Positions 1 to 60,363 of a DNA stretch of 60,363 nt are shown piece by piece. The notes below the pieces were generated by a model. It was not told the DNA's origin and did not search any database. It saw only the letters and a program-made list of their open reading frames with translations. Source of the stretch: a bacterium (GTDB lineage: Bacteria > CAIWAD01); contig JAUXWS010000018.1 of NCBI GenBank assembly GCA_030685015.1, positions 1-60,363 of the forward strand, given 5' to 3'. The translations under genes and the position numbers were made by a program. The number at the start of each line of letters is the position of its first letter. Position 1 is the stretch's first letter.

Positions 1-147
1 CTGTCTTATCCCGCTCATGCCCGCTCGAGCCGCCCATGCAAAACATGGGCTAAACTCACGCGAAGCGCGAGCCGGGAACCGCCGTCCGAAGACAGCGGTG
101 GCGTGGCCATTTCTTTGCTTCCCTTGTGCTGTCAAAGAGCAGGTTCA
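1..147 (-). other. rRNA operon leader, downstream part (16S gene expected beyond the left edge)
   Basis: No protein gene is convincing here. On the minus strand, downstream of the promoter and boxB hairpin, it holds a boxA (130-141) and a hairpin GCCCATG-N5-CATGGGC at 32-50. The 16S 5' end itself is not present, so the rRNA would begin to the left of base 1. Base composition is more balanced than in the coding regions. The call rests on the ordered set promoter-boxB-boxA and is an inference. Confidence 0.5.
130..141 (-). promoter_or_regulatory. boxA antitermination element
   Basis: The minus strand reads TGCTCTTTGACA, one base from the E. coli rrn boxA TGCTCTTTAACA that binds NusB/NusE. Its place after a promoter and a hairpin supports an rRNA leader. 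The TTGACA inside it could alternatively be a -35 box, but no good -10 follows. Confidence 0.55.
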
Positions 148-165
148 TCGCCTGTCTTCAGGCGA
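148..165 (-). promoter_or_regulatory. boxB-like hairpin of rRNA leader
   Basis: A perfect 7-base-pair stem, TCGCCTG-N4-CAGGCGA, lies directly after the predicted transcription start and just before boxA. In bacterial rRNA leaders boxB precedes boxA, which is the order seen here. Confidence 0.45.
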
Positions 166-173
166 GGACACAC

Positions 174-202
174 AAGGTATCGTCAGCCTGAGGCATTGTC
201 AA
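174..202 (-). promoter_or_regulatory. sigma-70 type promoter, probably of an rRNA operon reading left
   Basis: On the minus strand TTGACA (202-197) is followed after exactly 17 bases by TACCTT (179-174). An AT-rich patch (AATTTTCTAA) lies just upstream of the -35 box, where an UP element would sit. Start of transcription is expected near 167. It lies 43 bases after the rnr stop codon, so rnr is not its target. Confidence 0.55.
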
Positions 203-244
203 CAGTCGGTTAGAAAATTGTGTCGCCTCCGACCCACTTCTTGC

Positions 245-2536
245 CTATGCGCGACGCCCGCGGGAACGCGGACCGCGCCCCCTGGCGGGCACTCCTGCCA
301 GCACCTTGCGCTCGGGTGTGGCCGGTGCGGCGCTTGCCTCCTCGTCAAAGGAGAGCAGCCGGAAGTCCACTTCCCGATTCTCCGCGTTGGCGCGTAAAAC
401 CTGCACCTGCAGCCGGTCGCCGATGCGGATCCGCCGCCCGCCCCGTCGGCTGCGCAGCTCCCAGGCCTGCTCGTGGTAGTCCCAATAATCGTCCGGCAGC
501 TCGGCCAGCGGAATCAACCCCTCGGCCAGCGAGTCCTCCAGCTCCACGAAGACGCCGAAGCGCTCCACGCCGCGCACGCGGCCCCAGAAGTCCTCCCCCA
601 GACGCTTCTGCAGATAAAGCACCTGCTTCATCTTGTTGGCGGCCCGCTCCGCCTCCAGGGCCACCAACTCCCGCTGGCTGCTGTGCCTGGACGGCGTCTC
701 CAGCGTCTCGGCCGCCGGTGCCGCCCCCCGCTTCAGCATGGCCTTGAGCAGCCGGTGCACAAGCAGGTCCGGATAGCGCCGAATGGGCGAGGTGAAATGG
801 GCGTAGTGTTCGAAGCCCAGCCCGAAGTGGCCGACGTTGTGGGGCGAGTACTGCGCCTTCATCATGGAGCGCAGGGCCAGTTGCTGCAGGAAGGCCGCCT
901 CGGGGCGATCGGCGGCCGCCGCCAGCAGGCGCTGCCAGTCCGCCACCGCGGCCAGTTCGGGCACCGGTCGAAAGCCCAGATGGTCGAGGGCGGCCCGGAA
1001 ACGCTCCAGTTTCTCCCCGGCGGGTGCCTCATGGATGCGGTAGACGCAGGCGCGCTTGGCCCCGCCCAGCGCCTCCGCCACGCAGCGATTGGCCAGCAGC
1101 ATGAACTCCTCGATGAGGAAATTCGCCTCGCGGCTCACGCGGCGGCCGATCTCCAGCGGTTCTCCCTGTTCATCCAGGTGAAAAACCGGCTCGGGCAGGG
1201 CGAAGTCGAGGGCGCCCTTCTGCAGGCGCAGACGCTTGAGCAGCCGCCAGAGGCGATCCATCTGGCGGAGCGATTCCAGGATCTCCCCCTCCTCCCCTCC
1301 GGGCTGATTGCCGGCGGCGAAGGCCTCCAGCAACCCCTGCACCTCCTCGTAGCTGAAGCGGCGACGGGATCGGATCAGGCTGGGCCCCAGCTCCACCGAG
1401 CGCACGGCGCCGCGTGGTCCGATCGTCATCAGGGCTGTGAAGCAGTAGCGGTCGCGCCCTTCCTGCAGGCTGCAGAGTCCGCTGGAAAGGGCATGGGGCA
1501 GCATGGGGACCACCTCGCCGGGCAGGTAGATGCTGAGGCCGCGTCGCAGGGCCTCGCGGTCCAGCGCGCCGCCGGGACTGACGAAGTGGGAGACGTCGGC
1601 GATGTGGACGCCCAACAGCCAGCCCCCGTCCGGCTGGGCCTTGATGGAGACGGCGTCATCAAAGTCCTTGGCGTCGGCCGGGTCGATGGTGAAGATGCAC
1701 TGCCCGCGCAGGTCCATGCGGCCCTCGTGCGCGGCCAGGTCCTCCTCCCTGAAGCGGGACGCCTCCTGCAGCGCGGCGCGGGGAAACTCGCCGGGCAGGT
1801 TGAACTCGGCCTTGACCCGTTCCTGATGCCAGGCCGCTCCGCTGTCCGCGGGAAGCCGCTCCTCCACCTCCACCCACAAGGTGGTGGGAAGGGGCGCCTC
1901 ATCGGGGTCGGGCAGAAGGCGGGCGCGCACCCGCTGGCCCACCGCCAGATCACCCGGCCGGGCTCCCTTGATCCTGACCAGGCCGCCGAAGCGCAGGCTT
2001 TCCGGCAGGACCACCCAATCCAGGCCGTAGCGCGCCACCTGCCCCACCACCCGCTCCAGCCGCCGCTCCTGCAGCGCCACCACCCGGCCCTCCCGCGAGG
2101 GACCGCCGCCCGTGAGTCGGACCTGGACGAGGTCGTCCTGCAGATAGCGGTCCAACTGGCTGCGGTGCAGGAAGACTCTGTCCGAACCGTCGTCCGGCTG
2201 CAGGAAGCCGTGCCCGGAGGGCTGGCGCAGCAGCACGCCGCTCAGCAGCCGGACCGGTCCGCCCGCCGTCCAGCGCCGCAGGTCGCCCTTGCGCGCCTCG
2301 CCGCGGGCGGCCATCTCCTCCAGCAGGGCGATGAAGTCGCCATAGGGCAGAGGCCGCCCCAGCAGGTTGTAAAGCGAGCGGGTCTTGAATCCGCGCGGCT
2401 GGCTCCCCAGCAGCTCCTGGATCCGTCCCCGCGTCTGCTCGCGCGCCTGGGCGGCCTTGTCACGCGGATCGGAGCCTGAGCCGCCCGGCTTCTTGCCCGC
2501 GGGGCGCGGTCGGGGTGTCTTGCGGTGCTGGGACAT
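245..2536 (-). CDS. rnr: Ribonuclease R (RNB-family 3'-5' exoribonuclease)
   Basis: This 763-residue protein degrades structured RNA from the 3' end in the cytoplasm. It has the RNase R layout: a basic N-terminal helical region, two cold-shock/OB domains (about 85-230), the RNB catalytic domain (about 265-590) and an S1 domain (about 645-735). The metal-binding segment DPADAKDFDDA (near 283-293) carries the catalytic aspartates, and HIADVSHFV and HFTSPIRRYPDLLVHR are typical of the family. The ATG start at 2536 gives the usual family length. It is the last protein gene of the leftward translation/RNA group, 36 bases after prmC. I see no clear terminator between its stop and the rRNA-type promoter at 202. 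Confidence 0.95.
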   Translation of the reverse strand: MSQHRKTPRPRPAGKKPGGSGSDPRDKAAQAREQTRGRIQELLGSQPRGFKTRSLYNLLGRPLPYGDFIALLEEMAARGEARKGDLRRWTAGGPVRLLSGVLLRQPSGHGFLQPDDGSDRVFLHRSQLDRYLQDDLVQVRLTGGGPSREGRVVALQERRLERVVGQVARYGLDWVVLPESLRFGGLVRIKGARPGDLAVGQRVRARLLPDPDEAPLPTTLWVEVEERLPADSGAAWHQERVKAEFNLPGEFPRAALQEASRFREEDLAAHEGRMDLRGQCIFTIDPADAKDFDDAVSIKAQPDGGWLLGVHIADVSHFVSPGGALDREALRRGLSIYLPGEVVPMLPHALSSGLCSLQEGRDRYCFTALMTIGPRGAVRSVELGPSLIRSRRRFSYEEVQGLLEAFAAGNQPGGEEGEILESLRQMDRLWRLLKRLRLQKGALDFALPEPVFHLDEQGEPLEIGRRVSREANFLIEEFMLLANRCVAEALGGAKRACVYRIHEAPAGEKLERFRAALDHLGFRPVPELAAVADWQRLLAAAADRPEAAFLQQLALRSMMKAQYSPHNVGHFGLGFEHYAHFTSPIRRYPDLLVHRLLKAMLKRGAAPAAETLETPSRHSSQRELVALEAERAANKMKQVLYLQKRLGEDFWGRVRGVERFGVFVELEDSLAEGLIPLAELPDDYWDYHEQAWELRSRRGGRRIRIGDRLQVQVLRANAENREVDFRLLSFDEEASAAPATPERKVLAGVPARGRGPRSRGRRA

Positions 2537-2572
2537 GATGGCTCCTTGCTGGCGGTTCCACCGGATCCGCCC

Positions 2573-3430
2573 TTATGTGGGCCGACAACCGCTCAGGAAG
2601 CGCGGTCGGCCGGACAGATCCCACCCCACCTCCAGGCTGTCGGCGCGGCCGGTAAACAGCTCCAGCAGAGCGGCGCCCTGGCTCTCCCCCATCTCCAGGT
2701 AGAAGCGTCCCCCCGGCACCAGCAGGCGGTCCAGGCCGCCGGCGAAGCGCCGGTAGAAGAGCAGTCCGTCCTCGCCGCCAAACAGGGCTTCCGCCGGCTC
2801 GTGCCCCAGCTCGGGCGCCAGGCTTCCTTGTTCGGGCAGGGAGACATAGGGCGGATTGGAGACCAGCAGATCGTGCCCCTCCCCGGGCCAGGCCTGCAGC
2901 AGGTTCAGCTGGCGGAACTCGATGCGCGAGGCCACGCCGTTGCGCTCCGCGTTGCCGCGCGCCACCTCCAGGGCCTCCCGGCTGCTGTCCACGGCCAGGA
3001 TCCGGCAGTCGGGCAGCTCCTGGGCCAGGCTGATCGCCACGCAGCCCGATCCCGTCCCGGCGTCGAGGATGCGCAGGCCGGGACGGCCGGCCTCGTGGGC
3101 GAGGACCAGCTCGACCAGCTCCTCCGTCTCGGGACGCGGGATCAGCACGCGCGAATCCACCCGCAGCTCCGCCCGGCGGAAGGGCTGGTCGCCCAGGATG
3201 TACTGCAGGGGCTCCCCGGCCGCCCTCCGGCGCAGCAGATTCCGCAGCCGCTCCCGCTCGGCCCCGCCCACCGGCCGGTCGTGCTGCAAGTAGAGGTCGA
3301 GGCGCCGGCAACCCAGCACCCGGGCCGCCAGCTCGTCCGCCTCGCGCGCCGCGTTCGCCACACCCTTGGCCGCCAGCCAGTCGCGCGAAAGCCTCAAGAG
3401 GGCACCCAGGTCGGGGGGCGGGGCCGTCAC
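2573..3430 (-). CDS. prmC: Release factor glutamine N5-methyltransferase (HemK)
   Basis: The 285-residue enzyme methylates the glutamine of the GGQ motif of class I peptide release factors using S-adenosylmethionine. An N-terminal helical domain is followed by a Rossmann-type methyltransferase domain with motif [14 protein letters not shown] and the glutamine-binding NPPY signature (near 190-193). Start is a GTG at 3430 that overlaps the prfA stop as GTGA, so translation is probably coupled to its substrate gene prfA, the common bacterial arrangement. Confidence 0.95.
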
Positions 3431-4506
3431 GCCGCGTCCGGTCCGGGCCGTTCCAGGCGTTCCTTCAGGTCGGCCAGGCGCAAGGCGTCCAGCAGCTCGA
3501 GGAGGTCCCCCTCCATCACGCGGTCCAGCTTGTAGAGGGTCAGGTTGATGCGGTGGTCGGTGACCCGGTTCTGGGGAAAATTGTAGGTGCGGATCTTGGC
3601 GCTGCGGTCCCCCGTCGAGACCTGGCTGCGCCGCTCCGTGTCCTGGCGGGCCTTCTCCTCGGCCAGGCGGGCGTCATAGAGGCGGCTGCGCAGGACCTTG
3701 AGCGCCTTGTCCTTGTTCTTGTGCTGGCTCTTCTCGTCCTGGCAGGTCACGACCAGGCCGGTGGGCAGGTGGGTGATGCGGACGGCGGAGTCGGTGGTGT
3801 TGACGCTCTGGCCGCCGGGACCGCTGGAGCGGTAGACGTCGATGCGCAGGTCCTTCGCCTCGATCTGGACGTCCACCTCCTCCGCTTCGGGCAGCACGGC
3901 CACGCTGGCCGCCGAGGTATGGATGCGCCCCTGGCTTTCCGTGGCGGGGACCCGCTGCACGCGATGCACGCCGCCCTCGTACTTCATGCGGCCATAGGCC
4001 TCCTCCCCCGTCAGGCCGAAGATGACCTCCTTGAGTCCGCCCATGCCGCCCTCGGAGGCCTCCAGCACTTCCACGCGCCAGCCCAGCTGCTCGGCCAGGC
4101 GCTGGTACATGCGCATGAGATCGGCGACGAAGAGGGCGGCCTCCTCGCCCCCGGTGCCGGCGCGCAGCTCGACGATGCAGTTGCGCGAGTCGGCCGGATC
4201 CCGGGGCACGATGAGCAGATTGAAGTCCTCGGCCAGGCGGGCCGCCTCAGCGCGCGACTCCTCCAGCTGGGCCTCGGCCATCTCGCGCAGCTCCGGGTCG
4301 CTTTCGCTGGCCAGGATCTCGCGGGCTTCACGGACCCGGCCATCGGCCAGCGCCCAGGACCGACCCGTCTCCAGGATCTGCGCCAGGCGCTTGTGTTCGC
4401 GGCTCAGCTCCCGCCAGCGCTTCTGGTCGGTCATCGTCTCGGGCCGGCCCAGTTCTTCGCTGATCTGATCATGCCGCGCCTGCAGGCGCTTCAATCGTTC
4501 ATGCAT
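3427..4506 (-). CDS. prfA: Peptide chain release factor 1
   Basis: RF1 recognises UAA and UAG stop codons and triggers peptide release. The ATG at 4506 gives 359 residues, the usual RF1 length; upstream in-frame codons run into the neighbouring gene and are rejected. GPGGQS near residues 229-234 is the catalytic GGQ loop, and [15 protein letters not shown] contains the P-A-T tripeptide anticodon that marks RF1 rather than RF2 (SPF). It starts 16 bases after the DUF1385 gene and overlaps prmC by four bases. Confidence 0.96.
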
Positions 4507-4522
4507 GGGATCTCCCCGCGGG

Positions 4523-5494
4523 CTAGACGAAATCGATGCGGGAGTTGAGGCCGTCCATCGGAAGGTTGAGGGAGGCGCGGATGGCCACCACCGCCACCTC
4601 GATCTGCGGGGCATCCGGTTCCCGCGTGGTGAGGCGCTGGAACCACAGGCCGGGGGCGATGAGCAACTGGATCAGCCCATGCCCGCGCCCGCGGTTGGAA
4701 AGCTGGAGCAGTTCGAAGGAGACGCCGGCCACGAGCGGAATGATGGGCAGATGCACCAGGAGGCGGTGCAGGACGCTGGAGAAAGGGCCATAGGCCTGGA
4801 TCCAGAGGGAATCGAACACGGCGTAGACCAGCACCGTGGCCAGGGCCACCACCAGCAGGAAGCTGGTGCCGCAGCGGGGGTGGAAGCGCGTGTGGCGCAG
4901 AGCCTCCTCCACGGTGACCTGGCGGGTCTCCTCCCAGGCGTAGATGGACTTGTGCTCCGCGCCGTGGTAGGCGAAAAGCGTGCGCACCTCGCTCCAGCGC
5001 GAGATGGCCCACAAATAGGCCAGCAGCAGCGAGACGCGGATGAAGCCGACCAGCAGGTGGAAGAAGATCTGGTTGTCGCCCTGTCCCAACAGGGTGGAGG
5101 CGAGATAGGGCAGGTACATGAAGAGCAGGACACCCACCGCCAAGGCCAACAGCAGTGAAATGGCCGCCATCACCCGGTGCCCCAGGTCGTGCTCGGCCTG
5201 GGAGTCCGCCCCATACTGGGAGATCTCGGCGGACCAGTTGAGCGTGCGCGTGCCCAGGATCAGGGACTCCACCAACGAGAGCGCGCCCCGCAGCACGGGA
5301 ACGCCCAGGATGGGATAGCGCCGGGCCAGGCTGTGGAACTCCTGCCGTCGCACCACGATGCGGTCTTCGTCGACACGCACGGCCGTCGCCACGAAGCCGG
5401 GCGCACGCATCATCACACCGTCGATGACCGCCTGCCCGCCGATGTTGACAGGAAGGGATGAGCTGGCTGCGGCGGCGTGCTTCGTCGAAGCCAC
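4523..5494 (-). CDS. DUF1385 membrane protein (YqhQ-like)
   Basis: A 323-residue protein of the DUF1385 family, marked by the N-terminal [15 protein letters not shown] segment and the histidine-containing [13 protein letters not shown] motif near 180. Four to five hydrophobic segments lie at about 118-145, 160-175, 215-235 and 250-270, so it is an inner-membrane protein. Its function is not established. Start is GTG at 5494, preceded by GGAG at good spacing. Its place between rpmE and prfA is common for this family and hints at a link to translation or envelope maintenance, but nothing in the sequence shows a reaction. Confidence 0.85.
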
Positions 5495-5515
5495 CCGATC
5501 TCCGTTCTGGGGGGG

Positions 5516-5725
5516 CTACTTCTCGCCTTTGGCGTACTTCTTGTAGAACCGGTCGACGCGGCCGGTGGTGAAGATCTGCTTCTGCCGCCCCGTGAAGAAG
5601 GGGTGGCAGACATTGCACAGCTCCACTTTCATGTCCCCTTGCGTCGTCCGCGTCTGAAACGTGTTGCCGCAGGCGCAGGCAACCGTCGCCAGATCGTATT
5701 TCGGATGAATCTTGTCCTTCGGCAT
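5516..5725 (-). CDS. rpmE: Ribosomal protein L31 (zinc-binding type)
   Basis: This 69-residue large-subunit protein starts at the ATG at 5725 (MPKDKIHPKY); an upstream in-frame extension is rejected because L31 begins exactly here. Cysteine pairs in VACACG and LCNVCHPF are the zinc-ribbon ligands of the C+ form, so it is not the zinc-free paralog made under zinc starvation. It lies directly downstream of rho, a very common neighbour. Confidence 0.95.
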   Translation of the reverse strand: MPKDKIHPKYDLATVACACGNTFQTRTTQGDMKVELCNVCHPFFTGRQKQIFTTGRVDRFYKKYAKGEK

Positions 5726-5813
5726 CGCTTGAATCCTCGCTTTGAAGCTGCAAAACATAGGCAAGACGCCGTCAAGGCGCAAGCCCCCCTGTGTCGGTCC
5801 GCACAGGAAAAGG

Positions 5814-7382
<1,569 letters not shown>

Positions 7383-7392
7383 GCTGGCCTCG

Positions 7393-7893
7393 CTACCAAT
7401 TCTGTGTCAACATGATCGGGTTGCCATCTGGATCATGGAAGGTGGCATGGCGCCGCTCCCTTCCCCCCTCGACCGGATCGTCCTCAAACTCGATGCCGCG
7501 GGCCTCAAGGGCGGCGCGGGCCTCCGCCAGGTTCACCACCTCGAAGACCGGACAGCCACCGCCGCCACGGGGCACGGCGCCGCCGAAGGGCCAGACCTTG
7601 AGTCCCAGGTCCACGCCCTCCGCCCCGGTATTGAAGAGCGCCCAGCCACCCGGCTCATCCAGGAAGGCCAGCTTCAGGCCCACCTGGTCCCGGTAGTAGG
7701 TCACGCCCGAGCGCAGGTCGGCCACCCACAGCCAGACCATGGTCAACTGCTTGAGCCCTTCCAGCTCGACGTCGCGGCGGGTCCGCCGGACGCGGGGGCG
7801 GGCCTCGACGGCAGCCGGCGCGGCGACGGACGGTTCCGGGCCGCCTTTGACCGGCTTCTTGTCGGCCTTGGGTGGAGTCGACTTGCCTTTCAT
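7393..7893 (-). CDS. VOC-superfamily (glyoxalase/bleomycin-resistance fold) protein
   Basis: 166 residues from the ATG at 7893, whose ATGA overlaps the stop of the upstream hydrolase gene. A lysine-rich leader of about 55 residues is followed by one vicinal-oxygen-chelate module: [26 protein letters not shown], a central strand with [13 protein letters not shown], and the C-terminal [13 protein letters not shown]. The last segment is typical of the family, but the substrate cannot be told. Coupling to a glyoxalase II-like hydrolase suggests aldehyde or thiol-adduct detoxification, which is only an inference. Confidence 0.8.
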
Positions 7894-8567
7894 GCCTCGT
7901 CTCCCTCTTCGCACTGCAGAATGGGGTTGTGCCGCCGCTCATGCGCCACCGTCGTCTCGCCGTAATGCCCGGGCAGCAGGCGCGTTTCGCCGGGAAGACT
8001 CAGGATGCGGCCCATCAACGAGGCTCTGAGCATGGCGAAGGACCCTCCCGGCAGGTCCGTGCGGCCGAAACCGCCGGCGAAGATGGTGTCGCCGGTCAGG
8101 AGAACCGGACCCCCCGCCGTCTCCAGGCGCAGGCACACGCTGCCCGGACTATGGCCCGGCGTGGACACCACCTCCACCTCGCCCTGGCCCAGGGGGAGGC
8201 GCTGACCGTCGCGCAGGGGAAGCGGTCCCGCCGGCGCCGCCTCCAGTCGGAACCCGTACCAGGCCCCGTGATCCACCAGGCTGTCATAGAGGAACCGGTC
8301 GGCTGGATGCAGATGCACAGGGCATTGGTAGCGCCGCACCAGCTCGGCGCAGCCGGCCACATGGTCCAGGTGGCCGTGGGTGAGCAGGATGCGCTCCACC
8401 ACCAGTCCGCGCCGGACGAGCGCTTCCATCAGCGGATCGGCCTCCATGCCCGGATCCACCACCGTGGCGGCGCCTCCCGGCGGGACCAGCAACCAAGCGT
8501 TGGTCTCGAAGGGGCCAAGGGAGAAGGCTTCCAGGGAAAGGGTCCCTGTCGGGCTGAGGGCCTGCAT
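7890..8567 (-). CDS. Metallo-beta-lactamase fold hydrolase (glyoxalase II-like)
   Basis: 225 residues from the ATG at 8567; a longer upstream reading lacks family similarity. The metal-binding motif HGHLDH (residues 64-69), STPGHSPGSVCL, the TGDTIFAGGFGRTD segment and GHYGETT give the full set of dinuclear zinc ligands. The family includes hydroxyacylglutathione hydrolases and related thioesterases; in a bacillithiol producer the natural substrate could be an S-acyl bacillithiol, which is inference. First gene of the leftward group that contains rho. Confidence 0.85.
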   Translation of the reverse strand: MQALSPTGTLSLEAFSLGPFETNAWLLVPPGGAATVVDPGMEADPLMEALVRRGLVVERILLTHGHLDHVAGCAELVRRYQCPVHLHPADRFLYDSLVDHGAWYGFRLEAAPAGPLPLRDGQRLPLGQGEVEVVSTPGHSPGSVCLRLETAGGPVLLTGDTIFAGGFGRTDLPGGSFAMLRASLMGRILSLPGETRLLPGHYGETTVAHERRHNPILQCEEGDEA

Positions 8568-8695
8568 CACGCCGACACGCTCGCTGAACCGTCCATATCT
8601 AAAACGGGGAACTTCAGGGGACCGGAAGGCGGGCCTGACAGGTCGCACCTGCTTCAAAGCGCTGTCAAAGTAGCGCTTGCCAAGTGGGGGCACAA

Positions 8696-8720
8696 GGCCT
8701 CTCCGAGCATCGGAGAGGCC
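8696..8720 (-). terminator. Hairpin terminator after maeB
   Basis: A perfect 11-base-pair stem with a 3-base loop (GGCCTCTCCGA-N3-TCGGAGAGGCC) lies 28 bases beyond the maeB stop. On the minus strand a short TTGTG follows, so the T-tract is weak. It separates the rnf/uvrA/maeB block from the rho block. Confidence 0.7.
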
Positions 8721-8747
8721 CTGGCCCCTGTTCAGCGTTGCGAGCGG

Positions 8748-11021
8748 TCAGCGGTCGCTGCGGGCGCGGGCATCCACCACCGTGACGGCCGTCAGGTTGA
8801 CGATCTCCGCCACGTCGGCCCCCCGCTGCAGGATGTTGACCGGGTACTCGTTGCCGATGAGGATCGGCCCCACCGCCACCGCGCCCGCTGCCTTGATGAG
8901 CAGCTTGTAGGCGATGTTGGCGCTGGTCATGTCCGGGAAGATGAGGACGTTGGCCTCGTCATCCAGCCTGTTGAAGTTGTAGCGACCGGTGAGCAGCTCG
9001 GCGCTGAGGGCGGTGTCGGCCTGCATGTCGCCGTCCACCTGGAAATCCACGCCGCGGGCATGGAGCAACTCCACCGCCTGGCGCACCCGCTGGGCCCCCT
9101 CGTCCGTGGTGCTGCCGAAGTTGGAGTGGTTGAGCAGGGCCACCCTTGGCTCGTAGCCGAACTGCCGGGCCAGGCGGGCGGTGCCCACCGCGTACTCGGC
9201 CAGATCGTGGGCGGTCGGCTTCACCTTGACCGTGGTGTCGGCCACGAAGAGGACGCGGCTGCCCACGAAGAGCAGATAGATGCCGGCGGCGCGCGGCGCA
9301 TTGGCCTCCTTGCCGTAGAGCAGCTGCATGACCGGACGCAGGCTGTCCGGGTAGTGCATGTCGGCGCCGGACACCATGCCGTCGGCCAGGCCCTGGCGCA
9401 CCAGCATGGCGCCCAGGGTCACGGGGTCGCGGCGCAGTTGGCTGTCCGCCTCGCTCAAGGTGATGCCGCGCCGGGCGCGCAGCTGATGCAGGGCCTCCAC
9501 CAGCTCCTGATGCTTCTCGTGGCGGCCCGGATGGATGACCGTGACCTTGCCCAGGTCCAGGTCGTGCTCCCCCGCCCAGGTCGTGATGATGTCCTGCCGT
9601 CCGACGAGGATGGGATGGGCGATGCCGTCCGCCACCAGCTGCTTGGCCGCCATCAGGACCTTGTCGTACTCGCCCTCGGGGAAGACGATGCGCTTGGGGG
9701 AAAGCCGGGCCCGGTCCAGCACGCCACCCATGATCGCCATGTGGCGACCCAGGCGCTTCTGCAGGGTGCGGCGATAGGCTTCGATCCAGGCCTCAGGATC
9801 GTCGATGCGGATGCGCGCCACGCCCGTGTCAATGGCGGCCCGGGCCACGGCCGGAGCCACGTAGAGCAGCACGCGCTGGTCAAAAGGCTTGGGGATGATG
9901 TACTCGGGGCCGAAGGCGAAGGGCACGTTGCCATAGGCGCGGAAGACGCTCTCCGGCACGTCCTGGCGGGCCAGCTCGGCCAGGGCCAAGCTGGCGGCGA
10001 CCTTCATCTCCTCGTTGATGCGGCTGGCCCGCACGTCCAGCGCGCCGCGGAAGATGAAGGGAAAGCCCAGCACGTTGTTGACCTGGTTGGGGAAGTCGCT
10101 GCGTCCCGTCGCCATGATGATGTCGTCGCGCACGGCCTTGGCCTCGGCGGGCATGATCTCTGGGTCGGGATTGGCCATGGCGAAGACGATGGGATTGGGC
10201 GCCATGGAGCGGATCATGTCCTGGCTGAAAGCGCCCTTGGCGGACAGGCCGACGGCCACGTCGGCGCCCGCGAAGGCCTCGTCCAGGGTGCGCAGCGCTG
10301 TCTCCTTGGCGAAGATCTCCTTGTACTTGTTGAGCTTGTCGCGCCCCTTGTAGATGACGCCGTTCGTGTCGCACATGGTGATGTTCTCAAGCTTCGCGCC
10401 CAGGCGGACGTAGAGCTTGGAGCAGGAGATGCCGGAGGCTCCCGCCCCGTTCACCACGATCTTGATCTCGTCCATCTTCTTGCCTGCCAGCTCCACCGCG
10501 TTGAGCAGGGCGGCGGCGCTGATGATGGCGGTGCCGTGCTGGTCGTCATGGAAGACGGGGATGTCCAGCATCTCGATGAGGCGCTCCTCGATCTCGAAGC
10601 ACTCGGGCGCCTTGATGTCCTCCAGGTTGATGCCGCCGAAGGTGGGCGAGATGAGCTGGGCCGTCTGGATGATCTTCTCCGGGTCCATGGTGTCCACTTC
10701 GATGTCGTAGACGTCCACGTCGGCGAATCTCTTGAAGAGGACGCCCTTGCCCTCCATCACCGGCTTGCCCGCCAGGGCGCCCAGGTTGCCCAGGCCCAGC
10801 ACGGCCGTGCCGTTGGACAGGACGGCCACCAGATTGCCCTTGTTGGTGTATTCGTAAGCGTCGCTGGGATTCTTGTGGATCTCCCGGCAGGGCTCGGCCA
10901 CGCCCGGGGTGTAGGCCATGGACAGGTCGCGGGCCGTCGTGCAGGGCTTGCAGGGAACGGATTCCAGCTTCCCCTTGCGTTCTCGGGAATGGTACTCAAG
11001 GGCCTCTTCGCGCGTGATCAT
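8748..11021 (-). CDS. maeB: NADP-type malic enzyme with phosphotransacetylase-like C-terminal domain
   Basis: The 757-residue cytoplasmic enzyme oxidatively decarboxylates malate to pyruvate. Residues about 1-420 are the malic domain plus NAD(P)-binding domain: [11 protein letters not shown], the [17 protein letters not shown] substrate/metal segment and HDDQHGTA. Residues about 430-757 are a phosphate acetyltransferase-like domain, which in MaeB-type enzymes is regulatory (acetyl-CoA sensing) rather than catalytic. The ATG at 11021 has a strong AAGGAG ribosome site six bases away; the longer frame is rejected. It lies 49 bases after the HD-GYP gene and ends before a strong terminator. Confidence 0.93.
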
Positions 11022-11070
11022 GTGACGCTCCTTGTCTCTTATTGTGAACGACTTGGTGTCGTCGACCGTA

Positions 11071-13092
11071 TCAAACGGCGGAGGGACGCTCCGCGGCGTG
11101 GATGGCCTGGTGGATGCGGCGCTGGACAAAGAGGTCGAGCAGATCGCGATCCACCTTGCCGTGGTTGGCCTCCCAGCTCAGGATGTCGAGGGCCTGCTCG
11201 TGGGACACGGCCTTCTTGTAGGGCCGGTCGGAGGCCGTCAGCGCGTCGTAGATGTCGGCAATGGTCATCATGCGGCTGCCCGCCGGTATCTGCTCGGGAC
11301 CCAGGCGGCGGGGATAGCCGCTGCCGTCCAGCTTCTCATGGTGGGCGTAGGCGATGACCGGCACCTGGGCCAGGCCGCGCGTCCAGGGGATGCGGCGCAG
11401 GAAGTTCCAGGTGTGGACGACGTGGCCCTGCATGTCGTCCCACTCCTCCGGCGTGAGGCTGCCGCGGGGAATGGACAGGATCTTCAGTTCCTCCGCGTCG
11501 AGCAGGGGCCGCTCGACGCCCGTCGCGTCGCGGAAGCGGAAGCGGTGGATCTCCTCCAGGCGGGCGGGGGCCTCGGCGGGCAGGACGCTGGGCTCGTTGG
11601 CCTGGACCACCAGACGCAGCCACTCCTCGAGGCGGGCCAGTTCCGCCGACAACTCCTCCTCCAGCCCTTCCTGGCCTTTGTCGCCGCGCGCCAGCAGGTC
11701 CAGGCGGCAGCGCAGGGAGCGGATCTGCGCATCCTGGCGCACCCACTCGAAGCGGCTCACCAGCTCGCCCAGGCGAAAATGGAGCAGCTTCTTGGGCTTG
11801 GTCAGCACCTCCTCGCGCACGCCCACCTTGCCGAAGTCGTGGAGCAGGCTGGCGTAGCGGATCTCCTTGAGGTTCTCCTCGCCCAGGCGCAGGCCGCCGT
11901 AAGCGCCCTCGGTCGCCTGGTCCGCCGCCCGCGCCAGGGCGACGGTCAGCTCGGCCACACGGAAACTGTGGCCACTGGTGGTGGGATCGCGGGATTCAAT
12001 GGCGGTCACGCTCGCCTCGACGAAGCCCTCGAAAAGGCGCTCGATGTCGTGGTAGAGGCGGTTGTTCTCGATGGAGACGGCGGCCTGGCCGGCGATGGCC
12101 ATGATCAGATCCTTGTGCGCCACCGTGAAGGGCTGGGTCATATCCTCCAACTCGCGCAGGTCGGCCGCGCGCCGGCGGCTGTCCCCCTTGGCGTTGATCA
12201 GCTGGATGACACCCAGGATCTGGCCCAGGTGGTTGACGAGGGGCACGACGAGCATGCTTTTGGTGCGATAGCCCACCGTGCGGTCGTAACTGGGATCGAA
12301 GCGGTACTCCAACTCTGGGTCCAGCTGGTAGGCATCCTCGACGAGGAGGGGGTTGCCCGTGGTCGCCACATAGCCCGCCACGCTGCTGGTGGTCAGCGGC
12401 ATGGTGAACTCCTCGAAGCGGCGGTGCTGGATGAGGGAGCGCGTGTCGGTGATGGAGAAGCGCAGTCGGGCCCCGCCCTCCGCCTCCTCGACCAGGAAGA
12501 TGGAGCCGGCGTCGGCGCCGGTCAGGTCCATGCTCTTGGTCAGCATGAGGCGCAGCAGGCGGCGGTGGTCCTTCTCCGCGGTCAGCTGCTTGCCGATGGT
12601 GAGGATCTCGTCCAGATCGCTGCTGTAACGGTCCATGCAGCCCTCGAGGGCGAGCACGGTCTCCCCCGCCATATGCAGCTCGAAGATGCCGCGCAGGGCG
12701 ATGGCGGCCGCCTCCATCTCGGCCTCCCGCCCCAGGACGGCATGGAGCAGGCCAAGGGGCAGGCCCGCCGCCTGCCAGTCGGAGAGCGGCCCGGCATAGA
12801 CGACGCGCAACTGCAGGGGATCGAAAGGCTCCAGGCGCTGGAGCAGGAGCGCCCCATCGGCCAGATCCGCCGGCTGCAGGAGCAGCGCCACCTGCTCGTC
12901 CGGCCGGTGGGCCAGCCGGGCCACGCCCGGGAGGAGGCGCGGACGCACACCCGTGTCCTCCAGCAGGCCGCTGATCGGCTCCAGCCAGTCGGCGCGGGTC
13001 AGGAGTATGTGTAACTGGTCAATATCCGGCCGCACGTGTGTCTCGCATCTTGGGGCGCCAGCAATGTAGGTGTGCGGCCCCTCCTTCGCCAC
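11071..13092 (-). CDS. GAF and HD-GYP domain protein (putative cyclic di-GMP phosphodiesterase)
   Basis: A 673-residue predicted cytoplasmic signalling protein. Residues about 25-150 look like a receiver fold without the phospho-acceptor aspartate (LLLQPADLADG where LLDLxMPG is normal). A GAF domain (about 185-325, with VPLVNHLGQILGVIQLIN) and an HD-GYP domain (about 355-660) follow. HD is present in LLHDFGKVGV (near 415) and GYP in HHEKLDGSGYP (near 583), so cyclic di-GMP hydrolysis is likely. The GTG start at 13092 is uncertain; a second GTG at 13035 is possible. It follows uvrA by 52 bases. Confidence 0.85.
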   Translation of the reverse strand: MAKEGPHTYIAGAPRCETHVRPDIDQLHILLTRADWLEPISGLLEDTGVRPRLLPGVARLAHRPDEQVALLLQPADLADGALLLQRLEPFDPLQLRVVYAGPLSDWQAAGLPLGLLHAVLGREAEMEAAAIALRGIFELHMAGETVLALEGCMDRYSSDLDEILTIGKQLTAEKDHRRLLRLMLTKSMDLTGADAGSIFLVEEAEGGARLRFSITDTRSLIQHRRFEEFTMPLTTSSVAGYVATTGNPLLVEDAYQLDPELEYRFDPSYDRTVGYRTKSMLVVPLVNHLGQILGVIQLINAKGDSRRRAADLRELEDMTQPFTVAHKDLIMAIAGQAAVSIENNRLYHDIERLFEGFVEASVTAIESRDPTTSGHSFRVAELTVALARAADQATEGAYGGLRLGEENLKEIRYASLLHDFGKVGVREEVLTKPKKLLHFRLGELVSRFEWVRQDAQIRSLRCRLDLLARGDKGQEGLEEELSAELARLEEWLRLVVQANEPSVLPAEAPARLEEIHRFRFRDATGVERPLLDAEELKILSIPRGSLTPEEWDDMQGHVVHTWNFLRRIPWTRGLAQVPVIAYAHHEKLDGSGYPRRLGPEQIPAGSRMMTIADIYDALTASDRPYKKAVSHEQALDILSWEANHGKVDRDLLDLFVQRRIHQAIHAAERPSAV

Positions 13093-13093
13093 C

Positions 13094-13127
13094 GCGCCGG
13101 GTGGCGGACGGGCTGAGGACCCGGCGC
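13094..13127 (-). terminator. Inverted repeat between uvrA and the HD-GYP gene
   Basis: Arms GCGCCGGGT and ACCCGGCGC pair perfectly (9 bp) around a 16-base loop. There is no T-tract and it runs up to the next start codon, so it may be an attenuator or mRNA-processing structure rather than a true terminator. Confidence 0.35.
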
Positions 13128-13144
13128 TATTTCTGATCCTTCGT

Positions 13145-16060
<2,916 letters not shown>

Positions 16061-16092
16061 GGATCTGACCTTCTCATGATTCTGCTTCAGCT

Positions 16093-16110
16093 CGATATCG
16101 ATATCGATAT
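16093..16110. repeat. Triple CGATAT repeat upstream of uvrA
   Basis: Three head-to-tail copies of CGATAT, also palindromic as overlapping ATATCGATAT units, lie 33-50 bases before the uvrA start codon. The low-GC patch stands out. It might be an operator or -10 region; no function can be assigned. Confidence 0.5.
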
Positions 16111-16141
16111 GGAAACGCCGGCACTGGAAGCTATCGGAGCG

Positions 16142-17356
16142 TCAGTCCGCCAGGCGCAGGACGATCTCGTCCAGCAGCAACCACTGTTCCGGCGCCAGCA
16201 CCAAGGCCGGCCCCGCCGGATGCCGGGCGTGTCCGCCGAAGAGGCGGCGCTCCAGCCAGCGGCGGCCCCGCCCGCCCCGCTCCCGCGGTCCGTGCCGACC
16301 CAGCTGCCGCGCCCGCTCGCGCAGGGCCTGGACGCGCCCGGCGCCGTAGCGCTCCTCCAGGGCGGCGAGATCCAGCCCGCCCCGCCAGCGCAAGCCCAGG
16401 AAGAGGGACTCCAGCCAGCGCTCCGCCCCGCCCAGCTCCTCCTCCGGCCAATCCGGCTGGCGGCCCTCCTCGGCGGCCATGGCAAAGGCGCGCCAGTCGG
16501 CCGGGAAGCGGCGTCGCCGGCGCCGGCCGTCCTCCGTCCAGGCCGAGACGGCGCTGGGACCCACCGCCAGGACATCCTCCTCCCGCCAGTAAGAGGAATT
16601 GTGCCGGGCGGCGTGGCCGGGCAGGGCGAAGTTGGACACCTCGTAATGCTGGTAGCCGGCGCGACGCAGGGTCCGCGAAAGGCGAAGATACAAGGGGGCT
16701 GCCCGCTCCTCGTCCAGCGGCTGGATCCGCCCCTCCCGCCGCCGCGCATCCAGGGCCGTGCCCGGCTCGAAACCCAGGCCATAGGCCGAGACATGCTCGG
16801 GGCGGCAGCTGAGGAGTTCCGCCACTTCGCCATCCAGCTCGGCCTCGTCCTGGCCGGGCAGCAAGACGATGAGGTCCAGGCAGAGATCGGGGATGCCGCT
16901 GGCCCGCACCTGGTCGATGGCGCGGCGCGCCTGGCCCGGGCGATGGAGGCGATCGAGCTGGGCCAGGCGGGTCGGGCGGAAGCTCTGCACGCCCAGAGAA
17001 GCCCGGGTCACGCCCAGACTGGCCAGGTGGGCCAGCCAGGCGGGGCGGACGCTCTCCGGGTTCATCTCCACCGTGATCTCGGCGCCGGGCGCCAGGCTGC
17101 CCTCCAGCAACCCGCCCGCTCCCAGCAGGCGGGTGAAGAAGCCGGCGGGCAGAAGGCTGGGCGTTCCGCCGCCAACATAGAGGGTCGCCACCGGCCGGCC
17201 GCGCCAGGGACCGTCCGCCAGCAGGCGCCCGGTGACCGCCAACAGGCTGGCGGCGGCCCGCTCCACCTCGCCCGCGCCCGCCGGCAGGCTGTAGAAGTCG
17301 CAGTAACCGCACTTGGCGGTGCAGAAGGGGGTGTGCAGATAGAGGCCGAAACTCAC
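16142..17356 (-). CDS. hemW: Radical SAM protein HemW (coproporphyrinogen III oxidase-like heme chaperone)
   Basis: 404 residues with the radical-SAM cluster motif C12-x3-C16-x2-C19 (PFCTAKCGYC), followed by the SAM-binding GGGTPS and the HemN-like C-terminal domain. HemW members lack HemN's extra cysteine and act as heme chaperones; the CGYC form here fits HemW. Start is GTG at 17356, giving the HTPFC segment at the usual distance from the N-terminus. It lies 48 bases after the RnfB-like gene. HemN-type oxidase activity cannot be excluded by reading alone. Confidence 0.88.
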   Translation of the reverse strand: MSFGLYLHTPFCTAKCGYCDFYSLPAGAGEVERAAASLLAVTGRLLADGPWRGRPVATLYVGGGTPSLLPAGFFTRLLGAGGLLEGSLAPGAEITVEMNPESVRPAWLAHLASLGVTRASLGVQSFRPTRLAQLDRLHRPGQARRAIDQVRASGIPDLCLDLIVLLPGQDEAELDGEVAELLSCRPEHVSAYGLGFEPGTALDARRREGRIQPLDEERAAPLYLRLSRTLRRAGYQHYEVSNFALPGHAARHNSSYWREEDVLAVGPSAVSAWTEDGRRRRRRFPADWRAFAMAAEEGRQPDWPEEELGGAERWLESLFLGLRWRGGLDLAALEERYGAGRVQALRERARQLGRHGPRERGGRGRRWLERRLFGGHARHPAGPALVLAPEQWLLLDEIVLRLAD

Positions 17357-17404
17357 GGGGCGCCCGTCCTTTCACTCCCGGGGAGACATGTCGCAGGGGG
17401 GATT

Positions 17405-18346
17405 CTACCAATCGCGCCGGCCGCCCGTCCCATAGCCCAGCGCCCCCACCACGCGGATGGCCTTGGGCGCGCAGGCCGGGAGGCAGAGGCCGCAGCCGGT
17501 GCAGGCCTCCGGCACGATGCGCACCCGGGCCCGCCCCAGAGGCGTGTCGGCCGGGGGACCGTCGGGCAGGATGCAGTCCGCCGCGGGACAGAGCGGCAGG
17601 CAGTCGCCGCAGCCCGTGCAGCTCTCGTTCACCGTGAACCAGGGCCGGTGCGCGATGCGGTCGACGAAGGAGCCGCTGGGGCAAAGGCTGAGGAGGGGCA
17701 GCAGATTGGCGCTGCGGCTGTAGTCCACCACGCGGCGGCCCTCGCGGCTGCCCACCAGGCCGGCCGGCAGGAAGCGGGACTCCAGGCAGCGCTCGGAGTC
17801 CCGGCAGGAGCGTTCGCAGTGGACGGCCCGTTCCGCCGCGTCGGCGCGGCTCTGGCAGCCGAGGTGGAGCTGGGCCTCGGCCGGCATGAGGAGGAGCACC
17901 TGGCGCGGACAGGCCAGGACGCAGTCCCCGCAGCCGGAACAAAGGCCAGGATCCACCACCGGCAGACCGGCCTCCAGGTGGATGGCGCCCTCGCCGCAGG
18001 CGCGGACGCAGTCCCCTTCGCCCAGGCAGGCCCAGGCGCAGGCCCGCTCGCCCCCGTGGACCAGTTGCAGCTCCTGGCAGCTGCCGCGCTGCGCGGAGAT
18101 GAAGCGACGCCCGTTGCCGTTCTCCGGGCTCCGACAGCCGGACACGGCAACCTGCCCGCTGCCATAGCCATCCTCCGGTCCCGCCAGCTCGCTCCAACCC
18201 ACCCGGCTGCGCAGCCGCAAGGCCGGCCAGCGCAAAAGGGGCCGGGACGAGGGGGGATTCGCCGACGCCGGCGCGGCGGGGGCGATCAGCCAGGCCAGAC
18301 CCAGGGCGCCCGCCACAGCCAGGATCAGGGTCGGAAAGAGGCTCAC
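17405..18346 (-). CDS. rnfB: RnfB-like polyferredoxin, first cluster motif lost
   Basis: 313 residues from the GTG at 18346, whose GTGA overlaps the RnfA-like stop. One N-terminal membrane segment (about 3-23) anchors a cytoplasmic iron-sulfur domain, as in RnfB. The usual RnfB Fe-S domain (C-G-x-C-G-x-x-G-C) should follow, but residues 56-71 read GPEDGYGSGQVAVSGC, keeping only the last cysteine. Downstream clusters survive: C103-x3-C107-x5-C113-x3-C117, CSGCGDCVLAC (136-146), a partial set near 185-205, and two more ferredoxin motifs, CTGCGDCLPLC and CTGCGLCLPAC. It should still wire electrons at the membrane. Last gene of the rnf-like set. Confidence 0.78.
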   Translation of the reverse strand: MSLFPTLILAVAGALGLAWLIAPAAPASANPPSSRPLLRWPALRLRSRVGWSELAGPEDGYGSGQVAVSGCRSPENGNGRRFISAQRGSCQELQLVHGGERACAWACLGEGDCVRACGEGAIHLEAGLPVVDPGLCSGCGDCVLACPRQVLLLMPAEAQLHLGCQSRADAAERAVHCERSCRDSERCLESRFLPAGLVGSREGRRVVDYSRSANLLPLLSLCPSGSFVDRIAHRPWFTVNESCTGCGDCLPLCPAADCILPDGPPADTPLGRARVRIVPEACTGCGLCLPACAPKAIRVVGALGYGTGGRRDW

Positions 18347-18903
18347 GGTGCGCCTCCCCCCGCCCAGGACTCGAGGCCGAGCTGAAGCAGAAGCAGGAAG
18401 GAAAGCAGCAGCAGGCGCCGGGGCAGGCCGTCCAGCCCCGGGGGCGCGTCGTTCTGGCGAAGCTTCTCCTCGGCCCCCGTGAGCAGGGCCAGCAGGACGA
18501 ACGCGCCCAGTCCCGTCGCCAGCGGCAGCCAGACCTGTGGCACCCGCCCGGCGAAGGGATCGATCATTGCCCAGAAGAGAGGCAGCGGCGCCGCCACCAG
18601 ATGGCGGCCCAAGCCCTCGTGGCGCGGCGGGGCGAGGCGGAACAGCACGAGCAGGGGCAGGAGCGGCACCAGCAGCCAGGTCGCCAACCAGGGCCAGGCG
18701 GCGATGCCGTCCGGGAGAGGACCGCCCAGTCCGGGCAGGCGCGACGGCACGAGGACGGCCAGGGCCGTGAGGGCGCCCAGGGCCGGCAGGATCCAACCCT
18801 CGCGCCGCAGTCCCAGGAAGCGCAGCTCCCCGCCGAGCAGGGGCAGTCCAGCCAGCCCCATGGCCACCACCAGCAGGGGATGGACATCGAACACGGCGTT
18901 CAT
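18343..18903 (-). CDS. Degenerate RnfA-like membrane protein without cysteines
   Basis: 186 hydrophobic residues with about six membrane segments, the size of RnfA (about 190). Gene order C-D-E-A-B and the C-terminal EEKLRQND...GLP followed by a last membrane helix match the RnfA tail (RERL..-D-P...GLP). The conserved LGxCPF and TTNCAVLG motifs that supply cysteines to the intramembrane [2Fe-2S] site in Rnf/Nqr are absent, and there is no cysteine at all. Start is ATG at 18903, overlapping the preceding gene as ATGA. Homology is inferred from position and patchy motifs; an unrelated membrane protein is possible. Confidence 0.6.
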   Translation of the reverse strand: MNAVFDVHPLLVVAMGLAGLPLLGGELRFLGLRREGWILPALGALTALAVLVPSRLPGLGGPLPDGIAAWPWLATWLLVPLLPLLVLFRLAPPRHEGLGRHLVAAPLPLFWAMIDPFAGRVPQVWLPLATGLGAFVLLALLTGAEEKLRQNDAPPGLDGLPRRLLLLSFLLLLQLGLESWAGGGAP

Positions 18904-19475
18904 GGCCGGCCTCCCGAACGAGGGTTGCGGGGATCCGGCGCCGGGGACCGCCGCCCTTGCATCAGGGCCACTCCCAGGGCGGCCAGGACGAGGCGGAGCC
19001 AGCCCGAGGCGGGCAGGGCGGGATCCGTCCCCACGGCCAGGGCCATGCGCATCGCCACGTGCTCGATGCCCACCAGCAGGGCCAACAGGGCAAGGGCGAC
19101 GGGCAGCCAGAAGGCCGCCTGCACGCCGCGGCGGCGATACTGGGCCGCCTCCATCCGGGCCATCAGGAACTGGAAGGCCGTCAGGTGGCAGAAGAGGACG
19201 AAGGTCAGCTCGATCACGGGCAGCTGCTCCGCCACGCCCGTGACGCGGGCGGCCAGCGCCAGCAGGCTGGATTGGAGGGGCAGGACCAGCAGCAGGCCCA
19301 CCAGCACGAGGAGGCCGCCGCGGGAGGCCGGGGGTCGGGGGCGACCCAGGGCGACCAGGGCGAGGGCGTTCACCATGAGCAGCAGCAGCAGGGCCAGCCA
19401 GAGCGGCCCGTCCCACTTCAGCAGCAGGGCCGGCCCCAGCAGCATGGCCGTGATCGCCACCTGCGGCGCCGTCAT
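18900..19475 (-). CDS. Degenerate RnfE-like membrane protein
   Basis: 191 residues, about six membrane helices. The segment FVLFCHLTAFQFLMARMEA with the following RRRGVQAAFWLPVALAL aligns with RnfE's IVVNCIILGRAEAFA...NGVLDS helix pair and keeps one cysteine. The N-terminal LGMCP cysteine of RnfE is replaced by MLLGPALLL. Start ATG at 19475 overlaps the RnfD-like stop (ATGA). Coupling to its neighbours argues for a real subunit of the same complex. The missing N-terminal cysteine argues against a normal RnfA/E iron-sulfur centre. Confidence 0.62.
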   Translation of the reverse strand: MTAPQVAITAMLLGPALLLKWDGPLWLALLLLLMVNALALVALGRPRPPASRGGLLVLVGLLLVLPLQSSLLALAARVTGVAEQLPVIELTFVLFCHLTAFQFLMARMEAAQYRRRGVQAAFWLPVALALLALLVGIEHVAMRMALAVGTDPALPASGWLRLVLAALGVALMQGRRSPAPDPRNPRSGGRP

Positions 19476-20548
19476 CGGGGGCCTCGCGGCAGCAGCAGGC
19501 GATCCAGCCAGGGTGTGGCCAGGCCGGCCGCCAGCACCACCCAGAACAGGCCGGAGGTGGATCCGCCGGCAAGGAGGACAAGCAGGCAGCCGGCCGCCAC
19601 CATCAGGCCGAAACAGAGCTTGGCCGATTGGCCCAGGGGCGTGGTGACGGGATCGGAGGCGAAGACGCAGAGCAGAAGGAGGAGGCCGCAGCCGCGCAGG
19701 GGCAGGGCCAGGTCGAGGCCCAGGCCCGCGGCCTCGCCGGGGGCGGCCAGCAGGGCCGCGACCAGCACCAGCAAAGCGGCGGCGGGGATGCGCCAGTCGA
19801 CCAGGCGGGCGGTGAAGAGCCAGATCAGGCCGGGGAGGAGGGCCAGGAGCGAAGCCTCGCCCAGGAGTCCGGGCAGGCGCGGCCAGAAGAGCTGACCAGA
19901 ATCGACGGCGGCCAGCAGATCCTGGGCGTGCCGGATCAGGTCAAGCCGCTCGCCGGCCGGCCAGGAAGCCGGCAGCGCTGGCATCTCGCCCTGGGTCAGC
20001 CGGCGCAGCAGCTGATGCGTCTCCCGCACCAGGGGCCAGGGATCGGCCACCGTGGGCGCCGCCGCGAACCAGCCGCCCTCCCTCCACCAGAAAGGCTTCA
20101 ACCAAGCGCCCTGCAGGGCCGTGGGGGCGGCCAGGGCGATCACCAGGCGGCCGCACAGGGCCGGGTTGAGGAGGTTCAGGCCCAATCCGCCCAGCAGCTG
20201 GCGGCCCAGCAGGAGGCCGGCCGCGCCGCCGAGAAAGGCCCAACCAGGCGACAGGCCGGGCGGCAAGGTGAGGGCCAGCAGCAGGCCGCTGAGCAGGGCG
20301 CTGCCGTCCAGCAGGGGCCGGCCGCGACGCCAGAGGAGCAGGCCCAGGCCCTCCCCCGCCAGGGCGCCGGCCAGGCAGGAGGCCAGCACCAGCAGGGCGG
20401 GCGCCCCGTAGACGTAGAGCCCCAGGCCGGCGGCCGGCAGCAGGGCATAGATCACCTGCCACATGAGGCCGCCGGCGCGGGGCGGACGCCGTGGCAGAGG
20501 CGCGGGACGGAGCAGGACCGCGAGGCTCCTTGACGTCTCAGCCGCCAT
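19472..20548 (-). CDS. rnfD: RnfD-like membrane subunit lacking the covalent flavin site
   Basis: 358 residues, about nine membrane segments. Family signatures are clear: LLDGSALLSGLLLALTLPP, GRQLLGGLGLNLLNPAL, GLLGEASLLALLPG, DWRIP and ASDPVTTPLG. RnfD/NqrB carries FMN on the threonine of an (S/T)GAT motif ahead of the PG..GE segment; here that stretch reads AAVDSGQLFWPRLPG, with no such threonine. RnfD normally passes electrons between flavins and pumps Na+ or H+. Its start at 20548 overlaps the RnfC-like gene by 11 bases. No rnfG-like (FMN-binding) gene follows, although it is expected at this point in rnfCDGEAB operons. Confidence 0.85.
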   Translation of the reverse strand: MAAETSRSLAVLLRPAPLPRRPPRAGGLMWQVIYALLPAAGLGLYVYGAPALLVLASCLAGALAGEGLGLLLWRRGRPLLDGSALLSGLLLALTLPPGLSPGWAFLGGAAGLLLGRQLLGGLGLNLLNPALCGRLVIALAAPTALQGAWLKPFWWREGGWFAAAPTVADPWPLVRETHQLLRRLTQGEMPALPASWPAGERLDLIRHAQDLLAAVDSGQLFWPRLPGLLGEASLLALLPGLIWLFTARLVDWRIPAAALLVLVAALLAAPGEAAGLGLDLALPLRGCGLLLLLCVFASDPVTTPLGQSAKLCFGLMVAAGCLLVLLAGGSTSGLFWVVLAAGLATPWLDRLLLPRGPR

Positions 20549-21875
20549 GGCGCGACTCCCTCAGCCGGTGGAGACCCAGGCGCAAACCGTGCCCCAGTTC
20601 GATGCCGCTGGGGCAGATCCAGCTGCAGAGACCGCAGTCCAGGCACTGTTCCAGGCCCAGGTGGCGGGCTTCGACCAGCCGGTCCTCGGCCGCCAGGCGC
20701 ACCAGGCGGATGGGGGCCAGGCGCTGGGGACAGATGTCCAGGCATTGGCCGCAGCTGATGCAGGTCGCCTCCCGGGACATGGGCGGCAGCTGGCCGATGG
20801 GCAGCAGGGAAAGCAGGCCATGTCCCGGCAGCAGGGGCTGCTCCAGGTCAAGCAGCGGACTTCCCTCCAGGGGCGATCCATCCAGCGCCAGCTCGCGCGC
20901 GGGATCGAAGTCCGGCGCCAGCCTCCCCAGGACCTCCGCCAGCGGCGTGCCCACCCAGCAGCGGCCCAGTCGGGGTGGTCCGATGGCCGCGAGTCCGCTC
21001 CGCGCCGTCTCGTGGCGCTGTGCCATCACAGTGAGCGTGGCGTCCTCCGGCTGGGAAAGCCGGGCCTCGATCCGTTGCAGGCGGGCCAGGTCGCAGGCGA
21101 GGATACCTTGGGCCGCCAGGGGACGCCGGGGCGAGGGGAGGGGCCAGCCGGCGGCATGGGCCGCCAGGCGCGGATGGTCCCAGGGGTGCCCTTGTCGCAG
21201 CACTGTGACGCGCACGGGCAGGGTTTTCTCGATGAGGGCCGCCAGCCGTCCCGCCTCATCGCGCAGGGCTGGCTGACAGACGAGCTGGGCCTCGCGGAAG
21301 GTGTGCAGGCGGACGAGGGCGGCCACGGCCGTGGCGATGGCGCCGGCCTCCGTCCGCAGGAGGAGGTCCTGCAGGGCCTGGGCCGGGGCCACGGCCAGGA
21401 GCAGAAGGCGGGCGGCAGGCGGCAGCAGGTCCAGTTCCAGATCGAGGGGAAGGCCGCCGTTCCCCTCCAGTCCCCAGGGCGTCAGCAGCCCGCGCAGGGC
21501 GGCCTGGTCCAGATGGCGCCAGGCCCGGCTCTGGCCGATGGACGGGTCCTGCAGATCCTCCAGCTCGGCGCACAGCAGCGGTTGGGGTCCTCCCGGCAAT
21601 CCCCGCGGCGCGGGCAGGGTCAGCGAACGCACCGACACGCGACGGACGAGGCCCGCCAGGGGAGCGCGCACGATCCGGGCCGCCAGGCCGCGGGGCGCAC
21701 TCAAGGCCTGACCCGCCACCACCCGCTGGCCGGGGACGACGAGGGAGGTGCTCAGGTCGAATGCCCCTTGCCGCAGGGGGAGCAGCAGGCGCCCGGGCAG
21801 CGTGGGCGGCGCGGGGCCGGCCGTGGCCGGCGTGACAGGCAGGCGGATCCCCCGCCTCGGACGCAGGTTCAACAT
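20538..21875 (-). CDS. rnfC: RnfC-like subunit with degenerate NADH/FMN loop
   Basis: 445 residues. RnfC is normally the peripheral NADH:ferredoxin-facing subunit with FMN, an NADH-binding Gly-rich loop (GxGGAGFPT) and two [4Fe-4S] clusters. Both clusters are intact: CISCGQCLDICP (near 371-381) and CLDCGLCSWICP (near 411-421). The N-terminal barrel-like segment ending in APLAGLVRRV is recognisable. The nucleotide loop has decayed to GLEGNGGLPLDLE (near 131-143), and the ECEPY segment that follows in true RnfC/NuoF is gone. It starts 10 bases after nrdR. Loss of NADH binding is an inference from alignment by eye. Confidence 0.82.
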   Translation of the reverse strand: MLNLRPRRGIRLPVTPATAGPAPPTLPGRLLLPLRQGAFDLSTSLVVPGQRVVAGQALSAPRGLAARIVRAPLAGLVRRVSVRSLTLPAPRGLPGGPQPLLCAELEDLQDPSIGQSRAWRHLDQAALRGLLTPWGLEGNGGLPLDLELDLLPPAARLLLLAVAPAQALQDLLLRTEAGAIATAVAALVRLHTFREAQLVCQPALRDEAGRLAALIEKTLPVRVTVLRQGHPWDHPRLAAHAAGWPLPSPRRPLAAQGILACDLARLQRIEARLSQPEDATLTVMAQRHETARSGLAAIGPPRLGRCWVGTPLAEVLGRLAPDFDPARELALDGSPLEGSPLLDLEQPLLPGHGLLSLLPIGQLPPMSREATCISCGQCLDICPQRLAPIRLVRLAAEDRLVEARHLGLEQCLDCGLCSWICPSGIELGHGLRLGLHRLRESRHGG

Positions 21876-21885
21876 GGGCGGACGG

Positions 21886-22338
21886 TCAAGCGAAGACCTT
21901 CAGTTCCTGGACGAATTCCCGCACGTCCTGGAAGCGCCGATAGACCGAGGCAAAGCGGATGTAGCCCACCTCGTCGAAGGAGCGCAGCTCCTCAAGCACG
22001 ATCTCCCCCAGGTCGCGCGAGTTGATCTCCCCGGTGGCCGCCCCCATGGCCAGGATGGCGCGCTCGATGCGGCCGACCAGCTCGCGGATCTCCTCCTCGC
22101 CGTGGGGCCGCTTGATGAGGGCCCGCTCCAGGCCCCGCGCCAGCTTGGCGCGGGAGAAAACTTCGCGGCTGCCGTCGCTCTTGACGACGGTCAGCTGGGT
22201 GCCTTCGATGTATTCGTAGGTGGTGAAGCGGGTGGCGCAGGCGATGCACTCCCGACGGCGGCGGATGGCGCTGCCGTCGCGGGCGGGCCGGCTGTCGATC
22301 ACCCGGTCCTCCTCATGGCCGCAGGATGGACACTTCAT
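21886..22338 (-). CDS. nrdR: Transcriptional repressor NrdR
   Basis: The 150-residue nucleotide-sensing repressor of ribonucleotide reductase genes has an N-terminal zinc ribbon (CPSC...CIAC) and an ATP-cone domain from about 48 ([22 protein letters not shown]). Length and start (ATG at 22338) match the family exactly. ATGA overlaps the glyA stop. Its usual NrdR boxes upstream of nrd genes cannot be checked here because no nrd gene lies in the window. Confidence 0.96.
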
Positions 22339-23627
22339 CGTCCCGGGTACAAGGGATGGGCGGCCGCCAGCTCCCGCGCCTCGACGCGGATGCGCGCCAG
22401 CTCGGCCGGATCCTTGGCGGCGCGGATGGCGCGATCGATCAGCCCGGCGATGAGGCGCATGGCCTCCACCGTCATGCCGCGGCTGGTCAGGGCGGGCGTG
22501 CCGATGCGGATGCCGCTGGTGATGAGGGGGCTGCGCTCGTCGAAAGGCACCATGTTCTTGTTGACGGTGATGCCCGCCTCCTCGAGAGCCTTCTCCGCCG
22601 CCTTGCCGCTGATATCGAGGGCGCTCAGGTCGACCAGCACCAGATGGTTGTCCGTTCCTCCCGAGACGAGCCGATGGCCCCGCTCGACCAGGCCCTCGCC
22701 CAGGGCGCGGGCGTTGGCCTTCACCTGGCGGATGTAGACGGCGAAGTCCGGCCGCAGGCACTCGGCGAAGGCCACGGCCTTGGCGGCGATGACGTGCATG
22801 AGGGGGCCGCCCTGCACGCCCGGCATCACCACGCTGTCCACGATCTCGCCCTGCTGCTTGAGGCGGCCGCTCTTCGCCGCCGTCTCGCCATGCACGTTGT
22901 CGTAGTCGCTCCCCATCAGGATGAGGCCGCCCCGCGGGCCGCGCAGCGTCTTGTGCGTGGTGCTGGCCACCACGTGGGCGTGGGGCAGCGGGCTGTCGTG
23001 CTCGCCCACGGCCACCAGCCCCGCGATGTGGGCCATGTCCACGAAGAGGAAGGCCCCCACCTCGTCGGCGATGGCGCGGAAGCGGGCGAAGTCCAGGGCG
23101 CGGGGATAGGCGCTGGCGCCGGCCACGATCATGCGGGGCCGCGTCTCGCGGGCGCGGACCGCCACCTGGTCGTAGTCGATGCGGCCCGTCTCGCGGGACA
23201 CGCCGTAGGAGGCGAAGCGGTAGAGGCGGCCCGAGAAATTGACCGGACTGCCGTGGGTCAGGTGTCCGCCGTGGGAGAGATCCATGCCCAGCACGGTGTC
23301 GCCGGGTTTGATGAAGCTCATGTAGACGGCCATGTTGGCCTGGCTGCCGCTGTGGGGCTGCACGTTGGCGTAGGCGCAATCGAAGAGGCGGCGGGCCCGC
23401 CCGCGGGCCAGGTCCTCCACGCCGTCCACCCACTCGCAGCCGCCATAGTAGCGGCGGCCCGGATAGCCCTCGGCGTACTTGTTGGTCATCACGCCGCCCT
23501 GGGCCTCCATCACGGCCAGGGAGGTGAAGTTCTCGCTGGCGATCATCTCCAGCGTGTCCCGTTGCCGGGCCAGCTCCCGCACCTGCAGATCCCACACCTC
23601 GGGATCGTGCTTCTCCAGCGTGGACAT
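22335..23627 (-). CDS. glyA: Serine hydroxymethyltransferase
   Basis: The 430-residue PLP enzyme interconverts serine and glycine with tetrahydrofolate and feeds one-carbon metabolism. The N-terminal LEMIASENF motif and the PLP-lysine segment [13 protein letters not shown] (near 222-234) are diagnostic. An AGGAG-type ribosome site precedes the ATG at 23627. It is tightly linked to rpiB (10-base gap) and to nrdR (4-base overlap), an arrangement seen in many bacteria. Confidence 0.97.
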
Positions 23628-23637
23628 GGCTCGCTCC

Positions 23638-24075
23638 TCAACAACCGGTCAGTTCATGGATGAGACGGATGCGGCCCTCGTGGCGCCCTCCCTCGAATGC
23701 CGCCCCCAGCCAGGCTTCGAGCAGGGCCAGATTCTGCTCCGTGCTGCGCAGGCGGGCGGACAGGACCAGACAGCGCGCGTCGTTGTGCTGGCGGGCCAGC
23801 GCCGCCTGCTCCGGTTCCAGGCAGAGGGCGGCGCGCACGCCCTTCACCTTGTTGGCGCTGATGGAGGCCCCCACCCCGCTGCCGCAGGCCGCCACGGCCA
23901 GCTCCAGCTCGCCCGCGGCCAGGGCCCGGGCGCAGGGGACGACGAAGGCCGGATAATCGCAGGCCTCCGGCCCGTGGGTGCCGAAGTCGCGCACCGTCCA
24001 ACCCAGCCCCTTCAGCCGGGCGGCCAGGGCGCCCTTGAGTTCGAAGGCCGCATGGTCGGCGGCCAGTCCGATCAC
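23638..24075 (-). CDS. rpiB: Ribose-5-phosphate isomerase B
   Basis: 145 residues. It interconverts ribose-5-phosphate and ribulose-5-phosphate in the pentose-phosphate pathway. The family marks are [12 protein letters not shown] at the N-terminus, the active-site cysteine in [20 protein letters not shown], and [12 protein letters not shown]. The GTG at 24075 is chosen because it overlaps the preceding stop as GTGA and puts the DH motif at the family position; an earlier in-frame GTG at 24087 would add four residues. Confidence 0.93.
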
Positions 24076-25322
24076 TCGAAGAGCCACCGGTAGCAGTCCT
24101 TCTTCGGCCGGTCGTACTTGTTGAAGAAACGGTCCTCCGCGGTGGGCAGCACCTCCTCCAGCGAGGCGCGTCCCTGGCGTGCCGCCCCGCGGAAGGCGGG
24201 ATCGGCGACCGCATCAAACTCGCGGGCGGCCAGCTCGTAGACCAGCTTGTCGTCAAAGTTCAGCTCGCTGCCGGCGCAGGCGTTGACCGAGGCGACGTAG
24301 ACGCGGGCCAGCAGCAGGCCGCCCTTGCCGTAGGAGGGGAAGGCGCTTTTGCTGCGCAGGGCCCAGCGGCGGGCCTGGCGCAGGTTGTCCTGGGTGAGAT
24401 AGAGTTCGCCGATGCGGGCGGGCAGGTCGGTCTGGTCGGGCTTCCGCTCGAACAGGGTGGCCAGCACGACGGCGGCCTCCTCGGCGCGGCCCAGGCCTTC
24501 CAGGGCTGTCGCCTTCAGGTCGTAGGGGCGGACCTGCTCAGGTTGCGCCGCAATCAACTCGTCCACCAGCCCCAGCGCTTCGCGATAGCTGGCCGGCGTG
24601 GCGAACTCCACCAGGGCGCTGACCAGCTTCTGGCGGATGGTGAGGTCCTGGGGAAACTGGGCCTGGTTCTGGCGCAGGGAGGCGATCACCTCCTCCGGGT
24701 CGTAGTGGGCGGACAGGATCTCATCCTTGCTGCGCGCCCAGCGCATCTCCTCCGGCTGGAGGACGATCAGCTGATCGAGCAACTCCAGCACGGCGTCCCA
24801 ATCCTCCGTGGCGTCGGAGGCCTCGGCCCGCTCCTTGAGGATGGCCATCATGTCCCGGCGGGACTCCCAATCGTCCTCCTTCAGCCCGGCGGCGATGCGG
24901 AACTCGGCGAAGGCGGCGTTCTTGTCGCCGGACCGCTGCAGCAGGTCGCCCAGGGTGCGGTGCTCGTACCAGCTGTCGGGCAGCAGTTCCACCGCGCGCT
25001 GCAACACGACGCGGGCGGAATCCTGGTCGCCCAGCTGCATGTAGCAGGTGGCCAGGCGCTTGAGGTGCGTCGCCTGGGTGTTCCTGTCGTCCAGGGCGAA
25101 GGCCTTCAGGTAGTAGGGTTTGGCCTCGATGAAGTTGTTCTGCTTGAAGTACTCGTAGGCGAAACTGATGTGGCGCCTCATCTCCAGCTCGCGGGCCTGG
25201 AGTTCGGCCTCGCTCAAATCACCCGCGGATGGCTCATCCGGCCGGGCGGTGGATTGATAGGCCGTGTTGCAGGCGCCCAGCAGCAGCAGCGCGCCCGCCA
25301 GCAGGGGAAGCAGGTGTTTCAT
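24072..25322 (-). CDS. TPR-repeat lipoprotein
   Basis: 416 residues. The signal peptide ends in a lipobox LLGAC (cysteine at 18), so the protein is lipid-anchored, probably at the outer membrane. From about 45 it is built of tetratricopeptide repeats (SFAYEYFKQNNFIEAKPYY, YMQLGDQDSARVVLQRAVEL, LGDLLQRSGDKNAAFAEF), a scaffold for protein-protein contact. Start ATG at 25322 follows an AAGGAG site. It is coupled to rpiB and preceded by the outer-membrane protein gene, but no specific partner can be named. Confidence 0.85.
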   Translation of the reverse strand: MKHLLPLLAGALLLLGACNTAYQSTARPDEPSAGDLSEAELQARELEMRRHISFAYEYFKQNNFIEAKPYYLKAFALDDRNTQATHLKRLATCYMQLGDQDSARVVLQRAVELLPDSWYEHRTLGDLLQRSGDKNAAFAEFRIAAGLKEDDWESRRDMMAILKERAEASDATEDWDAVLELLDQLIVLQPEEMRWARSKDEILSAHYDPEEVIASLRQNQAQFPQDLTIRQKLVSALVEFATPASYREALGLVDELIAAQPEQVRPYDLKATALEGLGRAEEAAVVLATLFERKPDQTDLPARIGELYLTQDNLRQARRWALRSKSAFPSYGKGGLLLARVYVASVNACAGSELNFDDKLVYELAAREFDAVADPAFRGAARQGRASLEEVLPTAEDRFFNKYDRPKKDCYRWLFE

Positions 25323-25356
25323 GGCCGGTTCTCCTTGCGGGATCGGGTGGTCGTTG

Positions 25357-25364
25357 TCACGTGA
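25357..25364. promoter_or_regulatory. TCACGTGA palindrome in front of the TPR lipoprotein gene
   Basis: An 8-base perfect palindrome sits 35 bases upstream of the start codon. The same TCACGTGATC ten-mer recurs in the short gap at 32771-32780. Possible operator; function unknown. Confidence 0.25.
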
Positions 25365-26753
25365 TCAATAGACGGGCCGCAGGAACCACAGGTCCCGCGC
25401 CCCGAATCCCATGCGCAGGCGGACGAAGTCCTCGTCGAGGACCGTGTCGCCGCTGCGCCCGGCCTCCAGGGCCAGGTCCAGCCAACTGCCATGGGCCTTG
25501 AGCGGCACGCCCGCCCCCAGGCTGAGCGTCACCGTCTCCACGTCGCGCCAGGAGCCGTCGGCTTGCTCCCGCCGGGCATACCATTCCTGCCAGCGCATGC
25601 CCGCCCGCCAGGTCAGGCGCCGGTACCAGGGAGCGGCGAACTCGCGGGAGAGGGGCAGGTCCAGGCCGAGGGCGAGGCCGATGGGATGGTCGACGCGCCC
25701 CTGGCGCTCGGCCGCCACGCTCCCCATGGGCACGCCGGACCAGTCCTGCAGGCGCAGGTCCAGCAGCCAGTCCACGCCGCCCTTGCGCCAGGCCAGGCCC
25801 AGCGAGTGCTCGGCCGGCAGATCGACCCGGCGGATGGGCAGTTCGGCGTCCTGGTCGTTGCCCTTGTTCTCCCGGTCCACGGTCAGATCGGCCGTGGAGG
25901 GTGGGGTCCAGACCAGGCCCAGCGCCAGGTCGGGCCGGGCCTGCCAATGGAGGCCCAGCCGGGTCTGGAAACCGAAGAGGGAGTGGCGCGTGTTCACCCA
26001 GCTGTCGTAGGGCGGGGCTGATTGGGGATAGAAGTTCTTCCATTCCTCCAGCACGCTGCCGAAGACAAGCCCCAGCTCAAGCCCGGCCCGCAGGGTGGGC
26101 GCCGGCGTGGGTGAGGCGATGGTGAGACCCGCCCGCGAGAGGCCGCCCCTCCCCTTGAGGGATTGCAATTGGACCCGACCCAGGGCGTCCACGCCCGACT
26201 GGGCCAGCAAGTAATCCACCTGGCTGATGGGGGTGAAACCCAATCCGACGTGCAGCTGGCGCCAGAGCAGTGGAAAGCCGAGGCCCCAGGAGTCGAAGGA
26301 GGCCGAACTCAGGGATTCCTCGGCGCCGCCGCTTTGGATGCGTGTGCGCGTGCCGCTGAAGTTGGTCTGGAAGCGGGTCAGGCGGCCGGCATGATAGAGG
26401 GCGGGGTTGTGCATGGACAGCCGGGTGCTGTCCTGGAGGGCCGCCCCCGCTCCGCCGCGGCCATGATCCGCCGCCGCGCCTTGCCACTGGATCTCCCCCC
26501 AGGGGGCGCTCGTGAGGGGTCCTCCCACCGCCGACGACAGGGCCAGGCACAGGCCGCCCAGGACGGCCAGCAGCCTGTTGGGCTTGGGCCTTGGATGGGA
26601 TTCGCGCCCAAATCGAGGCCGGTTATTCGGAATTTTCGCAGGGCATACTGGTTGTCTGTTCAAGAAAATTGCGGAAAATCCGGACCGATTGGGGCGATGA
26701 AGACCGCCAAGTGGCCAAGTCCGACAGGCTGCTAGGGTCCGGCGCGGGATCAT
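25365..26753 (-). CDS. FadL/OmpP1-like outer-membrane barrel protein
   Basis: 462 residues if the ATG at 26753 is used. That ATG overlaps the preceding stop (ATGA) and has GGGGAG five bases upstream, but the hydrophobic signal-peptide core (RLLAVLGGLCLALSSAVGG) only begins near residue 60, so a later start or an N-terminal leader is possible. No in-frame ATG lies between; a TTG at 26663 is the best alternative. The mature part (HGRGGAGAALQDSTRLSMHNPA, then many alternating strands ending in RDLWFLRPVY) fits FadL-type barrels. Substrate unknown. Confidence 0.7.
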   Translation of the reverse strand: MIPRRTLAACRTWPLGGLHRPNRSGFSAIFLNRQPVCPAKIPNNRPRFGRESHPRPKPNRLLAVLGGLCLALSSAVGGPLTSAPWGEIQWQGAAADHGRGGAGAALQDSTRLSMHNPALYHAGRLTRFQTNFSGTRTRIQSGGAEESLSSASFDSWGLGFPLLWRQLHVGLGFTPISQVDYLLAQSGVDALGRVQLQSLKGRGGLSRAGLTIASPTPAPTLRAGLELGLVFGSVLEEWKNFYPQSAPPYDSWVNTRHSLFGFQTRLGLHWQARPDLALGLVWTPPSTADLTVDRENKGNDQDAELPIRRVDLPAEHSLGLAWRKGGVDWLLDLRLQDWSGVPMGSVAAERQGRVDHPIGLALGLDLPLSREFAAPWYRRLTWRAGMRWQEWYARREQADGSWRDVETVTLSLGAGVPLKAHGSWLDLALEAGRSGDTVLDEDFVRLRMGFGARDLWFLRPVY

Positions 26754-28060
26754 GGTCTCCCCCAGCTGTCAGGGGCCCGACTGATCGTGTAGAAGAGCCG
26801 CGTCGGTTGTTGGAGGGGGTCGGCCAGACCCACTTGCCTGGGCTGCAGGAGGTTGTAGTCGTCCAACTTGAGCGCCAGGCGGATGGGATCCGTGTTGCGC
26901 AAGCTGTCGTCGTTGATCCAGATGCGGCGCAGGTGGGGCGTCAGGTTGAACTGAAGCAGGCTGTCGCCGTCCGCGATGGTGCGGGTGGCGATCAACTGGT
27001 CGGCGTTCAGATCGACGCCGGCGCTGTCGAAGAGGCTCACCGCGTAGAGGTTGACCTTGGCCCCGGTCACGTTGTAGCCGGGATCAGCCAGAGGGACGCG
27101 CAGCCAGGCCTCCGTCAAGGTGGAGCCGACAGGATCATAGTCGGGGTTGTCCGCGTCCGGCGGGAAGGGTGGCAACTGGGCCAGGACCTGGCCCGCCCAG
27201 CCGGTGGAGAGGGTGAGGCGGCCGGGCGCCGCCGTGTCGCGGATGAGGCTGGTCTGCCAGGTGGCCGCGACGAAGCTCGTGTCGCGGACGGTGTCGGGCA
27301 CTTGCACGTTGTCCACCAGGATGGTGTCGATCCGCATGCTGGCGAAGCGGACGCGGGGACGAAGTTCGGCGGCCCAGCCGGCTCCCAGGATGGGCGTGAA
27401 GCCTTGCTGGCCCGGCAGGGCGCGCAGGAGCAGCAGGCGCGAGCTGGTGTCGGCCGGTTGGAACCAGGCGGCGGGAAGGGCCCGCCAGGTGCGACGCCCG
27501 GTCAGGGGATCGCTTCCGTCGCCGAAGGCCGTGTCAGCCGAACTGACCCTGAACTGGATGCGGTCCAGCACTCCCAGGCGCAGCTCGCCGTCGGCGAAGG
27601 CGTCCTCCCAGGCCAGTCCATCATAACCAAGGCTGTCCGCGACAAGCAGCAGCTCCAGGTCCAGGTAGCGGGCGGACTCGCCCAGCTCGGGAGGATCCGG
27701 GCTCACCTGGGGGAACCACGCCAGGCTGGCCCGATTGTCCATCTTGAAGCTGAGGTAAGCGGTGAAGGCGTCCGCCACGGGCGGAGGGGACCACAAGGAG
27801 ACGGGCTGGTAGTCCATCCGGATGAGGAGGACGCTTTCCAGGCCAAGGGAGTCGCTGCGCCCCACGCAGTGCCGCCCGGCCGCCACCATGTTCTGGGGCC
27901 GGTGGAAGGGCAGCAGGGCCTCGGTGACCAGGCTGTCCACCACGGCCGACACCCGCCCCCCGGGAAGCCCGCCCAGGGTGCTCTCGGATTCGTCGCAAGC
28001 CATGAACACGACGGGCAGGGCGATGAAAGTCAGCAGGCCAAGCCGGCGGAAGAGTTGCAA
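26750..28060 (-). CDS. Uncharacterised secreted lipoprotein
   Basis: 436 residues from a TTG start at 28060 with AGGAAAG upstream. It has a signal peptide with lipobox VFMAC (cysteine at 22), then a mostly beta-rich, aspartate-rich secreted domain. I recognise no family. Sequence such as LTEAWLRVPLADPGYNVTGAKVNLYAVS and FNLTPHLRRIWINDD suggests immunoglobulin- or jelly-roll-like folds, which is a guess. Its position ahead of an outer-membrane barrel and a TPR lipoprotein suggests an envelope-assembly or surface function. It has its own promoter at 28099-28127. Confidence 0.7.
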   Translation of the reverse strand: MQLFRRLGLLTFIALPVVFMACDESESTLGGLPGGRVSAVVDSLVTEALLPFHRPQNMVAAGRHCVGRSDSLGLESVLLIRMDYQPVSLWSPPPVADAFTAYLSFKMDNRASLAWFPQVSPDPPELGESARYLDLELLLVADSLGYDGLAWEDAFADGELRLGVLDRIQFRVSSADTAFGDGSDPLTGRRTWRALPAAWFQPADTSSRLLLLRALPGQQGFTPILGAGWAAELRPRVRFASMRIDTILVDNVQVPDTVRDTSFVAATWQTSLIRDTAAPGRLTLSTGWAGQVLAQLPPFPPDADNPDYDPVGSTLTEAWLRVPLADPGYNVTGAKVNLYAVSLFDSAGVDLNADQLIATRTIADGDSLLQFNLTPHLRRIWINDDSLRNTDPIRLALKLDDYNLLQPRQVGLADPLQQPTRLFYTISRAPDSWGRP

Positions 28061-28098
28061 GGGTGCTTTCCTGAAGATCCGTGATTGTCTTTGGCCGG

Positions 28099-28127
28099 AA
28101 TATAGCCACGCCCGCAGGGCGATCCAA
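28099..28127 (-). promoter_or_regulatory. sigma-70 promoter for the leftward lipoprotein gene
   Basis: The minus strand has TTGGAT (28127-28122), a 17-base spacer and TATATT (28104-28099), about 40 bases upstream of the TTG start. The -10 is strong and the -35 weak. Confidence 0.5.
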
Positions 28128-28153
28128 GCAAGTGGCGCTGTGAGTGGCGCGGC

Positions 28154-28183
28154 TTGACACCCGGCCCGGCCCGCTCTTATACA
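28154..28183 (+). promoter_or_regulatory. sigma-70 type promoter upstream of first tandem secreted gene
   Basis: TTGACA (28154-28159) and TATACA (28178-28183) are 18 bases apart, a near-consensus match. It would give a leader of nearly 290 bases before the gene at 28477, overlapping the sigma-54 site. Confidence 0.4.
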
Positions 28184-28355
28184 CAATCAATTGAGGACCA
28201 AAGTGCCGCGGCAGGGACGCAACCTGATCCAAACAGTGGGTCTGCCCGGGGGCTTCTGTTCAAGATGCAACACAGGCTGATCAGAATCGGGCTGTCCAAG
28301 CACCCAATTGGCGCAAGGGAGCCGCTAAATCCTTGAGGATCGACCGCTGGAAAGC

Positions 28356-28371
28356 TGGCACGTCAATTGCT
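28356..28371 (+). promoter_or_regulatory. sigma-54 (RpoN) promoter of the first tandem secreted gene
   Basis: TGGCAC-N5-TTGCT is a perfect match to the -24/-12 consensus. Expected start near 28382, leaving a leader of about 95 bases. It recurs at matching positions before both paralogs. Confidence 0.75.
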
Positions 28372-28476
28372 TCATTGGTGCGCAGTGGGATCAGCCCCGT
28401 GCCCGGGAGTGATCCTGTCACCAAAAAACGAAATCGCATGAATTCGTAAATCTGTTTCACTTCTGGGGGATGACCT

Positions 28477-29442
28477 ATGAGCAGGAAGTTGATGACCTAT
28501 GCCCTGGGCTTCATTGTCTGCGGCCCCGCAGCCTTCGCCGTCACCTTTACGGGTGATGTGGCTGCGGACTTCGCCGTGGCGGGAAGCGTGACCGTGCTGG
28601 ACTCGCATGACGATGTGGGCCTTCCCAGCAATGCGCCCGCGGGCACCATTTCCGGTTGGGACCTGGACTACGCCGCCTTCGTGCTGGATCGCGCGGCGGG
28701 CGAGCTGCACATCGGTCTGGATTTCCGCGGTCTGGCCGGCGACGCCGACGGCGACGACCTGGATGGCGTGACCACCCTTTGGCTGGCGGCCAATGGTGGC
28801 CTGGACCTGCCGACCTTGAACATGTCCGAGTCCATCTGCATCGCCTTTGACTTCGACATGGACGGCACCTACGACGTGATCACGGGCATGGGCGGTCTGG
28901 ACGGTACTTACCGGGTGAGCGCCTTCACGGGCACGCCCATTCTGCCGGCTTTCGGTTTCGGTCCCCTCATCCCGCATGACGGCGGCCATTTCTACGGCTC
29001 CGACCTGGAGATGACCTTGAACAACATGGGCGTCCTGGCCAACCTGGATCCCACCGTCGAGCTTTGCTTCCGCTTCCTCTTCTTCGCCGGCTCCTTCCAG
29101 GATGACGGCATCGGCGAGGATCTGCTGCTGGGCGAAGTCTGCCTGCCGCCCGATGAGCTGGTGTCCGCCCTTCAGCCCGAGGGCATGAACCTGGTCAGCG
29201 CCTATCCCAATCCCTTCAATCCCACCACCACCCTCTCGGTGGAGCTGGGGCAAACGGGTCCCGTCCAGTTGTCGGTATACAACGTCAATGGCCAGCTGGT
29301 GCAGACCCTGGTCGACGGCATGATGGAGTCCGGTCGCCATGAGCTGAGCTTCAATGGCGCCGCCCTCTCCTCCGGCATCTACCTGGCCCGCCTGAGCACG
29401 GTCGGCGGGGAGCAAGTCACGCGACTGGTGCTGACCAAGTAA
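28477..29442 (+). CDS. Secreted calcium-motif protein with sorting tail, copy 1
   Basis: 321 residues. An N-terminal signal peptide ends near AAFA. Two DxDxDG-like calcium-binding loops occur at GDADGDD (near 88-94) and DFDMDGTYD (near 126-134). The C-terminal part from about 239 has YPNPFNPTTT and ends in VTRLVLTK, the FlgD/Por-type sorting domain used for type IX secretion in FCB bacteria. It resembles the second copy throughout. The function of the middle domain is unknown. It is monocistronic, with a sigma-54 promoter in front and a hairpin terminator behind. Confidence 0.85.
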   Translation: MSRKLMTYALGFIVCGPAAFAVTFTGDVAADFAVAGSVTVLDSHDDVGLPSNAPAGTISGWDLDYAAFVLDRAAGELHIGLDFRGLAGDADGDDLDGVTTLWLAANGGLDLPTLNMSESICIAFDFDMDGTYDVITGMGGLDGTYRVSAFTGTPILPAFGFGPLIPHDGGHFYGSDLEMTLNNMGVLANLDPTVELCFRFLFFAGSFQDDGIGEDLLLGEVCLPPDELVSALQPEGMNLVSAYPNPFNPTTTLSVELGQTGPVQLSVYNVNGQLVQTLVDGMMESGRHELSFNGAALSSGIYLARLSTVGGEQVTRLVLTK

Positions 29443-29467
29443 GCGCCTTCAACGCATCGCCTCGTTC

Positions 29468-29497
29468 AGAAGGGGCCGCCGGCAGGCGGCCCCTTCT
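29468..29497 (+). terminator. Hairpin terminator after copy 1
   Basis: A 13-base-pair perfect stem around a GGCA loop, starting 26 bases after the stop. The T-tract after it is short. Confidence 0.75.
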
Positions 29498-29603
29498 CTT
29501 GGCCCCTCCCCTAAGAATCCTCCCCATTCATCCTCCAACCTCAGGGTGGGATTACTGTCCGCCCACTGTGCTAGAGCGCCGGAATCTGCACACTCTCTAC
29601 GCA

Positions 29604-29623
29604 ACTCAATGAGTGCATTGAGT
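29604..29623. promoter_or_regulatory. Palindrome upstream of copy 2 promoter
   Basis: ACTCAATG-N4-CATTGAGT is a perfect 8-bp inverted repeat 31 bases ahead of the -24 element. It could bind an activator or repressor of this promoter, though it is closer than most enhancer sites. Confidence 0.35.
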
Positions 29624-29654
29624 GGATCCTGTTGATCTGATTAGGTTTGAGTTC

Positions 29655-29670
29655 TGGCACACGTCTTGCT
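29655..29670 (+). promoter_or_regulatory. sigma-54 promoter of copy 2
   Basis: TGGCAC-N5-TTGCT, perfect -24/-12 consensus; leader of about 80 bases before the ATG at 29764. Confidence 0.75.
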
Positions 29671-29763
29671 CCATCAGCCTGCAGTGGTGTCATAAGAACA
29701 ATCAATCAACTGGATGCGCATGGAGCCGACTCCATGTGTTGTCCTAAATGAGAAGGGGAAACC

Positions 29764-30729
29764 ATGAACAAAAAATTGCTTAGCTGCGCCTTGGGTGTCC
29801 TGGTCTGCGGACCGGCGGCCTTCGCCATCACCTTCACCGGTGATGTGGACGCCGACTTCACCGCACCCGAGGGCATCATCGTGCTGGACGGCGTCGGTGA
29901 CGTGGGCTTGCCGGCCAACGCGCCGCCCTTGACCATCTCGGGTTGGGACCTCAGCAAGTCCGCCTTCGAGCTGGTTCGCGCCACCGGTGAGCTGCATGTG
30001 GGCCTGGATTTCGTCGGCTTCGGCGGCGACGCCGACGGCGACGGCAACGGCGGTGTCACCAGCATCTGGCTGGCCTCCAATGGCGGCGTGGACCTGCCCG
30101 GTTTGGCCATGACGGAATCCATCTGCATCGCCTTCGATTTCGACCAGGATGGCGGCTACGACCTGATCGCCGGCGTGGGCGCCAACGACGGCGTCTTCCG
30201 CGTCAGCGATTTCGTGGGCCTGCCCAGCCTGCCGGCCTTCGCTTTCGGTCCGCTGGCCCCGCACGACGGCGGCCACTTCTTCGGACCCGACATGGAGCTG
30301 ACCCTGAGCAACCTCGGGTCGCTGGTCGACCTGGATCCGTCCGAACCCGTCTGCTTCAACTTCCTTGTCTTCGCCGGCTCCTATCAGGATGACGGCATCG
30401 GCGAGGACTACCAGGAAGGCGAGCTTTGCTTTCCGCCCGACGAGCTGGTGAGCGCGGTGGATCCGGTCAGCCCCACGCTGATCTCGGCCTATCCGAATCC
30501 CTTCAACCCGGCCACCACCCTGGCGGTGGAGCTTGGGCAGACGGGTCCTGTCGAGCTGTCCGTCTACAACCTGAACGGCCAGTTGGTGCAGACCCTGGTC
30601 AAGGGCATGATGGAAGCCGGTCGGCATGAGCTGAGCTTCGACGGCGCCGGGCTGCCCTCGGGCCTCTACCTGGCGAAGCTGGCCACGAGCCAGGGCACCC
30701 AGGTGACGCGCCTGGTGCTGACCAAGTAA
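29764..30729 (+). CDS. Secreted calcium-motif protein with sorting tail, copy 2
   Basis: 321 residues, same length as copy 1 and similar along the whole chain, including the signal peptide (CGPAAFA), calcium-type loops GDADGDGNGG and DFDQDGGYD, the PHDGGHFFG segment, and the tail YPNPFNPATT...VTRLVLTK. A recent tandem duplication is likely. Preceded by a perfect sigma-54 promoter and followed by a hairpin, so it is an independent transcription unit. Function unknown; secretion through a type IX-like route is inferred from the tail. Confidence 0.85.
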   Translation: MNKKLLSCALGVLVCGPAAFAITFTGDVDADFTAPEGIIVLDGVGDVGLPANAPPLTISGWDLSKSAFELVRATGELHVGLDFVGFGGDADGDGNGGVTSIWLASNGGVDLPGLAMTESICIAFDFDQDGGYDLIAGVGANDGVFRVSDFVGLPSLPAFAFGPLAPHDGGHFFGPDMELTLSNLGSLVDLDPSEPVCFNFLVFAGSYQDDGIGEDYQEGELCFPPDELVSAVDPVSPTLISAYPNPFNPATTLAVELGQTGPVELSVYNLNGQLVQTLVKGMMEAGRHELSFDGAGLPSGLYLAKLATSQGTQVTRLVLTK

Positions 30730-30754
30730 GCGACAAGGTCTCATCCCTCAGCAG

Positions 30755-30781
30755 GAAGGTCGCCCCCCGGGGGCGGCCTTC
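30755..30781 (+). terminator. Hairpin terminator after copy 2
   Basis: GC-rich inverted repeat with arms GAAGGTCGCCCCC and GGGGGCGGCCTTC, one G-U wobble, followed by TTGG. Starts 26 bases after the stop. Confidence 0.7.
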
Positions 30782-30808
30782 TTGGCATACCCTCCGATTG
30801 TTCAATTC

Positions 30809-30868
30809 CGGGCACATGATGCCCGATTTCAGCGCATGGCGCGTAGCATGGGCAGTTTTGAACATGCT
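30809..30868. promoter_or_regulatory. Two inverted repeats upstream of copy 3 promoter
   Basis: CGGGCA-N5-TGCCCG (30809-30825) and AGCATG-N12-CATGCT (30845-30868) lie 35-95 bases ahead of the -24 element, where sigma-54 enhancer sites can occur. Their sequences differ from those near the other copies. Confidence 0.3.
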
Positions 30869-30901
30869 CCAAATCCAATAGAATCAGGCCTCCCCTCCTC
30901 C

Positions 30902-30917
30902 TGGCACAGCTCTTGCG
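30902..30917 (+). promoter_or_regulatory. sigma-54 promoter of copy 3
   Basis: TGGCAC-N5-TTGCG matches the -24/-12 consensus at all invariant bases; leader of about 100 bases before 31032. Confidence 0.72.
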
Positions 30918-31031
30918 TGAAGTCCGACCATCGGATCCTGCTGGATCCCGCCGGCTGAAGCCCGGCTGTGCCCTGTCGCCTGAACCTGCACTTGTCCAAC
31001 AATCAATCAACCTGAATGGGGGGGGTTCTCC

Positions 31032-32006
31032 ATGCGCAAACATCTCATGTCGAGCTTGTGTGTCCTGGTTCTCGGTCCGGCGGCCTTCGCCCTCACCTTC
31101 ACGGGTGACGCGGCCTTGGATTTCGCCCTGACCGGCGTGGTGGTCGAACTGGACGGATTGGACGTGGGCATCGCCAGCGACGCGCCGCCCAACACCGTTT
31201 CCGGATGGGATCTGGACCGGGCTTACTTTCATCTGGATTCCAACAACGACCAGCTGAATGTGGGCTTCAAGTTCTACGGCATTGCCGGCGATGCGGACGG
31301 CGACGGCGTCGAGGGTGGAACCGCGCCGTGGCTGGCGGGCAATTTCGGCATTGACCTGCCTCTCCTGGCCCAGACGGAATCCATCTGCATCGGCCTCGAC
31401 TTCGATCAGGATGGCGACTATGACCTCGTGGCCGGCACGGGCATGTTCGATGGCGTGCATCGGGTGAGCACCTTCCTGCCGGGCACACCCTTGATGCCCG
31501 CCGACGCCTTCGGCCTCCCGCTGCCCCAGCACCAGGGGCCGCACTTCTTCAGCCCATCGGCCCTCACGCCCGACTACGAGCTGACGCTGGACAACATCTC
31601 CAGCCTGCTCCTCTACGACGGCCCGACCACCTGCTTCGACTACGTCTTCTTCGCCGGATCCTACCAGGACAACGGCGTGGGCGAGGACTACAAGTACGGC
31701 ACGATCTGCTTCACCGACGAGAACGTGGCGGCCGAGGAACCGGCCGGCTTTGACCTGATCCGCGCCTACCCGAATCCCTTCAATCCCGGCACCACCCTGT
31801 CGGTGGATCTGGCCGCAACGGGTCCCGTGGAGCTGGCGGTCTTCAACCTGGGCGGACAGCGGGTGGCCACCCTGGCCAAGGGTCTGATGCCGGCCGGCGC
31901 CCATGAGCTGCGCTTCGAGGCTTCTCATCTGCCCTCCGGCCTCTACCTGGCCCGCCTGAGCACGGCGAGCAGCGTCCAGGTGGCCCGTCTGGTGCTTTCC
32001 AAGTAA
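31032..32006 (+). CDS. Secreted calcium-motif protein with sorting tail, copy 3
   Basis: 324 residues, the most divergent of the three paralogs. It keeps the signal peptide (GPAAFA), the GDADGDGVEGG and DFDQDGDYD calcium-type loops, a short insertion in the middle (QHQGPHFFSPSALTPDYE), and the tail YPNPFNPGTT...VARLVLSK. A run of six or more G precedes the ATG as ribosome site. Own sigma-54 promoter and terminator. Probably arose from an older duplication than copies 1 and 2. Confidence 0.85.
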   Translation: MRKHLMSSLCVLVLGPAAFALTFTGDAALDFALTGVVVELDGLDVGIASDAPPNTVSGWDLDRAYFHLDSNNDQLNVGFKFYGIAGDADGDGVEGGTAPWLAGNFGIDLPLLAQTESICIGLDFDQDGDYDLVAGTGMFDGVHRVSTFLPGTPLMPADAFGLPLPQHQGPHFFSPSALTPDYELTLDNISSLLLYDGPTTCFDYVFFAGSYQDNGVGEDYKYGTICFTDENVAAEEPAGFDLIRAYPNPFNPGTTLSVDLAATGPVELAVFNLGGQRVATLAKGLMPAGAHELRFEASHLPSGLYLARLSTASSVQVARLVLSK

Positions 32007-32029
32007 GGCCTGCATTAAAACTTGTCAAG

Positions 32030-32060
32030 GAGAGGGCCGCCCGTCGGGGGCGGCCCTCTC
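32030..32060. terminator. Bidirectional hairpin between convergent genes
   Basis: Perfect 13-bp stem GAGAGGGCCGCCC-N5-GGGCGGCCCTCTC. It lies between copy 3 (rightward) and a metallo-hydrolase (leftward) and can serve both. Confidence 0.75.
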
Positions 32061-32083
32061 TCGTGCTTGTCCCAGCCACCCGC

Positions 32084-32758
32084 TCAGCGGATGCCATGCC
32101 GCTTTTTGTAATCCAGCCAATTCTCTTTCAGCCAAAGAAAATCCTCGAAGCGGGAGCGAAGCAGGAAGGGGTTCTCCCGCCGCTCCCCGCCCATGGTGGA
32201 CGAAGGCCGCACGCCATAGTCGTGACCCGGCCAGACGCCCGTCTCCTCCGGACACCGCTCGAGCAGCCCCCGCAAGGAGGCGAACTCCCGACGCGCCGCC
32301 GCCTCGTCGATGCTCCCCCCCACCTTGCCCACGAAGAGCGTGTCCCCGGTCAGGAGCTGGGGAGGGCCGTCAAGGGCGGGCAGAAGCAGGCACAAGCTGC
32401 AGGGCGTGTGTCCTGGCGTGGGCAGGAGTGAGAGCGCCAGGCCGCCCAGGGGAAGCTCCTCTTCCTCGGAACCAAGCAGCCGTTCCGCCACTCGACCCGC
32501 CGCGCGGGAGAGGACGCGGGCGGCTCCGCTGGCCCGGTGCAGGTCATCCAGGCTGGCCACATGGTCCTCATGGCCATGGCTGCCCACCACCCAGCGCAGG
32601 GTGGCTTCGCTGGCGGCCAGTGCCTCCAGCAGACGGGATGGGTCGTGTCCGGGATCCAGGATGAGAGCCGCGCCGTCATGGACGACCAAATAGCCGAAGT
32701 TGCGGTCGCCCCCCGTCGCGTGCTGCTCCAGGCGCAGCCTTTGCCCCACGCCCCTCAT
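32084..32758 (-). CDS. Metallo-beta-lactamase fold hydrolase
   Basis: 224 residues with the zinc ligands HGHEDH, PTPGHTPCS, TGDTLFVGKVGGS and GHDYG. The overall pattern is that of glyoxalase II and persulfide dioxygenase-type enzymes; exact substrate is unknown. It lies 69 bases downstream of the nhaD-like gene and may be the last cistron of that operon. A TCACGTGA palindrome lies in the gap. Confidence 0.8.
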   Translation of the reverse strand: MRGVGQRLRLEQHATGGDRNFGYLVVHDGAALILDPGHDPSRLLEALAASEATLRWVVGSHGHEDHVASLDDLHRASGAARVLSRAAGRVAERLLGSEEEELPLGGLALSLLPTPGHTPCSLCLLLPALDGPPQLLTGDTLFVGKVGGSIDEAAARREFASLRGLLERCPEETGVWPGHDYGVRPSSTMGGERRENPFLLRSRFEDFLWLKENWLDYKKRHGIR

Positions 32759-32770
32759 ATCGTGGATCGA

Positions 32771-32780
32771 ATCACGTGAT
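32771..32780. promoter_or_regulatory. ATCACGTGAT palindrome before the metallo-hydrolase gene
   Basis: A perfect 10-base palindrome 13 bases upstream of the start codon. It shares TCACGTGATC with the site at 25357. Possible operator. Confidence 0.25.
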
Positions 32781-32827
32781 CTGACGGATGCTGTTCGCTG
32801 GACTTGCTGTTCTTCAAAAGACCTCCA

Positions 32828-34453
32828 CTAGAAGAAAATCCAAGTGTTGAGCAGGAAGAGGGGGATGAGGATGCCGCCCGACCAGGCCATGTAGCCGAAG
32901 AAGCTGGGCATCTTCACGCCGGACTGCTCGGCGATGGACTTCACCATGAAATTGGGGGCGTTGCCGATGTAGGTGTTGGCCCCCATGAAAACCGCGCCCA
33001 GGCTGATGGCAAGCAGGGTGGTGCCGTGCTCCATGAGCAGGGGCACGGCTTGGGCCTCGGCCATCCCGGGGTAGCGGCTGCCCAGCGCGGTGTTGAAGAA
33101 GGTGAGATAGGTCGGGGCGTTGTCCAGGAAACTGGAGAGCAGGCCGGTGATCCAGAAGTAGCTGGCGTCGGTGCTGACCCGCTCGATGATGAAGGCCATG
33201 GCGCCGTGGGTGCCGGCCTTGAGGATCTCCAGGGCCGGAATGATGGTGACGAAGATGCCCGCGAAGAGGAAGCCCACCTCCTGGATGGGGAACCAGTTGT
33301 AGTGGTTGAGTTCGCGCGTGGACTGCCTCGTGAGCTTCCAGGAGGCGAGCAGCAGCAGGATGATGGCGCCGTCCCGCAGCAGGCTCAACCAGGGCAGGGT
33401 GAGGGGATGATCGCCGCCCATCATCGTGATGCCGTGCACCTGGTGGGTCACGTCGTTGTAGAAGACGGGGTGATGGTTGAAGACGCCGGAGAGGATGACG
33501 GCGCCCACCACGCCCCCCAGCAGCAGGAAATTGAAGGAGCCCTCGATCCGCATGAGGACGGCCTCCCGCTCGATCTGCTGGGGGGCCAGATTCTCCCGCT
33601 TGAGCAGGGCGGCATCGATGATGTAGAAAAGGACCAGCAGGATGCCCGCGTTGAAGGCCATGGCGGGCAGGCAGGCCAGGGTCCAGAAGAACTTGACGCC
33701 GTGGAGGAAACCGAGGAAGAGGGGCGGATCCCCGATGGGCGTCAGGGCGCCGCCGATGTTGGACACCAGGAAGATGAAGAAGATGACGAGGTGGGCCCGG
33801 TTGCGCCGGTTGGAGTTGGAGCGCAGCAGGGGTCGGATCATCAGCATGCTGGCCCCGGTCGTTCCGATCCACGAGGCCAGCAGGGTGCCGATGAGCAGCA
33901 GGGCCGTGTTCACCCCGGGAGTGCCCGCCAGGCTGCCCTGCACGGCGATGCCGCCAGCGATGACGTAGAGGCCGGCGAGCAGGATGATGAAGGGCACGTA
34001 GTCCAGCACCAGGATGTGCAGGAGCGAGTGGGCGGCCTGGTGCCAGCCGTAGGCCAGGGCGAAGGGCAGGGCGAAGAGCAGGGCCCAGAAGGCCGCCACC
34101 TTGCCGAAATGGTGGTGCCAGAAGCGGGGCGCCAACAACGGGAAGAGAGCGATGGAGAGCAGGATGCCGACAAAGGGGATGGCGCTCCAGAGGGGCAGCT
34201 CCTCGCCCAGGGTCGCAGCATGGGCCGAGGACGCCTCCGTCAAGTCCGCCGCCTGCGCTTGGCCGGGCTGGGACTTGTGGGCGGCGTCGCCCCCGCCGCT
34301 GGCCGGACCCGGCGCCCCGTCCAGTTTGTCCGTCGGCGGCCCCTCGGCGGCCAGGGCCAGTCCAGGCAGGGCGGCGTCCCATCGACCCAGCGGCTCCAAG
34401 GGCAGCAGGACGGCCAACAACAGCAGGACCAGGCCGAGGCGGCGCACGATCAT
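32828..34453 (-). CDS. nhaD: NhaD-type sodium:proton antiporter
   Basis: 541 residues of the ion-transporter superfamily that includes ArsB and NhaD. A cleavable-looking N-terminal segment and a Gly/Pro-rich stretch (about 35-75) precede 11-12 membrane helices. PIGDPPLFLGFLHGVKFFW and DNAPTYLTFFNTALG are family motifs in the two inverted repeat halves. It exports Na+ in exchange for protons. It lies 47 bases downstream of nuoN on the same strand, so sodium cycling may be linked to the respiratory chain. Substrate cation is inferred from the family. Confidence 0.85.
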   Translation of the reverse strand: MIVRRLGLVLLLLAVLLPLEPLGRWDAALPGLALAAEGPPTDKLDGAPGPASGGGDAAHKSQPGQAQAADLTEASSAHAATLGEELPLWSAIPFVGILLSIALFPLLAPRFWHHHFGKVAAFWALLFALPFALAYGWHQAAHSLLHILVLDYVPFIILLAGLYVIAGGIAVQGSLAGTPGVNTALLLIGTLLASWIGTTGASMLMIRPLLRSNSNRRNRAHLVIFFIFLVSNIGGALTPIGDPPLFLGFLHGVKFFWTLACLPAMAFNAGILLVLFYIIDAALLKRENLAPQQIEREAVLMRIEGSFNFLLLGGVVGAVILSGVFNHHPVFYNDVTHQVHGITMMGGDHPLTLPWLSLLRDGAIILLLLASWKLTRQSTRELNHYNWFPIQEVGFLFAGIFVTIIPALEILKAGTHGAMAFIIERVSTDASYFWITGLLSSFLDNAPTYLTFFNTALGSRYPGMAEAQAVPLLMEHGTTLLAISLGAVFMGANTYIGNAPNFMVKSIAEQSGVKMPSFFGYMAWSGGILIPLFLLNTWIFF

Positions 34454-34500
34454 GGAGTCCTCCTTCTATGCTTGGAATGGGGATCTTCCGTCAGGTGGAG

Positions 34501-35940
34501 CTACAGGCCGATGCCGCGGGTGAGGTCCAGCCAGAGCCGGGGCCAGACGCCCAGCACGACCAGCCCCAGCGAGGCCAGCAGACCCGCCCCCAGCAGGCCG
34601 GCGTCGCGGGTCAGCGGCTCGCTTCGCTCCGGCTCGTGGAACCAGGCGTAGACGACGGGACGCAGGTAGGTGTAGACGGCCACCACGCTGGTCAGCACGC
34701 CCAGCACGGCCAAACCGGTGTGGCCGGCGCGCACGGCGGCCGAGAAGACGTAGAACTTGCCCAGGAAACCGGCCAGGGGCGGAATGCCGGCCAGCCCCAG
34801 CAGGAGCACGGTGAGCAGGCCGGCCAGCAGCGGACTGCGCCGGGCCAGACCCTTGTAGTCGTCCAGGTGGTAGGCGCCCCCGCCGGCGGCGCTCACTTTC
34901 GCGGCGATGAGGAAGAGAGCGGCGTTGACCAGCACGTAGGGCAGCAGGTAGAAGAGGACCGCCTCCAGGTTCTCGCCCGCCTGGCGGGTGGCCATCAGCC
35001 CCAGCAGCAGGTAGCCGGCGTGGGCCACGCTGCTGAAGGCCAGCATGCGCTTGGCATTCAGCTGCACCAGGGCCGTGAAATTGCCCAGCACCATGGTCAG
35101 GGCGGCGCAGATGCCCAGCACGATCACCCAGCCGTCACCCAGGCCGGCCAGGGGCAGCACGACGCGGCCGAACCCGGCGAAGGCGGCCGCCTTGGCCCCC
35201 GTGCTCATGAAGGCGGTCACCCAGGTGGGGCTCCCCGTGTAGACCTCGGCCACCCACGAGTGGAAGGGCACGGCTCCCACCTTGAAGAGGAAGCCGGTCA
35301 GCATGAGCACGGTGCCGCCCAGGGCGATCCATTCGCCGCCGGTGCCCGCCTGCCGCGCCAGGCCGGCGGCCAGTCCGCCCAGGCTGGTGGTGCCCGCCGC
35401 GCCGGCAAGCAGGGCCATGCCGAAAAGGAGGAAGCCGGAGGCGAAGGAGCCGGCCAGGAAGTAGGTGAGCGCCGCCTCGCGGGAGGGACGCCGCTCCCCC
35501 AGCAGGCCGGCCAGGGCGTAAAGGCTGAGGCTGAGCACTTCCACCGCAAGAAAGACGATGATCAGGTCCCCGGCCGAGGCCAGGGCCATCATGCCGCAGG
35601 CGGCGAAGAGGGCCAGGGCGTGGGTCTCGGCCCGGGGCAAGTCCCGCTCGCGCAGGTAGGAGGCGCCGCCCGGCAGCAGCAGGAGCAGGGAGGCCAGCAC
35701 GGTGATGCGGCCGGCGAAGGCGAGGGAGTCGGAGAGGGCCGTGCCGAAGTAGCCCGCCTCGCGGGTGGCCGGCCAGAGGCAGGCGGCCAGCGCCGCCAGG
35801 ACGGCGACGAGGGCGATCCCGCCCAGCCAGCCGTCGCGCCGACCCTGCCACAGGGCATGGAAGCCCAGCACGAGCAGGCCGCCGCCGGCCACGATCATCT
35901 CGGGCAGCAGGCTGGCGACATTCAGTCCGCTCAGGTCCAT
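34501..35940 (-). CDS. nuoN: NADH-quinone oxidoreductase subunit N
   Basis: 479 residues, about 14 membrane helices, one of the three antiporter-like proton-pumping subunits of complex I. The proton_antipo_M core (PFHSWVAEVYTGSPTWVTAFMSTGAKAAAF) with the conserved lysine is intact. ATG at 35940 is one base after the nuoM stop. Last nuo gene of the cluster. Confidence 0.95.
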   Translation of the reverse strand: MDLSGLNVASLLPEMIVAGGGLLVLGFHALWQGRRDGWLGGIALVAVLAALAACLWPATREAGYFGTALSDSLAFAGRITVLASLLLLLPGGASYLRERDLPRAETHALALFAACGMMALASAGDLIIVFLAVEVLSLSLYALAGLLGERRPSREAALTYFLAGSFASGFLLFGMALLAGAAGTTSLGGLAAGLARQAGTGGEWIALGGTVLMLTGFLFKVGAVPFHSWVAEVYTGSPTWVTAFMSTGAKAAAFAGFGRVVLPLAGLGDGWVIVLGICAALTMVLGNFTALVQLNAKRMLAFSSVAHAGYLLLGLMATRQAGENLEAVLFYLLPYVLVNAALFLIAAKVSAAGGGAYHLDDYKGLARRSPLLAGLLTVLLLGLAGIPPLAGFLGKFYVFSAAVRAGHTGLAVLGVLTSVVAVYTYLRPVVYAWFHEPERSEPLTRDAGLLGAGLLASLGLVVLGVWPRLWLDLTRGIGL

Positions 35941-35941
35941 G

Positions 35942-37440
35942 TCAGCGGCTCCTCATCAGCTCCAGGGTGGCCTCGACGGCCGGATTGATGCGATCCAACA
36001 AGGGCTGGGGCTGGACGCCGATCCAGACCACCAGCACGAGGAGGGGGGCGAAGACAAGCAGCTCGCGGGCCGACAGGTCGGACAGCCCCTGGTTCTTCGG
36101 ATTGGTGAGCGGCCCGAAGAGGACGCGCTGCACCATCCACAGCAGGTAGACGGCGGCCAGCACAACGCCCGTGGCGGCGATGGCCGTGGCCCAGGGCTGG
36201 CTGCGGAAGGATCCCAGCAGGATCATGAACTCGCCCACGAAGCCGTTGAGTCCGGGCAGGCCCACCGATGACAGGCAGAAGACGACCAGGATGAAGGCGA
36301 AGAGCGGCATGCGGCTGGCCAGGCCGCCGAACTCGGCGATCTGGCGGGTGTGCCGCCGCTCGTAGATGACGCCCACGGCGAGGAAGAGGGCGCCGGTGGA
36401 GATGCCGTGGTTGACCATCTGCAGGACGGCGCCCGACATGCCCTCCGCGTTGAGGGCGAAGAGGCCCAGCATGACGAAGCCCAGATGCGAGACGGAACTG
36501 TAGGCCACCAGCTTCTTGATGTCCCGCTGCACGATGGAGACGAGGGCGCCGTAGACGATGCCGATGACGGCCAGGGCCACCAGGAGGGGCAGCAGGGTCC
36601 GGGTCGCCGCCGGGAAGAGGGGCAGGGCGAAGCGCAGGAAGCCGTAGGTGCCCATCTTGAGCAGGACGCCGGCCAGGATGACGCTGCCCCCCGTCGGCGC
36701 CTCCACATGGGCGTCGGGCAGCCAGGTGTGGACGGGGAACATGGGCACCTTGATGGCGAAGGCGAGGGCGAAGGCGCCGAACAGCCAGAGCTGGGCCTGG
36801 CCGGTGGGATGGAAATGTTGCAGCAGAAGGGGCAGGTCGAAGCTGCGGCCCACCTCGGGCACGATGGTCGCCCAGTGGATCCAGAGGATGGCGATGAGCA
36901 TCAGGACGCTGCCCAGCATCGTGTAAAGGAAGAACTTGATGGCCGCGTAGATGCGCCGTGGCCCGCCCCAGATCCCGATGAGGAAGTACATGGGGATGAG
37001 GGTCAGCTCCCAGAACACATAGAAAAGGATGAAATCGAGCGAGACGAAGACGCCCACCATGCCCGTCGTCATCAGGAAATAGAGCATGAGGTAGCTCTTG
37101 AGCCGGTCCGTCACCGTCCAGCTGGAGAGCAGGATGATGGGCAGCAGCAGGGTGGTGAGCAGCACGAGGACGAGGCCGATGCCGTCCATCCCCATGTGGA
37201 AGGAGACACCCAGGCGCGGCATCCAGTCCGCCTGCACGGCGAATTGGTACTCCCCGCCGCGGGCCGCGTCGAAGGCGAAGAAGAGGGGCAGGGAGAGGAG
37301 GAACTCGGCCGTGCCCAGCGCCAGCGCCGCCCACTTGAGCAGGGTCGTCCGCCCGGCCGGAATCAGCCAGAGCAGCCCCAGGGCCGCCAGGGGGAAGAAG
37401 GTGACCAGGGGCAGGATGAGGTCGATCATGGGCTTGTCCA

Positions 37441-37444
<4 letters not shown>
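35942..37444 (-). CDS. nuoM: NADH-quinone oxidoreductase subunit M
   Basis: 500 residues from the ATG at 37444, which overlaps the nuoL stop as ATGA; an upstream extension runs into nuoL and is rejected. It is a membrane antiporter-like subunit with the KVPMFPVHTWLPDAHVEAPT signature and the helix-7 lysine region (RDIKKLVAYSSVSHLGF). Confidence 0.96.
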
Positions 37445-39419
<1,975 letters not shown>

Positions 39420-39423
<4 letters not shown>

Positions 39424-39737
39424 TGCCCCTCCTCCCGCCCCGCCGTCAGGCGGATGTGCTCGATGTCGGTGCTGCCCAGCCAGCGGTAGATGAGCACGAC
39501 GATGGCGAGGCCCACCGCCACCTCGGCGGCGGCCACCGTCATGCTGAAGAAAGCGAAGGCCTGGCCGTCCAGGTTGCCCGCCTTGGCGCTGAAGGCGACG
39601 AGGACCAGATTGGCGGCGTTCAGCATCATCTCCACGCACATGAGGATGATGAGGGCGTTGCGCCGCACCAGCACTCCGGTGACGCCCAGCCCGAAGAGGA
39701 GCACGGCCAGCAGCAGGTAATGGTTCAGCTCGGGCAT
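39420..39737 (-). CDS. nuoK: NADH-quinone oxidoreductase subunit K
   Basis: 105 residues, three membrane helices, with the two buried glutamates in MCVEMMLNAANL and AAAEVAVGLAIVV that take part in proton transfer. ATG at 39737 overlaps nuoJ (ATGA). Confidence 0.97.
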
Positions 39738-40261
39738 CAGGCCTTCCCCCCCCCGTCGCCCGCGCCCGGCTCCCGTCCGCGCCGCGTCAGGGCCACCGCC
39801 CCCACCAGGGCCGCCAGCAGCAGGATGCTGGTCAGCTCAAAAGGGTAGACCCACTTGCGGAACAGCTCGGCGCCGAAAGCCTCCACCGTGCCCGAGACGG
39901 GCGGGCCGCCGGCGTGCCAATCCAGCCCGGAGCGGAAGATGCCGGCCAGGGCGAGCATGACGGCGGCGCCGGGCAGGGCGTAGATCCAGCGTCCGGGCGG
40001 CAGGCGGCGGGCCAGGATGCTGTCCCGGCGCAGGTTGAGCAGCATGATGACGAAGAGGAAGAGGATGATCACCGCGCCGCCGTAGACGATGAGCTGGACG
40101 GCGGCCAGGAAGGGGGCGTCCAGCATCATGTAATGGCCGGCGAGGGCGACCATCACCACCAGCAGGCCCAGCACGGAGTCCACCGGGCTCTTGCGGACGA
40201 GGACCCAGAGACCGCCCCCCAGCGTGAGGACGGACAGCAGGATGAAGAGCAAGGGTCTCAC
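39737..40261 (-). CDS. nuoJ: NADH-quinone oxidoreductase subunit J
   Basis: 174 residues, five membrane helices; QLIVYGGAVIILFLFVIMLL is the family signature with the pi-bulge helix. GTG start at 40261, 25 bases after the nuoF stop. In a normal operon G, H and I would lie between F and J. Confidence 0.95.
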   Translation of the reverse strand: MRPLLFILLSVLTLGGGLWVLVRKSPVDSVLGLLVVMVALAGHYMMLDAPFLAAVQLIVYGGAVIILFLFVIMLLNLRRDSILARRLPPGRWIYALPGAAVMLALAGIFRSGLDWHAGGPPVSGTVEAFGAELFRKWVYPFELTSILLLAALVGAVALTRRGREPGAGDGGGKA

Positions 40262-40286
40262 ACGCCCTCCCTGGTGGCCGGCCGCG

Positions 40287-41534
40287 CTAGCGGACCAGCG
40301 CCTCGAACTCGGAACGGAACTTCATCACGCCGGACTTCACCGGGCCGGTGGCCGCATCGCCCAGGGCGCAGATCGTGCGGAAGGAGATGTGCCGGCAGAT
40401 GTCCAGCAGCAGGTCCAGGTCGCTGGCCTGGCCCTTCCCCTCGATCAGGCGGTCCAGGATCTTGTGCATCCAGTGGGTGCCCTCCCGGCAGGGCGTGCAC
40501 TGGCCGCAGCTCTCATGGGCGTAGAAATGGGCCAGGTTCTGCACGGCGTGCGGGATGCTCACCGTCTCGTCCAGCACGATGACGGCGCCCGAGCCCAGCA
40601 TCGTGCCGTGCTCCAGGCAGCTCTCGTAGTCCAGCCTGAGGCTGGCCGCCTCGGCGGCCGTGATCATGGGCACCGAGGAGCCGCCGGGAATGACGGCCTT
40701 TAGGGCGCGGCCGCCCTTCATCCCGCCGCAATCCACGTTGATCAGGTCCATCAGCGGCGTGCCCATCCGCAGCTCGTAGACGCCGGGGCGCTCCACGTGG
40801 CCGCTCACACTGAAGAGCTTGGTGCCCGGGCTCTTCTCCGTGCCCAGGGAGACGTACCACTCGGCCCCGTGCTGGACGATGGGCGGCACGGCGGCCAGGG
40901 TCTCCACGTTGTTGATGATGGTCGGGCAGCCGTAGAGGCCCACCACCGCGGGGAAGGGCGGCTTGGTGCGGGGCAGCCCGCGGCGGCCCTCCAGCGAGTT
41001 GAGCAGGGCCGTCTCCTCGCCGCAGATGTAGGCGCCCGCCCCCATGTGCGCGTGCAGCTCCACGTCCAGGCCGCGGCCCAGGATGTCCCGCCCCAGCAGG
41101 CCGGCGCCGCGGGCCTCCGCCAGGGCGCGCTCCACGGCGGCGGCCTCCTCGCGGAACTCGCCCCGGATATAGATGTAGCCCACCCGGGCGCCAATGGCGT
41201 GGCAGGTGAGGACCATCCCCTCGATCAGCTGATGCGGGGCATGGCGCAGGATGTCCCGGTCCTTGAAGGTGCCCGGCTCCCCCTCGTCGGCATTGCAGAC
41301 CAGGTAGACCGGCTGTCCGCCCTGCTTGGGCAGGAAACCCCATTTCATGCCGGTGGGGAAGCCGGCGCCGCCGCGGCCGCGCAGGCCGGAGGAGCGCACC
41401 AGCTGCACCAGGTCGGCCGGGGCGATGCCGTCCAGGGCCTTCTTCAGGCTGCGGTAGCCGCCGTCGGCCAGGTAGTCGTCCAGCGAGGCGCGAGATTTGG
41501 ACTGAAGGGCAGGGAAGCAGATGAAATCGGCCAT
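40287..41534 (-). CDS. nuoF: NADH-quinone oxidoreductase subunit F
   Basis: The 415-residue peripheral subunit binds NADH and FMN and the N3 [4Fe-4S] cluster. RGRGGAGFPTGMKW is the flavin/NADH loop, CNADEGEPGTFKDR the FMN site, and ESCGQCTPCREG with the later TICALGD cysteine bind the cluster. All key residues are present. It is separated from nuoE by three bases. Confidence 0.97.
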   Translation of the reverse strand: MADFICFPALQSKSRASLDDYLADGGYRSLKKALDGIAPADLVQLVRSSGLRGRGGAGFPTGMKWGFLPKQGGQPVYLVCNADEGEPGTFKDRDILRHAPHQLIEGMVLTCHAIGARVGYIYIRGEFREEAAAVERALAEARGAGLLGRDILGRGLDVELHAHMGAGAYICGEETALLNSLEGRRGLPRTKPPFPAVVGLYGCPTIINNVETLAAVPPIVQHGAEWYVSLGTEKSPGTKLFSVSGHVERPGVYELRMGTPLMDLINVDCGGMKGGRALKAVIPGGSSVPMITAAEAASLRLDYESCLEHGTMLGSGAVIVLDETVSIPHAVQNLAHFYAHESCGQCTPCREGTHWMHKILDRLIEGKGQASDLDLLLDICRHISFRTICALGDAATGPVKSGVMKFRSEFEALVR

Positions 41535-41537
41535 GGC

Positions 41538-42047
41538 CTAGTCCCCTCCCCCGCCGACGCCGGCCTTCTGCTCCAGCCCGTCGAGCAGGGCCCCTACTTT
41601 CTCCACCGTCATGTTCTCGTGGTAGACCCCGTCCACCAGCAGCACCGGGGCCGTGCCGCAGGCGGCCAGGCACTCCACCTGCTCAAGGGTGAAAAGGCCG
41701 CGGGGGTCCGTGCCCGCGGCGGCTTCGCCCAGACCCAGCCGCCGGCGCAGGTAGTCCACGATCTCGCGGCCGCCCAGCACGTGGCAGCTCAGGGTGCGGC
41801 AGACGCTGATCAGATGACGCCCCACCGGCCGGCGCTGGAACATCGTGTAAAAGGTGACGACATCCGCCACGTGGATGCGGGGCAGCTCCAGGATGCGGGC
41901 CACCTCATCCACCACCTCGGGGCCGGTCCAGCCCGTCCGGCGCTGGGCCAAGTGCAGCAGGGGAAGGGTGGCGCTCATGCGATCCGGGTAGCGGGCGAGG
42001 ATCTGCTCGATCTCCTGCCCTTCCTCCGCAGTGAAGGTGAAGGCCAT
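41538..42047 (-). CDS. nuoE: NADH-quinone oxidoreductase subunit E
   Basis: 169 residues, thioredoxin-like [2Fe-2S] subunit. Cluster ligands are CRTLSC (C-x4-C) and CLAAC (C-x3-C). ATG at 42047. The first nuo gene of the cluster, 40 bases after a metallo-hydrolase gene. Confidence 0.96.
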   Translation of the reverse strand: MAFTFTAEEGQEIEQILARYPDRMSATLPLLHLAQRRTGWTGPEVVDEVARILELPRIHVADVVTFYTMFQRRPVGRHLISVCRTLSCHVLGGREIVDYLRRRLGLGEAAAGTDPRGLFTLEQVECLAACGTAPVLLVDGVYHENMTVEKVGALLDGLEQKAGVGGGGD

Positions 42048-42087
42048 GCCGCGGTCCGTTCAGCTTGTTAAGAATTCAGGAATGAAT

Positions 42088-42957
42088 CTACCGATCGCCC
42101 CGCGCGCCGACAAGCCGCTCCCGCGTTTCAAGCAGCAGGGGTCGGCGACCGGAGGCGTCCACCCGCGCCGCCGCCACCGCCGGGTCATGTTCGAAGACGA
42201 GCCAGGACGACCCCATCCCGTGCCGTTGGTAAAGGGCGGCCTTCTCCTCCACCACCGTGAGCGGGAAGAGGTCGTAGCCCATCACCCAGGCCAGCGGCAG
42301 GTGGGCGACGGTGGGCACCAGGTCGGCGCAGTAAACCAGGCTGGGGCCGCCCGCGCCGTCCACCTCCACCACCTGCATGCCGGGGGTGTGGCCCTCCACC
42401 GGCAGCAGGTGGATGCCGGGCAGCGGCTCGGCCGGGCCGTCCAGCAGATTGAGCCGAGCCTGGCGCAGGGGCTCCAGGTTCTCCCTCAGATAGCTGGCCC
42501 GGTCCCGCGGGCTGGGCGACTGGGCCCAATCCCATTGACGGCGCTGCAGGTGGATGACCGCCCGGGGGAAGGTCGGCACACTCTCGCCCCGGGCATTCCG
42601 GGTGACAGCGCCGCCCGCGTGGTCGAAATGCAGGTGGGTGAGGATGAGGTCGGTCACTTCCTCCGGCGCCAGCCCATGCTGGGCGAGGCGCTCCGTCACG
42701 GTGGAGCCCTCATCGACCAGGGCAAACATCTCACGGAAGGCGGGCCCGTCCTTGTCGCCCACGCCGCAGTCCACCAGCGCGACCCGCTCCCCGTCCCGCA
42801 ACAGAAGGCAGCGCAGGGCGAGGGGGATGCGGTTCAGCTCGTCGGGCGGCGCCTCCCTCTCCCAGATGACGCGGGGCACCACGCCGAACATGGCGCCCCC
42901 ATCCAGCCGGAAACGGCCGAACTCGAGGGTGGCGGCCTCCCAGCGTCCGACGCGCAT
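42088..42957 (-). CDS. Metallo-beta-lactamase fold hydrolase (lactonase-like)
   Basis: 289 residues. Zinc ligands are HLHFDHAGG, VEGHTPGMQ and YCADLVPT. The pattern resembles AHL-lactonase/AttM and related MBL hydrolases; substrate unknown. ATG at 42957 overlaps the trxB stop as ATGA, so it is translated with thioredoxin reductase and then read into nuoE. Confidence 0.82.
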   Translation of the reverse strand: MRVGRWEAATLEFGRFRLDGGAMFGVVPRVIWEREAPPDELNRIPLALRCLLLRDGERVALVDCGVGDKDGPAFREMFALVDEGSTVTERLAQHGLAPEEVTDLILTHLHFDHAGGAVTRNARGESVPTFPRAVIHLQRRQWDWAQSPSPRDRASYLRENLEPLRQARLNLLDGPAEPLPGIHLLPVEGHTPGMQVVEVDGAGGPSLVYCADLVPTVAHLPLAWVMGYDLFPLTVVEEKAALYQRHGMGSSWLVFEHDPAVAAARVDASGRRPLLLETRERLVGARGDR

Positions 42958-43892
42958 CAGGAGTGCATGTCAAGGAAGTGCTGGGCGTCCAAGGCGGCGG
43001 CGCAACCACTGCCGGCGGCCGTGATGGCCTGGCGGTAGCGATGGTCCGCCACGTCCCCGGCGGCGAAGACGCCCGGCACCTTGGTGGCCGTGGTGCGGCC
43101 CTGGCAGAGCAGGTAGCCGTTCTCGTCCATGTCCAGCACTCCCTTGAAAAGGCTGGTGTTGGGCACGTGGCCGATGGCGACGAAGGCGCCGTCCACCTTG
43201 AGCACGCTTGTCTCGCCGCTGACCGTGTCCCGCAGTTCCACTCCCTCCAGACCGCCCTGCTGCGGATCGCCCTGGAAGGAGAGGGGGATCTTGTTGAGCA
43301 GTAACTCGATGCGCGGGTTCCGGCGGACCTTTTCCACCATGATGGGCGAGGCGCGGAAGCCCTCGCGGCGGTGGATGAGGGTGACCTTGCGGGCGAAGGT
43401 GGTGAGGAAGTTGGCCTCCTCCATGGCGCTGTCCCCTCCCCCCAGCACGCAGATCTCCTTGCCTCTGAAGAAGAAGCCGTCGCAGGTGGCGCAGGCCGAG
43501 ACGCCATGGCCCATCAACAGGTTCTCCCCGGGGATGCCCAGCAGGCGGGCGGTGGCCCCCGTGGCGATGATGAGGGTCTCCGTGGTGAGGGTCTGGCCGT
43601 CCACGTCCAGGGTGAAGGGGCGCTTCGACAGATCGGCCGCCTGCACCGTGCCCATGAGGAACTCGGTGCCGAACTTCTCCACCTGGCGGTGCATGTGGTC
43701 GATCAACTCCGGCCCCTGCACACCCTCGGGGAAACCGGGGAAATTCTCCACCTCGGTGGTGATGGTGAGCTGGCCGCCGGGCTGCATGCCCTCGATGACG
43801 AGAGGCGCCAGGTTGGCGCGGGCGGCGTAGAGGGCGGCGGTGAGGCCAGCCGGCCCGCCCCCGATGATAAGCACCTTGCGGTGGCTGGACAT
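42957..43892 (-). CDS. trxB: Thioredoxin-disulfide reductase
   Basis: 311 residues from the ATG at 43892; a longer frame is rejected because the FAD motif VLIIGGGPAGLTAA must begin near residue 7. The NADPH domain carries the redox pair C134-A-T-C137 and GGGDSAMEEA. It reduces thioredoxin using NADPH; in FCB-type bacillithiol producers some members reduce bacillithiol disulfide or bacilliredoxin instead. First gene of the operon, with a promoter at 43946-43974. Confidence 0.93.
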   Translation of the reverse strand: MSSHRKVLIIGGGPAGLTAALYAARANLAPLVIEGMQPGGQLTITTEVENFPGFPEGVQGPELIDHMHRQVEKFGTEFLMGTVQAADLSKRPFTLDVDGQTLTTETLIIATGATARLLGIPGENLLMGHGVSACATCDGFFFRGKEICVLGGGDSAMEEANFLTTFARKVTLIHRREGFRASPIMVEKVRRNPRIELLLNKIPLSFQGDPQQGGLEGVELRDTVSGETSVLKVDGAFVAIGHVPNTSLFKGVLDMDENGYLLCQGRTTATKVPGVFAAGDVADHRYRQAITAAGSGCAAALDAQHFLDMHS

Positions 43893-43945
43893 TTGGATCT
43901 CCCGATTTATTGACGCATGGGGTGCCGGCGCGGGCAGGCCTGCGG

Positions 43946-43974
43946 AATATCGCACAGGTCCAGGCGGTGGACAA
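43946..43974 (-). promoter_or_regulatory. sigma-70 promoter for trxB-nuo operon
   Basis: TTGTCC (43974-43969), 17-base spacer, GATATT (43951-43946) on the minus strand, about 54 bases before the trxB ATG. Moderate match. Confidence 0.45.
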
Positions 43975-44023
43975 GGCAGGCCCTGACAGCCCGCCGGCCT
44001 TCCCTTCCTGACCAGCATTGCCT

Positions 44024-44039
44024 TGGCCGCCTACTTGCC
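44024..44039 (+). promoter_or_regulatory. possible sigma-54 promoter of the large secreted protein
   Basis: TGGCCG-N5-TTGCC keeps the invariant GG and GC at the right 10-base spacing, but the -24 box is TGGCCG instead of TGGCAC. Start would be near 44050 and the ATG is at 44087. Confidence 0.4.
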
Positions 44040-44086
44040 CTATTTTCCCTGCGCTTGCCACCACACACAATGCAAGGAACACCGCC

Positions 44087-46534
44087 ATGAGAACGCTTCT
44101 GACTCTATCTCTCTGTGGCCTGCTGGTCCAGGGGGCCTGGTCCGCCCAGGCCGACCAGGCGCGCCGCGACATGCAGGGGCAGGTGCCCAACAAGGCCGCG
44201 AGCTACAAGGCCACCGGCGCCGAGGAGATTCCGCCGGTCAAGGCCCCCAGCCATTCCCCCATGGCGACCGACCTGGTGGGCGAGACGGTGCAGGTGGGCA
44301 CCACCACCTACGACTACCAAGCCAACGGCACCCTCTCCAAGATGGTCGCCGTCTCCGCCGACGGCGTGGCCCACGGCACCTTCATGTACTCCGCCGCCAT
44401 GGACCTGACCTGGGCCGACCGTCGGGTCAAGGCTTGGTGCGTCAATCCGGACCTCTCGGTGGTGGACGCCCTCAACGTGCACAACTCGCGGGCGGGCTAC
44501 ACCACGGCCGCCGCCACCAGCGCCAATCCGGTCAACGGCCTCCCCGCCAACAGCACGGTGGCGGCCTTCCACACCGGCTCGCCGGCCGACTCCTGGTTCG
44601 GCGTGGACTTCTTCGGCTGCACCCACGCCTTCGACCTGCTGCAGTACGGCTCCACCAATTTCCTGTGGCCCCATGTCGCCCTCAACGGCGACGACAAGGT
44701 GCACATGGTGGTTTATGATTCCGCCACCAGCTCCGACAATGTCTGGTATCGGGGCTCCACCAGCGGCACCAGCTGGGACGCCCCCACCATCCTGCTTACC
44801 AACCAAAGCGCGGCCCTGGGCTCCATCCCGGTGGGCAGCAAGACCTCATCCCGCACCGCCGTCCTCTACCACCACAAGACCGGGACGGACGACATCCCCT
44901 ACGACATGGGATCAGGCTTCATCGGCATCCAGATCCACCATGACATCCGCGGCTATGTGGCGAACGATGGGGACATCTACGCCCAGCACAGCGCCGCCAA
45001 CGAGATCAACTTCACCAGTTTCGGACCCGCCAGCATGGCCCCCTTCGGCCCCTACGGCAGCCGCGCCTATTGTGACGTGGACGGCCTCTTCGATCATACG
45101 GAGGACACCGAATTCCACATCGCCTACACGGGCGGACCCCAGTGGACGGACACGCTCCACGTCATCTGGGACGAGGCGGCGGAGGACTCCCTGACGGAAG
45201 TCTACATGCACTGGAACCTGGGCCGCGGGCAGATCTGGCACCACAATTACGACACCGGCACCTGGGGCCACATCTGGGGCTCCAACTGCCTGGTGGACCC
45301 CACGGACGTGTCCTGGGTGGACGCCGGCGCCTGGCGCCAGCGCAACGACCATCCCAGCCTGGCGGTGGATCCGTCCACGGGCTACCTCTATTGCGCCTGG
45401 AACCAGTATTCCGCCGACGACATGGGGCCGGTGGACGCCGCCGGCGACTCCTACCCCAACGGCGAGATCTACATCTCCTGCTCGGCGGACAACGGCCTGA
45501 CTTGGGGCCAGCCCGTCAACGTGACGGAGACGCCCAGCCCCGATTGCGTCTCCGGCGAGTGCCTGAGCGAGAGCTGGCACAGCCTGGCCGAGATCGTCGA
45601 CGGCCACCTGCACTTGACCTATGTGCTGGACCGCTGCCCGGGCGGCATTCCCCAGGAGGAGTGCTTCTCCACGCTCAACCCCGTGATCTACCACCGTATC
45701 CCCGTGGCCGAGATCCCGCCCCATGCCGGCACGCCCTGGAACGCGGCGGGCCGGGTCGGCCTGGCCCAGACCAAGCGCTGGTACCGCTGGTATGCCGCCG
45801 CCTGGTGCGGCGAGGGCTCCGTGCTGGACAGCGTGAAGTGGATCGATCCGGTCCATGTTTTCAACGAGGCCCCCTTCGACGTGCAGCTGGACCGCATCAG
45901 CTGGCACCACAACATGCTGGACCAGATCGGTCCGCCCGAGGCCCTGGGCATCACCGAGGTGGGCGTCACGGTGAAGACCCCCGACGGCTATGTGCCCCTG
46001 GAGGGCTGGAACGGCCTCCTGCCCAGCTGGCGCGGCACCAAGTTCAACGTGCACTTCGCCTACAGCGGCCTGACCAATTCCGACGTGCTGATCGGCTTCC
46101 ACTTCACGGACGACCGCCCCTCCCTCTACTACCGCCTGGACATGGAGAACGCCCTCCAGGGCGAGCCGGAGCCCTGCACGGGGGTGATCCCCATCCCCAT
46201 CGAGAACATCGCCCAGTTCGAGGAGACGGTCCTCCACCAGTTCAGCAGCCTGGGCGACCCGTGGCGGCCGATCCAGTTCAATCTTGAGCAGAACGTGCCC
46301 AACCCCTTCAACCCGGCCACCACCATCCGCTACAGCCTGGAGGCGGGCGCGCCCGTGGTGCTCAAGGTCCACAACCTGGCGGGCCAGCTCGTCCACGAGC
46401 GGCAGGTGGGCTTCCAGGGGGCGGGCTGGCACCAGCTCAGCTTCGACGGCAGCCAGCTGGCCAGCGGCGTGTACCTCTACACGATCGAGGCTGGCCTCCA
46501 GACCATGACCCGCAAGATGCTGTTGGCGAAGTAA
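44087..46534 (+). CDS. Large secreted protein with Asp-box and C-terminal sorting domain
   Basis: 815 residues from the ATG at 44087, which has AAGGAA in front. A signal peptide (about 1-20) is followed by a beta-rich body. SADNGLTW near 467 is a BNR/sialidase Asp-box, and other stretches (HPSLAVDPSTGYLYCAWNQY) look like propeller blades; no catalytic residues can be named. The tail from about 725 (QNVPNPFNPATT...TRKMLLAK) is the FlgD/Por-type sorting domain. It is a stand-alone gene divergent from trxB, closed by a hairpin. Confidence 0.78.
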   Translation: MRTLLTLSLCGLLVQGAWSAQADQARRDMQGQVPNKAASYKATGAEEIPPVKAPSHSPMATDLVGETVQVGTTTYDYQANGTLSKMVAVSADGVAHGTFMYSAAMDLTWADRRVKAWCVNPDLSVVDALNVHNSRAGYTTAAATSANPVNGLPANSTVAAFHTGSPADSWFGVDFFGCTHAFDLLQYGSTNFLWPHVALNGDDKVHMVVYDSATSSDNVWYRGSTSGTSWDAPTILLTNQSAALGSIPVGSKTSSRTAVLYHHKTGTDDIPYDMGSGFIGIQIHHDIRGYVANDGDIYAQHSAANEINFTSFGPASMAPFGPYGSRAYCDVDGLFDHTEDTEFHIAYTGGPQWTDTLHVIWDEAAEDSLTEVYMHWNLGRGQIWHHNYDTGTWGHIWGSNCLVDPTDVSWVDAGAWRQRNDHPSLAVDPSTGYLYCAWNQYSADDMGPVDAAGDSYPNGEIYISCSADNGLTWGQPVNVTETPSPDCVSGECLSESWHSLAEIVDGHLHLTYVLDRCPGGIPQEECFSTLNPVIYHRIPVAEIPPHAGTPWNAAGRVGLAQTKRWYRWYAAAWCGEGSVLDSVKWIDPVHVFNEAPFDVQLDRISWHHNMLDQIGPPEALGITEVGVTVKTPDGYVPLEGWNGLLPSWRGTKFNVHFAYSGLTNSDVLIGFHFTDDRPSLYYRLDMENALQGEPEPCTGVIPIPIENIAQFEETVLHQFSSLGDPWRPIQFNLEQNVPNPFNPATTIRYSLEAGAPVVLKVHNLAGQLVHERQVGFQGAGWHQLSFDGSQLASGVYLYTIEAGLQTMTRKMLLAK

Positions 46535-46562
46535 GCCCTTCCCAAGACGACAACACGACAAC

Positions 46563-46589
46563 GAAAAGGGGGCCACGCGCCCCCTTTTC
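46563..46589. terminator. Bidirectional hairpin between the secreted protein and sfsA
   Basis: Perfect 11-bp stem GAAAAGGGGGC-N5-GCCCCCTTTTC. A/T runs on both flanks make it a good intrinsic terminator in either direction. Confidence 0.8.
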
Positions 46590-46626
46590 CATGCGGCACG
46601 GCCACCTGGGCCGCCGCGCATCCGCT

Positions 46627-47325
46627 TCAGGCCAGCGCCACGGGCATCAGCTCCCCGGGATGCAGGCCCCTCTCATCGCCCTGGACCTGCAAGGCCTGGA
46701 TCTCCACCCCGGCCGCCACAGCCCGGCGCAGGCCCTCCGCCCAGGCCGGGTCGATGTGCGCGGCCGGGCGGAAGCCGCGCAGCCCGGCGCGCTGAACCAT
46801 CAGAAGCAACAGGGCGCGGCCTCCCTCCTCGACAATGCCCCTCAAATCCTCCAGGTGCTTCCGCCCCCGCGTGGTGACGCTGTCCGGGAAGCCGGCCCAG
46901 CCGTCCTCCAGGCGCAGGGTGACGCTCTTCACCTCCACCCAGGCCTCGGCTTCCCCGCGTCGGCCGTGGAAATCCAGGCGGCTCCCGCCCCGCCTGGCTT
47001 CGGGTCGCCAGGACCAGGCGCCATCGAAGCCCGGGACGCGGCCGGCCTCCAGCACCTCACGTGCCATGGTGTTGGCGCGCAACGTGTTCACCACGATCCA
47101 GCCCGCCTCGTCGCTGATCATTTCCAGGGTGTGGCGCAGCTGGCGCGCCGGGTTGCCGCTGTCGCTGATGAGGGCCGGCCGACCCTCCCCCAAACAAGTG
47201 GCCATGCTGCCGCTGTTGGGCAGGTGGACCGTCAGCAGGTCGCCTCCCGGCCCTTCGACCTCGGCCAGGAAGCGCTTCCAGCGTCGCCGGAAATGGCAGG
47301 GAATGAGGGGTGGATCAAAGGTCAC
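46627..47325 (-). CDS. sfsA: SfsA-family nuclease/sugar fermentation stimulation protein
   Basis: 232 residues. VHLPNSGSM, GSRLDF, EVKSVTL, FPDSVTTRGRKHL and AHIDPAW are family motifs; SfsA members are DNA/RNA-binding proteins with a nuclease-type fold. GTG start at 47325. Last gene of a three-gene leftward operon after the CMD-like gene (19-base gap). Confidence 0.93.
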   Translation of the reverse strand: MTFDPPLIPCHFRRRWKRFLAEVEGPGGDLLTVHLPNSGSMATCLGEGRPALISDSGNPARQLRHTLEMISDEAGWIVVNTLRANTMAREVLEAGRVPGFDGAWSWRPEARRGGSRLDFHGRRGEAEAWVEVKSVTLRLEDGWAGFPDSVTTRGRKHLEDLRGIVEEGGRALLLLMVQRAGLRGFRPAAHIDPAWAEGLRRAVAAGVEIQALQVQGDERGLHPGELMPVALA

Positions 47326-47344
47326 GGCCGCGGGGGCGGGGGGC

Positions 47345-47695
47345 TCAGCGGCCGGCCGCCGCCTCCAGCTCGTCGAGCAGGGAGACGGCGCGGCGCAGGT
47401 GGGGGATGGTGATGCTGCCGCCCACCACCAGCGCCACCTCGAGCGCCTCCATCAACTCTGCCGCCGTCCAGCCCAGGTCGTGGCAGCGGATGAGGTGGAA
47501 ACGCACGCAGTCGTCGCAGCGCAGGGCCAGGCTGGTGCCGAGGCCGAGCAGCTCCTTCTGCCGGGCGGGCAGGGCGCCGTCCTGGTAGCAGGCGTGGTCG
47601 CAGGAGAGGACGCGCTTGATGTTGCGGTTGGCGCGCCGCTGCAAGCGCTCCTGCAAGGCGGCGCGGTCCGCCTCGAAGGCCTCGCGTTGGGACAT
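47345..47695 (-). CDS. Carboxymuconolactone decarboxylase/AhpD-like protein
   Basis: 116 residues. CDDCVRFHL (C-x2-C-x3-H) is the AhpD-type redox motif of the CMD family. Start ATG at 47695; an upstream extension belongs to the CBS gene region and is rejected. It may act as a peroxide- or thiol-linked reductase partner, but peroxidase genes are not seen here. Confidence 0.83.
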   Translation of the reverse strand: MSQREAFEADRAALQERLQRRANRNIKRVLSCDHACYQDGALPARQKELLGLGTSLALRCDDCVRFHLIRCHDLGWTAAELMEALEVALVVGGSITIPHLRRAVSLLDELEAAAGR

Positions 47696-47712
47696 GGCCG
47701 CTCCCGGGCAGG

Positions 47713-48144
47713 TCAATAAGATCCGGCGATGTAGTCGTGGAGGTAGCGGTTGGTGGCCTCGCTCTCCTCCAGCAGGGCGAAGATGATGTCCCCGATGGAG
47801 ACGATCCCCGCCAGCTTGCCCTCGGCGAAGACGGGCACGTGGCGGATGCGGTTGCGCGTCATCAAGCCCATCAAGTATTGGAGGGAGTCGTCGGGGGTGG
47901 CGATCACCACCTCGCACGTCATGATCTCGCCCACCCTTTGCTCGCGCAGCTTGCGCACATCCCCCAGGCCGCGGCGCAGCACGTCCCGCTCCGTGACGAT
48001 GCCTGTCACCTCGCCGTCCTCCATCACGAGGAGGGAACCGACGCGACGCTCGATCATGCGGTCGAGGGCGGCCTGCACGCTTTCGTCCGGCCCGGCGGCG
48101 GCGACCTCGCTCCCCTTCTGATTCAACAGACTGCGCACCAACAT
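47713..48144 (-). CDS. Two-CBS-domain protein
   Basis: 143 residues forming one Bateman module: CBS1 about 8-60 (MIERRVGSLLVMEDGEVTGIVTERDVL) and CBS2 about 75-130 (MTRNRIRHVPVFAEGKLAGIVSIGDI). Such modules bind adenine nucleotides and sense energy charge; no effector domain is attached. ATG at 48144 has GGGAGG in front. First gene of the CBS-CMD-sfsA operon. Confidence 0.9.
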   Translation of the reverse strand: MLVRSLLNQKGSEVAAAGPDESVQAALDRMIERRVGSLLVMEDGEVTGIVTERDVLRRGLGDVRKLREQRVGEIMTCEVVIATPDDSLQYLMGLMTRNRIRHVPVFAEGKLAGIVSIGDIIFALLEESEATNRYLHDYIAGSY

Positions 48145-48197
48145 GGCACCTCCCGGTCTTTGCCTGGAAGATAAGGCCGGGGCGGCGTCCCGCCATG

Positions 48198-48230
48198 ACT
48201 TGTCCCACGATTGTTCAACATTCGACAAGT
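48198..48230. repeat. Inverted repeat in divergent region
   Basis: Arms ACTTGTC (48198-48204) and GACAAGT (48224-48230) flank 19 bases that include TTGTTCAAC. It lies between the leftward CBS gene and the rightward small gene and could be an operator. The rest of the 275-base gap shows no gene. Confidence 0.35.
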
Positions 48231-48419
48231 AGCACGACGGAGCGGCCCGCGTCGGGGGTTGATCCGAACAGCATCAAGGGAATCCTTCGGCCAACTTTTG
48301 CACTTCAGGGCTTCAGAACTTTCCCAAAACGACCGATAAGCAGGACAGGATCGGGCCGGCATCGCGGCAGCCGGCCCCTGGCAAAGGACGAGACGGGCTT
48401 CCAGGCTCCGGAGGGTGGC

Positions 48420-48749
48420 GTGCAGACCTCGACCCCGCAATTCATCCTGATGTGCCAGCTGCTGGTCCAGGCCATCGAAGAGGTGTCCGAGGAGAGGCGC
48501 GACCAGGAGCGCGAGCGCATTCTCGACACCTTCATGGCGGGCCTGATGCGGGAGGGCCTGGTCTTCGACCGCGCCTACGGGGGCCTGCTTTTCGACCAGT
48601 GGCAGGCGGATCCCGACGCCGCCGCCGCCCCCCTCAGCGAGGCGCGGGTGGAAGCCCTGCGCGATCAGGTGCGGCGGCAGGACTATGTCACCGACGCCAT
48701 GCTGAAGACGATGGGCGAGCGCCTGCTCTGGGTGCTGGGTTCCTCCTGA
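48420..48749 (+). CDS. Small hypothetical alpha-helical protein
   Basis: 109 residues from a GTG at 48420 with GGAGG at good spacing. It is rich in charged residues and predicted helical (VSEERRDQERERILDTFMAGL), without signal peptide, membrane segment or known motif. Codon use matches neighbouring genes. I cannot assign a family. It reads toward the histidine kinase gene, 142 bases downstream. Confidence 0.55.
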   Translation: MQTSTPQFILMCQLLVQAIEEVSEERRDQERERILDTFMAGLMREGLVFDRAYGGLLFDQWQADPDAAAAPLSEARVEALRDQVRRQDYVTDAMLKTMGERLLWVLGSS

Positions 48750-48891
48750 CCCTGCCCTGGCCCTGCCCCGATCAGCCGGGTGATCCACATTGGATGCCAA
48801 GGTCGCCCGCTTCCCTCCCATGCAATCCCGCTGTTTGCCCTTATTTTGGACCATCGGCCGTCCGACCCCTAGACCTGGTGAAACCGGTGGG

Positions 48892-50859
48892 ATGATGCGA
48901 CCCCTGCTGCGCGCCTACATCAGTGTGATCATTGCCGCCGGTCTGGTGGTGGCCGGTCTCGACCTCCACCTGCTCCACCTGGAGATGGGATCCAGTCAGC
49001 CCGATCTCATCGACCGGGCGGTCTGGCTGCTCCTCATCCTGCTCGTCTCCCATTTCCCCATCGTCAGCAGCAGCGGCGAGGCCGTCTCCACCCTCAACAG
49101 CTCCCTGAACTACTGCATGATCCTCTGCTTCGGGCCGCAGTTCGCCGGACCCGCCGTCGCGCTGAACGCCCTCTACCTGAACTTCATCAGGCGGCGCGCG
49201 CCCTGGTACAAGGTGCTCTTCAACGGAGCGCAGGTCCTCCTGGCGGTCAACGCGGCGGGGGGGCTCTACCTCCTGGGCGGCGGCGTGGTCAAGCAGCCGC
49301 CGGACTTCCTCTCGCCCTGGACCTATCCCCTGCTGCTCCTGCCCTACCTGGGCTTCGTCCTGGTCAATCTCCTGCTGGTCAGCGTGGCCGTGCGCCTGGA
49401 CCGGGGCACGCCCTTCCTCCAACAGATGCGCGCCAGCCACTACTTCGACCTGGGCGGCAACTCCATCCTCTTCTACCTGGGCGCCCTGACGGCCAGCCTC
49501 TATCTGCACTTCGGCTGGCTGGGAGTGGGTCTGGCCACCATCCCCCTCATCTGGGTCCACACCTACCTCAGCCGCTACAACGAGCTGAAAGTCATGCACG
49601 CAAGCCTGGACGCCACCCACCAGGCCATCACCGACCAGTCCGCCGAGCTGCGCCAGAAGAACCTGGACCTGGAGGCGGCCAACCAGACCCTTCAGCAGTT
49701 GAACCTGGACCTTCAGAACACGCGGCGCACCCTCTCCCAGGCCGAGAAACTGAAAGCCATGGGCCAGATGGCGGGTGGCGTGGCCCATGACTTCAACAAC
49801 ATCCTGGGCGCCATCATCGCCCGCACCGAACTGCTCAAGCTGGAGGAAGTGCCGCCCCGCGTCGAGGAGGGCCTGCGCAGCATCCATCGCAGCGCCCTGG
49901 ACGGGGCGGCGGTGGTGCGGCGCATCCAGGACTTCACACGCGTGTCGGAGCGCCGCGACTTCGAGCCGGTCAACCTCTGCGAGCTGCTCGACGACGTGCT
50001 GGAGATGACCCGCGCCATCTGGCGGGACAAGGCGCAGCGCCTGGGCCTGACCTACGCCGTCCGGCGCGACTGCCCCGAGACCCTGCATGTGATGGGCAAT
50101 GCCAGCGAATTGCGCGAGGTCCTGCACAACCTCATCATCAACGCCCTGGACGCCATGCCGACGGGCGGCCAGTTGAGCCTGGCGGCCCACGCCCTGGCGG
50201 ACAAGGCCGAGCTATGCGTGCGGGACTCGGGCCACGGCATGACCCGCGAGGTGCTGGAGCGCGCCTTCGATCCCTTTTTCACGACCAAGGGGGCGCGCGG
50301 CAACGGACTGGGCCTCTCCGTCAGTTTCGGGATCGTGGAGCGGCATGGCGGCGAACTGACGGCGCAGAGCGCGCCGGGCGAGGGCAGCGAGTTCCGCCTC
50401 CTGCTGCCCCTGGCCACCCCGGAGACCGTGGCTGCCGCCCCCGTCCGCGTCGAGAATACCGGTCTTGCGGTGACGACGCGGCCCCTGCGCATCCTGGTGG
50501 TGGACGACGAACCCGACGTGCGCGGCGTGCTGCTGGACGCCCTCACCCTGATGGGTCATCACGTGGAGGCGGCGGCCTCCGGCCAGGAAGGGCTGGACAA
50601 ATGGCTGGCCGGCCGCCACACACACCTCTTCACCGACCTGGGCATGCCGGGCATGAACGGCTGGGAGCTGACCGACCGCATCCGGCGGGCCGCCGCTGGT
50701 CATCCGCCCGTGGTCGTGCTGGTGACAGGCTGGGGGGCTCAGATCAAGGAGGAGGACCGTCTCCGCCACGCCGTCGACCATGTGCTGGCCAAACCATTCA
50801 AGATCCACGAGCTGGCCCTTCTGCTGCAGCAACTGGAGGAAGAGGCTGGTTCTTCTTGA
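48892..50859 (+). CDS. Hybrid sensor histidine kinase with C-terminal receiver
   Basis: 655 residues. Six to seven N-terminal membrane helices (about 1-230) form an unnamed sensor. A coiled coil (about 240-285) links to the kinase: H-box GGVAHDFNN with His299, N-box NLIINALDAM, G1 DSGHGM, F-box FDPFFTTK and G2 GNGLGLSV. A receiver follows (about 535-650) with VVDDEPD, phospho-acceptor Asp582 in FTDLGMPGM, and Lys in AKPF. All catalytic residues are present. The ligand is unknown. No separate output regulator is adjacent. It is followed closely by the methyltransferase-bsh genes. Confidence 0.9.
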   Translation: MMRPLLRAYISVIIAAGLVVAGLDLHLLHLEMGSSQPDLIDRAVWLLLILLVSHFPIVSSSGEAVSTLNSSLNYCMILCFGPQFAGPAVALNALYLNFIRRRAPWYKVLFNGAQVLLAVNAAGGLYLLGGGVVKQPPDFLSPWTYPLLLLPYLGFVLVNLLLVSVAVRLDRGTPFLQQMRASHYFDLGGNSILFYLGALTASLYLHFGWLGVGLATIPLIWVHTYLSRYNELKVMHASLDATHQAITDQSAELRQKNLDLEAANQTLQQLNLDLQNTRRTLSQAEKLKAMGQMAGGVAHDFNNILGAIIARTELLKLEEVPPRVEEGLRSIHRSALDGAAVVRRIQDFTRVSERRDFEPVNLCELLDDVLEMTRAIWRDKAQRLGLTYAVRRDCPETLHVMGNASELREVLHNLIINALDAMPTGGQLSLAAHALADKAELCVRDSGHGMTREVLERAFDPFFTTKGARGNGLGLSVSFGIVERHGGELTAQSAPGEGSEFRLLLPLATPETVAAAPVRVENTGLAVTTRPLRILVVDDEPDVRGVLLDALTLMGHHVEAAASGQEGLDKWLAGRHTHLFTDLGMPGMNGWELTDRIRRAAAGHPPVVVLVTGWGAQIKEEDRLRHAVDHVLAKPFKIHELALLLQQLEEEAGSS

Positions 50860-50908
50860 AGGGCTTGCGCCGGTGGTCCCGCCGCCCGTCGATTCTGATC
50901 TTGCCCGC

Positions 50909-51673
50909 GTGACCAATCCACCCGCCACCCAACCCTGGAACCGCACCTGGTTCGACGGGGACTATCTGGCCCTCTACGGGCACCGCGATCCAGGCGAGGC
51001 GCGGGACTTCATCGCGTCCCTTCTGGAGCACGGCCTGCTCCCCGCCCCCGGCGAGGCGGGGCTGGTGCTGGACCTGGGCTGTGGAGCGGGCCGGCACAGC
51101 CTGGAGCTGGCGGGTCGGGGCTACCGCGTGGTGGGCCTGGACTGGTCGCCCGTCCTCCTGCGCCAGGCCATGAGCGGCCGAGCGACTCCCCCGCCCGTCT
51201 TCGTGCGCGGCGACCTGGCCGCGCCCCCTTTCCGTGGCGGGGCCGGTCTGGTCCTGTCCCTCTTCACCAGCCTGGGCTACCTGACAGAGGACGCGGCCAA
51301 CGAGCGTGTCTGGCGCGGCATCCTGCGGCTGGCGCGGCCGGGGGGGCGCATCGTGCTGGATTACCTCAACCCCGCCCAACTGCGGACCCGGCTGGTGCCG
51401 GAGAGCCGGCGGCAGGTGGGCGCCTGGGAGGTGCGGGAATTCCGCCGCGTGGACGAGGAGCGCAACATGGTGGTCAAACGGCTGCGTTTCGGGCCGCCCG
51501 GGCAGACGCCCCGGGACGTGACGGAGCAGGTCAAGCTTTACGAGGCGAGCTGGTTCCTTGCTCCGGCGCGGGAGTTGGGCTTCCGGCCGCTGGTCCACTG
51601 GGGTGACCTGCGCGGCGCGCCTCACGGGGCGGCCAGCCCGCGCAGCGTGCTGGTGCTGGAGCGATGCCCATGA
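50909..51673 (+). CDS. SAM-dependent methyltransferase coupled to bshC (candidate N-methyl-bacillithiol synthase)
   Basis: 254 residues from a GTG at 50909 (another possible GTG is at 50873). A class I Rossmann methyltransferase: motif I VLDLGCGAGRHSLEL near 50, VGLDWSPVLLRQA, and VLSLFTSLGYL. The ATGA overlap with bshC places it in the bacillithiol operon. In Chlorobaculum tepidum a SAM methyltransferase (NmbA) makes N-methyl-bacillithiol, so this gene is a good candidate for the same step. That is inference; other small-molecule methylation is possible. Confidence 0.75.
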   Translation: MTNPPATQPWNRTWFDGDYLALYGHRDPGEARDFIASLLEHGLLPAPGEAGLVLDLGCGAGRHSLELAGRGYRVVGLDWSPVLLRQAMSGRATPPPVFVRGDLAAPPFRGGAGLVLSLFTSLGYLTEDAANERVWRGILRLARPGGRIVLDYLNPAQLRTRLVPESRRQVGAWEVREFRRVDEERNMVVKRLRFGPPGQTPRDVTEQVKLYEASWFLAPARELGFRPLVHWGDLRGAPHGAASPRSVLVLERCP

Positions 51674-53154
51674 ACACCTTCGAAGCCCTGGCGGCGGCCT
51701 GCGCCCGCCCGGTGGGCGCGGAGGGTCGCGCCCGGCGCCGTGGCCTCGCCGCCCTGCTGGAGAGCTGGCCGGGAGACAGCGGCGACGCCGCCGAGCAGGC
51801 GGCCCGCGCCGACCTGGCGGAGGGAGGAGCGCCCCTCCTCACGTCCGGCCAACAGGCCGGACTGGCCGGGGGAGTGGCCCTCACCCTGTGGAAAGCCCTG
51901 GCCCTGGTGGCCGCCGCTGACCGGGTGGAGGCCGCCGGCGGTCGCCGTCCCCTCTGCCTCTTCTGGGTCGAGGGCAACGACCACGACTGGGAAGAGGCGG
52001 CGCGACCGGGCTGGCCGTCGACGCAGGCGGCGCCCTGCCCGGCGGACCAATTGGGCGCATCGGTGGGACGGATCGACCTGCCGGCGACGTGGTGGCGGGA
52101 GCGGGAACCCGAGCTGGCGCCCCTGCTGGCGGACTGGCCCCCGGCCGGGCAGGCGGCCCTGCGCGCCACCCTGACGGGCAGCCTGGCCCGGCACACGGCC
52201 CTTCTCCTGCACAGCCTGCTGCCGGGAAGCGGCCTGCTCGTGCTCGATCCCTCCCTGCCCGGGCTGCGCCGCCTGGCCGCCCCCTTCGTCGAGAGACTCC
52301 AGCAACACGAGCGGGCGGTCATCGACGCCTTGCGCCGGGACACGGCGGCCCTGCTTGCCGCCGGTCATCCTGCGCCGGTCCAGGTGGACGAGCGCCCCCC
52401 CTGGTTCACGGAGGACGGGGTGGGCCATCGCCGCCGCGCCGAGCCGGGCGAGGCGGTGCCGGCCGAGCGCTTCAGCCCCAACGCCTTGACGCGCATCCTT
52501 CTCCAGGATTGGCTGCTGCAGCCGGCGGCCTCCTTCCTGGGACCCGGCGAGCAAGCCTACCACGCCCAGGTGGCCGGCGCATCCAGCCTGCTGGGGCTGG
52601 ACAAGGCCCTGCGCCTGCCCCGCCCCCGATTGCAGCTGTCCCGCCTGGGCGATGCCGCGGCCTGGCGGGCCCTGGGCGCCGATCCTTGGGCGCCCCCCCA
52701 GGCGGGCGGAGTCTGGCCCCTGGACCTGCTGCAGAGACTGCCTGGTGGCGGCGAGCTGGACGAACGTCTGCGGCGCCTGGCGGCGGCCCAGGCGGAGCTG
52801 CTGGCCCTGGGCGCCAGCGGCCGGGGCGACCAGGAGCAGCTGCGCCGGCGGCTGGAGGCCCTGGGCGCGCAGCTGCGGCAGTCCCTCATCGAAGCCCACA
52901 AGGCCGCCCACCGCGGCGCCCTGCGCGACCTGCACCAGCGCGGGGCCTGGCAGGACGGCGCCGCCGGACCGCAGGAGCGGCGGATCAACACCCTGGCGCT
53001 GGTGGGCCGGATGGGTGGCGCGGCCATCCTGCCAGACCTGCGCCGCCGGCTGGATCCCTTCGCCGCAGGCCAGCAGCGCTTCCGGTGCGACCCGGCCACC
53101 GGGACGGTGTTGGTGGAGGCGGGGGATGGACCCTGCTTCCCCGGCGGTGGGTGA
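51670..53154 (+). CDS. bshC: Bacillithiol synthase, cysteine-adding enzyme
   Basis: 494 residues from the ATG at 51670 (ATGA overlap with the methyltransferase); an in-frame ATG two codons earlier is also possible. The last step of bacillithiol synthesis adds cysteine to GlcN-malate. Family marks are TSGQQAGLAGG, LFWVEGNDHDWEE, SPNALTRILLQDWLL...GPGEQAYHAQV, and a C-terminal coiled coil ending in PQERRINTL. Slightly shorter than the Bacillus protein (539). Confidence 0.92.
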   Translation: MNTFEALAAACARPVGAEGRARRRGLAALLESWPGDSGDAAEQAARADLAEGGAPLLTSGQQAGLAGGVALTLWKALALVAAADRVEAAGGRRPLCLFWVEGNDHDWEEAARPGWPSTQAAPCPADQLGASVGRIDLPATWWREREPELAPLLADWPPAGQAALRATLTGSLARHTALLLHSLLPGSGLLVLDPSLPGLRRLAAPFVERLQQHERAVIDALRRDTAALLAAGHPAPVQVDERPPWFTEDGVGHRRRAEPGEAVPAERFSPNALTRILLQDWLLQPAASFLGPGEQAYHAQVAGASSLLGLDKALRLPRPRLQLSRLGDAAAWRALGADPWAPPQAGGVWPLDLLQRLPGGGELDERLRRLAAAQAELLALGASGRGDQEQLRRRLEALGAQLRQSLIEAHKAAHRGALRDLHQRGAWQDGAAGPQERRINTLALVGRMGGAAILPDLRRRLDPFAAGQQRFRCDPATGTVLVEAGDGPCFPGGG

Positions 53155-53253
53155 TGGATCCGGTGCAGGGTCGGGTGCCTCCGATCACGGGATCGGTTGC
53201 GCGGCAGGGATGCCCATAGGATTGAACTTAGATAGCATGAAGGGAATCGAAGC

Positions 53254-53997
53254 ATGCTGGATTTGCTGGCGATCGGCCCGCATCCGGACGACGTGGAGAT
53301 CTGCTGCGCCGGCACCCTGCTCAAGGTGAAGGCCGCCGGCGGCCGGGTGGGCGTGGTGGATCTCACCGCCGGGGAGCTGGGCACCCGCGGCACGCGGGAG
53401 CGGCGGGCCGCCGAGTGCGAGGCGGCCAGCCGCGAGCTGGGGCTGGACCATCGCTCCTGCCTCGACCTGGGGGACGGCCGCCTGCGCGAGACCCGGGAGA
53501 ACGAGCTGGCCGTGGCCGCCGTCCTGCGCCGCCTGCGGCCCGAGCTGGTGCTGGCGCCCTGGCGCGAGGACGACCACCCCGACCATGAGCACGCGGCGCG
53601 CCTGGTCAAGAACGCCGCCTTCCTGGCCGGCATGGCCAAGGTGGAGACCGGGGATCCGCCCCACCGCCCGCGGGCCATCCTCTACTATCCGGGCCGGCGC
53701 GAGTTCAGGCCCAGCTTCGTGGTGGACATCACGGCGCAGTGGGAACAGCGCCGGCGCGCCGCCCTTTGCTACAAGAGCCAGTTCCACGATCCGGATTCCA
53801 GCGAGCCGCCCACCGCCATCTCCAGCCCGGACTTCTGGCACTACATCGAAGCGCGGGCCATGTACTACGGCCAGCTGGTGGGCGTGCGCTACGGGGAGGC
53901 CTTCTGGCACGACGGCGTCCTGGCCATCGGTGATCCGCTCCGGCACTTCGCCGGTCCGGGCGCGCCGCTTGACCCGCGCCAGGGGGGGCGGCCATGA
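53254..53997 (+). CDS. bshB1: Bacillithiol biosynthesis deacetylase BshB1
   Basis: 247 residues. Zinc-dependent LmbE-family deacetylase that converts GlcNAc-malate to GlcN-malate. AIGPHPDDVE (6-15) carries the zinc ligands, and VDLTAGELGTRGT is typical of the BshB1 subgroup. The ATG at 53254 has AAGGGA in front, 99 bases after the bshC stop. It overlaps bshA by four bases. Confidence 0.95.
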   Translation: MLDLLAIGPHPDDVEICCAGTLLKVKAAGGRVGVVDLTAGELGTRGTRERRAAECEAASRELGLDHRSCLDLGDGRLRETRENELAVAAVLRRLRPELVLAPWREDDHPDHEHAARLVKNAAFLAGMAKVETGDPPHRPRAILYYPGRREFRPSFVVDITAQWEQRRRAALCYKSQFHDPDSSEPPTAISSPDFWHYIEARAMYYGQLVGVRYGEAFWHDGVLAIGDPLRHFAGPGAPLDPRQGGRP

Positions 53998-55172
53998 GCC
54001 GCAGCATCGGCATCATCTGCTACCCCACCCAGGGCGGCAGCGGCATCGTGGCGACGGAACTGGGGCTGGAGCTGGCCGCGCGGGACCACCAGGTCCACTT
54101 CATCAGCTACCGGAAGCCTTTCCGCCTGGATCGCCTCTACCCCAACACCCACTTCCACCAGGTGGAGATCAGCGAGTACCCGCTCTTCGAGTACCCGCCC
54201 TACAGCCTGGCCCTGACGAGCAAGATCGTCGACGTGGCCACGCGCTTCGGCCTGGACCTCGTCCACGCCCATTACGCCATCCCCCACGCCGCCAGCGCCT
54301 GGATGGCCAGCCTCATGCTGCCGGGCGGCCTGCCCGTGGTCAGCACCCTGCACGGCACGGACATCACCCTGGTGGGACAGGATCCCGGCTACCTGCCCGT
54401 CACCCGCTTCACCCTGGGCAACTGCCAGGCCCTCACCGCCGTGAGCGACTTCCTGGTCGAGGAGACGCGCCGGGTCTTCGGGCGGGAACTGGCCGTGCGG
54501 CGCATCCACAATTTCGTCGACACGGCGGAGTTCCGCCCGAAGCGCAACGAGGAACTGCGCGCCTGCTACGCCACTCCCGGCGAGCGCATCCTGCTCCACG
54601 TCTCCAACTTCCGCCCCGTCAAGCGCGTGCCCGACGTGGTGTCCATTTTCGCCCGCCTGGCGGCCCACCATCCGCTTCGCCTCGTGCTGGCGGGGCTGGG
54701 GCCGGAGCGCAACGCCGCCAAGGAGCAGGTGGCCGCCCTGGGCCTGGCCGAGCGCGTCCACTTCATCGGCAACCAGGAATCGATGGTGGATCTCATGAGC
54801 ATGGCCGACCTCTACCTGCTGCCCTCGCAGACGGAGAGCTTCGGCCTGTCGGCGCTGGAGGCGATGAGCTGCGGCGTGCCGGTCCTCGCCTCCCGCGTGG
54901 GCGGCCTGCCCGAGCTGGTGGAGGACGGCGTCAACAGCGTGCTCTGCCCCCTGGGCGACGTCGATGCCTTCGTCGAGCGGGGCCTGGAACTGCTGGAGGA
55001 CCCGGCGTGCTACCAGCGCATGGCGGCGGCGGCCCGCGCCACGGCCGAGGAGCGCTTCACCATCGCGCGGATCCTGCCCCAGTACCTGGCCGTGTACGAC
55101 GAGGTGCTGGCCAACCGGACGCCCCGCCGGGAGACGTGGGGTGCTGCGAAAACGGATGGGTCCGCTGCCTGA
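53994..55172 (+). CDS. bshA: N-acetyl-alpha-D-glucosaminyl L-malate synthase
   Basis: 392 residues, GT4-family glycosyltransferase that joins UDP-GlcNAc and L-malate in the first bacillithiol step. Signatures: [36 protein letters not shown] and the EX7E-type donor site [21 protein letters not shown]. Coupled by ATGA to bshB1. With bshC and bshB1 the full pathway is present. Confidence 0.96.
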
Positions 55173-55358
55173 AGGGCCTGCGCCCGCCCGGGCGGGGTTC
55201 CGCCGTCGCCAAGGCCCTCCCCCCTGGCTGGTGGTCAGGCTGCGCTCCGTCCTCTTCGACCTTACATTGTCCATCGATTGGGGCCGCTTCCCCTTGGAAT
55301 CCGGATCCAGGCGTGGTGGCGTCCCCTCCCAAACGCAAGCAGGAGTGGTCAAGCCGCC

Positions 55359-56690
55359 ATGCCCATCACGCCCCGCCTCTACAACGGCACGCGCGACCTG
55401 CTGCCGGCGGACATGCTGCCCCGCGAGCGGGTGCTGGCCCAGTTCCGCGCCTCCTTCCAGCTCTACGGTTTCGCCCCGGTGGAGACACCGGCGCTGGAAT
55501 ACCTCGAGATCCTCACCGGCAAGTACGGAGACGATGAGCAGCTCATCTACCGCCTGGATTACCGCAACGACGATCCGGCGCGCCGCCTGGCCCTGCGCTA
55601 CGACCTGACCGTGCCGCTCGCCCGGCTGATCGCCCTGCATCCCGAGCTGCCCCTGCCCTTCAAGCGCTACCAGCTGCAACCCGTCTGGCGGGCGGACCGG
55701 CCCCAGCCCCACCAGGGCCGCTATCGCGAGTTCATGCAGTGCGACATCGACACGGTGGGAGCCCAGGGCCTGCTTGCCGACGCCGAGATCGTCGCCGTCT
55801 GCGCCGACCTGCTGGGTCGCCTGGAGTTGCCCGGCTTCGTCATCCGCCTCAACCACCGCCGCCTCCTGTCGGCCCTGGTCGAGGTGGCGGGCCTGGAGCG
55901 GAGCCGGGAGGGAATCGTCTGCGGCGCCGTTGACAAGCTGGACAAGATCGGCCTGGCAGGTGTGCGCCGGGAATTGGAGGAACGAGGCATTCCCGCCGCT
56001 GCCGCCGAGCGGGTGCTGGCCTTGATTTCCCTGCCCGCCGCCTTTGGCGCGACGGAGATCCTGGCGGCGGAGTTGAAGGACCATGAGGAGGGACGCCGGG
56101 CCCTGGCCGACCTGGAGCACATGCATGGCATCCTGCTCGACCTGGGGGTGGCCCCGGAGCATCTGCGCCTGGATCTCACCCTGGCCCGCGGCCTGGGCTA
56201 CTACACCGGCCCCATCTTCGAGGCCGTCCTCCCCGCCCTGCCCCACATGGGCAGCCTGATGGGCGGGGGCCGCTACGACGGCCTGGTGGGCATCTTCCTG
56301 GGCCGGGAGATTCCGGCGGTGGGGGCAACCCTGGGCCTGGACCGCATCCTCACCGCCCTGGCCCAACTGCGTCCCGGCAGCGCCGCCGCCACCCCCACCC
56401 AGGTCCTGGTCGCCCGCGCCTTCGCCGAGACCGACGGCGAGGCGCTCCGCCTGGCGGCCCAGCTGCGCCGGGCCGGGTTGCCGGTCGAGACCAGCCTCGA
56501 CGGCGGCAAGCTCAAGAAGCAGCTGGCTTATGCCGACAAGAAGGGTATCCCCTGGGTGCTCGTCCTGGGACCCGACGAATGGGCGGCGGGTCAGGTCCAG
56601 GTGCGGGACATGCGCACCGGAAGCCAGCGGCCGGTACCCGTGGCTGATCTGCGGCAGGATCCCCGGCGGCACCTGGCCGGCGACCTGTAG
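55359..56690 (+). CDS. hisS: Histidyl-tRNA synthetase
   Basis: 443 residues from the ATG at 55359. Class II synthetase charging tRNA-His. Motif 1 region near 25-55, motif 2 WRADRPQPHQGRYREFMQCDID, the histidine-binding LARGLGYYTGPIFEA, and motif 3 GATLGLDRI are all present, followed by an anticodon-binding domain (about 350-443). It lies 186 bases after bshA; this gap is GC-rich with a CCCGCCCGGGCGGG palindrome and no clear promoter. Confidence 0.94.
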   Translation: MPITPRLYNGTRDLLPADMLPRERVLAQFRASFQLYGFAPVETPALEYLEILTGKYGDDEQLIYRLDYRNDDPARRLALRYDLTVPLARLIALHPELPLPFKRYQLQPVWRADRPQPHQGRYREFMQCDIDTVGAQGLLADAEIVAVCADLLGRLELPGFVIRLNHRRLLSALVEVAGLERSREGIVCGAVDKLDKIGLAGVRRELEERGIPAAAAERVLALISLPAAFGATEILAAELKDHEEGRRALADLEHMHGILLDLGVAPEHLRLDLTLARGLGYYTGPIFEAVLPALPHMGSLMGGGRYDGLVGIFLGREIPAVGATLGLDRILTALAQLRPGSAAATPTQVLVARAFAETDGEALRLAAQLRRAGLPVETSLDGGKLKKQLAYADKKGIPWVLVLGPDEWAAGQVQVRDMRTGSQRPVPVADLRQDPRRHLAGDL

Positions 56691-56901
56691 CTGTCCGCCA
56701 GCCGGGGAGCTTTGGACAACTGGGGTCAAGTCCTAACTTTCGTCCGTGCGTCGAGGGTCGGCGCGGGAGCCCAATCAACCACCATACATGACCAATTCAG
56801 GAATACGAGGGTGAAGTTCACGCCGGGGCGCCCCGAGGTGTCTGCGGCGTCCGGCGCGTGCGCCGGGGGAGCCCCTTCCTCGTGAAGCAAGGGAGAGACG
56901 G

Positions 56902-59900
56902 ATGAAGAAATCGCTGATTGCCGCTTTGATGGTCTCGGTGGCGGGGGGAGCGGTGGCGGCCACGCTGCAGCCCAGCCTGTCCAACCAGCAGATCAAGGCG
57001 GTCCACACCGACCTGTCCGCCAGCCAGACCAAGACGGCGGGCGTTCAGGCACAGCCACAATGGGAGGGCTGGCCGGGCGCCCGGGGCGAGGTCAAGCTGC
57101 CGCAGGAGATGGGCTTCGCCACGCCGGCGGAGGCCGAGTACTACCACCTCAAGCTGCAGGATCTCCCCATTCCCGCGAGCCTGTTGCTGGAGGTCTTCGG
57201 ACCGCCGGCCCAGGGCGGCGCCCGCAACGGCGGCGAGACCTTCGCCACGGCGGCACCCATCACCTTCACGGCGGGCGGCACCTTCACCGACAACGGCACC
57301 ACCGTCGGCTTCGCCAACGACATCCCCTCGGGACAGGTGGCGCCGGCCATGTGCAACACCAGTTTCTTCACCGTCAGCTTCGGCGGCCCGGACGCGGTCT
57401 ACACCTTCACCCTGCCCGCGGCCTACACCGTCTCGGCCAGCACTTGCAACAACGCCTCCTACGACAGTTGCCTGGGCATCTTCAACTCCGCCGGACAGCT
57501 GGTGGCGGTGAACGATGACGGGACTGGCTGCTCCAACTGGAGCAGCCTCATCGACCCCTGCTGCCTGGCAGCCGGCACCTATTATGTGGTGGTGGACGGC
57601 TACGGCGCGGACAGCGGCACCTACACGCTGACGGTGGCCTTCGGCGCCACCCCCTGCGGCACGGTGAACCCCTGTGACGACGCGCCCACCCTGGGATGCG
57701 GCGGCAGCGCCACGGGCACGACCGTGGGCAACCAGAACTACGTGGGCAACCCCGCCCCCGATGCCTTCTTCGAGATCGTCATCACCGAGTCCGGCCCCGT
57801 CACCTTCAGCCTCTGCGACGGCGGAACCAATTATGACAGCTTCCTGCGCCTCTACAACGGCTGCCCGACCACGGGCGGCGTGGAGATCGGCGCCAACGAC
57901 GACGCCTGCGGCCTCCAGTCGGAGCTGGTGGTCGCCCTGGATCCCGGCACCTACTGGCTGGTGGTGGAGGGCTACTCCAGCGCCTCGGGCAACTACAGCC
58001 TGGACATCAACTGCGCCAGCTGCGACCCCATCACCTGCGTGGGCATCGACGAGGGCGAGCCCAACAGCGGCCCGGCCGAGTTCGGCGGCAACGACACCTA
58101 CGGCGAGATCGACTGCGGCGTCACCGTCTGTGGCACGGTCTGGGCCATCGGCGGCACGCGCGACACGGACTGGCTGGAACTCTTCCTGCTGGAAGGCAGC
58201 ATCCTGACCATCACGAGCGAGGTCGAGCTGTTCGACCCCCTTGTCTTCGTCATCGACGCCACCTACAACATCGTCGCCCAGGCCAACAACAACGGCTTCT
58301 GCGAGGGCGAGTCCCTCACGACCGACTGCCTGGCCGCCGGCATCTACTATGTGTGGATGGGCCACTCCTCTTTCGATGGCGTGCCCGAGGACCAAGCCTA
58401 CAGCATCAGCCTGAGCTGCGCCCCCTGCACGCCCATCGATCCCTGCGACGCCGCCACGCCCATCGCCTGCAACCAGACCGTCAACGGCAACAGCGGCATG
58501 AGCCAGGGCAACGCCTGGGAGACTTACTGCTTCGGCGGCGAGAATGGCCCGGAAGTCCTCTACCAGCTGAACCACTCCGGCGGCTTCCTCACCATCACCA
58601 TGACCAGCGGCACAACCGAAGACCTGGACATGGCCCTGCTGGGCAGCTGCGACCCGTTGGACTGCCTGGACATGCCCTGGGCCGTCGGTCCCAATGAATC
58701 CATGAGCGGCACCTACCCGGCCGGCACCTACTACATCGTGGTGGACGCCTGGAACTGGTCCGGCAGTGCCTTCTCCTTCACCCTCAACGTGGTCTGCGGC
58801 GCCGACCCCTGCGAGGACGTGCAGCCGGTCAACTGCCTGGGGACGCCGGAGACCGAGCCCAACGAGGGCTGGAACGACCAAAACGCCAGCTACAACACCC
58901 TTGTCTGCGGCGAAGTGAAGTGTGGTTCCGTGTGGGCCACGGGCGGCAACCGCGACCTCGACTGGTACCGCTTCGTGCACACGGGCGGCGACCTCTTGAT
59001 CGAGACCCAGATCGAGGCCTTCGACTGCATCCTCTTCCTGACCGACTTCGCCCTGGGCGGCAACATCATCGCCTCTAGCAACGCGGCTCCCATGTGCGTG
59101 CCCGAGACCATGTTCGTCCCGGCCGTGCCGGCGGGCGAATACTACGTCGTGATCGCCCACAGCCTCTTCGAGGGCGTGCCCAACGACCAGGACTACGCCC
59201 TGCTCGTGACCTGCTTCGGCGACCCCTGCGAGGACCACACCCCCATCACCTGCGTGGGCACGGCCGAGACCGAGCCCAACGAGGGTTGGAACGCCACCCC
59301 GCCCAATGACAGCTACGGCCTCATCGCCGACGGCCAGACGATTTGCGGCAGCGTGTGGGCCGACGCCGGCACCCGCGACCTCGACTGGTTCCGCTTCACG
59401 GTGACCGAGACGGTCAACGTGCGCATCAGCTCCGAGGTGGACTGGTTCGACTGCATCCTCTTCCTGACCGATTTCGCGGCGGGCGGCAACATCCTCACCG
59501 CGGCCGATGCCAATGGCGCTTGCACGGGCGAGATGATCCTCTACGAGTGCCTCAGCCCGGGCCAGTACTACGCCGTCATCGCCCACAACGCGTTCGAGGG
59601 CGTGCCCGAGGACCAGAACTACAGCCTGACGCTGGAGTTCGAGACCTGCACGCCGGTGGATCCCTGCGCCGACATGGTCAACGGCGGCAATCTGGAGAAC
59701 CTCTACACCGTGAGCCGCCCCGCCCCCATCGCCAACCACCACAATGCGGTGAACGGCTGCACGGGCATCTCCTCGGCCGGCTATGACGAGCTGCACATGC
59801 TGACCCTGACCGCCCAGGCGGACGTGCGCGTCACCATGACAGGACAGGGCAACGCCGACGAGGTGATCTACATCCTGACCAATTGCCAGAGCACGGCATC

Positions 59901-60342
59901 CTGCGTCGCCGGCAGGGACGAATTTGGCAACAACCTGGGGGGCGAGACGATGGACGTGGCCAACCTCCCGGCCGGGACCTACTACATCGTGGCGGACTAC
60001 TGGGGCAGCGCCGAGGCCCGCGCCTTCACGCTGCAAGTGCGCAACCTGACCACGGCCCTGGGCGAGACCTTCACGCCCCTCGCCTTCGAGTTGCAGCAGA
60101 ACTACCCGAACCCCTTCAACCCGACCACGACGATCAGCTGGACCCAGCCTGATCTGATGCCGGCCTCCCTGGCCGTCTACAACTTGGCGGGCGCGGTGGT
60201 GCAGGAGTTCAACCTGGGCTTCCGCGGCGCGGGCGTCCACAGCTACACCTGGGACGCCTCCCAGCTTCCCAGCGGCGTCTACTTCTACAGCCTGACGACG
60301 GGCGGTGAGACCCTGACCCGCAAGGCCGTCCTGCTGAAGTGA
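56902..60342 (+). CDS. Giant secreted PPC-repeat protein with sorting tail
   Basis: 1146 residues. An N-terminal signal peptide (AGGAVAA) is followed by a mature region made almost wholly of PPC-like beta-sandwich modules. Three close repeats of about 130 residues (about 379-513, 645-773 and 784-920) share CGSVWA..G.RD.DW..F and YY.VIAH..FEGVP.DQ.Y, and four other PPC-type modules flank them. Many cysteines suggest disulfides or metal sites. No catalytic domain is seen, so it is probably a binding or surface-layer protein. The tail (QQNYPNPFNPTTT...TRKAVLLK) is FlgD/Por type. AAGGGAGAG precedes the ATG. Confidence 0.82.
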   Translation: MKKSLIAALMVSVAGGAVAATLQPSLSNQQIKAVHTDLSASQTKTAGVQAQPQWEGWPGARGEVKLPQEMGFATPAEAEYYHLKLQDLPIPASLLLEVFGPPAQGGARNGGETFATAAPITFTAGGTFTDNGTTVGFANDIPSGQVAPAMCNTSFFTVSFGGPDAVYTFTLPAAYTVSASTCNNASYDSCLGIFNSAGQLVAVNDDGTGCSNWSSLIDPCCLAAGTYYVVVDGYGADSGTYTLTVAFGATPCGTVNPCDDAPTLGCGGSATGTTVGNQNYVGNPAPDAFFEIVITESGPVTFSLCDGGTNYDSFLRLYNGCPTTGGVEIGANDDACGLQSELVVALDPGTYWLVVEGYSSASGNYSLDINCASCDPITCVGIDEGEPNSGPAEFGGNDTYGEIDCGVTVCGTVWAIGGTRDTDWLELFLLEGSILTITSEVELFDPLVFVIDATYNIVAQANNNGFCEGESLTTDCLAAGIYYVWMGHSSFDGVPEDQAYSISLSCAPCTPIDPCDAATPIACNQTVNGNSGMSQGNAWETYCFGGENGPEVLYQLNHSGGFLTITMTSGTTEDLDMALLGSCDPLDCLDMPWAVGPNESMSGTYPAGTYYIVVDAWNWSGSAFSFTLNVVCGADPCEDVQPVNCLGTPETEPNEGWNDQNASYNTLVCGEVKCGSVWATGGNRDLDWYRFVHTGGDLLIETQIEAFDCILFLTDFALGGNIIASSNAAPMCVPETMFVPAVPAGEYYVVIAHSLFEGVPNDQDYALLVTCFGDPCEDHTPITCVGTAETEPNEGWNATPPNDSYGLIADGQTICGSVWADAGTRDLDWFRFTVTETVNVRISSEVDWFDCILFLTDFAAGGNILTAADANGACTGEMILYECLSPGQYYAVIAHNAFEGVPEDQNYSLTLEFETCTPVDPCADMVNGGNLENLYTVSRPAPIANHHNAVNGCTGISSAGYDELHMLTLTAQADVRVTMTGQGNADEVIYILTNCQSTASCVAGRDEFGNNLGGETMDVANLPAGTYYIVADYWGSAEARAFTLQVRNLTTALGETFTPLAFELQQNYPNPFNPTTTISWTQPDLMPASLAVYNLAGAVVQEFNLGFRGAGVHSYTWDASQLPSGVYFYSLTTGGETLTRKAVLLK

Positions 60343-60363
60343 TATGGAACGGCCTTCGTCAAG

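Follow-up and report, generated by a model that had tools for sequence, protein, structure and literature searches.

Sigma-54-type promoters precede each of three tandem genes for predicted T9SS cargo proteins and point to a wider sigma-54 regulon in a CAIWAD01 bacterium

Results

Organization of the tandem locus

The DNA analyzed here (hereafter the window) is a stretch of 60,363 nucleotides from a draft genome of the GTDB lineage CAIWAD01 (assembly GCA_030685015.1, contig JAUXWS010000018.1), and it carries three consecutive paralogous genes, each preceded by a sequence of the sigma-54 -24/-12 type and followed by a strong hairpin (Table 1). Both genes flanking the tandem lie on the reverse strand: the upstream one (26750-28069) encodes a divergent protein that matches no Pfam family, and the downstream one (32084-32758) a metallo-beta-lactamase-fold hydrolase.

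Table 1. Coordinates of the tandem genes and associated sequence features in the window
Feature	Position	Strand	Remarks
Sigma-54 -24/-12 element, paralog 1 (TGGCACGTCAATTGCT)	28356..28371	+	ATG 121 nt downstream
Paralog 1, 321 aa	28477..29442	+	Signal peptide-like start, T9SS type A sorting tail
Strong hairpin 3' of paralog 1, probable terminator	29468..29497	+	-30 kcal/mol, z -3.8; short T tract
Inverted repeat ACTCAATG-AGTG-CATTGAGT	29604..29623		About 50 nt upstream of the paralog 2 element
Sigma-54 -24/-12 element, paralog 2 (TGGCACACGTCTTGCT)	29655..29670	+	ATG 109 nt downstream
Paralog 2, 321 aa	29764..30729	+	Signal peptide-like start, T9SS type A sorting tail
Strong hairpin 3' of paralog 2, probable terminator	30752..30784	+	-29.2 kcal/mol, z -4.4
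Sigma-54 -24/-12 element, paralog 3 (TGGCACAGCTCTTGCG)	30902..30917	+	ATG 130 nt downstream
Paralog 3, 324 aa	31032..32006	+	Signal peptide-like start, T9SS type A sorting tail
Strong hairpin 3' of paralog 3, probable terminator	32029..32061	+	About -34 kcal/mol, z -4.4

The three products share 56-69% pairwise identity, and their signal peptide-like starts were recognized with a simple script score based on charge and a hydrophobic stretch. All three exceed the NCBIfam cut-off of the sorting-tail model TIGR04183, with paralog 3 falling just below the Pfam cut-off, and the type A tail (TIGR04183 / PF18962) is found in all seven members of the family. Taken with the T9SS translocon SprA (PF14349), which scores above cut-off in this genome and in four others (G001-G004), the sorting tail backs the proposal of the first-pass annotation that the tandem encodes a surface protein family.

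The N-terminal domain is restricted in this genome to the three tandem paralogs. It has no Pfam family above cut-off, and no solved structure matched it in a sequence search, whose weak hits fell mostly on the sorting tail. Its Asp/Gly-rich motifs (GDADGDG, DFDQDG) could bind calcium. An AlphaFold2 model built from the seven-sequence alignment is of low confidence (mean pLDDT 66), and its fold matches in the PDB, generic Ig-like folds with a TM of about 0.2, were dismissed as uninformative.

Within the window, exact instances of TGGCAC-N5-TTGC are confined to the three positions upstream of the paralogs, all on the forward strand, where the first-pass annotation had correctly placed them and measured their distances to the gene starts. 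It had also asserted that three such matches in three successive gaps were very improbable, and the numbers agree: the exact matches expected from the base composition of each gap amount to 2.4e-4, 3.7e-4 and 3.6e-4, with a product of about 3e-11. A strict terminator scan called none of the three hairpins, missing them because their T tracts are short; given a strong hairpin after each paralog, the tandem has the appearance of three separate sigma-54 transcription units.

Genome-wide excess of the motif and enrichment upstream of T9SS cargo genes

The 3.61 Mb genome contains 23 occurrences of TGGCAC-N5-TTGC, against 2 for the reversed pattern, and 15 of TGGCAT-N5-TTGC, against 0. The sixth base of the -24 box is thus variable (C or T), and the combined TGGCAY-N5-TTGC pattern, with 38 sites versus 2 in the reversed-pattern control, is in roughly 19-fold excess.

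The genome harbors about 112 sorting-tail places, including the window paralogs. Upstream regions were scanned for 107 sorting-tail genes in addition to the window's own, 97 of them with an assigned start, allowing at most one mismatch and none in the GG or GC positions. Upstream of these 97 genes and on the same strand, the scan returned 18 near-exact matches, compared to none for the reversed pattern; further controls yielded 5 matches on the opposite strand, some of which may reflect divergent genes, and 3 within genes. Conversely, 16 of the 38 TGGCAY sites directly precede a sorting-tail gene where 1.2-1.6 would be expected (P of about 1e-12 to 2e-14, based on an estimated gene total of 2600-3400), and the enrichment persists when the three focal sites are left out (13/35 sites, P of about 1e-9 to 4e-11). 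Two sites (C76:60154 and C36:24455) that are followed by a small secreted protein and then by a sorting-tail gene were left out of this direct count. Sigma-54 sites hence lie before approximately one in seven T9SS cargo genes of the genome, and the scan of other sorting-tail genes that the first-pass annotation had proposed is positive.

Among the other TGGCAY sites are those upstream of dnaK and hsp20, of two flagellar rod genes and of a small number of further secreted proteins. One lies far (365 nt) from the start of a katG-like gene, and for some exact sites (e.g. C67:41542, C71:20778 and C82:35963) a target gene is not evident or the site falls inside coding sequence. Two further sorting-tail genes are present in the window (44018-46534, 838 aa; 56902-60342, 1146 aa, with an additional PPC domain), and both lack a near-exact sigma-54 site in their upstream regions. 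Elsewhere in the same genome, overlapping TGGCAC-N5-TGGC matches recur every 11 bases at C19:18931-18989 and C24:13045-13125, which suggests 11-base tandem repeats.

Conservation of the promoters in a second genus

A profile of the three paralogs was searched against 98 genomes and identified relatives in three, all belonging to one family: the genome under study, one of the same genus (G001) and one of another genus in the family (G003). The latter carries a three-gene tandem, matching record JAUIFJ010000026.1 ('bacterium isolate 8_bin.8'), with elements TGGCACACCGATTGC, TGGCATGCGGCTTGC and TGGCACAATGCTTGC located 97, 86 and 71 nt, respectively, before the ATG. GG at -24, GC at -12 and the spacing of ten bases are present in all three window sites and in all three sites of the related genus, and the ten fixed bases are intact in all six promoters (9/10 in one relative copy). 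The DNA around the six elements displays no evident similarity between copies, and the genes neighboring the tandem differ between the two genomes. The persistence of intact elements amid diverged flanks argues that selection has kept each copy.

The motif is in excess over the control in all four genomes G001-G004. In G003, sigma-54 sites also precede dnaK, flgB-like and flgF/G-like genes, and five more lie before sorting-tail genes. The dnaK element is thus found in both genera, 25 nt (this genome, L006:3-1490) and 69 nt (G003, L271:3532-5472) before the assumed start, and elements upstream of flagellar rod genes likewise occur in both. A second conserved target is an orphan, a small secreted protein with no Pfam match that is 48% identical across genera (L240:1574-2263, 230 aa; L254:600-1280, 227 aa) and has the element at 73 and 129 nt.

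The same comparison bears on the best-surviving alternative, namely that these are real sigma-54 promoters derived from a single ancestral promoter copied together with its gene, so that the three sites would count as approximately one event. The genes are paralogs, and in the phylogenetic tree the tandem copies cluster by genome, with paralog 3 grouping with the only copy in G001, for which a contig end truncates the upstream DNA; duplication of gene and promoter together is therefore likely to have happened at least once. Set against this, the surrounding DNA no longer aligns while the fixed bases remain intact in six promoters, and 13 other, unrelated cargo genes also have a site. We give copying of this kind even odds; it alters how the sites should be counted and not what they do, and is compatible with RpoN-dependent transcription of the three genes.

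Sigma-54 machinery and candidate activator sites

The first-pass annotation had proposed a search of the genome for rpoN and for sigma-54 activators, and both are present. A single, complete rpoN gene encodes the activator-interacting, core-binding and DNA-binding domains, with an RpoN box in a protein whose C-terminal end reads ARRTVQKYREQLRIP. The genome also encodes 17 strong sigma-54 activator domains; 15 of them were inspected, and 12 of these contain the GAFTGA/GSFTGA loop.

The inverted repeat upstream of the paralog 2 element is a possible activator site, and it is absent upstream of paralogs 1 and 3. A search for activator sites revealed no word pair common to the promoters beyond that seen in shuffled sequences. 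The same search returned 52 inverted repeats, compared to 14.7 in mononucleotide shuffles, an excess that was rejected as a sign of activator sites, the count being inflated by overlapping arms and by hairpins that belong to the genes upstream. Given this inflated count and the lack of a common word pair, no activator site is claimed.

Discussion

At the level of sequence, RpoN dependence of the tandem genes is strongly supported by the combination of exact sites, genome-wide excess of the motif, enrichment upstream of cargo genes, conservation and the presence of rpoN and its activators. In the model we put forward, each tandem gene would constitute its own transcription unit, with RpoN polymerase starting at the -24/-12 element and an AAA+ activator needed at each of the three promoters. 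The products would leave the cytoplasm through Sec by means of their signal peptide and then cross the outer membrane through the T9SS using the C-terminal sorting tail, and the tandem would form part of a wider sigma-54 regulon that encompasses about one seventh of T9SS cargo genes together with dnaK, hsp20 and flagellar rod genes. We assign a probability of about 0.88 to this reading of the locus as three RpoN-dependent, activator-requiring single-gene units within a T9SS-cargo, chaperone and flagellar regulon, which is drawn from sequence. Counting against it are the failure to find a common activator-binding motif, the variable sixth base of the -24 box, the exact sites with no evident target gene or inside coding sequence, and a gene total in the enrichment that is an estimate.

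The part of the first-pass interpretation that invoked RpoN-dependent, activator-driven expression is well supported, given rpoN, the 17 activator domains, the approximately 19-fold motif excess, the cargo enrichment and the conservation in another genus, and its surface-protein part is supported by the sorting tail and SprA. Its suggestion of surface or developmental states is a guess that the analysis does not support: the co-targets (chaperones, flagellar rod and T9SS cargo) would point as much to control by envelope, motility or stress conditions. RpoN binding and transcription from the elements themselves, the participation of an activator and a signal of this type are what we infer.

An alternative that we regard as improbable is that the genes are transcribed mainly from other promoters, recognized by a housekeeping or ECF sigma factor, with the -24/-12 elements being minor or inactive. 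T9SS component genes of Bacteroidota are under the control of an ECF sigma factor, as cited in PMC9723704, and the sprB operon of Flavobacterium psychrophilum has a second promoter beside its sigma-54 promoter (PMC9723704). A scan of the stretch for sigma-70-type promoters found no match, a null result that weighs little because the consensus used may not be the lineage's own. Inactive elements would be hard to reconcile with the observed excess, biased placement and conservation. Chance matches in a sequence rich in TGGC and TTGC words, as might be read from the 28 matches in the window versus 29 in shuffles when two mismatches are allowed, can be dismissed as extremely improbable, because the reversed control refutes them at the level of exact sites (38 versus 2 genome-wide) and the tandem of the second genus repeats the pattern.

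A sigma-54 promoter stays silent unless an activator acts on it, and these surface proteins are therefore probably made under particular conditions only, which would make the regulon a direct handle on their purpose. For a lineage known here from draft genomes alone, the data outline a sigma-54 regulon of secreted surface proteins that is clear at the level of sequence. More tentatively, and with somewhat less than even confidence, we suggest that sigma-54, acting with a single dedicated activator or a small set of them, may be a standing regulator of a subset of T9SS cargo together with chaperones and flagellar genes, a combination common to this lineage and the Bacteroidota; if true, this would imply an envelope regulon that is either old or has evolved more than once, with tandem cargo genes retained as sigma-54 units that fire separately.

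Comparison with known systems

A literature search on sigma-54 or RpoN together with T9SS retrieved nothing directly relevant beyond the study of F. psychrophilum (PMC9723704). In that organism, sigma-54 promoters have been mapped before dnaK, groESL, other chaperones, exported proteins and the sprB operon, which encodes a T9SS-secreted adhesin and whose sigma-54 promoter was confirmed by promoter mutagenesis (PMC9723704). This precedent makes T9SS cargo under sigma-54 control a known kind of system. As in the F. psychrophilum sigma-54 (SM4) regulon, dnaK and T9SS cargo appear here as targets; the differences lie in the lineage, in the 16 separate cargo genes, in the flagellar rod genes, in the own promoter of each tandem copy and in the nature of the evidence, which here is genomic sequence (PMC9723704). 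What is new is the broad subset of cargo, its occurrence in another lineage, the retention of an own promoter by each tandem copy and the conservation across genera, which extend a single experimental case, the flavobacterial sprB operon, to many T9SS cargo genes, with an independent genus backing the regulon.

The tandem proteins resemble T9SS type A cargo (TIGR04183 / PF18962) in the tail carried by all seven members and in the SprA of the genome, and differ from known cargo of this type in an N-terminal domain that lacks a Pfam family or a solved structure and occurs in 3 of 98 genomes. At a broader level, Francke et al. (2011; PMC3162934) have argued that sigma-54 is a controller of the bacterial exterior. 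The passages considered emphasize polysaccharide, flagella, LPS, lipoproteins and wall precursors, and the word 'secreted' is absent from the text; the targets described there and those outlined here have in common that they serve surface, motility and envelope functions.
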